Shown here piece by piece: positions 1-30,909 of a DNA stretch of 30,909 nt (position 1 is the stretch's first letter; the number at the start of each line of letters is the position of its first letter). The DNA is from a virus: the IMG/VR virus record IMGVR_UViG_3300028558_000080, positions 1 to 30,909 of that record; one strand, written 5' to 3'. The translations under genes and the position numbers were made by a program. The notes beneath the pieces are model-generated. The model worked only from the letters and a program-made list of their open reading frames with translations. It searched no databases and was not told the origin of the DNA.

Positions 1-95
1 CCGGCGTGAACCGGCCGGGGCCACCATCCCTGCCGCAAGATCAGGCCACGCCTGCGTGGCGAGGAACAAGAACGCGGTTCGAGATAGTTGTTGCG

Positions 96-884
96 TTACC
101 GCGGCGGGAACGGCGGCAGGGCTGGAGCCGCCGGTGGCATCGGAGGCGCTGCGTAGGTGGGCGCGGCGGGAGCGGTCGGGGGCGCCGCAACCGGAGGCGG
201 CATGGCGGCAGTGGGCCGCGGAGGCATCGGAGCGCCCGAAGTCGGACCAGGCTGCGCGTAGCCCTGCGCCGTGGGCATCGGCAGGCCAGCCGGGGCGGCG
301 TTGACGCCCGCGAAGATTTGGTCCGCCGAACGCTGCGCCGTGCCGATCGCTTCACCGGCACCGACGAACAGCACGCCTTCCATGTCGAACTTCACGCCCT
401 TGGATTTGTTGTCGTAGGTGAATGCGTAAGTCGACACGACGCAGTAGTCGCCGGACTTGTACGCATCCGTGGTACCGATCCGACGCGCCGGAATCTCGGT
501 GACCTGCCCGTTCTGGAGCATGGCGACCTTCGGCGCGTGGTTGCCGCTGAAATTGATAACCCAATGGTTCGCCATCCACGGGTACTTCGCGGCTTTCTGG
601 TCGCCGTCCTTGACCGGCCAGTTCGCGCCGGCGGGCCACTGGCCGTTCCACTCGGGCACCTGCGAGACGAGCGCCATCGCCGCGTTGGCGAACAGGAGAT
701 AATTCGCGCACTTGGTCGCGTCGCCGGACAGTTTGGGGATGAGGCCGACGAATTCGTATTTCTGATTTTCGGCGGGGATCGGAGCGCCGGACCCGTCCTT
801 GGTGCGCTTCTCGTGGATGTAGAAATACGCGCCGCGGATGGTCGGGGAATGGAAGGAAGGCGAACGCACGGTCTTGTGAGCCAT
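96..884 (-). CDS. Enc34-type single-stranded DNA-binding protein (DUF2815)
   Basis: A 262-residue protein. The N-terminal two thirds resemble the DUF2815/Enc34 ssDNA-binding family found in phage replication modules: an opening 'MAHKTVRSPSF', a 'WVINFSG' segment and a 'RIGTTDAYKSGDYC' segment. That family coats ssDNA during replication or recombination. The last roughly 75 residues are a low-complexity Pro/Ala tail, possibly a flexible tether. I chose the ATG at 884 because AGGAA lies 7 nt upstream; a TTG seven codons earlier is less likely. It is preceded by its own promoter (-35 at 954-959, -10 at 932-937), and that -35 overlaps the stop codon of the upstream SPFH gene. In related phages DUF2815 usually neighbours DUF2800 and a DNA polymerase; DUF2800 is present here, and a polymerase could lie beyond the left edge. 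Confidence 0.85.
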   Translation of the reverse strand: MAHKTVRSPSFHSPTIRGAYFYIHEKRTKDGSGAPIPAENQKYEFVGLIPKLSGDATKCANYLLFANAAMALVSQVPEWNGQWPAGANWPVKDGDQKAAKYPWMANHWVINFSGNHAPKVAMLQNGQVTEIPARRIGTTDAYKSGDYCVVSTYAFTYDNKSKGVKFDMEGVLFVGAGEAIGTAQRSADQIFAGVNAAPAGLPMPTAQGYAQPGPTSGAPMPPRPTAAMPPPVAAPPTAPAAPTYAAPPMPPAAPALPPFPPR

Positions 885-931
885 GACAGGTTTCCTAGGG
901 TTCAAAGGGTACGAAGTTTACGATGCCGGCC

Positions 932-959
932 ACTATACACCATTCCCGCGCACTGTCAA
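932..959 (-). promoter_or_regulatory. Promoter of the ssDNA-binding gene
   Basis: On the minus strand TTGACA (954-959), a 16-bp spacer and TATAGT (932-937). It belongs to the window-wide promoter family, AGTGCG subtype. The predicted leader is about 40 nt. The -35 contains the TGA stop of the SPFH gene. Confidence 0.75.
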
Positions 960-1522
960 CGCCCGACCACGGCCGCGAGCGGATGGGCGTTCCGGTGGCT
1001 GTCGAGGAATATCCGCATCTGCCGCGGCACCTCGGCGAAATTGGTGAACCCGACTGAAAAGACCTCCGTCCCCCACCGCTTCATCCGCGTGGTCAAGGTG
1101 CCTTCCAGCGACTTTTCCAGGTCGCGCAGACCGCCCGGCTCGGTCAGGTCTTTCAAATCTTTTTCGCGGATCCGCTGCGCCAGGTGTGTCATGGAAAGGC
1201 CGGCGGTGCTTTCGACGAAGTCCTGCACATTGCAGCCGTGCGCCACGACGTCGACCACCCGGAACCCGATGTTCACCGAGAAACAAACGAGCTTTTCGTC
1301 CTTGGTGATGACCGATTGCACCGGCAGGTCGATCACGTCGTCGCACATATCGTAGACGTCGAACGAATGCAGCAACCAGATTTTCCAGTGCGGGCCGGGG
1401 CGCATCGCCTTGGGGTTCCGCCCGAGCGTCCAGCGTATCCCCTCCTGATAGCTTTTCACCATCACGAATGGGAAAAGCGACATCAGGTTTTGGAGAATCA
1501 GTTCGACAATGGTGCCGTGCAT
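956..1522 (-). CDS. SPFH/band-7 (stomatin/prohibitin-like) domain protein
   Basis: A 188-residue protein with SPFH-domain character: 'YQEGIRWTLGR' followed by 'MRPGPHWKIW' is the typical entry strand pair, then a 'VQSVITKDEK' strand like the band-7 switch from basal to variable domain, and 'FRVVD' further on. Family members oligomerise on membranes and scaffold proteases or channels. There is no clear transmembrane helix, only a short hydrophobic stretch near residues 7-22, and the usual C-terminal coiled coil is short, so it is smaller than cellular homologues. The start ATG has no Shine-Dalgarno and begins 8 nt after a -10 box, so the mRNA is probably leaderless. SPFH proteins occur occasionally in phages; their role there is unknown to me. 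Confidence 0.7.
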   Translation of the reverse strand: MHGTIVELILQNLMSLFPFVMVKSYQEGIRWTLGRNPKAMRPGPHWKIWLLHSFDVYDMCDDVIDLPVQSVITKDEKLVCFSVNIGFRVVDVVAHGCNVQDFVESTAGLSMTHLAQRIREKDLKDLTEPGGLRDLEKSLEGTLTTRMKRWGTEVFSVGFTNFAEVPRQMRIFLDSHRNAHPLAAVVGR

Positions 1523-1530
1523 GGGGCGGC

Positions 1531-1559
1531 ACGATACGCCTGTTATGGTGTATTGTCAA
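1531..1559 (-). promoter_or_regulatory. Promoter of the SPFH gene (leaderless type)
   Basis: On the minus strand TTGACA (1554-1559) running into ATACACC, a 17-bp spacer and TATCGT (1531-1536). Only 8 nt separate the -10 from the ATG at 1522, leaving no room for a ribosome-binding site. It overlaps the 3' end of the 92-residue gene upstream. Confidence 0.75.
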
Positions 1560-1821
1560 CCAACGCCGCCAAAGCAGCGTCCGCACCCGCCCTGAAACAT
1601 TCGCGACACTTCTCCGCGTCCTCGCCTTCCTGGTCCCACCCGTCGTCGTCCATGTGACCCGGCTCGATCTCGTTGGCCTTTTTCTGCATCGCCTCGTAAA
1701 TGGCGCGGGCTAGTGTGTTGCGGTCAACACGCGCAAGCCTGTCTAGATGGGCGTGCGCCTCATCGACTGTCATACCGGCAGCGTGACACGCAACCAGATC
1801 GGCGTCTGCATATTTGGTCAT
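1543..1821 (-). CDS. Hypothetical protein, 92 aa
   Basis: An unrecognised acidic, Ala-rich protein with a 'CRECFRAGADAALAAL' tail, a pattern common at the C-terminus of small phage proteins. The ATG at 1821 is chosen because GGGAG and GGGGAA lie upstream; it overlaps the stop of the DUF2800 nuclease by 4 nt (ATGA), indicating translational coupling. Its last codons run into the promoter of the SPFH gene. Confidence 0.7.
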   Translation of the reverse strand: MTKYADADLVACHAAGMTVDEAHAHLDRLARVDRNTLARAIYEAMQKKANEIEPGHMDDDGWDQEGEDAEKCRECFRAGADAALAALVDNTP

Positions 1822-2930
1822 TTCCCCGTCACTCCCGCGAACATCTCCGACGCCGACTTGGTCCGCCACTCCGCGCGCTTGTCCGACGCAAATGCCAGCG
1901 CGGGGCCACCGTCCGGCCGCTCGGTCAGCGCCGCCACGTCGAGGCCCAACTTCTCCACACTCGCCGGCGTCGGCACGTCGAGCGCATCGGGGCCGAACTT
2001 TTCCAGGATCAGGCGCCGCGCCTCCGCTTCATTCTTCCACGCGCGGTGCTTCATCGTTTGCACCAGTTTAAGACCGGGCGCGGCCTTGCCGGCCATCGCG
2101 TCCTTGGTCCAAGCTTTCGACGCGCCCTTAAACCAATCTTCGATCGGCTTTTGCAACGTCAAGAACGTGGCCCGCGTGGCGGCCGGCACTTCGTCCGGTG
2201 TGTGCTGCATGGCGACGCCAAGGTGCGCCAGCAAGTCGCGCGTCGGCTCGCATCGCCCGAACAAGGGGCAATAGCGGCAGTGTTCGCCGGGTCGGAATTC
2301 ATAAGGCCCGTTTGGAATCGCCGCCACGCGCTGTATCCAAGCGTAGAGCGCGTCGATGCTTTCGACATCCTGCTTTACGCGCGGCCCTGGACGAAAATCA
2401 TTCGGTTGAACGCAGGCGTACCGGACCCATTTCGCAGGCAAACCCGGCTCGTCGAGCGGCCAGATTGCACCCGCCGCGTAGATGCGAAACTGCGCGCTCA
2501 TAGCGTCCACGCCGATGAACCCGTCTTTGTAGTCGGGAACAGTGAGGGTCGCGGACTCCTCGTGCCAGTGGCGAACGTCTGGCGTGCCGTGAATGTGCTT
2601 GGTCAGGTGAACGCGCTTCTCAACCCATATGCGCCCCGGTGGCAAGCCGCGCACATACGCGATCATCAGCGCCACGCCGTAGGCGGACGGGTGATCCGGG
2701 TCCACGGGCTCAATCGGCATCGTGGCGGGGTCAACGAATTCGCCGTTCAATGCGCCAAAGCAACGCTCGATTTCCTCGTGCGCGGCGGTGCCTTTTTGTG
2801 CCGCTTCGCCGGATTCCTGTTCGGGTAGTTGGGCAATGGCCAAGGGTGCGGCGGTGCATCCGCCCTCCTCGGCCCAACGGTCGCCCATGCTCGGCGCCCA
2901 AATTGCATGACTTCGTTCGGCGTGTGTCAT
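1818..2930 (-). CDS. DUF2800 family RecB/Cas4-like nuclease
   Basis: A 370-residue protein resembling DUF2800, a phage family of PD-(D/E)XK nucleases related to RecB and Cas4. Visible landmarks are 'GTAAHEEIE' near residues 48-55, 'GTPDVR' (115-120, Asp118), 'VPDYKDG' (131-137, Asp133 and Lys135) and a Cys cluster 'HCRYCPLFGRC' (217-227) that could hold an iron-sulfur or zinc site. The likely role is recombination or end-processing in phage DNA replication, alongside the ssDNA-binding protein. ATG 2930 has GGAG 8 nt upstream and overlaps the preceding stop (ATGA). Confidence 0.8.
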   Translation of the reverse strand: MTHAERSHAIWAPSMGDRWAEEGGCTAAPLAIAQLPEQESGEAAQKGTAAHEEIERCFGALNGEFVDPATMPIEPVDPDHPSAYGVALMIAYVRGLPPGRIWVEKRVHLTKHIHGTPDVRHWHEESATLTVPDYKDGFIGVDAMSAQFRIYAAGAIWPLDEPGLPAKWVRYACVQPNDFRPGPRVKQDVESIDALYAWIQRVAAIPNGPYEFRPGEHCRYCPLFGRCEPTRDLLAHLGVAMQHTPDEVPAATRATFLTLQKPIEDWFKGASKAWTKDAMAGKAAPGLKLVQTMKHRAWKNEAEARRLILEKFGPDALDVPTPASVEKLGLDVAALTERPDGGPALAFASDKRAEWRTKSASEMFAGVTGK

Positions 2931-3220
2931 GCAAACTCCATTTCCCTCAACACCGACGCAACGACCCGGCACCCCAACGCATTCTCCAAAAAGTTCTGCA
3001 GGTCCAAATGCGGCTCGCGGTCCAGATCGTCCAAGATCGCCTGCGCAATCTCGACCGTGGCGTCGTGCCAACGCCCGTTGGGGTCGAGGCAAAGGATACG
3101 GCGGATGTCCTTGGGTTCGGAGCGGACGGCGCGAACGGTCGCGGCCTTGGTGCAGTCGTGTAGGGTCCGCTCGGGGAAATAGACGCCGCCGTGGTGCGAG
3201 ACTTCGATGAGGTAGAGCAT
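2927..3220 (-). CDS. Hypothetical protein, 97 aa
   Basis: No family recognised. It begins 'MLYLIEVSHHGGVYFPERTL' and contains 'DPNGRWHDATVEIAQAIL', then a helical acidic segment. ATG 3220 has GAGGTG immediately upstream and overlaps the stop of the small CxxC protein by 1 nt; its own stop overlaps the DUF2800 start. It is part of the same transcription unit as the nuclease. Confidence 0.7.
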   Translation of the reverse strand: MLYLIEVSHHGGVYFPERTLHDCTKAATVRAVRSEPKDIRRILCLDPNGRWHDATVEIAQAILDDLDREPHLDLQNFLENALGCRVVASVLREMEFA

Positions 3221-3375
3221 CACTGCACCTCGCACCGAAATGATCCGGCTGGCTCGGGCAGTTCGTGGAAAGCGTGACCGCCTTGCGATGACGTAACGCG
3301 CGCCCATCCGTCGCGGCATAACTGACATTGCGCCTTTTGCTGCTCGGTCGGCGGCTTCGCAGTGTACGTTGGCAT
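3220..3375 (-). CDS. Small CxxC protein, 51 aa
   Basis: A short gene beginning 'MPTYTAKPPTEQQKAQCQLC' with a CQLC knuckle and one later Cys, so it could bind a metal. An excellent AGGAG lies 8 nt before ATG 3375, and the stop overlaps the next ATG (TGATG). It is the first gene after the promoter at 3425-3452. Function unknown. Confidence 0.7.
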   Translation of the reverse strand: MPTYTAKPPTEQQKAQCQLCRDGWARVTSSQGGHAFHELPEPAGSFRCEVQ

Positions 3376-3424
3376 TGCGCCTCTCCTCTAGTGCTACGGG
3401 CCGCCCCACCGAGGCGACCCGCTT

Positions 3425-3452
3425 ACACTACACCCTACACGCGCACTGTCAA
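3425..3452 (-). promoter_or_regulatory. Promoter of the DUF2800 operon
   Basis: On the minus strand TTGACA (3447-3452), a 16-bp spacer and TAGTGT (3425-3430); AGTGCG subtype. The stop codon TAG of the upstream gene (3453-3455) abuts the -35. Confidence 0.7.
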
Positions 3453-4082
3453 CTACGAAACGCCGAGCGCCTTGGCCACGCCGCCGCACTGCGCGTCGGT
3501 CGTGTATTGCAGGACGCCCATCGCCTCGTCCCAACTGACGTTTGGGATGACCAGGCCGATGCCCGGCGACGCGAGCCAGTCGAGGTACTGTTTCTTGGTC
3601 GCATCGTCACCGGCCTGCGCCTCGATATGCGCGCGAATCTTGGGGCCGAGTGTGATGGACGGCGCCGGCGGCGGGGCAACAGGGGCAGGCACAGCCGCCG
3701 CCCCGTCACGCTTCAGGAACGGCGGGATCGAGCCATCGTCGACAGCGGGCGCCGTGACCAGTGGCGGGACCGGGGGCACAGGCGGCGTCGGGGCGGCAGT
3801 CGGAATCGGAGCCGGCGGCGGAGCCGTGGCAGTTTCCGGGGCGGGCTGGTTCTTGGCCGGACGGTCGCGTTTCTTTGCGGTCGTGGGGGCCTCGGCGGCG
3901 GGCGCAGCCGGCGGCGCCGTGGTATTGTCCGCGGCGGGGGTTGATTCGGCGTCTTCTGAACCGATCTGGCGACGGGCTTCGACCATTTCCTCGCTGTTGA
4001 GGATGTCCATACCCTCCTTAACGGTGTCGACCTCGTATGTAATATCTACGGATTTTGGGTTGACAGTGAAAACGAACGGCAT
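3453..4082 (-). CDS. Proline/alanine-rich hypothetical protein, 209 aa
   Basis: The N-terminus (about residues 1-45, 'MPFVFTVNPKSVDITYEVDT') and the C-terminus (about residues 140-209, with 'DWLASPGIGL' and 'SWDEAMGVLQYTT') look folded. They are joined by roughly 90 residues of Pro/Ala/Thr-rich linker. No family recognised. The ATG at 4082 is preceded by AGGAG (10 nt), which rules out a TTG 24 codons upstream that lies in the promoter. It is the first gene of the leftward module; the two-domain, long-linker layout suggests a tethering or adaptor protein, which is inference. Confidence 0.75.
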   Translation of the reverse strand: MPFVFTVNPKSVDITYEVDTVKEGMDILNSEEMVEARRQIGSEDAESTPAADNTTAPPAAPAAEAPTTAKKRDRPAKNQPAPETATAPPPAPIPTAAPTPPVPPVPPLVTAPAVDDGSIPPFLKRDGAAAVPAPVAPPPAPSITLGPKIRAHIEAQAGDDATKKQYLDWLASPGIGLVIPNVSWDEAMGVLQYTTDAQCGGVAKALGVS

Positions 4083-4122
4083 ATTATCCGCGCTCCTGAA
4101 GGTTGAGAATTCGGTGTGCAAA

Positions 4123-4150
4123 ACAATACACCTGTCGTGAGAATTGTCAA
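4123..4150 (-). promoter_or_regulatory. Leftward promoter of the proline-rich gene
   Basis: On the minus strand TTGACA (4145-4150), a 16-bp spacer and TATTGT (4123-4128), with a leader of about 34 nt. Confidence 0.75.
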
Positions 4151-4220
4151 CCACGTTCGGAACGAAAAGTAGAGGAACCGATTAGTATGCCTTATGCGGG
4201 CATTTCAACAGGAGTGCGTC

Positions 4221-4742
4221 ATGTACTGCGTATCGAATATCTCAAGCGATGGGGCACCTATGATCTACCGGGTTAAACGTCGTAAGAAATCGCCGCCTCC
4301 GCCTCCGCCGCCAAGCGGGCCGAGCAAGGTCACGAAAGAATTGATCGAGAAGATGTCGGCATTAGCCAAGAGAAACGGCAAACGCTACAACATCGGCGAT
4401 GACCGCCAATCGGGCCTTCGGACAATCCTCTATCCGAGCGGCGAAGTGGCGTTCAGCGCCACATATAGACTGGAAGCGTCGCGCCCTAACATCACAGTAG
4501 GCCAATATCCCGACACGACGATCGAGCAGGCCCGGCACCTTACGCGAATCGTACAGGGCATAGCCGATCGCGGCTATGATGTGCGCGAAGGTCTCCATGC
4601 CAGGCTCAGTAAAGAGCTGGAGCGGGATGGCCTGAGTTGGCACCCCACCAGCTATATCGATACAGTCGTAACCAAACTGCGCGAGCAGGGGGTCAAGATT
4701 TCCGACGAGGTAATCAAAGCGATCCGCAAGGAATTGACCTAA
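4221..4742 (+). CDS. Orphan DUF4102-like (integrase arm-binding) domain protein
   Basis: A 173-residue protein. After a basic, poly-proline N-terminus (seven Pro near residues 25-31) comes a segment matching the arm-type DNA-binding domain of P4-like tyrosine recombinases (DUF4102): 'GLRTILYPSGEVAFSATYRL' followed by 'ITVGQYPDTTIEQARHL'. The catalytic recombinase domain is absent; the C-terminal about 55 residues are a short helical region. It could be a DNA-binding regulator or an excisionase-like factor derived from an integrase. ATG 4221 has AGGAG 7 nt upstream; no convincing promoter of the window family is seen for it. It is transcribed divergently from the left module and ends in a strong terminator. 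Confidence 0.65.
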   Translation: MYCVSNISSDGAPMIYRVKRRKKSPPPPPPPSGPSKVTKELIEKMSALAKRNGKRYNIGDDRQSGLRTILYPSGEVAFSATYRLEASRPNITVGQYPDTTIEQARHLTRIVQGIADRGYDVREGLHARLSKELERDGLSWHPTSYIDTVVTKLREQGVKISDEVIKAIRKELT

Positions 4743-4746
4743 AACG

Positions 4747-4778
4747 GGGGCGGCTACTAGATATAGGGCCGCCCCTTT
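4747..4778 (+). terminator. Rho-independent terminator
   Basis: A perfect 8-bp stem, GGGGCGGC (4747-4754) with GCCGCCCC (4768-4775), a 13-nt loop, then TTT and a T-rich stretch. It lies just downstream of the DUF4102-like gene and upstream of the methyltransferase promoter, isolating the two units. Confidence 0.85.
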
Positions 4779-4793
4779 CACTTTGCGGTTAGG

Positions 4794-4822
4794 TTGACAA
4801 TACACCGTTAGCGCGGTATTGT
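4794..4822 (+). promoter_or_regulatory. Promoter of the methyltransferase/primase operon
   Basis: TTGACA (4794-4799), a 17-bp spacer and TATTGT (4817-4822). ACAATAC (4797-4803) and GTATTGT (4816-4822) form a perfect 7-bp inverted repeat spanning the core promoter. The predicted start site is about 3 nt before the ATG. Confidence 0.85.
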
Positions 4823-4831
4823 GCGCTGACG

Positions 4832-5581
4832 ATGCAGTTGGCAAAGTCACCCTCCCCCACCGTCAAGCTAATCCAAGGCGACTGCCTCGACGTGATGGCC
4901 ACGCTGCCATCCGCGTCCGTGGATATGATTCTTTGTGACTTGCCGTATGGAACGACTGCGTGCGCTTGGGATTCGGTCATCCCGTTTGAGCCGCTGTGGG
5001 CGCAGTACCGACGCATTGCGAAGCCGAATGCAGCGATCGTGCTCACTGCGAGCCAGCCGTTTACCACGGCGCTCATCCATTCGAACCTCGGCGAATTCCG
5101 ATATTCGTGGGTGTGGGAAAAAGAACAGGGCGTCAACTTTTTACTCGCAAAGAAACAGCCGCTGAAGGTTCACGAGGACGCCTGCGTATTTTATCGCGAG
5201 ACGCCGACTTACAACCCGCAAATGACCGTCGGCAAACCTTACGTCAGCGGTAAAGGCAGCAGCGGTGACGTAACCGGCAATGTGGTCAAGATACAGACGC
5301 AGAACGACGGCACTCGTTATCCTCGTAGCATTCAGTTCTTTAAACGCGAGACTGGTATCCACCCCACCCAAAAGCCCGTTGCGCTCTTTGAATATCTGAT
5401 CCGCACTTACACGCACCCCGGCGCCCTGGTCCTCGACAACTGTATCGGCAGTGGCACCACCGCCATTGCGGCACTCAACACCGGCCGCCGCGCCATCGGG
5501 ATCGAGCGCGACTTTGGTTACTTCACGATCGCCGCGCAGCGGGTGGCGGATGTCCTACAGCCACGTCGAGCCGCCGCATGA
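4832..5581 (+). CDS. DNA methyltransferase, beta-type (adenine-N6 or cytosine-N4)
   Basis: 249 residues. The catalytic motif IV 'DLPYGT' (36-41, a DPPY variant) comes first, the family signature 'HPTQKP' is at 177-182, and the AdoMet-binding motif I 'LDNCIGSGTT' is at 201-210. This order is the beta class of amino-methyltransferases, which methylate a specific DNA sequence, often to evade host restriction. It is the first gene of a four-to-five gene operon; ATG 4832 lacks a Shine-Dalgarno and lies about 3 nt from the expected transcription start, so it is near-leaderless. The next gene overlaps by ATGA. Target sequence unknown. Confidence 0.9.
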   Translation: MQLAKSPSPTVKLIQGDCLDVMATLPSASVDMILCDLPYGTTACAWDSVIPFEPLWAQYRRIAKPNAAIVLTASQPFTTALIHSNLGEFRYSWVWEKEQGVNFLLAKKQPLKVHEDACVFYRETPTYNPQMTVGKPYVSGKGSSGDVTGNVVKIQTQNDGTRYPRSIQFFKRETGIHPTQKPVALFEYLIRTYTHPGALVLDNCIGSGTTAIAALNTGRRAIGIERDFGYFTIAAQRVADVLQPRRAAA

Positions 5582-6135
5582 CCCACGGCATCCTCCTAGC
5601 CGCAAACAACGGCGGCGAGCGGCGCGCGCACGACTTCTATCCGACTCCGCCCGAGCCGACGCTGGCGCTCATTCCGAAGATTCGCCAATTCCCGGCACAG
5701 ATTTGGGAGCCTGCGTGTGGCGATGGCGGAATTGCCACGCCCCTCACCCGCGCCGGCTATCGCGTCATCGGCACCGATTTGATTGACCGCGGTTATGGCG
5801 AAGGCGGCGTGGATTTTCTCGCCACCACGCAATCCCGCGCGCAGGCCATCATCACCAACCCGCCTTTCGGCAAACTGGTGACGCGGTTCATCGAGCACGC
5901 GCTGGACCTGGACGTCCCGTTTATCGCGATGCTGCTGAACTCGAACTTGTGGCACGCCGCGCGCCGCGTCCCGCTCTGGAATCGCCGCGTGCCGGAAGCG
6001 GTCTATGCGATGTGCTTTCGTCCCGACTTCACCGGATCCGGCTCGCCCTACTTCAATTGCATCTGGACTGTTTGGGGACCGCGCAGCGCATCCGTCACCA
6101 AGTACGAACTGCTACGCGAGCCGTCAAAGCAATGA
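5578..6135 (+). CDS. SAM-dependent DNA methyltransferase (NPPF type)
   Basis: 185 residues. 'EPACGDG' (44-50) is the AdoMet-binding motif I, 'VIGTDL' the acidic strand after it, and 'TNPPFGK' (93-99) the catalytic motif IV of adenine-N6 methyltransferases. 'HDFYPTPPEP' near the N-terminus is the motif X-like lead seen in phage enzymes of this kind. No target-recognition domain is apparent and the size is small. It overlaps the preceding methyltransferase by 4 nt and the next gene by 4 nt, so the products are probably co-translated. Confidence 0.85.
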   Translation: MTHGILLAANNGGERRAHDFYPTPPEPTLALIPKIRQFPAQIWEPACGDGGIATPLTRAGYRVIGTDLIDRGYGEGGVDFLATTQSRAQAIITNPPFGKLVTRFIEHALDLDVPFIAMLLNSNLWHAARRVPLWNRRVPEAVYAMCFRPDFTGSGSPYFNCIWTVWGPRSASVTKYELLREPSKQ

Positions 6136-6401
6136 CCGCCAGGACCAATCCCGAATCGGACGCGTCTATCGAACGTATTGAGTGCGTCGCCCACCGCCTC
6201 CCCTCGGGCCGCATCGTTTCCCTACCCAGGCCCAAGCGGCACTGCCACTTGCCCGTGGCGACGCTTGCGGTGCCCGGCTTCCTGACAAGTGCGGGGCGGT
6301 TTGTGACGCGGGAGGAAGGGAGGCGAGTAGCGGAACAGGCGGGGCAGTTGGTGGTGGGGGCCATGCAAAGCAAGTGGCTGTTCAGTGAGGATGTGTGGTA
6401 G
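6132..6401 (+). CDS. Hypothetical protein, 89 aa
   Basis: Contains 'RPKRHCHLP' and 'GFLTSAGRFVTREEGRRVAE', a pattern I recognise from small uncharacterised phage proteins (a basic-His segment, then GFLTS.GRFV.R.E...A). No known function. It overlaps the genes on both sides (ATGA upstream, TAGTG downstream) within the methyltransferase operon, so a link to DNA modification is plausible but unproven. Confidence 0.7.
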   Translation: MTARTNPESDASIERIECVAHRLPSGRIVSLPRPKRHCHLPVATLAVPGFLTSAGRFVTREEGRRVAEQAGQLVVGAMQSKWLFSEDVW

Positions 6402-7216
6402 TGGCAAAACTAAGCAAAGCCGCCGCCAAGGCACATCAGCAAGCGTGCGACGTTCTGACAAAAGACAGCCTCACCATCGACGAACGCTGGTTCGTTATCG
6501 AGAACTGGCAAGAATCCGCGACCCACATCAACAGCACTGCCGGTGCATTCTTTACGCCGCCTGGGTTGGCTGGTGACTTTGCGATCGACGTCTGTGGGCA
6601 CCGCATCATCGATTTATGCGCCGGCATCGGCACATTGTCTTTTGCTCACTGGTCACGTTGCCGATTCGGCGAACGAATGCCGTCGATCGTCTGCATCGAA
6701 AAGAATCCCGACTATATCGCAGTGGGGCGGAAGATTCTGCCGGAAGCAACGTGGATTTGTGCCGACGTATTTGACGTCCCCGCCCTGATTCTCGGACGGT
6801 TTGACGTCGCAATTTCCAATCCGCCGTTTGGTTCGACGGCGCGGAACGGGCGCAAAGGACCGCAATTCACTGGCGCCGAGTTCGAGTACCATGTCATCGA
6901 TATCGCCGCCGACCTGGCGGACTACGGGGTTTTCATCATTCCGCAGATGTCAGCACCGTTTCAGTTCAGCGGAAAGCAGCATTTTACCGAGCGCAAACAC
7001 GACAAATATTTGGATTTTGTCAAACAGACGGGCGTTGAATTGACCAACGGATGCGGTGTTGACTGCGACTACCACAAGGACGGGTGGCACGGAGTTTCGC
7101 CGACCGTGGAAATTGTGTGCGCTGAATTTCCGAAACGGGAACTGGTCAAATTGCCGTCCGTCTCGCCGCTCCCGTTTGTGCAGCACGTACCAGCCCCGCC
7201 GCGGCTCGCCGCATGA
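6401..7216 (+). CDS. N6-adenine DNA methyltransferase (N-6 MTase type)
   Basis: 271 residues from GTG 6401 (a GTG two codons earlier is equally possible). An N-terminal helical region is followed by 'FTPPGLAGDF', 'IDLCAGIGTLS' (motif I, 70-80), 'CIEKNP' (motif II) and 'ISNPPFG' (motif IV, 138-144), the signature of type I/IIG-like adenine methyltransferases. The conserved 'STAGAFFTP' stretch before motif I is typical of this family. It is the third methyltransferase in a row, overlapping its neighbours by 1-4 nt. Target sequence unknown. Confidence 0.85.
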   Translation: MAKLSKAAAKAHQQACDVLTKDSLTIDERWFVIENWQESATHINSTAGAFFTPPGLAGDFAIDVCGHRIIDLCAGIGTLSFAHWSRCRFGERMPSIVCIEKNPDYIAVGRKILPEATWICADVFDVPALILGRFDVAISNPPFGSTARNGRKGPQFTGAEFEYHVIDIAADLADYGVFIIPQMSAPFQFSGKQHFTERKHDKYLDFVKQTGVELTNGCGVDCDYHKDGWHGVSPTVEIVCAEFPKRELVKLPSVSPLPFVQHVPAPPRLAA

Positions 7217-9807
7217 CCACAGCCACGCAAGCCGCCCTCACCTACTATGGCGCGCACAAGTGCGCCCTATTTCCGATTCCCGCCGGGTCAAAGAACCCGA
7301 CCGGTATCGTTGCCTCCTTCGCGCACGACCACAGTGCATCGCCAGAGCAATGGGCCGCCTGGTCTCGCGACCATAACTGCAATTTCGGCGTGGTCGCCGG
7401 CCCTTCGCGGCTCATCATCGTCGACACGGATATTAAAAAAATCGGCCGCGACGCCGCGTGGGCGGAACGCTGCCGCCTCTTTATCGAATGGGGCATCGAC
7501 CCCGCCAAGCACCAACCCCACGTCCAGTCCGCCTCGGGTGGATGGCACGACTATTTCGCGGTCCCCGTCGACACAGACGCGACCCAACTGCGCCAGCCGC
7601 CGGCCGCTGGCTGCGTGGATATTCGCGCCGGCAATGGCTTCGCGGTCGCCGCCGGGTCGCACCATGACGGACGTCCCTACCTACTCCTGTCCGACGCGCC
7701 GCCCCATCCCGCACCCGAGGCCCTGCTCCGCCACTGTGCCCGCCGCGCAACGACCACGCCCGCTGCCAACGTCGGCACGCGCGACGCCACGGACGTCGCC
7801 GCCCTCTTTACGTGGCTCGCCGAGCGCGACGAGTTCGCCGACTATACCGCATGGGTCGGCGCCGGTATGGCCGCGAAACTGGAATTCGGCGACGACGGTC
7901 TCGAACTCTGGCGGTTGACGCATAACGAGACCGTGACGCCAGACATTGAACACAGCAAGTGGCAGTCGTTCGCCGCCGAGCCGTCCCCCGGCTGCATGAC
8001 CATCAACTCGATTATGTCGCGCGCCCACGCCGCCGGCTGGCGTGGCCAGGTGCGTAAGTCCTCCGCCGCCATGTTCAACGAGGTTGCACAGCTCGCCGCG
8101 GCGGCCGGCGCCTCGCTTCCTCCCGGTTCGCAAGCAATGCCGATGGTAGCGGGTCAGCAAGCCTTGACCGACATCGCCGCGCCGATCCTCGACGAGTTTC
8201 TGACCAGCACGCGCGACCTGCCGTCCCGGCCAGCGGATCCCGACTCCCCCACCCTGCCCGACGCCGCCTCTGGTCACGGCCTCTATCGCCCCTTGAAGGA
8301 AGCTGTCGCGCGCATCCTCGCCGCGGCCGAAAGCCCCAAGTCGTTCAAGGGCAGCCGCTACACCGACGCCCTTGCCTTGCTATCGCTGGTTCACCAGGAC
8401 ACGTTCGACTGTGTCTGCCGGCGCATTCGCACGCTCGGCTGCACCCTGCCCGACTCGCGCATCAAAACCACCGCGGCGGCGTATGCTGATCGGGTCGAGC
8501 GCGCGTTCGTCAAGCAAGACGACTGGATTTACGATGCCAAGGGGCAGATTGAAAACACGAACAGCGACAACGTCGCCGTCCTGCTCAATATCCTGAACAT
8601 CTCGATCCGCTACAACGCGTGGCTGGAGCGAATGGAAATTCAGGGCGGCATTGATGACCTGCGCTTTCCGGACTGGACCTATGTCGACGACCTCATCATC
8701 GCCCGTCTGCGCACGCGCGCCAACCGGACCAAGACGCGATTCACGCCTGCGAAAGAGTTCTTTTGGGAGAGCTTAATATCGCTGGCCGTGGCGAATTCGG
8801 TTGACCCTGTGCTGGACCGCCTTACCGAACTCGAACGCGCTTGGGACCGCAAGCCGCGCCTCTCGACTTGGCTTTCCCACGCCTGCCACACCGAATGCGA
8901 CCCGTATCACCAAGCTGTGTCGCGCAACATCCTGGGCGGCCTTGTGCGCAGGGCGCGCGAACCCGGCGCCAAGCACGATACGATGGCCGTATTCCACGGC
9001 CCGCAAGGCCCCGGCAAGTCGACAATGGCCGCGGTCATCGCCGACCTTGGTGTGACGCCCCTTGCCACCATTCTGTCCCGCTCCAGCCCTTGGTTCACCG
9101 ACACTGTGTTGCTCGGCGCAGAATCGAAAGAGTTGGTCCTGGCGCTCGCCGGCAAGACCGTCGCCGAGATTGGCGAAATGGGCATGCGCGGCTCCGTCAA
9201 CGCCAACGTCGTCAAGGCGATGGTCAGCCGCCAAGTCGACGAAGGGCGCACGGCTTACGCTCGCGCCGTCACGTCGCGCCCGCGGCGCAATATCTTCATC
9301 GGCACGGTGAACGGCGACGAGCCGTTGACGGACCCCACCGGCAACCGCCGGTTCCTGCCCGTCGCAGTTCACAGTGCGATCGACCTTGAATGGCTGTCCG
9401 CGAACATTGGCCAGATCGTCGGCGAGGCTGCCGCGCTCCACACCGCTGGCGTGTCGTTCGACCTGCCTGCGTCGGTTTGGGGCATTGCCGCCGAGCACCA
9501 GGAAGCGGCGCGCGGCGAGTCGGACATCGAGATCAAGTTCGCGGAATGGTTCAGTGGCGAGGGACTCGCGTTCGTCACCGCGTCGGACCTGGTCGATGCG
9601 TGCTCGTGGTCGAACCTGCGCACCAATACCCACGGCGTCTATATGAAGCGCCTAGGATTCCGGCCGATGACCGCGTATGTCGAGGGAAAGAAAAAGCGCG
9701 TTTGGTATCGCGGGCCGGATCTCGGCACGACCAAGGGCGCCGTGCGCTACATGGTGGGGCGGGATGCGAACGGCCGGACGCGCGTGGAGATCAGGGTGGC
9801 GGGGTAG
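7213..9807 (+). CDS. Prim-pol / VapE-like superfamily 3 helicase fusion
   Basis: 864 codons. The N-terminal domain is a bifunctional primase-polymerase: 'VDTDIKK' with the DxD pair D71/D73, 'SGGWHDYF' (108-115) and 'VDIRAGNGF' (135-143). A PriCT-like linker follows (about 195-290, 'DYTAWVGAGMAAK'). The C-terminal domain is a VirE/VapE-type (D5-like) ATPase: Walker A 'GPQGPGKST' (596-604), the acidic 'AEIGEMG' strand near 650-657 and 'GTVNGDEPLTDPTGNRRFLP' near 695-715. It should prime and unwind phage DNA at the fork. It is the last gene of the methyltransferase operon (ATGA overlap) and is convergent with the small-gene operon. Confidence 0.9.
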   Translation: MTTATQAALTYYGAHKCALFPIPAGSKNPTGIVASFAHDHSASPEQWAAWSRDHNCNFGVVAGPSRLIIVDTDIKKIGRDAAWAERCRLFIEWGIDPAKHQPHVQSASGGWHDYFAVPVDTDATQLRQPPAAGCVDIRAGNGFAVAAGSHHDGRPYLLLSDAPPHPAPEALLRHCARRATTTPAANVGTRDATDVAALFTWLAERDEFADYTAWVGAGMAAKLEFGDDGLELWRLTHNETVTPDIEHSKWQSFAAEPSPGCMTINSIMSRAHAAGWRGQVRKSSAAMFNEVAQLAAAAGASLPPGSQAMPMVAGQQALTDIAAPILDEFLTSTRDLPSRPADPDSPTLPDAASGHGLYRPLKEAVARILAAAESPKSFKGSRYTDALALLSLVHQDTFDCVCRRIRTLGCTLPDSRIKTTAAAYADRVERAFVKQDDWIYDAKGQIENTNSDNVAVLLNILNISIRYNAWLERMEIQGGIDDLRFPDWTYVDDLIIARLRTRANRTKTRFTPAKEFFWESLISLAVANSVDPVLDRLTELERAWDRKPRLSTWLSHACHTECDPYHQAVSRNILGGLVRRAREPGAKHDTMAVFHGPQGPGKSTMAAVIADLGVTPLATILSRSSPWFTDTVLLGAESKELVLALAGKTVAEIGEMGMRGSVNANVVKAMVSRQVDEGRTAYARAVTSRPRRNIFIGTVNGDEPLTDPTGNRRFLPVAVHSAIDLEWLSANIGQIVGEAAALHTAGVSFDLPASVWGIAAEHQEAARGESDIEIKFAEWFSGEGLAFVTASDLVDACSWSNLRTNTHGVYMKRLGFRPMTAYVEGKKKRVWYRGPDLGTTKGAVRYMVGRDANGRTRVEIRVAG

Positions 9808-9827
9808 GTTGTTGTGATGAAAACCTT

Positions 9828-9841
9828 GCGGGCTAGCCCGC
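9828..9841. terminator. Palindrome between convergent operons, possible terminator
   Basis: A perfect 14-bp palindrome, GCGGGCTAGCCCGC, covers the stop codon of the leftward operon's last gene and lies 21 nt after the primase stop. On the minus strand it is followed by AAGGTTTTC. There is no long T-run, so termination is plausible rather than certain. Confidence 0.4.
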
Positions 9842-10048
9842 TATCTCGGCCAAGGCTTTTTCACCGGCTTCGGTGATGACATAGCAGACGTGCGGTGGCA
9901 TTGCCGTAATGCCGGCCTTGACGATCAGCCCACGGGCGGCAAGGCGCTCCGCTCGACCGGCAAATCCGTTCCACGGCCGCCACCCGCCATGCGTCGCTTT
10001 GATGTCGCGCAGCATTTCAATCTCGGCTTTCTCCGTCGCGTCGAGCAT
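9833..10048 (-). CDS. Small protein, possible winged-helix, 71 aa
   Basis: Begins 'MLDATEKAEIEMLRDIKATH' and ends 'HVCYVITEAGEKALAEIAG', reminiscent of the wing and last helix of small winged-helix proteins (the 'YxITxAGxxAL' ending). ATG 10048 has GAAGGA 9-10 nt upstream; that Shine-Dalgarno forms the last codons of the preceding gene. It is the last gene of the leftward small-gene operon. Confidence 0.65.
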   Translation of the reverse strand: MLDATEKAEIEMLRDIKATHGGWRPWNGFAGRAERLAARGLIVKAGITAMPPHVCYVITEAGEKALAEIAG

Positions 10049-10053
10049 CTGGC

Positions 10054-10305
10054 CTATTCCTTCTCCGGTGTTAACTGCTGATGAACCGCCAACCCGCGCT
10101 TTGCCACGGCGACTGCCCCCGCAAGTGTGTCGGCATCCCATTCTTCGTCTGCCGGACCCATCGCCGCGATCTCGCCAAGGAATAAGCGCATCTTCTCATT
10201 CTCCGCAAGCACCTCCTTAGCCGCCTCAAGGAGCGGGGAGGTCTGCGGTGCGATGGCTGCGCTCTCCATGTGGATCGCGGCGCGGAGGCGTTCGGCGGGG
10301 GTCAT
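10054..10305 (-). CDS. Hypothetical helical protein, 83 aa
   Basis: Helical, rich in Ala/Glu, with 'LLEAAKEVLAENEKMR'. Unrecognised. ATG 10305 overlaps the preceding stop (ATGA), and its 3' end encodes the ribosome-binding site of the next gene. Confidence 0.65.
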   Translation of the reverse strand: MTPAERLRAAIHMESAAIAPQTSPLLEAAKEVLAENEKMRLFLGEIAAMGPADEEWDADTLAGAVAVAKRGLAVHQQLTPEKE

Positions 10306-10538
10306 GGGGCGGCCTTAAGCGTGCGGCGCGTGAAATACGCCTTCACATAGAATTGCCTGTCGCACGGCGTGATGGTCATGTCGCCGTTGTCATTATAGAC
10401 GGCATCTGCAAACGGCTTCAGCGCCGCGCTAAGTTTCTCGTTCTCTGCCGTCAGGCGCTCGATACGGGCCAGCAACTCGTTTTCGCGAAAGGCTGCTTGG
10501 GTCAGTTCGTTCGGAAATTCTGCGGGCTTCATGTTCAT
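10302..10538 (-). CDS. Hypothetical coiled-coil protein, 78 aa
   Basis: The N-terminal half is a coiled coil ('ELLARIERLTAENEKL'), followed by 'ALKPFADAV', a pattern frequent in small phage proteins of unknown role. ATG 10538 has GGGTAGAG upstream. Confidence 0.65.
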   Translation of the reverse strand: MNMKPAEFPNELTQAAFRENELLARIERLTAENEKLSAALKPFADAVYNDNGDMTITPCDRQFYVKAYFTRRTLKAAP

Positions 10539-10560
10539 TCTCTACCCATTAAGCGTGTGT

Positions 10561-10659
10561 TCAGGCGATGGGATCGCCGCGTTCGTTGCAAACCAAGACC
10601 AAGTACCACTGCCAGCCGAAGAAGCCGTCGCAGTACCTATAAAGTTCCCACCACGACAT
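10561..10659 (-). CDS. Micro-protein rich in Trp/Tyr, 32 aa
   Basis: Reads 'MSWWELYRYCDGFFGWQWY' and then a short Val/Leu stretch. The aromatic composition is not random-looking for this GC-rich DNA, but the Shine-Dalgarno is weak. A strong GGAGGT sits further upstream before an 8-codon frame starting at 10690 that could be a coupling leader. Unrecognised. Confidence 0.4.
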   Translation of the reverse strand: MSWWELYRYCDGFFGWQWYLVLVCNERGDPIA

Positions 10660-10759
10660 TTCTCAATTCCACTCTAGCTTCGTCGGCATATTTCGACCTC
10701 CGCGTTGCCGACACGACAAGCGTGTGGCTGCCGCCCCCGTTTCCGAGAGCGGCAGAAGA

Positions 10760-10909
10760 TCACTCGTTCGGCTTGATCGTCTTCTCGCTGGCCAGCGCGC
10801 ACATCGCATTGGCGGCATTACACGCAGCCTGAGAAAATCTCAGGGCATCCTCCGACTTGTCGGCTTTCGCCGCCTTGTCGATCATCTGCTTTACAGCTTC
10901 TGCGCTCAT
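10760..10909 (-). CDS. Hypothetical phage protein, 49 aa
   Basis: Begins 'MSAEAVKQMIDKAAKADKSE' and continues 'DALRFSQAACNAANAM', a helix pattern I recognise from small phage proteins of unknown function. It lacks a clear Shine-Dalgarno. Same strand and spacing as the rest of the small-gene operon. Confidence 0.65.
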   Translation of the reverse strand: MSAEAVKQMIDKAAKADKSEDALRFSQAACNAANAMCALASEKTIKPNE

Positions 10910-10996
10910 CGGGTTCTAGCTCCGAATGATGCTGCCACTTGCTTCCGGCGTGGCAGCGTAGGCCGGTACGTGGTTGTCACGCGCTGAACCAAGTAC

Positions 10997-11206
10997 TCAC
11001 GCCACCTCGTATGTGGGGCACTCGCCCAAGTTCATTGCCCGCACCTGCTGAGCGAGCATGTCAGCCGTCATCAGATTTACCCAGACCGGCTCGCCAGGCT
11101 CAGGACGCGGCTTCTTCGCCAGCGTCTTCGGGTGGCAGCAATCGACCCACCGCTTGTCGGGATTGTCGCCGTAGGTATTGTGCTTGCATGTGGTGCAGTC
11201 GGTCAT
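10997..11206 (-). CDS. Small Cys-rich protein, 69 aa
   Basis: The N-terminal 'MTDCTTCKHN' plus 'DCCHP' downstream makes a CxxC...CC arrangement that could bind zinc. AGGAGG lies upstream of ATG 11206 at good distance. Unrecognised beyond that. Confidence 0.7.
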   Translation of the reverse strand: MTDCTTCKHNTYGDNPDKRWVDCCHPKTLAKKPRPEPGEPVWVNLMTADMLAQQVRAMNLGECPTYEVA

Positions 11207-11231
11207 CTCCGCCTCCTGTCTTAATGGCAGC

Positions 11232-11402
11232 TCAGCGACGACAAACTAGGCCAAGCAACCGGAGTCGATTGTAAATCGCTGTTCCAGTTCGCTTCTTGTT
11301 GTGCGACACGCAGGCCTCAAAGCCCCCGCGAGGAAACCACCAACGAAGGTTGTCGTCCTCGCGTTTGGTCCATTTTCTCGGTGCTACAAATTTGATGCCC
11401 AT
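11232..11402 (-). CDS. SANT/Myb-like DNA-binding protein, 56 aa
   Basis: Reads 'WTKREDDNLRWWFPRGGFEA' and later 'TGTAIYNRLRLLGL', matching the pattern W(T/S).(E/R)ED..L....P.GG....(S/T)..AI..R...LGL of SANT/Myb-like phage proteins that recognise DNA with a three-helix bundle. The frame stays open about 18 codons upstream of ATG 11402 with protein-like sequence, so translation may start further upstream at a non-ATG codon. Probably a small regulator. Confidence 0.65.
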   Translation of the reverse strand: MGIKFVAPRKWTKREDDNLRWWFPRGGFEACVSHNKKRTGTAIYNRLRLLGLVCRR

Positions 11403-11495
11403 CTCGCTGGCCTTTCTGAATTGGTGCTCCTGGTCCGCAATCCCGTCTCTTCATTCCGCGCCGCGGCCCCGCTAGTGGCCGTCTCGTAGGGGAGT

Positions 11496-11759
11496 TTAGG
11501 CTTGCGCTTCCTCGGCATTTTTCACCTTGATCCCTTCGCGCTTTAGCGCCTCGTTGAAATCCTCGACCGACCCGCGATCATCGGAGTAGATCGCCTCGTC
11601 CACATGGCCGCCGGGATATTTCTTGGATTCGACCATGATGATCCTGTTCAGGGCCTCACTAAAGGTTCCGGCCTTCACGTAGTGCTCGTGTGCCATCGTG
11701 AAAAGCGCGAGAGCTTTCAGATATTCGTCGTGGCTAATCTCGACCTTGTATTCAGCCAT
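11496..11759 (-). CDS. Hypothetical protein, 87 aa
   Basis: Acidic, mostly helical, beginning 'MAEYKVEISHDEYLKALALF'. AGGAGG lies 8 nt before ATG 11759. Unrecognised. Confidence 0.7.
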   Translation of the reverse strand: MAEYKVEISHDEYLKALALFTMAHEHYVKAGTFSEALNRIIMVESKKYPGGHVDEAIYSDDRGSVEDFNEALKREGIKVKNAEEAQA

Positions 11760-11789
11760 GTCGTCCTCCTGTGCAGCATTAATCTAAGT

Positions 11790-12173
11790 TTAACCGCGCA
11801 GTCCGCCGTGCTTCTTGATGACCTCCGCGACAACATCGACCGGCACGTAGCCGTAGACGGTTTGAGTCGGGTCGGTATCGGAGTCACCATCGATGTAGGG
11901 CATGAGCAATTCCTCGCGCTCACTCGGGTAGCCAACTTCGACAGACGCATAGTGGCGCTCGAAGTCGCCGCGCGGTCGGCTGTACGCTCCCCAATGGCCC
12001 TGTACGCTCATCTCAAAGCCATCAGCGCAGACCATGTGTGGGAATATCTTGGCACCAAACCCCGCTTCGCCCGTGTAGCGGCGCTCAGGACCGCCGACGC
12101 AATAGTCCATCTCCCATGATGTGTCGTAGTCGGCCGGGTAGTGCTTATGGAAAAACTCGTTCACGATGTCCAT
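11790..12173 (-). CDS. Hypothetical protein, 127 aa
   Basis: The longest member of the leftward small-gene operon. It contains 'DTSWEMDYCVGGPERRYTG' and 'GYVPVDVVAEVIKKHGG'. The last segment resembles a short helix-strand-helix module, but no family is recognised. ATG 12173 is preceded by GAGGT. Confidence 0.7.
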   Translation of the reverse strand: MDIVNEFFHKHYPADYDTSWEMDYCVGGPERRYTGEAGFGAKIFPHMVCADGFEMSVQGHWGAYSRPRGDFERHYASVEVGYPSEREELLMPYIDGDSDTDPTQTVYGYVPVDVVAEVIKKHGGLRG

Positions 12174-12210
12174 CTCAGACCTCAGCGTTGTTCGTGGTTT
12201 AAGCGTTCGC

Positions 12211-12432
12211 TCACGCGGCTCGCGCGTTTACGAATTTGTTCGACAGGCCAAGCGCGTCGTCGATCACCTGCTTCAGCTCCGACCACTGTTCTGCTGTGAT
12301 GCGGTATGTGACATCGATCTGCACCGCAGCCTCGCCATCGTCGCCTGGCGTGATGACGGCCTTAGCGGCGTATCCACTCCCGTCGCTATAGGGAGCGGCC
12401 CTGACCGTGATTTCGTAGTTGGCCTCGCTCAT
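12211..12432 (-). CDS. Hypothetical protein, 73 aa
   Basis: Beta-rich N-terminus ('ANYEITVRAAPYSDGSGYAA') and a C-terminal helix. ATG 12432 lies 8 nt after AAGGAG inside a 28-nt sequence that recurs exactly in front of the 61-residue gene at 12878, so both share one initiation cassette. Confidence 0.7.
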   Translation of the reverse strand: MSEANYEITVRAAPYSDGSGYAAKAVITPGDDGEAAVQIDVTYRITAEQWSELKQVIDDALGLSNKFVNARAA

Positions 12433-12454
12433 TTCCCGCTCCTTCGCGTTCGCA
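12427..12454 (-). repeat. 28-nt initiation cassette, copy 1
   Basis: An exact 28-nt match to 12873-12900. It contains AAGGAG and the first codons ATGAG of the downstream gene. Confidence 0.9.
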
Positions 12455-12530
12455 ACCTGCTGAATTGGTGGCGGCCCCAGACCAATCCCAACCGCCCTCT
12501 GCATTTATCGTCCAGGTACGTGCAGTTCAT
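12429..12530 (-). CDS. Possible micro-protein, 33 aa
   Basis: An open frame 'MNCTYLDDKCRGRLGLVWGR' and onward, overlapping the next gene by ATGA. No Shine-Dalgarno is seen and its second half is the repeated initiation cassette, so it may be chance. Confidence 0.3.
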   Translation of the reverse strand: MNCTYLDDKCRGRLGLVWGRHQFSRLRTRRSGK

Positions 12531-12577
12531 GAGGCCGCACGCGGGATCATCGGTGTTCGCGTTCCCTAATCGCCGCT

Positions 12578-12673
12578 TCAATCATAGCAGTACCACATGG
12601 CCCACCAGGGCAACGCAATGAGTGCCATCCAAATCGGAAGTAGAATTAGTATTCCAAGGGTGCCGCAAAACAT
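12578..12673 (-). CDS. Micro membrane protein, 31 aa
   Basis: A single hydrophobic segment, 'LGILILLPIWMALIALPWWA', spans most of the protein, consistent with one transmembrane helix. GGTGGGAC lies upstream of ATG 12673. Function unknown. Confidence 0.55.
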   Translation of the reverse strand: MFCGTLGILILLPIWMALIALPWWAMWYCYD

Positions 12674-12692
12674 TGTCAGTCCCACCGATCAG

Positions 12693-12878
12693 TTAGCGCC
12701 ACTCGTCCTTGGCGCGCCGACGCAGATGGTCAGCCATGTCCGCAAGGTTGTCCGTCATGCGGTCGTAAGCGCCATCCGCAGTCCGGTCGTAAGCCTCGGC
12801 CTCGGTCGCATTCGGATGCCGTTCGAGATACCGCTCGATCAGTTCCTCATGCGCGGCGATGAAAAGTTCTTTGCTCAT
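12693..12878 (-). CDS. Hypothetical helical protein, 61 aa
   Basis: Begins 'MSKELFIAAHEELIERYLER' with an internal near-repeat of 'AYDR(T/M)' (residues about 29-41). ATG 12878 follows the same 28-nt initiation cassette found at 12427-12454. Unrecognised. Confidence 0.7.
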   Translation of the reverse strand: MSKELFIAAHEELIERYLERHPNATEAEAYDRTADGAYDRMTDNLADMADHLRRRAKDEWR

Positions 12879-12900
12879 TTCCCGCTCCTTCGCGTTCGCA
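12873..12900 (-). repeat. 28-nt initiation cassette, copy 2
   Basis: Identical to 12427-12454 and located at the same place relative to a start codon. Confidence 0.9.
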
Positions 12901-12908
12901 GATTTGGT

Positions 12909-13118
12909 TCAGGTTGACGCCGTGCCGGTGATAGGATCATCGGTCACCCGGGCGCACGGGCAGGTCGGGTAGTCGCAAATTTCGAAAAGCCAGCCACAAT
13001 CACAACGCGGCTCGTGGTCGGTCTTGTGGTCGGCCTTTTGCTCACTAGAGAGCACTTGCCGCTCCCAATCAGCCCGCTGGCACTTCGCTTCCATGGCGGC
13101 GATCTGCGATGGCGTCAT
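12909..13118 (-). CDS. Cys-rich small protein, 69 aa
   Basis: Helical N-terminus ('MTPSQIAAMEAKCQRADWER') and a C-terminal knuckle 'CDCGWLFEICDYPTCPC' with five Cys within 17 residues, likely binding metal. A GAAGGA Shine-Dalgarno for ATG 13118 lies in the last codons of the preceding gene. Unrecognised. Confidence 0.7.
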   Translation of the reverse strand: MTPSQIAAMEAKCQRADWERQVLSSEQKADHKTDHEPRCDCGWLFEICDYPTCPCARVTDDPITGTAST

Positions 13119-13119
13119 G

Positions 13120-13135
13120 GGCCTATTCCTTCTCC
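13120..13135 (-). repeat. 16-nt Shine-Dalgarno cassette (matches 10051-10066)
   Basis: On the minus strand GGAGAAGGAATAGGCC encodes the C-terminal Glu-Lys-Glu and stop of one gene and the ribosome-binding site of the next. The identical 16-mer is at 10051-10066 at an equivalent junction. Confidence 0.8.
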
Positions 13136-13332
13136 ACAAGCGGAAACGAGCGCCACAGCTTTTCGCTGATCGCAAACGGCGAACAGCCGGGGTGGCGAAC
13201 CATGACGTGTCCTTTGCCGTGGGCGAGGTAGGTAAGCCGACGCGGGTTTGCCCTCGCGACCGGGCTGCCATCGTTGTGGCCCACGCGATCTGCCCTGAAC
13301 CATTTCACGTCATCAGGTATTTTCTTGGCCAC
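13123..13332 (-). CDS. Hypothetical protein, 69 aa
   Basis: Starts at GTG 13332, 7-8 nt after GGAG. Contains 'YLAHGKGHVMVRHPGCSPFA' and ends 'SFPLVEKE', a basic small protein of a type I have seen in phage early regions but cannot name. Its last codons hold the Shine-Dalgarno of the next gene. Confidence 0.65.
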   Translation of the reverse strand: MAKKIPDDVKWFRADRVGHNDGSPVARANPRRLTYLAHGKGHVMVRHPGCSPFAISEKLWRSFPLVEKE

Positions 13333-13336
13333 GGGC

Positions 13337-13489
13337 CTACTCCTTGTTCCTAATCGCAGCCTCGACGGCTTCCCGGTCCCGCACGTTCTTGCCGTCAAGC
13401 TTCTGTGTCGCGGGGTTGAAGTTGAGCCGGTCTATGTCGATCTCCGACCAGCCATCGGCGCGGAGTTCGTCGTCGGTGATGCCTTTCAT
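13337..13489 (-). CDS. Hypothetical protein, 50 aa
   Basis: Reads 'MKGITDDELRADGWSEIDID' and ends 'REAVEAAIRNKE'. Unrecognised. ATG 13489 overlaps the preceding stop (ATGA). Confidence 0.6.
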   Translation of the reverse strand: MKGITDDELRADGWSEIDIDRLNFNPATQKLDGKNVRDREAVEAAIRNKE

Positions 13490-13572
13490 TGGGCCGTCCC
13501 CGCCTGTTGCGACAGCTCCGTCAGTGCCGGCCCTACACGCGTGATGGTCGGGGCGTAGGGGTTCGTGGTCAT
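13486..13572 (-). CDS. Micro-protein sharing 'PYAPTITR' with the RHH protein, 28 aa
   Basis: Reads 'MTTNPYAPTITRVGPALTEL' and ends eight residues later. 'PYAPTITR' also occurs in the upstream ribbon-helix-helix protein, with matching DNA (about 13538-13558 against 13632-13652). It overlaps both neighbours by ATGA. It looks like a partial duplication of the 3' half of the RHH gene. Confidence 0.5.
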   Translation of the reverse strand: MTTNPYAPTITRVGPALTELSQQAGTAQ

Positions 13573-13745
13573 TGGTCCGCAGCCTTTCGTTCCAGCTCGG
13601 CCAGCGCCAATTCGATTCCACGCTCGACGATGCGCGTGATGGTCGGCGCATACGGATCCGCGGCGCGATCGGTTGCGGCGTGAAGCCGGGTCATCTGTTC
13701 GTCCTCCAGTCGGACGGAAAAGTGTTTTTTGACGAGGGTCGACAT
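13569..13745 (-). CDS. Ribbon-helix-helix (Arc/CopG-like) regulator, 58 aa
   Basis: 'KKHFSVRLEDEQMTRLHAAT' forms a beta strand plus first helix, and 'ITRIVERGIELALAELER' the second helix, the fold of Arc/CopG-type repressors that bind DNA as dimers. It is the second gene of the leftward operon, placed to regulate the overlapping promoters at 14006-14046 or the wider promoter family (inference). Start ATG 13745 is chosen; a GTG at 13769 would add eight residues. Confidence 0.65.
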   Translation of the reverse strand: MSTLVKKHFSVRLEDEQMTRLHAATDRAADPYAPTITRIVERGIELALAELERKAADQ

Positions 13746-13750
13746 GGCGA

Positions 13751-13984
13751 TTACCGCGGCCCTTGCCACAAGACCGCTTGGTCCGCTCTGTGCCTTTCCG
13801 CGTCCTTCGCCCGCTGCTGCTCGATGTACGCATGTAAGATCAGGTCATCATCGCGATCGGGGTTGGCCGGGATGCTGGCGCGCGGCCCTTCGGCATCCTT
13901 ACGCCAGAACACGTTTTCAAAACGGCGCAGCGATTCGCTCGCTTCGTCGTGGCCGATCGGACGTTTTGTCAGTAGATCGCTCAT
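13751..13984 (-). CDS. Hypothetical protein, 77 aa; first gene of the leftward operon
   Basis: Charged and helical, beginning 'MSDLLTKRPIGHDEASESLR'. Unrecognised. GGAG lies 9 nt before ATG 13984; the predicted start site of the minus-strand promoter is about 15 nt upstream. Confidence 0.7.
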   Translation of the reverse strand: MSDLLTKRPIGHDEASESLRRFENVFWRKDAEGPRASIPANPDRDDDLILHAYIEQQRAKDAERHRADQAVLWQGPR

Positions 13985-14005
13985 GGCTACGGCTCCATTT
14001 CAAGC

Positions 14006-14034
14006 ACCGTACTACGGTTGACAATCCGCGTCAA
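14006..14034 (-). promoter_or_regulatory. Leftward promoter of the small-gene operon
   Basis: On the minus strand TTGACG (14029-14034), a 17-bp spacer and TACGGT (14006-14011). It lies on top of the rightward promoter at 14018-14046, so both cannot be occupied at once. Confidence 0.6.
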
Positions 14035-14046
14035 GTGTATTATTGT
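14018..14046 (+). promoter_or_regulatory. Rightward promoter of the GIY-YIG gene
   Basis: TTGACA (14018-14023), a 17-bp spacer and TATTGT (14041-14046). It overlaps the divergent leftward promoter. Confidence 0.8.
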
Positions 14047-14070
14047 GCACCATCGTCCACACCACCCAAA

Positions 14071-14799
14071 ATGGAGGCTGCCTTGCCGCGGCGCGTCGCC
14101 GATTCACCCACCACGATTTATTGGCTCGTGGATACGTCCAACGGAGAGGCGTTCTACTGCGGCAAATCCGTTCACCCGGACGATCGGCTGCATTACCACG
14201 CATACACCGGGCGCCGCGGCGACAAGACGGCTACCGCCAAGCGCATCGCAGCCTGCCCCGATGGCGCGCTCAAGATGCACGTCATCCAGGTCGTGCCCGT
14301 GGGTGGCGACTGGCGCGAGGCCGAGCGGCGCTGGATACGCCAGCTCCGCATCATCAACCCGCACGGATGCACCAATCGAGCGGACGGCGGCTCCGGTGTT
14401 CCCGGCTACGTTTGGTCGGACGAAGCGCGCGACATGATGAGCTGGCGCCGACAAGGTAAGCCCATGTCCGAGGCGGCCAAGGCGCGACTGAGCGCGACCA
14501 TGAAAGCGAAGTGGGCGAACGGCGAGTTCACTCACAAAAACCCAAATTTCGGTAAGAACCAAAAAGGCAAGGTGCTCTCCGAATCGCACATCAACAATCT
14601 GCGAATAGCCGCTCGCAAACGATGGAGCAATGCACCCAATGGTCCGGCGTACACTGCCCGCGCCGTGATGGCCGAGAAAATAGAAAATATGATGCGACAA
14701 CTGGCGGGACGCTCGTTAGTCGGACTGAGTGCGAGGCGATTGGCGGAGTTACGGCAAGAGGCTTATTGGAAAGTCGTAGCCGACAAGAAAGCCGCTTGA
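14071..14799 (+). CDS. GIY-YIG homing-type endonuclease with NUMOD3-like repeats
   Basis: 242 residues. 'TIYWLVDTSNGEAFYCGKS' is the GIY-YIG-like strand pair with the following G-K-S, and 'EAERRWIRQL' carries the catalytic Arg/Glu helix region. Downstream are NUMOD3-type DNA-binding segments ('SDEARDMMSWRRQGKPMSEA' and 'NPNFGKNQKGKVLSESHI'), as in phage-borne homing endonucleases. ATG 14071 has no Shine-Dalgarno and an mRNA leader of only about 18 nt; the frame is open upstream, but those codons lie in the promoter. It sits as a free-standing gene between the leftward operon and the origin-like region. Confidence 0.8.
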   Translation: MEAALPRRVADSPTTIYWLVDTSNGEAFYCGKSVHPDDRLHYHAYTGRRGDKTATAKRIAACPDGALKMHVIQVVPVGGDWREAERRWIRQLRIINPHGCTNRADGGSGVPGYVWSDEARDMMSWRRQGKPMSEAAKARLSATMKAKWANGEFTHKNPNFGKNQKGKVLSESHINNLRIAARKRWSNAPNGPAYTARAVMAEKIENMMRQLAGRSLVGLSARRLAELRQEAYWKVVADKKAA

Positions 14800-14883
14800 G
14801 GCCGTCCGGTACACAGCCGTACACGCACCGGAACAGCCCGTTCATATTCAATTGTTCTAACGTGTTCCGTTGCGCTAGTAACT

Positions 14884-14896
14884 GTTGACAGTCAAC
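14884..14896. repeat. 13-bp palindrome over a -35 box
   Basis: GTTGACAGTCAAC, perfectly symmetric about the central A. It includes the -35 of the promoter-like site ending at 14912. Confidence 0.85.
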
Positions 14897-14912
14897 GTAC
14901 TGTAATTATTGT
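14885..14912 (+). promoter_or_regulatory. Promoter-like site without an obvious gene
   Basis: TTGACA (14885-14890), a 16-bp spacer and TATTGT (14907-14912), matching the family. No gene follows for about 400 nt, so it could make an untranslated RNA through the origin-like region. Confidence 0.5.
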
Positions 14913-15157
14913 TCTATTCGCAATTTTCCGAGCACAACCGGAAGGTCTACATAGCGTAGAACAGCGCGCTATAAGCGTGTGTACAGACTTAAAGTCAACC
15001 CCCATATAGCGAATTTGGCGCGAATTACAATTTATGAACGGAACGGCCGCCTACATAGGCTACGGGGCGCACAGTACGCTGCGATTATACGTATACACTG
15101 CTATTATGAGTAGACAGGTAAGTAATATTGACCTATTTCTGTAGAACTCTTCAAACG

Positions 15158-15232
15158 GTCTGTGTATATGTTCTAACTGTTCCGAATCGGAAAAAGAACC
15201 GATGAAATGGGCATTTTTCGATATACACAGAC
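15158..15232. repeat. 12-bp inverted repeat with 51-nt spacing
   Basis: GTCTGTGTATAT (15158-15169) and its exact complement ATATACACAGAC (15221-15232). The arms flank a GTTCTAAC element and a GGTTC-type short dyad. Confidence 0.8.
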
Positions 15233-15297
15233 TCAGCCGGTTGCCTGTGGCTCCTAGGTATACTCCCCGGTTGTGCGATTATCCGTTGACAATGCAG

Positions 15298-15325
15298 TTG
15301 ACAGTGCGCCGCGTCGGTGTATGAT
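15298..15325 (+). promoter_or_regulatory. Rightward promoter of the small-gene run
   Basis: TTGACA (15298-15303), a 16-bp spacer and TATGAT (15320-15325). A second TTGACA lies 12 bp upstream (15286-15291) without a matching -10. Confidence 0.75.
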
Positions 15326-15356
15326 GTGCCTATTGGAAACGGAGACGAGCGCCGCC

Positions 15357-15578
15357 GTGGTCAGCACAAAAGAGATTCAGGTTCTCGTGGATAGGATGCG
15401 CCGGGCTGGCGCGACCGTCGAAGTACGATACGACCGCGTGCCGGCCATAATGGAAGGTCGCGACATGATCGTGGAGAACGTCACCATCACCGACGCGAAG
15501 GGTATCGGCCCGCATCCGATGTCGCCGATCGCCGCTGCAGAACGCATGCGCGCGTGGCTCGTTGGACGGGAGGGCTGA
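15357..15578 (+). CDS. Hypothetical protein, 73 aa
   Basis: Starts at GTG 15357 with GGAGA upstream; in-frame ATG codons further up lie in the -10 region. Sequence 'STKEIQVLVDRMRRAG' then 'EGRDMIVENVTI'. Unrecognised. Confidence 0.55.
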   Translation: MVSTKEIQVLVDRMRRAGATVEVRYDRVPAIMEGRDMIVENVTITDAKGIGPHPMSPIAAAERMRAWLVGREG

Positions 15579-15582
15579 CGCC

Positions 15583-15804
15583 ATGCCTCGCACCCACCTC
15601 GCCCTCACCCGCACCAACGGCCACCCCCTCGCCGGCACGCTGGCCCCGGACGCCGCCGCGGCATGGGACTGGATCGCCCGCACCATTGCCGCTCAATTCA
15701 ACTGTCTCCCGGATGACGTGGACTACGACGAGCCGAACTTGGTGACGGTCAACGGCGAGGCCGTGGCCACTTGCCATATTTGCGTTGACAATACACGAAA
15801 CTAG
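15583..15804 (+). CDS. Hypothetical protein, 73 aa
   Basis: Begins 'MPRTHLALTRTNGHPLAGTL', with a GGGAGGG Shine-Dalgarno, and ends inside the next promoter. 'FNCLPDDVDYDE' and 'NGEAVATCHI' suggest a small alpha/beta protein. Unrecognised. Confidence 0.65.
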   Translation: MPRTHLALTRTNGHPLAGTLAPDAAAAWDWIARTIAAQFNCLPDDVDYDEPNLVTVNGEAVATCHICVDNTRN

Positions 15805-15812
15805 CGTATCAT
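15785..15812 (+). promoter_or_regulatory. Internal rightward promoter
   Basis: TTGACA (15785-15790) running into ATACAC, a 16-bp spacer and TATCAT (15807-15812). It overlaps the end of the preceding gene. Confidence 0.75.
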
Positions 15813-15837
15813 GCGGGCCAACGTAATAGGAGCGCCC

Positions 15838-16002
15838 ATGTGGCCCCAACTCACATTCATTGTCATTAGCGTCGCCGGTGCGACTCTCACACTCGCCAAA
15901 AGCGACAAGGATTGGACCGATCGCGCCGGTACGTTCATCGCGCTTTTCATCACGCACGGCCTGCTCTGCGCCGGCGGCTTCTACAACGTGTTTCTGCACT
16001 GA
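15838..16002 (+). CDS. Small membrane protein, 54 aa
   Basis: Two hydrophobic segments ('LTFIVISVAGATLTLA' and 'FIALFITHGLLCAGGFY') separated by a charged loop 'KSDKDWTDR', so probably two transmembrane helices. AGGAG lies before ATG 15838; the stop overlaps the next ATG (TGATG). Confidence 0.7.
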   Translation: MWPQLTFIVISVAGATLTLAKSDKDWTDRAGTFIALFITHGLLCAGGFYNVFLH

Positions 16003-16145
16003 TGCTTAAGCCCGGCACCCGCGTCCGCTGGCTGTTCGGCATCGGCACCGTGCTCGCCGTCGAGGACGGTTGGGCGTGGATCCGGACTCAGTGGGGCGGC
16101 TATGTGACGTGGCCGGTCAATGTGCTGGAGGCGGTGGATGCGTAA
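16002..16145 (+). CDS. Hypothetical protein, 47 aa
   Basis: Beta-rich, 'MLKPGTRVRWLFGIGTVLAV' then 'WIRTQWGGYVTWPVNVLEA', similar in feel to small SH3-like barrels. Unrecognised. Overlaps neighbours at both ends. Confidence 0.6.
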   Translation: MLKPGTRVRWLFGIGTVLAVEDGWAWIRTQWGGYVTWPVNVLEAVDA

Positions 16146-16233
16146 CTTTGCGTGGGCATCCGCGATCACAATGGGCCAATTGGCGCTGTTGCTCGTGCTC
16201 GGCGCGACGCTGGCCGGCGTGCTGCGGTGGTAA
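16138..16233 (+). CDS. Micro membrane protein, 31 aa
   Basis: One transmembrane stretch, 'GQLALLLVLGATLAGVL', after a short N-terminus. GGAGGCGG precedes ATG 16138, and it overlaps the upstream gene by 8 nt. Confidence 0.5.
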   Translation: MRNFAWASAITMGQLALLLVLGATLAGVLRW

Positions 16234-16252
16234 CACAACAAATGGACAGGAC

Positions 16253-16585
16253 ATGAAACGAATCTCAGTCGACCAGACGGACATCGGCTTCCGCATCTGG
16301 AATACCATCATGCAGGCCGGTTGCGCCGTGAATGTCACGCTCGACGGCGTGCCGCAGCCGCATGTGCTCGTCGCTGACGAGGACGAAGGCTACATCGTGC
16401 GCCAAGGCGCCGATCCGATCGGCGATATCAGGTCCGGCAAATGGCCGGTCGAGACGGTGCGCGGTTTGGTGCGAATCGAAATCGTGACGCCTGTGGCGAC
16501 GGCACAAAGCAACGCGGCTGGAGAGAGCACGCCTCAAACAAGGCGGGCGGCACGTCGCGCGGCCGGTAAGAAGCGCGGCAAGTAG
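16253..16585 (+). CDS. Hypothetical protein, 110 aa
   Basis: Starts 'MKRISVDQTDIGFRIWNTIM'. A compact alpha/beta N-terminus of about 75 residues is followed by a basic tail ending 'RAARRAAGKKRGK', suggesting nucleic-acid contact. AGGA lies upstream of ATG 16253. Unrecognised. Confidence 0.65.
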   Translation: MKRISVDQTDIGFRIWNTIMQAGCAVNVTLDGVPQPHVLVADEDEGYIVRQGADPIGDIRSGKWPVETVRGLVRIEIVTPVATAQSNAAGESTPQTRRAARRAAGKKRGK

Positions 16586-16586
16586 G

Positions 16587-16859
16587 ATGCGACCGTTGAA
16601 ACGCGGCGCCCTGGTCGACGTCAATTCCAGCGACGGTCGCCCGAGCCTCTATCGCGTCATCGTGCCCAAGACCACTGTGACGCCGTTTCACGACGGCTCG
16701 GATGGGTGGGCAACGATGCGCCGATACGATCCGGCCACACGGCACTTTGGCCCGCCGCGTCCGGTGCAGGTTGATCGGGTGGTGCGAGTGTATCCGCGGA
16801 GCAATTGTCCGTTGGAGTTGCCGGTGAGGCCGGCTGTGTGCATGGGGAGGCAGGCGTGA
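16587..16859 (+). CDS. Hypothetical protein with 'CPLELP' motif, 90 aa
   Basis: Begins 'MRPLKRGALVDVNSSDGRPS'. Its C-terminus carries 'CPLELP', also present in the 29-residue frame at 17076, with 16 of 18 identical bases (16806-16823 against 17127-17144). Unrecognised. Confidence 0.6.
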   Translation: MRPLKRGALVDVNSSDGRPSLYRVIVPKTTVTPFHDGSDGWATMRRYDPATRHFGPPRPVQVDRVVRVYPRSNCPLELPVRPAVCMGRQA

Positions 16860-17086
16860 CCAACGAACAATTACTGCAGCGGACTGCGGCTGCCCGCGGC
16901 GAGGCGCATCGTGCTCCGTTCGCCGAGTGGAGCAAAGATCATCGCGGTCACAGCGCCATCGTGAACCATACCTCCGCATGGGCGACGCGGTCGAATGAAT
17001 TCATCGATCTTGCGGCGGAGTGCAAACGGCGCGGCTTGCCGCTGCCGGATCGTGACTGTCCGGCGGGAGCGCACGATGAACGCTAG
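16856..17086 (+). CDS. Hypothetical protein, 76 aa
   Basis: Starts at GTG 16856 (GGGAGGC upstream, overlapping the previous stop). Helical and hydrophilic, with 'LLQRTAAARGEAHRAPFAEW'. Unrecognised. Confidence 0.6.
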   Translation: MTNEQLLQRTAAARGEAHRAPFAEWSKDHRGHSAIVNHTSAWATRSNEFIDLAAECKRRGLPLPDRDCPAGAHDER

Positions 17087-17165
17087 GATCGGCGACTGGA
17101 TGCAAACAGCCCACGGCCGGCAATACTGCCCGTTGGAATTGCCGAACAAAGGGAGGCGCGCGTGA
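17076..17165 (+). CDS. Micro-protein, 29 aa, possibly a truncated phage protein
   Basis: 'RIGDWMQTAHGRQYCPLELP' resembles the N-terminus of small phage proteins with a DWMQT.TGR..(W/Y)P pattern (from memory), but stops early. It overlaps neighbours; the next start follows its GGGAGG. Confidence 0.4.
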   Translation: MNARIGDWMQTAHGRQYCPLELPNKGRRA

Positions 17166-17326
17166 TGCGAGTGTTTTGGCTATGGATCGATAGCGCAGTG
17201 GCGGCGGCATGTATCGCCCTTGCGATTCGCGATGTCTCAACGTGGTCTGCGGTCCTACACAGTGCGCTTGCCGGCGGCTTAATCGGACTCGCTGTCTATT
17301 GGGCGACGGAGACGATGCGTGCTTGA
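17165..17326 (+). CDS. Small membrane protein, 53 aa
   Basis: Two hydrophobic segments, 'FWLWIDSAVAAACIALA' and 'SALAGGLIGLAVYWA'. GGGAGG lies upstream of ATG 17165. Unrecognised. Confidence 0.65.
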   Translation: MRVFWLWIDSAVAAACIALAIRDVSTWSAVLHSALAGGLIGLAVYWATETMRA

Positions 17327-17696
17327 CCTACTGGCGACCTACCCCCTCGTCTACCTCGGCACGCCGTACACCAAATACGCCGACGGCATCGAGGCTGCGT
17401 TCGTCGACGCATCGCGCCTGGCGGCGGTGTTGTTGCGCGCCGGCGTGCGCGTCTATTGTCCGATCTCGCACACGCACCCGATCGCCGTTCACGGGCGCAT
17501 CGATCCCCTCGACCACGCGATCTGGTTGCCGTTCGACCGCGCCATGATGGACGCGAGCGCCGCGATGGTCGTCGGCATGCTGCCTGGTTGGGGCGATTCG
17601 TTTGGCGTGCAGCACGAGATCGACGTGTTCACAGCGGCCGGCAAGCCGGTGCATTATCTGGATCCGGTGGATGTGGGTGTAACGTGCATTCAGTGA
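17319..17696 (+). CDS. DUF1937 family protein (nucleoside deoxyribosyltransferase-like fold)
   Basis: 125 residues. 'VYLGTPYTKYADG' near residues 11-23, 'VYCPISHTHPIA' near 45-56, 'FDRAMMDASAAMVVGMLPGW' in the middle and 'GVQHEIDVFTAAGKPVHYLD' are the DUF1937 signature, a Rossmann-like fold related to nucleoside 2-deoxyribosyltransferases. It could act on nucleotides; the substrate is unknown. Starts at GTG 17319 with GGAG upstream, overlapping the previous gene by 8 nt. Confidence 0.8.
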   Translation: MLDLLATYPLVYLGTPYTKYADGIEAAFVDASRLAAVLLRAGVRVYCPISHTHPIAVHGRIDPLDHAIWLPFDRAMMDASAAMVVGMLPGWGDSFGVQHEIDVFTAAGKPVHYLDPVDVGVTCIQ

Positions 17697-18031
17697 CGGT
17701 AACGCTCCGCACTCGCGACATGAACCCGCCCCTGCAGGTCATGGGCGCTACGCCCGACGCAACCTGTCCCCTCGCCGTCACCTTGGCGCACATTTACGAC
17801 CACGACACGAGCCGCTGGCATGTGCATTCGTTGGGCGGCTATTACGTCACGCACCGGCCGACCGGCTGGCAGCTCGGCGGGGTGCGGTTCGGGTCGGTGC
17901 AAGAGGGGCTGGATGTGATCGAGCGGGCGGACTGGCGCTTTCCGGCATGGGCCGCGGCCAATGGGGGCGATCGAGACCCGGCGACGCTGGCGTGTAAGGT
18001 CAAGTGGCGCGCTGCCACGGAATTAGGTTGA
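17684..18031 (+). CDS. Hypothetical protein, 115 aa
   Basis: Contains 'YYVTHRPTGWQLGGVRFGSV' and 'EGLDVIERADWRFPAW', probably a single alpha/beta domain. The start is uncertain (GTG 17684, GTG 17693 or ATG 17720). Its TGA stop is part of the -35 of the next promoter. Confidence 0.6.
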   Translation: MHSVTVTLRTRDMNPPLQVMGATPDATCPLAVTLAHIYDHDTSRWHVHSLGGYYVTHRPTGWQLGGVRFGSVQEGLDVIERADWRFPAWAAANGGDRDPATLACKVKWRAATELG

Positions 18032-18055
18032 CAATACACCCACGCGGCGTATAGT
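18028..18055 (+). promoter_or_regulatory. Internal rightward promoter
   Basis: TTGACA (18028-18033) running into ATACACC, a 16-bp spacer and TATAGT (18050-18055). The -35 contains the stop of the upstream gene. Confidence 0.8.
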
Positions 18056-18083
18056 TGACGACCAAACAGGAGCGCGTGTCCTG

Positions 18084-18170
18084 ATGCTCTACGAACTCGC
18101 AAATCTAGCCGGTAGCGCCATCTTCGCCGTGTGCCTGTTGCTGGCGGCGGTTGGCTTTGGGGCCTGGTGA
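18084..18170 (+). CDS. Micro membrane protein, 28 aa
   Basis: 'SAIFAVCLLLAAVGFGAW' forms one transmembrane helix. AGGAG lies 11 nt upstream; the stop overlaps the next ATG (TGATG). Confidence 0.5.
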   Translation: MLYELANLAGSAIFAVCLLLAAVGFGAW

Positions 18171-18400
18171 TGACCGATACGCGATACAAAAACGCGCGGT
18201 GGACGATACACACCAACGACAACGGCACGATACCTGCGTCCGACGCACGTCTCGCCGTCCTCATGGACATCCGCGACGAGATGCAGTCGATCGTCTCGCT
18301 GTTGCGCTGCCATCGCATCCCGAAGGCGCTCGATGCCGTGGTCGCCATGCACAAGCAGGGCGTCAAGCGGCGTGTCGTCAAGAAGCGGGTGAAGAAATGA
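18170..18400 (+). CDS. Hypothetical protein, 76 aa
   Basis: Begins 'MTDTRYKNARWTIHTNDNGT', then a helical region, with a very basic C-terminus 'KRRVVKKRVKK' that could bind nucleic acid. Overlaps both neighbours by a few nt. Confidence 0.65.
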   Translation: MTDTRYKNARWTIHTNDNGTIPASDARLAVLMDIRDEMQSIVSLLRCHRIPKALDAVVAMHKQGVKRRVVKKRVKK

Positions 18401-18675
18401 GCGACATCGCTGTACTTGAAGCGGATGTTGCCCGCCTCGAACGCGATCTAGCCGCGGCGTTCGAGCGCAACACCGCGCAGAACGAGCGCGACGATGCACT
18501 GGACGAGAATGACCGGTTGACCAAGGCGATGCCAGACGAAGGAACGGTAGAAAACTACGAGGACGCCCTGTGGCGCGTCCGTTACTGGCTCCATGACGGG
18601 CTGTTCTTAAAGAAGCCGATCGAGCCGCCGCAGCGCATCTTGCGCGTGGTCGAGCGGGCATTGGGGGTAGGATGA
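18397..18675 (+). CDS. Coiled-coil hypothetical protein, 92 aa
   Basis: The N-terminal half is a heptad-rich helix ('LEADVARLERDLAAAFERN') and the C-terminal half has 'LWRVRYWLHDGL'. Unrecognised. ATGA overlap with the preceding gene. Confidence 0.65.
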   Translation: MSDIAVLEADVARLERDLAAAFERNTAQNERDDALDENDRLTKAMPDEGTVENYEDALWRVRYWLHDGLFLKKPIEPPQRILRVVERALGVG

Positions 18676-18860
18676 TGCAATTCTGGCGAGGCGTTTTGGC
18701 GGTTATGTGCGGCGCGCTTTTGATTTGGTTCTGGCATTGCGGTCCAATGCCTGCTGAAACGCCGGGCTGGCTTGTCGTCCAAGCCATCATTGGGTGGGTT
18801 ACGGTGTGGCAGATCATGGCGTGGTCGATCTACACCGCCATTTCGGAAGCGGTGAAATGA
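18672..18860 (+). CDS. Small membrane protein, 62 aa
   Basis: Two hydrophobic segments ('VLAVMCGALLIWFWHCG' and 'IIGWVTVWQIMAWSIY') joined by a short loop; a holin-like size but no diagnostic feature. ATGA overlaps at both ends. Confidence 0.65.
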   Translation: MMQFWRGVLAVMCGALLIWFWHCGPMPAETPGWLVVQAIIGWVTVWQIMAWSIYTAISEAVK

Positions 18861-19387
18861 CCCAACTGCTTCTAAACAGCGGCAACGTCCTGCGCATTTC
18901 GGGGGCCAACGGCGACTCGGTGCGCGTCATCTCGCCGCTTGTTCGCTCATTGCCGACACAGACTCACACGTTCAACTCTGCTGCGCCGGCCTCGGTACAT
19001 TACGGCCCGTTCGCCCGCGATGTGGTGTTTACGCTTGACGTACTGGCCGGCAATCCGACTTGGACCACAGACGACGCCCTCACCACGTCCCTTGACCGCG
19101 CCACAGACCGCATCCGTTCCGCACGCGTCATCGCAACCGCACTCAACGAAGGATCCAAAGCAATGGCATTGGTCGACAAATTCCGCACCATCGCGGCGCG
19201 GTCGCATGCGATCCCCAAGGCGCTGGAGGCGCGTGCCGATGCGCTCGCGGCTCGTTTGGACGCGGTTGAGACGCGCGGCGACCAGGCGTTCAAGGGCCAC
19301 GAGGATTTTTTGGCTGGTGTCGAGAGTGGCGTCGCCGCTGCCGAGGATGCGCTGTCGCAGCTCACTAATGGGGCGCCCAATACCTAA
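18857..19387 (+). CDS. Two-part hypothetical protein, 176 aa
   Basis: The first about 100 residues ('MTQLLLNSGNVLRISGANGD', then 'SVHYGPFARDVVF') look beta-rich. From Met at about residue 103 a separate helical module begins ('MALVDKFRTIAARSHAIPKA' and onward), resembling stand-alone phage proteins, with GAAGGA upstream of that internal ATG at 19163, so a second product from an internal start is possible. Function unknown. Confidence 0.6.
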   Translation: MTQLLLNSGNVLRISGANGDSVRVISPLVRSLPTQTHTFNSAAPASVHYGPFARDVVFTLDVLAGNPTWTTDDALTTSLDRATDRIRSARVIATALNEGSKAMALVDKFRTIAARSHAIPKALEARADALAARLDAVETRGDQAFKGHEDFLAGVESGVAAAEDALSQLTNGAPNT

Positions 19388-19583
19388 GCATCCGCACCCT
19401 TCCGGCCGTCCGATCCGCCGCACCAAATGCGTCGAGCGGCCGATCTGGCGCATTCCGGACAGCCAGCCGAACGTGCCGCGATTGCGCCGCGGCGAGTTGG
19501 TGAGCGCGATCGGGTTCTTGCATCGGTTCGAGGAGGCGGAGGATGGCGACGATGATCTCGCGACAAGGCGACCTGTTCGATGA
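19368..19583 (+). CDS. Hypothetical basic protein, 71 aa
   Basis: Pro/Arg-rich, 'MGRPIPKHPHPSGRPIRRTK', then an acidic tail. Overlaps the upstream gene by 20 nt. Unrecognised. Confidence 0.5.
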   Translation: MGRPIPKHPHPSGRPIRRTKCVERPIWRIPDSQPNVPRLRRGELVSAIGFLHRFEEAEDGDDDLATRRPVR

Positions 19584-19762
19584 GCGCAACTAGCCACTGT
19601 GACGCCATCCGCCTGTCAACCGGCGATTACCAGTGTCGTCGGTGCCGGCTGTCGTGGGACCACGACGAGGAAAAGCCGCCGTGCCTGTGGCAGCGGCAGT
19701 TGCAGCCCGTGGCGTTTCAGTCGGGCCTGCCGTACTTAGAAGTTGACAGTGCGTTGCGGTAG
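19580..19762 (+). CDS. Zinc-ribbon-like protein, 60 aa
   Basis: 'HCDAIRLSTGDYQCRRCRLSW' then 'EKPPC' give a C/H...CxxC...C arrangement that could bind zinc. It ends inside the next promoter; ATGA overlap upstream. Confidence 0.6.
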   Translation: MSATSHCDAIRLSTGDYQCRRCRLSWDHDEEKPPCLWQRQLQPVAFQSGLPYLEVDSALR

Positions 19763-19770
19763 TGTATCCT
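19743..19770 (+). promoter_or_regulatory. Promoter of the HNH/helicase unit (leaderless type)
   Basis: TTGACA (19743-19748), a 16-bp spacer and TATCCT (19765-19770). The ATG at 19778 begins 8 nt after the -10, at the expected transcription start. Confidence 0.75.
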
Positions 19771-19777
19771 ACGCGGT

Positions 19778-20323
19778 ATGACTCTGACTATCGAATACGT
19801 CCGTCGCCTGGTCGACTACAATCCGGAAACCGGTGAGTTCAGGTGGCGACCGCGAGAGGTTCGCTCGCACTATGACCGTATATGGAACACTCAGAATGCG
19901 GGTAACATAGCCGGTTGCAACGCGCACCACGGCTATCGCGCGATTACGCTTTACGGCAAGCGGTACTACGCTCACAGGCTTGCCTATTTCTATATGACCG
20001 GTGAGATGCCGCGAAATATAGACCACAAGAACCTCGACACAACTGACAACCGTTTTGCCAATTTGCGTCCGGCGACTGCGACTCAGAACCACGCGAATAA
20101 ACGAAAGTCTCCACAAAACACGAGCGGTGTGAAAGGCGTAAGTCTACATCGGGCTACGGGTAAGTGGCAGGCGTCTTTGAGCGTAGAGAAGCGTCGGGTG
20201 TGGCTTGGTCTACATGAGAGGCTTGAGGACGCGGTTGCCGCTTACAATAGAGGGGCCGTGGAGCATTTTGGGGAATACGCTCGCTTGGCGGAAATTCCGC
20301 CGGAAATGCGCTCCTCGCAGTGA
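19778..20323 (+). CDS. HNH endonuclease with C-terminal AP2 domain
   Basis: 181 residues. 'YRAITLYGKRYYAHRLAYF' and 'IDHKNLDTTDNRFANLRPAT' make the HNH core, and the C-terminal 'SGVKGVSLHRATGKWQASL' with 'FEHFGEYA'-like ending ('AVEHFGEYARL') is an AP2-type DNA-binding fold. This is the classical free-standing homing HNH-AP2 endonuclease of phages. ATG 19778 has no Shine-Dalgarno and coincides with the predicted start site, so it is probably leaderless. The helicase start overlaps its stop. Confidence 0.85.
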   Translation: MTLTIEYVRRLVDYNPETGEFRWRPREVRSHYDRIWNTQNAGNIAGCNAHHGYRAITLYGKRYYAHRLAYFYMTGEMPRNIDHKNLDTTDNRFANLRPATATQNHANKRKSPQNTSGVKGVSLHRATGKWQASLSVEKRRVWLGLHERLEDAVAAYNRGAVEHFGEYARLAEIPPEMRSSQ

Positions 20324-21909
20324 TTACCCTTCGGCGCCACCAAATCGAAATAGCCGACGCCATCGAAATGGCGTGGCGCTGCGGCACGTTGCGCCCACTG
20401 GTCGACGCGTGTGTTGGATCCGGTAAGTCTCTGAGTATCGCGGAACTGTGTCGGCGCGCGTGCGAGCGCGGCGAACGATCGATCGTGCTCGTCCACAAGA
20501 AAGAGTTGGCATTTCAGGACTACGCGGCTCTGCAGTCGCTTGGCGTGCGTTGCGGCTTGAACGGCGATTCGCTTGGTGAGCGCACATGGCGCGCTCCCGT
20601 TATCGTGGCGATGATTAACAGCGTATATCGCAACGCTGCCGCCTTCGGCCACATCGACAATATCTTTATTGACGAGTGCCACCTGATCCCACATTCGCAG
20701 GCCGGCATGTACCGCCAATTCCTGCGCGGTTTTCCACATGCGCGCCAAGCCGGCTTTTCCGGCACGGTATTCCGTTTGCAAGGCGGGTCGCTTGTGGAAG
20801 GCGAGGAAGCGCCGTTCGATAAGGTCGTCTACCGATATTCCATCATTGACGGCATCCGCGACGGCTACCTTGTCCCTGCGTTCTCGGCCAGCGTCACGGA
20901 TACGATGGACTTGTCTGCGCTTAAGACGCGACAAGGCGAGTACACGGGTGATTCGCAAGACACGCAGATGCTCGCGCAAATGGATAATCACATTTGCCAG
21001 TTGATTCCATACCGCAGCGAGCGTCGCGCGTGGCTCATTTTCGAGGCGTCCGTCAAGGCCGCACGCGCAATGTGTCAGCGCCTTAACGAGTGGGGCATTC
21101 GCGCCGGCCTGGTTATAGGTGACATGCCGGACGCCGAGCGAACACGTAATATCGAGGCATTCCGCCGCGGCGAACTGCAGGCGATCGTCAACAAAGATGT
21201 GCTGACAACGGGGTTTGATAATCCACGCGTCGACTTGCTCGCCATGCGCTTCGCCACCAAGAGCCTCGGAAAATATATTCAAGTGTGCGGTCGGCTCTTG
21301 CGCACCGTTGGTGGCAACATCGAGTCGTCGATCGCCGCCGGCAAGTCTGATGGTCTACTTTTTGACTGGGGCGGGAACATTTCGACTCACGGCCCACTTG
21401 ACTTCATCCGTCCCCGCGAAACCAAAGCGCGGTTGGTCTCCTGCGACGAGTGCGGCACGCGCAACGCTGCCGCCGCGGCGCGCTGCTGGAAATGCGACGC
21501 GGTGATGACCAAGAATTGTCCGGCGTGCCTGGTCCCCGTCGCTAAGGGCACGCTGGACTGTCCGCATTGCGCGTTCGACATGCGGTCGGAACGCTCCGAG
21601 CCGACCACTGCGAAGTTGTTCGACGTGCCGTCGGGCGCGGCGCTGATTGCGTCGTGGAAGGGTGGCACCGATAGGTCGGGCGGGTGGCAGGCGATTCGGC
21701 GCGTGTGGGAGCAGGACGGCGCGGTTGTTGCGGATGGCGTTGCCTTGGCGGCGGGGCTGGCGGAGCGCGTGCGAGAGGCGCGGTGGATCCGTGCGGACGG
21801 CTCGGCCATTCTGTTGCCGAATGGTGCTTCGCGGACCAGCGCGAGGCAGGTCACGGCGGACGGGGCGGAGATTATTGTCCCGTTGCCTGCCGCTGCAAAT
21901 AGCGGTTGA
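20320..21909 (+). CDS. DEAD/DEAH-box superfamily 2 helicase with zinc ribbons
   Basis: 529 residues. Walker A 'CVGSGKS' (31-37), Walker B 'IDECH' (117-121), 'GFSGTVFRLQGG' near 146-157 (motif III region), 'VNKDVLTTGFDNPRVD' near 290-305 and 'QVCGRLLR' (321-328, motif VI). The C-terminal third has two Cys pairs each from C375/C378/C390/C393 and C400/C403/C414/C417, a double zinc ribbon. It is likely the phage's unwinding or recombination helicase. Starts at GTG 20320, overlapping the HNH stop; its own stop TGA lies in the next -35 box. Confidence 0.9.
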   Translation: MITLRRHQIEIADAIEMAWRCGTLRPLVDACVGSGKSLSIAELCRRACERGERSIVLVHKKELAFQDYAALQSLGVRCGLNGDSLGERTWRAPVIVAMINSVYRNAAAFGHIDNIFIDECHLIPHSQAGMYRQFLRGFPHARQAGFSGTVFRLQGGSLVEGEEAPFDKVVYRYSIIDGIRDGYLVPAFSASVTDTMDLSALKTRQGEYTGDSQDTQMLAQMDNHICQLIPYRSERRAWLIFEASVKAARAMCQRLNEWGIRAGLVIGDMPDAERTRNIEAFRRGELQAIVNKDVLTTGFDNPRVDLLAMRFATKSLGKYIQVCGRLLRTVGGNIESSIAAGKSDGLLFDWGGNISTHGPLDFIRPRETKARLVSCDECGTRNAAAAARCWKCDAVMTKNCPACLVPVAKGTLDCPHCAFDMRSERSEPTTAKLFDVPSGAALIASWKGGTDRSGGWQAIRRVWEQDGAVVADGVALAAGLAERVREARWIRADGSAILLPNGASRTSARQVTADGAEIIVPLPAAANSG

Positions 21910-21933
21910 CAGTGCGTTGTGACGGTGTATTGT
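21906..21933 (+). promoter_or_regulatory. Internal rightward promoter
   Basis: TTGACA (21906-21911), a 16-bp spacer and TATTGT (21928-21933). The helicase stop codon (21907-21909) is within the -35. Confidence 0.8.
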
Positions 21934-21961
21934 TGTGGCGAATATCCACGGGAATTATAAC

Positions 21962-22210
21962 ATGACGGATGGGTCAAACGATAGGTGGCAGCCGCCGGAA
22001 ACGGCTCCAAAGAACGGCAACGCGTTCCTCATAACCACAGCAGGCCCGCAGATCGATATGTGTTGGTGGGATGGCGAATGCTTTCGCGACTATCACTTCA
22101 AGCAGCGTATCCCGCATCAATGGCCGTACATGACTGCGTGGCGGCCTCTGCCGACGTCGGCCAAGGTTTGTAATTCTGAGGCTGCGAGTCGTACAGCGAA
22201 CGGCTGGTGA
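21962..22210 (+). CDS. DUF551-like protein, 82 aa
   Basis: 'DRWQPPETAPKNGNAFLITT' and 'WPYMTAWRPLP' match the DUF551 pattern W.P..TAP.(D/N)G...VT.W.PLP found in phages and prophages; function unknown. The start at ATG 21962 is chosen because an upstream GTG lies within 2 nt of the -10 box. ATGA overlap with the next gene. Confidence 0.75.
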   Translation: MTDGSNDRWQPPETAPKNGNAFLITTAGPQIDMCWWDGECFRDYHFKQRIPHQWPYMTAWRPLPTSAKVCNSEAASRTANGW

Positions 22211-22482
22211 TGACCACCCGCGACACCATCCTCGCCCTCTCCGACGCCGGCCATTCCCCCGCCGCCATCGCCACCCGCCTCGCCACGTCCCTATCCACGG
22301 TCTACACTACCCTGCGGCGCCATCGACCCGATCGGCCCCGCGCGCCGCGACCAAGGGGCAGCGATGTGGCGATCCTGGTGGCTGGGCTGTTGCGCGAGGG
22401 AATCGAACCGGCGCGCGTGGCGGAGCTGGCGCGGTGCAGTCGGGCGTGGGTATATAAGGTGCAGCAACGTGGGAGCGAGTGA
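22210..22482 (+). CDS. Two-helix-turn-helix DNA-binding protein, 90 aa
   Basis: Two tandem HTH-like units: 'ILALSDAGHSPAAIATRLAT' with the recognition part 'SLSTVYTTLRRH', then after a Pro/Arg linker 'LREGIEPARVAELARCSRAW' with 'VYKVQQR'. This looks like a duplicated sigma-4/resolvase-type HTH lacking other domains, so a small regulator is likely. Overlaps both neighbours. Confidence 0.65.
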   Translation: MTTRDTILALSDAGHSPAAIATRLATSLSTVYTTLRRHRPDRPRAPRPRGSDVAILVAGLLREGIEPARVAELARCSRAWVYKVQQRGSE

Positions 22483-22679
22483 TGCGGTGTCTCCACTGTG
22501 GTCACGACAACGGCCCGACACCATATCTACAACCGGTTTACCGGGAAACTGCCACCAGTGCGTTTGCCGTCGACGCGCCGGCCGACCCGCAGCCGTTCTA
22601 CGCTCGGTGGGCGTGTGAAAAGTGCGGTCGCTATCATTTCCCGGACGGTACGCTCTACAGCAATCCGTTCAAGACGTAA
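22482..22679 (+). CDS. Zinc-ribbon protein, 65 aa
   Basis: 'MRCLHCGHDNG' at the N-terminus and 'WACEKCGRYHFPDGTLY' at the C-terminus supply two CxxC knuckles, a minimal zinc ribbon. Start ATG 22482 (or the GTG at 22479). Function unknown. Confidence 0.7.
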   Translation: MRCLHCGHDNGPTPYLQPVYRETATSAFAVDAPADPQPFYARWACEKCGRYHFPDGTLYSNPFKT

Positions 22680-22699
22680 CGGTTGACTCGCGATTTCCG

Positions 22700-22728
22700 T
22701 TGACAATACTCCGTTCTTGGCTTATTGT
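22700..22728 (+). promoter_or_regulatory. Promoter (leaderless type)
   Basis: TTGACA (22700-22705), a 17-bp spacer and TATTGT (22723-22728), with the ATG at 22735 exactly where transcription should begin. A near-repeat TTGACT lies 17 bp upstream (22683-22688). Confidence 0.8.
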
Positions 22729-22734
22729 CACGCC

Positions 22735-23001
22735 ATGCCACAGCCCGACGAACTGACCATCTACATCGAAGGCCGCAACACGGTCGCCAAATCCCACCTC
22801 GCCGAGACGCTGCAGGACATCTTCCTGACCCTCGGCTACCAGGTCGCACCGGATCCGAACCACGGTTACTTCACGCCGGCTGGTCACCGCGTCGGCCCCA
22901 AGGACATGCCGCCGATCTGCATCGTCGAGTACGACGAGGCGGTTGAGCAATCCATAGAGGCAGAGGAACAGGCCGCTCGTGCCGACAGGAGCGTTCAATA
23001 A
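22735..23001 (+). CDS. Hypothetical protein with degenerate P-loop-like start, 88 aa
   Basis: 'IYIEGRNTVAKSHLAETLQD' resembles a Walker A strand-loop-helix but has Ala where the last Gly should be, so nucleotide binding is doubtful. C-terminal half acidic. ATG 22735 has no Shine-Dalgarno and lies 7 nt after the -10, so it is leaderless. Unrecognised. Confidence 0.65.
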   Translation: MPQPDELTIYIEGRNTVAKSHLAETLQDIFLTLGYQVAPDPNHGYFTPAGHRVGPKDMPPICIVEYDEAVEQSIEAEEQAARADRSVQ

Positions 23002-23324
23002 TGTGCGTCGTGTCAATGGTCGGTGACCACTACCGCGATATGTGGACACCCGCGCCGTGGTTCGAACCAACCACAAAGCCTGTGCAGCCGTTCAAGGTCA
23101 TGCCGATCGGTGAGCCTGTCATATCCCGCGCCGAATTCGAGGAACTGAAACGTCAGGTTCTCGAAATGAAGGAACTGCTCAAGCGCGCCAAGGAATACGA
23201 CGAGCGCAACGGCGAGCCGGAATGCGAGATCGACGAGAAGATGCAGATTCTTCGCAAGGTCGCGCAACTCGTCGGCGTTGACTTGGACGACGTGATTGGA
23301 AAGGGCGCCCGTGCCGTACAGTGA
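23001..23324 (+). CDS. Hypothetical phage protein, 107 aa
   Basis: Begins 'MCVVSMVGDHYRDMWTPAPW', a start I recognise from small conserved phage proteins of unknown role. The C-terminal half is a coiled coil ('ELKRQVLEMKELLKRAKEYD'). TAATG overlap with the preceding gene, AGGAG about 10 nt upstream. Confidence 0.7.
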   Translation: MCVVSMVGDHYRDMWTPAPWFEPTTKPVQPFKVMPIGEPVISRAEFEELKRQVLEMKELLKRAKEYDERNGEPECEIDEKMQILRKVAQLVGVDLDDVIGKGARAVQ

Positions 23325-23499
23325 AATTCCCGACCTCCTTTCCCGCGCCGGCGCCAATGCGCTCTGCCGCACGATCGCCGCGTATTGGGCGAAGCGAGGC
23401 CACCAGGTTCGCGTCGAGCCGGTCGAGTTCGGCGAGGACTCGTGGGGCGTGCGGTCGAATTTGGTCAATGGGCTGCCAAGCAACAGGAGCCAGCGATGA
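23311..23499 (+). CDS. Hypothetical protein, 62 aa
   Basis: Starts at GTG 23311 with AAAGGG upstream; overlaps both neighbours. 'ALCRTIAAYWAKRGHQVRVE' suggests one helix-strand unit. Unrecognised. Confidence 0.6.
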   Translation: MPYSEIPDLLSRAGANALCRTIAAYWAKRGHQVRVEPVEFGEDSWGVRSNLVNGLPSNRSQR

Positions 23500-23924
23500 G
23501 CGACGTCGAACTGATGAGCCTTGTTGGCGAGCACGTTCTGGACGCGGTTGATACGTTCGTCGAAAAGGTAAAGATGTATGAATGGCGTGATGATTTAGAG
23601 GACGCGAACTGCATCCGCTTTCGACTCGACGGCGTCGTCTATACCGCCACGGAGGATCCGAGCGACGGCTACCGAAGTTATCTCGGCAAACTGTTCGTCT
23701 CTCCGACCGACGAATTGCGCAACGTGTTCCAGCCCTGCCGCGTGCTGGTCCGTAAGAAACCCGACGACCGATACGGTAACACGAACGACACTCTCGAAAT
23801 GATCGACGTGGTGACCGGCAAGACGGTTTTGGAAGTCGGAACCGACAACTCCGACGACTACTATCCATCGTTCGTGAGCGCGTTCTGGCCAGAGCACATG
23901 GCGGCCAATCAGGGGCGGCCATGA
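23496..23924 (+). CDS. Hypothetical protein, 142 aa
   Basis: Acidic, with 'CIRFRLDGVVYTATEDPSDG' and 'GKTVLEVGTDNSDDYYPSF', possibly a single beta-rich domain. AGGAG before ATG 23496, ATGA overlaps with neighbours. Unrecognised. Confidence 0.7.
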   Translation: MSDVELMSLVGEHVLDAVDTFVEKVKMYEWRDDLEDANCIRFRLDGVVYTATEDPSDGYRSYLGKLFVSPTDELRNVFQPCRVLVRKKPDDRYGNTNDTLEMIDVVTGKTVLEVGTDNSDDYYPSFVSAFWPEHMAANQGRP

Positions 23925-24070
23925 TTTCCCTCTGGATCGCGTCTGCCGTTTGGCACGATTTCGGCACGCCCGATGCGTGGTGGTGGATTCCTTTCGCCAT
24001 CACGTCGACGCTGGCGATAGTCGTTGAGGCAATCGTCTACATCGCGGCGGCTACGGCGCGCATGCCATGA
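23921..24070 (+). CDS. Small membrane protein, 49 aa
   Basis: One strong transmembrane helix ('WWIPFAITSTLAIVVEAIVY') after an aromatic N-terminus. ATGA overlaps at both ends. Function unknown. Confidence 0.6.
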   Translation: MISLWIASAVWHDFGTPDAWWWIPFAITSTLAIVVEAIVYIAAATARMP

Positions 24071-24222
24071 TCGCCGACATCCGCAACCCCTGGATTCGCC
24101 GGCCGCTCGCTGTCGTTGGCGCGTTCCTGTACGTGCCCGCGGTGATGATCCTTGGCGCGATGGTCGCGGTCGATGACGCCTGGCCGGACGTTGTGGCGGC
24201 GTGGCGGGGGCCGCGACGATGA
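24067..24222 (+). CDS. Small membrane protein, 51 aa
   Basis: Basic N-terminus ('NPWIRRPL'), then one transmembrane helix 'AVVGAFLYVPAVMILGAMVA'. ATGA overlaps at both ends. Function unknown. Confidence 0.6.
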   Translation: MIADIRNPWIRRPLAVVGAFLYVPAVMILGAMVAVDDAWPDVVAAWRGPRR

Positions 24223-24413
24223 GCAAGCCCAACCCCGAACTCGACGCCCTGGTCAAAGCGGCAGTCGATCGGTTCAACGCACTATCGCCGGCGGAACAGG
24301 CAGCACATCGTCGCGCTCAACGCCGATCATGGGTCATCGGCGAGATGGGCATCGAGCACCCCGAAATGTCGCGCGAGGAGATCGAGCGGCTGGTGGATGC
24401 GGTTGTCGGTTGA
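24219..24413 (+). CDS. Hypothetical helical protein, 64 aa
   Basis: 'DALVKAAVDRFNALSPAEQA' and 'GIEHPEMSREEIERLVDAVV', helical and charged. Its TGA stop lies inside the -35 of the terminase promoter. Unrecognised. Confidence 0.65.
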   Translation: MSKPNPELDALVKAAVDRFNALSPAEQAAHRRAQRRSWVIGEMGIEHPEMSREEIERLVDAVVG

Positions 24414-24438
24414 CAATCCTCCCATCTTCGTGTATTAT
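24410..24438 (+). promoter_or_regulatory. Promoter of the terminase/virion module
   Basis: TTGACA (24410-24415), a 17-bp spacer and TATTAT (24433-24438). It is followed by an unusually long leader of about 285 nt before the first terminase gene. Confidence 0.75.
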
Positions 24439-24444
24439 CCACCT

Positions 24445-24729
24445 CGCAAATACCTTTCCGCCCGGCGCCAACCCGGCGGAGCCGACAAGCCCGATAGCCA
24501 TAAGGCATTGAAATCAGGGGCTTTTGTCGTACCGGCGGGGCGTCGGACGGAAGGGCACTACCCACCTCGCGTGACGTCCCGTGGCGGGGACTGTTCGGGT
24601 AGATAGCGCGGGGTTTGATCGCCTCATTCGCAAGGTGCTGATCCGCCGGCTCGGACCCGACGGGGAGCCTGCCAGCGAGCATCAGGTACGCCGAAGGCGA
24701 GAGGGTTACTTTTAGCTGCAGCAAATGAA
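24445..24729 (+). other. Long structured leader upstream of the terminase genes
   Basis: This stretch holds no recognisable family. Candidate stems: AAGCCC (24487-24492) with GGGCTT (24518-24523), extended by GAC/GTC across a 2-nt bulge; GTCCC/GGGAC with a 6-nt loop (about 24576-24591) enclosed by CTACCC/GGGTAG (24558-24563 and 24597-24602); and GGCTC/GAGCC enclosing CCC/GGG near 24647-24670. Two small open frames overlap it (TTG 24508 to 24606; GTG 24581 to 24715, 44 codons, 'HQVRRRREGYF' at its end). It could be a riboregulator, a packaging (pac/cos) site or tiny genes; I cannot separate these by eye. Confidence 0.45.
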
Positions 24730-25224
24730 GTGGCGGAACACACAGCGGCGCAAAAGCGGTTCATAGTTCTCCGCCTCGCCGCGTTCGATACGCCGCGGGT
24801 GATTTGTGACGCGTTCAGGATGCGCTTTCCTGACACCGCCTGCACCGAGGACGACGTCAACGCATGCCACCCGCGCGTGGCGCTGTTGCCGCCCGGATTG
24901 GCCGACGAATTCTATACCGAGCGTCGGCGCCTGCTTGGCCCCGATGCTGACCTGGCCGAAGTCGCGCCGTTCGCCGAGCAAAAGGCCCGCCTGATCGCAC
25001 TGAGCCAGCAGGCCGAATGGTACGCCGGCAATAACCAGCCCGCCGAGGCCCGCGCCGTGATGCGCCAGATCGCCGAGGAACAGGGCGCGATTGGCAAGGG
25101 CGCTGTGCCCAAGGCACCGGCCGATCCCGGTCAACCGATTACTGCAATTGTGCGGACTGTAATTGATCCTGGACATCCAGACGCCACGGGCGTTCCTGCC
25201 CCTGCTGAACCCGAGTCGGTATAA
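24730..25224 (+). CDS. Terminase small subunit (DUF2280 family)
   Basis: 164 residues. 'AAQKRFIVLRLAAFDTPRVI' and a following helix-turn-helix-like segment are the N-terminal DNA-binding part of DUF2280 proteins, which act as small terminase subunits selecting phage DNA for packaging. The C-terminal part is helical ('ARAVMRQIAEEQGAIG') with a Pro-rich tail. Start GTG 24730 lacks a clear Shine-Dalgarno, so the true start is uncertain. Overlaps the large subunit gene by 62 nt. Confidence 0.8.
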   Translation: MAEHTAAQKRFIVLRLAAFDTPRVICDAFRMRFPDTACTEDDVNACHPRVALLPPGLADEFYTERRRLLGPDADLAEVAPFAEQKARLIALSQQAEWYAGNNQPAEARAVMRQIAEEQGAIGKGAVPKAPADPGQPITAIVRTVIDPGHPDATGVPAPAEPESV

Positions 25225-26416
25225 GGGTGCACACGGCGGTCGAGGGTCAGGCAAGTCGCACTTTTTCGCCGAGATGTTGGTGGAAAAGGCGCTGGTGCAG
25301 CCGGGTCTACGCGCGGTTTGCATTCGTGAAGTTCAAAAGTCGCTGGCGCAATCGGCCAAGCGCACGATTGAGTTGAAGATACAGAAACTTGGCGTCGGCA
25401 ATAAATTCGACGTCCAGAAGGCGGAGATCAAGACACCCGGCGACGGTCTTATCATTTTCCAGGGTATGCAAAATCATACTGCGGAATCGATTAAGTCGCT
25501 GGAAGGTTACGACGTAGCGTGGGTCGAGGAAGCGCAGACGCTTTCCAAAACGTCGCTGCGGATGCTGCGGCCGACTCTCCGCAAGCCAAACTCCGAATTA
25601 TGGTTCTCGTGGAACCCAAAGAGTCCAAAGGATCCGGTCGACGCGTTGTTGCGTGGACCTGAGTTGCCGCCACGCAGTACGGTCGTGCGCGCCAACTGGC
25701 AAGACAATCCTTGGTTTCACGAGACGGAACTGGTTGAGGAAAAGGATTTCGACCAGCGCCGCGACAAGGAAAACTACGCGCACATCTGGCTCGGCGATTA
25801 CGAGCAAAAGTCGGAAGCGCGAGTATTCAAGAACTGGAAGATCGAATGGTTCGAGCCGCCGAAGGCGGGGACCATTCTGTACGGCGGCGCCGATTGGGGC
25901 TTTTCGGTCGACCCGACGGTTCTTGTGGTCTGCTTTATCGAAGGTCGCACGCTCTACGTTTGGCGTGAAGCATGGGCGCTCGGGTGCGGCATAAATCAGA
26001 CGCCGCGGCTTTTCGACAAGGTCGACCCGGCGTGGAGTGAGCAAAAGGCCGTTGACCCGAATTGGAAATCGCTAATCCGGCGCGTCCCGATTCGAGCAGA
26101 TAGCGCCAGACCCGAAACGATTTCGTACATGCGGGATGCCGGATTTCCGCTGATGCGATCGGCTCTGAAAGGTGCCGGATCGGTTGAGGACGGCATCGAG
26201 TTCTTGAAGTCATACGACATTGTTGTGCATCCGGATTGCCGACACGTCGGGGATGAACTCGCAAGTTACACGTACAAAATCGACCCGAAAACAGACGAGA
26301 TCACGTCCATTCTCGACGACAAGAAAAACCACACCATCGACTCGCTGCGCTACGCGCTTGAAGCGGTGCGGCACGGTAAGCCAACAGCGCAGTTCGGCGT
26401 ATATCAAGGACACTAA
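25163..26416 (+). CDS. Terminase large subunit (PBSX-like)
   Basis: 417 residues. Walker A 'GGRGSGKS' (25-32), Walker B 'VAWVEEAQ' (118-125) with catalytic Glu, 'WFSWNPKSPKDPVDALLRG' (coupling motif region, 147-165) and the nuclease Asp in 'GGADWGFSVDPT' (241-252) and in 'NHTIDSLRYALE' near the C-terminus. It translocates and cuts DNA into the capsid. Starts at a TTG directly after an in-frame TAA; the N-terminal sequence from there is family-like. TAATG overlap with the portal gene. Confidence 0.92.
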   Translation: MILDIQTPRAFLPLLNPSRYKGAHGGRGSGKSHFFAEMLVEKALVQPGLRAVCIREVQKSLAQSAKRTIELKIQKLGVGNKFDVQKAEIKTPGDGLIIFQGMQNHTAESIKSLEGYDVAWVEEAQTLSKTSLRMLRPTLRKPNSELWFSWNPKSPKDPVDALLRGPELPPRSTVVRANWQDNPWFHETELVEEKDFDQRRDKENYAHIWLGDYEQKSEARVFKNWKIEWFEPPKAGTILYGGADWGFSVDPTVLVVCFIEGRTLYVWREAWALGCGINQTPRLFDKVDPAWSEQKAVDPNWKSLIRRVPIRADSARPETISYMRDAGFPLMRSALKGAGSVEDGIEFLKSYDIVVHPDCRHVGDELASYTYKIDPKTDEITSILDDKKNHTIDSLRYALEAVRHGKPTAQFGVYQGH

Positions 26417-27957
26417 TGGCCGCTCCGAAGCCAGATACCCCGAGTTCGGCTTATACGGCGATGGAGCCGTATTGGGACATGGTCGACGCCATTCTCGGCG
26501 GCGCTGCGACCATGCGTGCGGCCGGGCAAAAGTATCTGCCCAAATTTCAGAACGAGACGGCCGAGGATTACGAATTCCGGCGAAAGAACGCCAAGTTTAC
26601 GAACGTCTTCCGCGACATCGTCGAGAACCTGGCAGCCAAGCCGTTCACCGAGGAGATGGGCGTCACCGAGGACAGCGCGTCCCCGCGGGTGACGGAGCTG
26701 GTCGAGGACATCGACGGCAAGGGCAACCACCTCCACGTCTTTGCGCAGTCGACGTTCTTTAACGGTATCTCGCACGCGATCACTTGGATCCTGGTCGACT
26801 ACACCAAGGACGTGCCGGCGCAGGCAACGATTGCCGACGAAAAGGCAATTGGCGCTCGCCCCTATTGGGTTCACATCCCGGCGAAGCGCGTCATTGCGGT
26901 CTATAGCGACATCGTCGGCGGTGTCGAGATTCTGACGCACGTCCGCATTCGCGAGGATGTGGTTGAGCGCGACGGGTTCGGCGAAGTCACGTTCAAGCGC
27001 GTGCGCGTGTTCAACCGCGCGCCACTCGCGGGCGGCGGATACGCTGACGCGACGTGGCAGTTGTTCGAGGAGCAACAGGGCGACGCCAACGTCGGCCGCA
27101 TTTGGGTCGAGATCGAATCCGGCCCGGTGACGATCGGCGTTATCCCGCTTGTGCCGTTTACGACCGGTCGCCACTGCGGTTCGCCTTGGCAACTTGTGCC
27201 GTCGATGCAGGACGCGGCCGACCTGCAGATCGAACTTTTCCAGCAGGAAAGCGGGCTTAAATCGATCAAGGAAGCGACCGCGTTTCCGATGTTGTCGGGC
27301 GACGGCGTGACACCCGAGACCGGCCCGGACGGTTTCCCGCTTCCGGTCAAGTTGGGTCCGAAGGCTGTCTTGTACGCCGTCCCGTCGGGGAGCGGCGGTC
27401 ACGGCATTTCGCATTGGGGATTCATTGAACCGTCCGCCACGTCGCTGCGGTTCCTGGCCGACGATATCAAAGAGACGATTCAGAACCTTCGCGAGTTGGG
27501 GCGCCAGCCGCTCACCGCGCAGACCGGCAATCTGACCGTCATCACGACGGCGTTCGCCGCGCAAAAGGGCAACTCTGCCATCCAGGCTTGGGCGATCAAT
27601 CTCAAGGATGCGCTGGAAAAGGCGCTCGCGCTTACGGCGATGTGGTTGAAGGAAGACCAGCGCGCCAAGGTCACGATCAACACCGACTTCGACGTTGGCT
27701 TGGAAGACGACAAGAGCCAGCCGACTTTGCTGGCCATGCGCGCGTCCGGCGACCTGTCGCAGCGCACATTTTGGCACGAAATGCGTCGGCGCGGAATTCT
27801 CTCGCCTGAGTTCGACGTCGACACCGAGGACGAACGTCTCCTGGATGAATTGCCGGGTGACGTCGAGGAGGCACCGGAAGTCGGTACGCCCCAACAGATT
27901 CCGGGGGCACCCGCTCCCGGTGTTCCTGCCCCAACGCGGATGCAAGGGGCGCAATAG
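26416..27957 (+). CDS. Portal protein (DUF4055 family)
   Basis: 513 residues. 'FRRKNAKFTNVFRDIVENLA' near the N-terminus, 'ISHAITWILVDYTK' and 'ARPYWVHIPAKRVIAVY' in the middle, 'LQIELFQQESGLKSI' and 'FLADDIKETIQNLRELG' further on are the DUF4055 portal pattern. It forms the dodecameric ring through which DNA enters and leaves the capsid. A Pro/Ala/Gly-rich C-terminal tail follows. Overlaps the large terminase stop by 1 nt. Confidence 0.88.
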   Translation: MAAPKPDTPSSAYTAMEPYWDMVDAILGGAATMRAAGQKYLPKFQNETAEDYEFRRKNAKFTNVFRDIVENLAAKPFTEEMGVTEDSASPRVTELVEDIDGKGNHLHVFAQSTFFNGISHAITWILVDYTKDVPAQATIADEKAIGARPYWVHIPAKRVIAVYSDIVGGVEILTHVRIREDVVERDGFGEVTFKRVRVFNRAPLAGGGYADATWQLFEEQQGDANVGRIWVEIESGPVTIGVIPLVPFTTGRHCGSPWQLVPSMQDAADLQIELFQQESGLKSIKEATAFPMLSGDGVTPETGPDGFPLPVKLGPKAVLYAVPSGSGGHGISHWGFIEPSATSLRFLADDIKETIQNLRELGRQPLTAQTGNLTVITTAFAAQKGNSAIQAWAINLKDALEKALALTAMWLKEDQRAKVTINTDFDVGLEDDKSQPTLLAMRASGDLSQRTFWHEMRRRGILSPEFDVDTEDERLLDELPGDVEEAPEVGTPQQIPGAPAPGVPAPTRMQGAQ

Positions 27958-27979
27958 GTCGGATGACCAAGGAGTTTAG

Positions 27980-28774
27980 ATGAAGCTCAAGACCCTGGAA
28001 GTTGACGGCAAGACCTACGCCGAAGTGCAGGATGGCAAGCCGGTGTATCTCGCCGATGACGGAAAGACGATCGCCTTCGACGCGCCCACGACCGTTGCGA
28101 CCATTTCGCGGTTGAACGGCGAGGCGAAATCGCACCGTGAAGCGAAGGAAGCCGCCGAGGCCAAACTGAAAGCGTTCGACGGAATTACCGACGCCGAGGC
28201 CGCGCGCAAGGCGCTGGAGATCACCGCCAATCTGGACTCCGGTCAGCTCGTTGCCGCAGGCAAGGTCGACGAGATCAAGGCCGCTGCGAAAAAGGCTGCC
28301 GAGGATCAGGTCGCCAACGCCGTCAAGGCCGCCAACGAGCGCGTGAAGGAACTGGAGACCAACTACAACAAGATCCAGAGCGACCTTTACGGCGAGAAGG
28401 TCGGCGGCGCGTTCAGCCGCTCCAAGTTCATCGCCGACAAAGTCGCCGTCCCGAGCGATCTGGTGCAGGCCATGTTTGGCCAGCGGTTCAAGGTCGAGGA
28501 CGGCAAGATCGTCGGCTACGACGCGGCCGGCAACAAACTGTTTTCTCGTTCGAAGCCCGGCGAGATCGCCGACTTCGACGAGTCACTGGAAATGCTTGTC
28601 GACTCCTATGCCAATCGCGACGCCATCCTGAAAGGGACCGGGAATTCCGGCAGCGGCACTCGCGAATCCAACGGCACGGGTGGCGGCAAGTCGATGAGCC
28701 GCACGGCGTTCGAAGCACTCGATCCGGGCGGCAAGGCGAAGGCGATGGCCGATAAGGTCGCGCTGGTCGACTAG
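27980..28774 (+). CDS. Capsid scaffolding protein
   Basis: 264 residues with the typical layout: a small N-terminal domain ('KTLEVDGKTYAEVQDGKPVY'), a long charged coiled coil ('ANERVKELETNYNKIQSDLY'), then a C-terminal region with 'SRSKFIADKVAVPSDLVQAM' and a Gly-rich linker. It sits between portal and coat genes as scaffold genes do. AGGAG lies 7 nt before ATG 27980. Its stop shares a CTAG tetranucleotide with the stop of the convergent HNH gene. Confidence 0.8.
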   Translation: MKLKTLEVDGKTYAEVQDGKPVYLADDGKTIAFDAPTTVATISRLNGEAKSHREAKEAAEAKLKAFDGITDAEAARKALEITANLDSGQLVAAGKVDEIKAAAKKAAEDQVANAVKAANERVKELETNYNKIQSDLYGEKVGGAFSRSKFIADKVAVPSDLVQAMFGQRFKVEDGKIVGYDAAGNKLFSRSKPGEIADFDESLEMLVDSYANRDAILKGTGNSGSGTRESNGTGGGKSMSRTAFEALDPGGKAKAMADKVALVD

Positions 28775-29364
28775 TCGAGCCAACCCCAGCATCGTCCGGT
28801 AACGATGCTGCTGACGTGCGTTTGACTTACGTTGAACATAGCGCCGATTTCTGTCTGCGGTCTTGTTCCGGCCAATTCTCGAATGCGGAGAACGTCGGCT
28901 TCTGTCAGTTTGTGAGACCCTTGGCGTTCACCGCGGTTCGTAGTTCCGTGTTCGATTTTGTCGGCGTGATTACGAACCGCCGTCGCCCAATAGAGATGTT
29001 GCGGATTGACGCACGCCAAGTGTCCTTTGCCGCAGGAATGCGCGGCTTCGTATTTCGGTGGACAAGGACCGTGTGCCAGTTCGCACATCATGTGAGATGC
29101 GGTGGTCAGACGACCATTGTCGAAACGATGGACGCGACCATAGCCATCGTCTCCGACGTGGAACGGCCACGTCAGACAGTCGGATGACTGAAATTTGACG
29201 TGAGCAAGGAGCCAGTCCTTAGCCGGACTTGCGACTTTGTCGACGCGATGCGGATCGCCGTGCTTTTTCCAACGCTGATAGTGCATTGAGCACATTCCGC
29301 GTTTGCCGTTCGCGGCATGAGCAGCGTCGTTCGAGCAGTCGGATACCAAGCAAGGTTTGCTCAT
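28771..29364 (-). CDS. HNH endonuclease inserted antisense in the capsid module
   Basis: 197 residues. An N-terminal Cys knuckle ('CLVSDCSNDAAHAANGKRGM', then 'CSMHYQRWKKHGDP') precedes an HNH core: 'HSCGKGHLACVNPQHLYWAT' with the downstream 'NHADK'. The C-terminus is a HTH-like segment 'LAGTRPQTEIGAMFNVSQTH', as in phage homing HNH enzymes. It is read against the surrounding virion genes and has its own promoter. No clear Shine-Dalgarno (weak AGG). Confidence 0.8.
   Translation of the reverse strand: MSKPCLVSDCSNDAAHAANGKRGMCSMHYQRWKKHGDPHRVDKVASPAKDWLLAHVKFQSSDCLTWPFHVGDDGYGRVHRFDNGRLTTASHMMCELAHGPCPPKYEAAHSCGKGHLACVNPQHLYWATAVRNHADKIEHGTTNRGERQGSHKLTEADVLRIRELAGTRPQTEIGAMFNVSQTHVSSIVTGRCWGWLD
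28787..28810. repeat. 9-bp perfect hairpin at the scaffold/HNH convergence
   Basis: CAGCATCGT (28787-28795) and ACGATGCTG (28802-28810) with a 6-nt loop, just after the scaffold stop and within the HNH C-terminal codons. No T-run follows on the plus strand, so it is not a canonical terminator; it may attenuate or stabilise mRNA. Confidence 0.6.
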
Positions 29365-29435
29365 GGGGAAACCTGTGAGTCGCTACGGCCCAGGTTTGCG
29401 GATGCAACGGGGCGCTCGGATCGGATGATCCACTT

Positions 29436-29463
29436 ACAATACACCTCCGTTCATCACTGTCAA
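29436..29463 (-). promoter_or_regulatory. Leftward promoter of the inserted HNH gene
   Basis: On the minus strand TTGACA (29458-29463), a 16-bp spacer and TATTGT (29436-29441), a full member of the promoter family, with a leader of about 65 nt. Confidence 0.8.
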
Positions 29464-29480
29464 CCCTGAAAGGGAAATAA

Positions 29481-30626
29481 ATGGCTTCAAGCAACACTTT
29501 GACTGGCATCATCCCGGTCGTCTACGAGGCTCTGAACGTCGTTTCGCGTGAGATGGTCGGCATCATCCCGGCCTGCAAGCGCGATGCGTCCGCCGAACGC
29601 GCCGCCGTTGGTCAGACCGTCCGCTCGCCGGTCGGCACCGCCGGCCCGCTGGAAGACATTGTGCCCGGCCAGCTCCCCGCGAATACGGGCGGCACCACGG
29701 TCGGCTACAAGGACATCGTCATCACCAAGTCCAAGGCTTCGCCGGTCCTGTGGTCCGGTGAGGAGCAGTTGTCCATCGGCAGTTCGCTGAACCCGGTCAT
29801 GGTCGACCAGTTCGCCGAGGCGATGCGTAACCTGACGAACGCGATCGAGGCCGACCTGGCCCTGACCGCCGTCACTCACGCCTCGCGCGCCTACGGCACC
29901 GCCGGCACCGCGCCGTTCGGCACCGCCGGCGATCTGTCGGACACCGCTGGCGTTCTCCAGATCCTGGAAGCCAACGGCGCCCCGAAGTCGGACCTGCAGC
30001 TCGCGCTCGGTTCGGCTGCGATGGCGAACCTCCGCGGCAAGCAGAACGTCTTGTTCAAGGTGAACGAGGCGGGTTCGTCCGACATGCTGCGCAACGGCAT
30101 GACCGACCGACTGCAGGGCTTCGCGCTCCGCAACTCGGGCGGTTTCGTTTCGCACACTGCCGGCACGGGCAGCGGCTACCTCGTGAACAACGCGGCGGCT
30201 GCGGTCGGTGACACCGTGATTCCGGTCGACACCGGCACGGGCACGATCCTGGCGGGCGACGTCATCACGATCGCGGGCGACACCCACAAGTATGTGGTCG
30301 TCGGCGCGCTGTCGGGTGGCAACGTCACGATCGCCAAGCCGGGCCTGCTCACCGCGGTCGCCGACAATTCGGCGGTCACGGTCGGCTCGGCCTACTCGCC
30401 GAACGTGGCGTTCGCGCGCACTGCGCTCATTCTTGCGGCTCGCGCCCCGGCGCTTCCGCAGGGTGGCGACATGGCGGTCGATCGCACCACGATCACCGAC
30501 CCGATCACCGGCCTCGTGTTCGAACTGGCGCTCTACAAGATGTATCGCCAGGTCAAATACGAAGTGTCGATGGCGTGGGGCACCGCGTCGTCCAAGGACG
30601 AGCACATCGTTACGCTGCTCGGCTAA
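29481..30626 (+). CDS. Major capsid protein, P22 coat family
   Basis: 381 residues. 'VSREMVGIIPACKRDASAER', 'IVPGQLPANTGGTTVGYKDI' and 'FAEAMRNLTNAIEADLALTA' near the N-terminus are the P22 coat-protein pattern. A Gly/Thr/Val-rich insertion of roughly residues 233-310 ('VIPVDTGTGTILAGDVITIA') corresponds in place to the extra I-domain of P22 coat. It forms the icosahedral shell on the scaffold. AAGGGAAA Shine-Dalgarno before ATG 29481. Confidence 0.92.
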   Translation: MASSNTLTGIIPVVYEALNVVSREMVGIIPACKRDASAERAAVGQTVRSPVGTAGPLEDIVPGQLPANTGGTTVGYKDIVITKSKASPVLWSGEEQLSIGSSLNPVMVDQFAEAMRNLTNAIEADLALTAVTHASRAYGTAGTAPFGTAGDLSDTAGVLQILEANGAPKSDLQLALGSAAMANLRGKQNVLFKVNEAGSSDMLRNGMTDRLQGFALRNSGGFVSHTAGTGSGYLVNNAAAAVGDTVIPVDTGTGTILAGDVITIAGDTHKYVVVGALSGGNVTIAKPGLLTAVADNSAVTVGSAYSPNVAFARTALILAARAPALPQGGDMAVDRTTITDPITGLVFELALYKMYRQVKYEVSMAWGTASSKDEHIVTLLG

Positions 30627-30629
30627 CGG

Positions 30630-30657
30630 TTGATAATACTCCGGGCCGCCGTATTGT
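30630..30657 (+). promoter_or_regulatory. Promoter after the coat gene
   Basis: TTGATA (30630-30635), a 16-bp spacer and TATTGT (30652-30657), a slightly weaker family member. A GGGCCG/CGGCCC dyad (30643-30648 with 30662-30667) brackets the -10 and could form an mRNA hairpin after the coat gene. Confidence 0.7.
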
Positions 30658-30694
30658 GCGACGGCCCGGTTCCTCTTAACGCGGAGCCGAGTCG

Positions 30695-30909
30695 ATGACG
30701 GACAAGACGTTTAACTCCAATGTTGCTGGTGCGACGGACAAACTCGTCGACATGGGCGACGGGACGTTCGCGCATCGGGTGGCTGTTGTTGCCCAAGGCT
30801 TTGCAGCAGTTGCATCCTTCGCCCGCCCGAATGACACCACGGCTTATACGGCCAACGATGTCGAAGGCGGTGCGCTTGAATTTGACGGAATCGGGCCATC
30901 GGCTGGCGG
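30695..30909 (+). CDS. Virion-associated hypothetical protein (partial, runs off the end)
   Basis: Begins 'MTDKTFNSNVAGATDKLVDM' and continues with 'FARPNDTTAYTANDV', a pattern I recognise from genes placed right after coat genes in P22-like phages; function unknown. GGAG lies 8 nt before ATG 30695. The 3' end lies outside the window. Confidence 0.7.
   Translation, partial: MTDKTFNSNVAGATDKLVDMGDGTFAHRVAVVAQGFAAVASFARPNDTTAYTANDVEGGALEFDGIGPSAG

Follow-up and report, generated by a model that had tools for sequence, protein, structure and literature searches.

A probable iteron-type replication origin in an AT-rich island of phage contigs with a fused Prim-Pol/VapE protein

Probable origin in the window

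A 30,909-bp IMG/VR virus record (the window), contained in a near-identical 55,323-bp contig, was analyzed and found to carry an AT-rich non-coding island at 14800-15320 that is a probable iteron-type origin (ori), overlapping early rightward promoters. Overall, our analysis suggests that the island is likely to be the theta-type iteron origin of this phage, read by its primase-helicase. The observations behind this are the presence of the repeats, their number above chance, the similar islands of ten relatives and the domains that make up the protein. As in iteron origins, a short word is present in several copies above chance in non-coding DNA, next to an AT-rich and easily melted stretch.

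Binding, melting, priming and the direction of replication are steps that we infer. The short phage-specific word (GTTCTA(A)C/GTTCCG), present as tandem pairs with 9-10-bp spacing and, on both strands, as single copies, would make up one set at 14854-14962 and another at 15142-15199, separated by DNA that melts easily. Through its C-terminal winged helix, the Prim-Pol/VapE protein (7213-9807) would bind the word and load helicase rings, the loaded rings would open the AT-rich stretch, and the Prim-Pol domain would then prime replication.

Origins are unknown for most tailed phages of such size outside the classic models, and the main guide to fused Prim-Pol/VapE proteins of phages has so far been analogy to those of satellites and plasmids. 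No paper on these islands was found in a search of an open-access collection that covers few subscription journals. If true, this reading predicts where a group of environmental phage contigs of 53-65 kb have their origin and names an initiator whose reading domain is separable, and the diverged word/domain pairs allow direct tests of iteron recognition and replicon incompatibility.

Composition and repeats of the island

The island was recognized by its composition and by equivalents in ten relatives that share the primase, and no other non-coding stretch of the window or of the near-identical 55.3-kb contig is as AT-rich. GC falls from about 0.61 to 0.46 across 14751-15250, and in the 55.3-kb contig the island is the sole stretch with GC below 0.46 (300-bp windows). 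Nearest-neighbor energies place the least stable 60 bp of the window at 15084-15143, between the two iteron sets, as a candidate DNA unwinding element.

All four copies of TGTTCTA in the 30.9-kb window are inside the island. The same is true for five of the eight copies of GTTCTA, three on the plus strand (14854, 14911 and 15170) and two on the minus strand (14957 and 15142). Five copies of GTTCTA within 14806-15272 were reached in none of 2000 dinucleotide shuffles (mean 0.27); any hexamer at all reached five copies there in 4% of shuffles. Iteron set one (14854-14962), with three words on the plus strand and one on the minus strand, consists of pair 1 (GTTCTAACGT-GTTCCG, 14854-14869, plus strand, 10-bp spacing) and, by word count, a single GTTCTA at 14911-14916 (plus strand) and a single at 14957-14962 (minus strand, TAGAAC on the plus strand). 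Set two (15142-15199), with one word on the minus strand, two on the plus strand and one degenerate on the minus strand, consists of pair 2 (GTTCTAACT-GTTCCG, 15170-15184, plus strand, 9-bp spacing) and, again by word count, a single at 15142-15147 (minus strand, TAGAAC on the plus strand) and a possible degenerate iteron at 15195-15199 (AGAAC; GTTCT on the minus strand). Most relatives have more tandem GTTC pairs than the window, which has just two, and the 500 bp of the window with the highest density of GT[TC]C pairs is not the island.

The direct repeat GTTCTAACGTGTTCCG (14854-14869) and GTTCTAACTGTTCCG (15170-15184) differs by a one-base gap, and such a pair occurs in 1% of shuffles. The 12-bp inverted repeat GTCTGTGTATAT and ATATACACAGAC (15158-15169 and 15221-15232) is exact, a length reached in none of 500 dinucleotide shuffles; it surrounds iteron pair 2, and the stretch 15158-15232 may fold into a branched hairpin (DNA fold -17 kcal/mol, z -5.05). 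Two 13-bp palindromes are present, GTTGACAGTCAAC at 14884-14896 (odd, with a central A) and TTCCGAATCGGAA at 15180-15192. A sequence-only reading made earlier had described the sharp GC drop, the five GTTCTA/TAGAAC elements in both orientations, the extended direct repeat, the 12-bp inverted repeat, one 13-bp palindrome and a promoter-like site with no gene; every one of these features was found again, with two 13-bp palindromes.

Islands in related contigs

Relatives were gathered by primase and helicase searches, which provided ten diverged contigs with a Prim-Pol/VapE protein (34-60% identical to the window protein) plus sequence downstream of the gene. An AT-rich intergenic island was found downstream of the gene, 0.1-5 kb away, in all ten; because the contigs were recovered via primase or helicase, they do not sample the association of island and primase independently. 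The islands are at 3814-4486 in L010, 14965-15465 in L011, 10300-10950 in L022, 4870-5540 in L054, 1880-2340 in L056 (L056/L074), 15770-16360 in L061, 5060-5500 in L062, 12965-13585 in L063, 13320-13775 in L064 and 13415-13800 in L066. The distance from the initiator gene is 5 kb in the window and about 0.7-1.4 kb in L062, L064 and L066. The lowest-GC 300 bp of the whole contigs (that of the window, L010 and L011) or of the fetched loci (the others) fall in the island, with the exception of L066, where GC is slightly lower beside the island in a neighboring stretch that reads like an inserted gene. In the three whole contigs the windows with GC below 0.46 cluster at the island, and one of them (G002) has one further small low-GC place.

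Every island has short words on both strands, many of them in tandem at 7-10 bp. Examples are GTTCAATA-GTTCAATA-GTTCACTT in L061, GTTCTAGGT-GTTCTAGAC-GTCCAACCC in L066, GTTCCAGCC-GTTCTAGGC with an inverted copy 98 bp away in L022, GTTCTTAGT-GTTCTTTGC-GTTCAAACC in L056, and the repeated GTAACTGGC with GTTAC in 9-bp tandem in L011. The word varies among phages (GTTCTA, GTTCA, GTTAC, GTCCA). Analysis of tandem GT[TC]C pairs (7-10 bp) in 11 islands revealed 37 pairs against 2.3 expected, with a maximum of seven in 300 shuffle rounds. Tested individually, ten of the 11 islands gave P <= 0.027; L011 fails this test and passes with GTT[CA] (P 0.01). The GT[TC]C pattern was picked after some islands had been inspected, and a tetramer ranking and the islands found later served as two guards. 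When all 256 tetramers were ranked for tandem spacing without preselection, GTTC with its complement came first (26 pairs against 0.6 expected), and GTTC also topped the ranking in five islands that came to light once the pattern had been noticed.

By inspection, most relatives have minus-strand words in the left cluster and plus-strand words in the right one, resulting in inverted repeats around an AT-rich middle. From the coordinates inspected, this arrangement is clear in L010, L022, L056, L061, L062 and L066; in the window it is less regular, each set combining both orientations instead of a clean left-minus/right-plus layout.

Same-build islands at the corresponding place in ten relatives, tandem words far above chance and an anatomy as published for PICI/SaPI (PMC6092414, PMC7581432) support the iteron-type origin that the sequence-only reading had proposed. 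Its further expectation, that the elements would be conserved in relatives, held for architecture and place in the ten relatives and did not hold for the GTTCTA word; judged from the sequences compared, it is the architecture and place that are conserved and not the word. Expectation maximization on the islands of the relatives gave a 9-position motif that came to follow composition and recognized no site in the window, because the words differ between phages.

Some further contigs are of limited use for this comparison. The near-identical contigs L003 and L005-L008 give no conservation information because their island is 100% identical over the stretch covered. L076 (Afipia MAG) ends about 745 bp past the primase, before any island could appear, L077 (genome_contigs) matches residues 511-766 only, at 27% identity, and L055 has a rearranged module with a possible island. 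Islands with other words are present in L023 (2040-2290, GTTCGG) and L065 (13950-14330, TGCCCGG). As read from sequence, these two have the same Prim-Pol domain with a different C-terminal domain and a RepA-like helicase, which suggests swaps of helicase and reader on a fixed primase.

Prim-Pol/VapE protein as proposed initiator

The proposed initiator is a fused Prim-Pol/VapE-type helicase encoded on the plus strand at 7213-9807 (Prim-Pol, PF09250, E 2.5e-23; VapE, E 3.5e-50). Its helicase part is closest to staphylococcal PriRep1 (7pds; sequence E 1.2e-38, fold E 4.6e-11), and the fold of its N-terminal part is closest to the pRN1 (1ro0/1rni) and NrS-1 Prim-Pol enzymes. The last 120 residues contain a predicted alpha-beta-alpha-alpha-beta-beta unit, which is the winged-helix order, at moderate confidence (pLDDT 79). 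This C-terminal domain (residues 771-835; 9523-9717, plus strand), a predicted winged helix, is the proposed iteron reader. A structure search with the domain gave no significant match; a PadR winged-helix regulator came closest (E 0.048).

Comparison of proteins with different words (the group of the window) revealed 43% identity in the C-terminal domain against 69% in the helicase, and those with shared words (GTTCTAG/GTCCA) have 57% against 65%. Such C-terminal variability is as expected for a word reader, in a set of few sequences confounded with overall phylogeny. The domain make-up fits an iteron reader; the presence of the gene itself is not independent evidence because most relatives were found by that gene. 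We tentatively suggest that in this phage group the origin word (GTTCTA, GTTCA, GTTAC, GTCCA) and the C-terminal winged helix may have been rewritten repeatedly and in step, with no change in origin position or in the remaining machinery, so that the replicons of closely related phages would not cross-fire in co-infection.

The main rival reader is the small arm-type DNA-binding protein of the primase operon (4221-4742, plus strand, PF13356, E 3.1e-7). The repeats would then be an origin or control site read by this protein, and the primase would be recruited through it. Of the 14 related records searched, 11 have a PF13356 match, in most cases within the primase operon or immediately upstream of it, and arm-binding domains of integrases read short direct repeats. 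A parallel is provided by pRN1, in which a small regulator precedes the primase gene (PMC4234260). However, TGTTCTA is absent from the window outside the island, giving no sign of autoregulation at the protein's own promoter, and the L066 genome has no match to the protein though its island iterons are strong. The SaPI and SCC precedents, moreover, place the reading in the helicase C-terminus (PMC7581432), and we consider the arm-type protein an unlikely reader of the repeats.

Promoters and transcription control

The right edge of the island carries an early rightward promoter (15285-15325, plus strand; -35 boxes at 15286 and 15298, -10 box TATGAT at 15320), and the island therefore doubles as a transcription control and start region. 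This promoter serves the first rightward gene (15357-15578, plus strand; 73 amino acids, GTG start, no Pfam match), whose start was re-read as 15357 because the ATG at 15321 overlaps the -10 box. The promoter at 15298-15325, which the sequence-only reading had missed, is stronger than the orphan promoter-like site described there (14884-14912, plus strand; TTGACA-16-TATTGT at 14885-14912), which includes the palindrome GTTGACAGTCAAC. As a class, promoter-like sites in the island are not clearly above chance (three found against 1.5 expected).

GTTGACA occurs at 18 sites in the window, including 4059, 4793, 14017, 14884, 15285, 15297 and 15784, and by inspection most copies are shortly upstream of gene starts on the matching strand. 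It appears to be the standard -35 box of this phage, on both strands and genome-wide. Since most window copies lie just upstream of gene starts, those of the island are best taken for ordinary promoters too. The master control region, offered by the sequence-only reading as the alternative to an origin, is thus correct in part, the GTTGACA boxes of the island looking like the phage's ordinary promoters.

It is also improbable that the island is only a control site, with early-gene operators and promoters and with GTTC words bound by a repressor or activator. Three promoter-type -35 boxes, one of them in an orphan promoter, and the location at the boundary between leftward and rightward small-gene runs would agree with this, but GTTGACA boxes upstream of genes throughout the genome indicate that it takes more than promoters to account for the island. 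Ordinary operators do not resemble this layout, in which words in tandem at 7-10 bp occur on both strands about an AT-rich center, and in whole contigs the island is the lowest-GC stretch of the genome. L011 encodes an S24-type (LexA/CI-like) repressor close to its island (13754-14383), and this phage may be temperate; a pure operator reading is weakened because such a gene was found in only this one of the 14 related records searched.

Comparison with known systems

In PICI/SaPI origins, two iteron sets flank an AT-rich melting region and are bound by the C-terminal domain of the Rep helicase (PMC6092414, PMC7581432). SaPI Rep recognizes an origin immediately after its own gene through the C-terminal domain, and the corresponding domain of Cch2 binds iteron DNA when isolated (PMC7581432). 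The phage studied here shares with SaPIbov1, SaPI5 and EcCICFT073 two sets of short iterons around an AT-rich stretch and, as predicted, a self-loading initiator helicase with a DNA-binding C-terminus; the helicase is related to PriRep/VapE, its core matching PriRep1 (7pds). Unlike these satellites, it is a phage of ~55 kb, its primase is an archaeo-eukaryotic Prim-Pol fused to VapE, and its iteron word changes between relatives. The PICI/SaPI origin is directly downstream of the initiator gene, whereas the islands are 0.1-5 kb away, and in the window 5 kb with other genes lie between. Because of this distance in the window, the island is considered to work like a PICI/SaPI origin and is not classed as one.

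The type I iterons of satellite phage P4 contain TGTTCACC and hence a GTTC core too. P4 alpha combines a primase, an SF3-class helicase and a C-terminal winged helix that binds origin repeats in one protein (PMC4234260 citing Ziegelin and Lanka, Yeo et al.), and the same combination is predicted in the window protein. The two are likened by domain make-up: alpha has a Toprim primase (PMC4234260), whereas the window protein has a Prim-Pol domain (PF09250) and no Toprim primase domain.

In pRN1 ORF904 and phage BIP-1, Prim-Pol, helicase and C-terminal winged helix occur together with a proposed stem-loop origin downstream of the gene, without iterons (PMC4234260). Domain order and a proposed origin downstream of the gene are shared with the window, where the Prim-Pol fold matches 1ro0/1rni. 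In an origin of this type the stem-loop rather than the iterons would be essential and the initiator would assemble on the hairpin, as proposed by Berkner et al. for Prim-Pol/SF3/winged-helix replicons including phage BIP-1 (PMC4234260). Folding as single-stranded DNA is strong in the window (15152-15238, z -5.05) and in L022 (10625-10792, z -7.55), but weak in L011, L054 and L061 (best z about -1.6) despite their clear iterons, so that a large stable stem-loop is not common to all members. Control windows in G001 reach z -3.2, and inverted iteron clusters yield a stem as a by-product. With stem-loops strong in the window and L022 and weak in several relatives, iterons are the more general and more consistent feature, and a hairpin origin of the pRN1 type is quite doubtful. 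Finally, an AT-rich spacer with accidental repeats is most improbable: even if some hexamer, its choice allowed for, appears five times in 4% of shuffles, the build recurs in ten relatives with 37 tandem pairs against 2.3 expected.

GC skew

The iteron-type origin was also compared with GC skew, for which the sequence-only reading had expected a change at the island. The cumulative GC-skew minimum lies near the island in G002 (117 bp away) and in G001 (about 0.8 kb); in G003 the undetrended cumulative minimum is at the record start. To allow for the influence of gene direction on skew, gene strand and side of the island were both used as predictors in a regression of third-codon-position skew. 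The side effect was +0.043 (se 0.014) in G001, +0.027 (0.013) in G002 and null in G003, at +0.002 (0.011). The expected change was thus seen in two of the three whole contigs and not in the third, a modest agreement with bidirectional replication from the island.

Gene layout, host and named relatives

Genes of the window were called with an ad hoc codon model. Leftward genes at 96-4082 include an Enc34-type single-strand binding protein and a DUF2800 exonuclease, and rightward genes at 4221-9807 include DNA methylases and the fused Prim-Pol/VapE protein (7213-9807). Small leftward genes follow up to 13984, then a GIY-YIG homing-type endonuclease gene (14071-14799, plus strand) that abuts the island. 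To the right of the island are small rightward genes, helicase, terminase, portal and major head protein. A tblastn search for GIY-YIG homologues found none near the other islands compared and a single match elsewhere in L064. The window has no Rfam match and no tRNA.

In the comparison with named phages, 13-17 kb had no DNA match in the phage collection. Rhizobium phages are the best named relatives by portal, and the Afipia MAG contig (L076) carries one diverged primase copy (54% identity); based on these two sequence relationships an alphaproteobacterial host is likely. The portals of Rigallicvirus P106B and RHph_X2_24 are related (about 45% identity), and as in the window the genome-minimum GC of these phages is in a gap among early genes, 365-402 bp long (NC_023566 52746-53149, GC 0.24; MW960031 45379-45744, GC 0.35; L048 and L049). 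These gaps are possibly their origins. Rigallicvirus was set aside as a named relative for the island, since its primases have no significant similarity to that of the window and its islands are analogous at most.

Beside the GIY-YIG gene, the window has a second homing-type gene, an HNH endonuclease gene at 19778-20323 that matches AP2 weakly. An exact 28-nt direct repeat (12427-12454 and 12873-12900) is located at the starts of the leftward small genes 12211-12432 and 12693-12878 and is probably a duplicated leader or ribosome-binding region.
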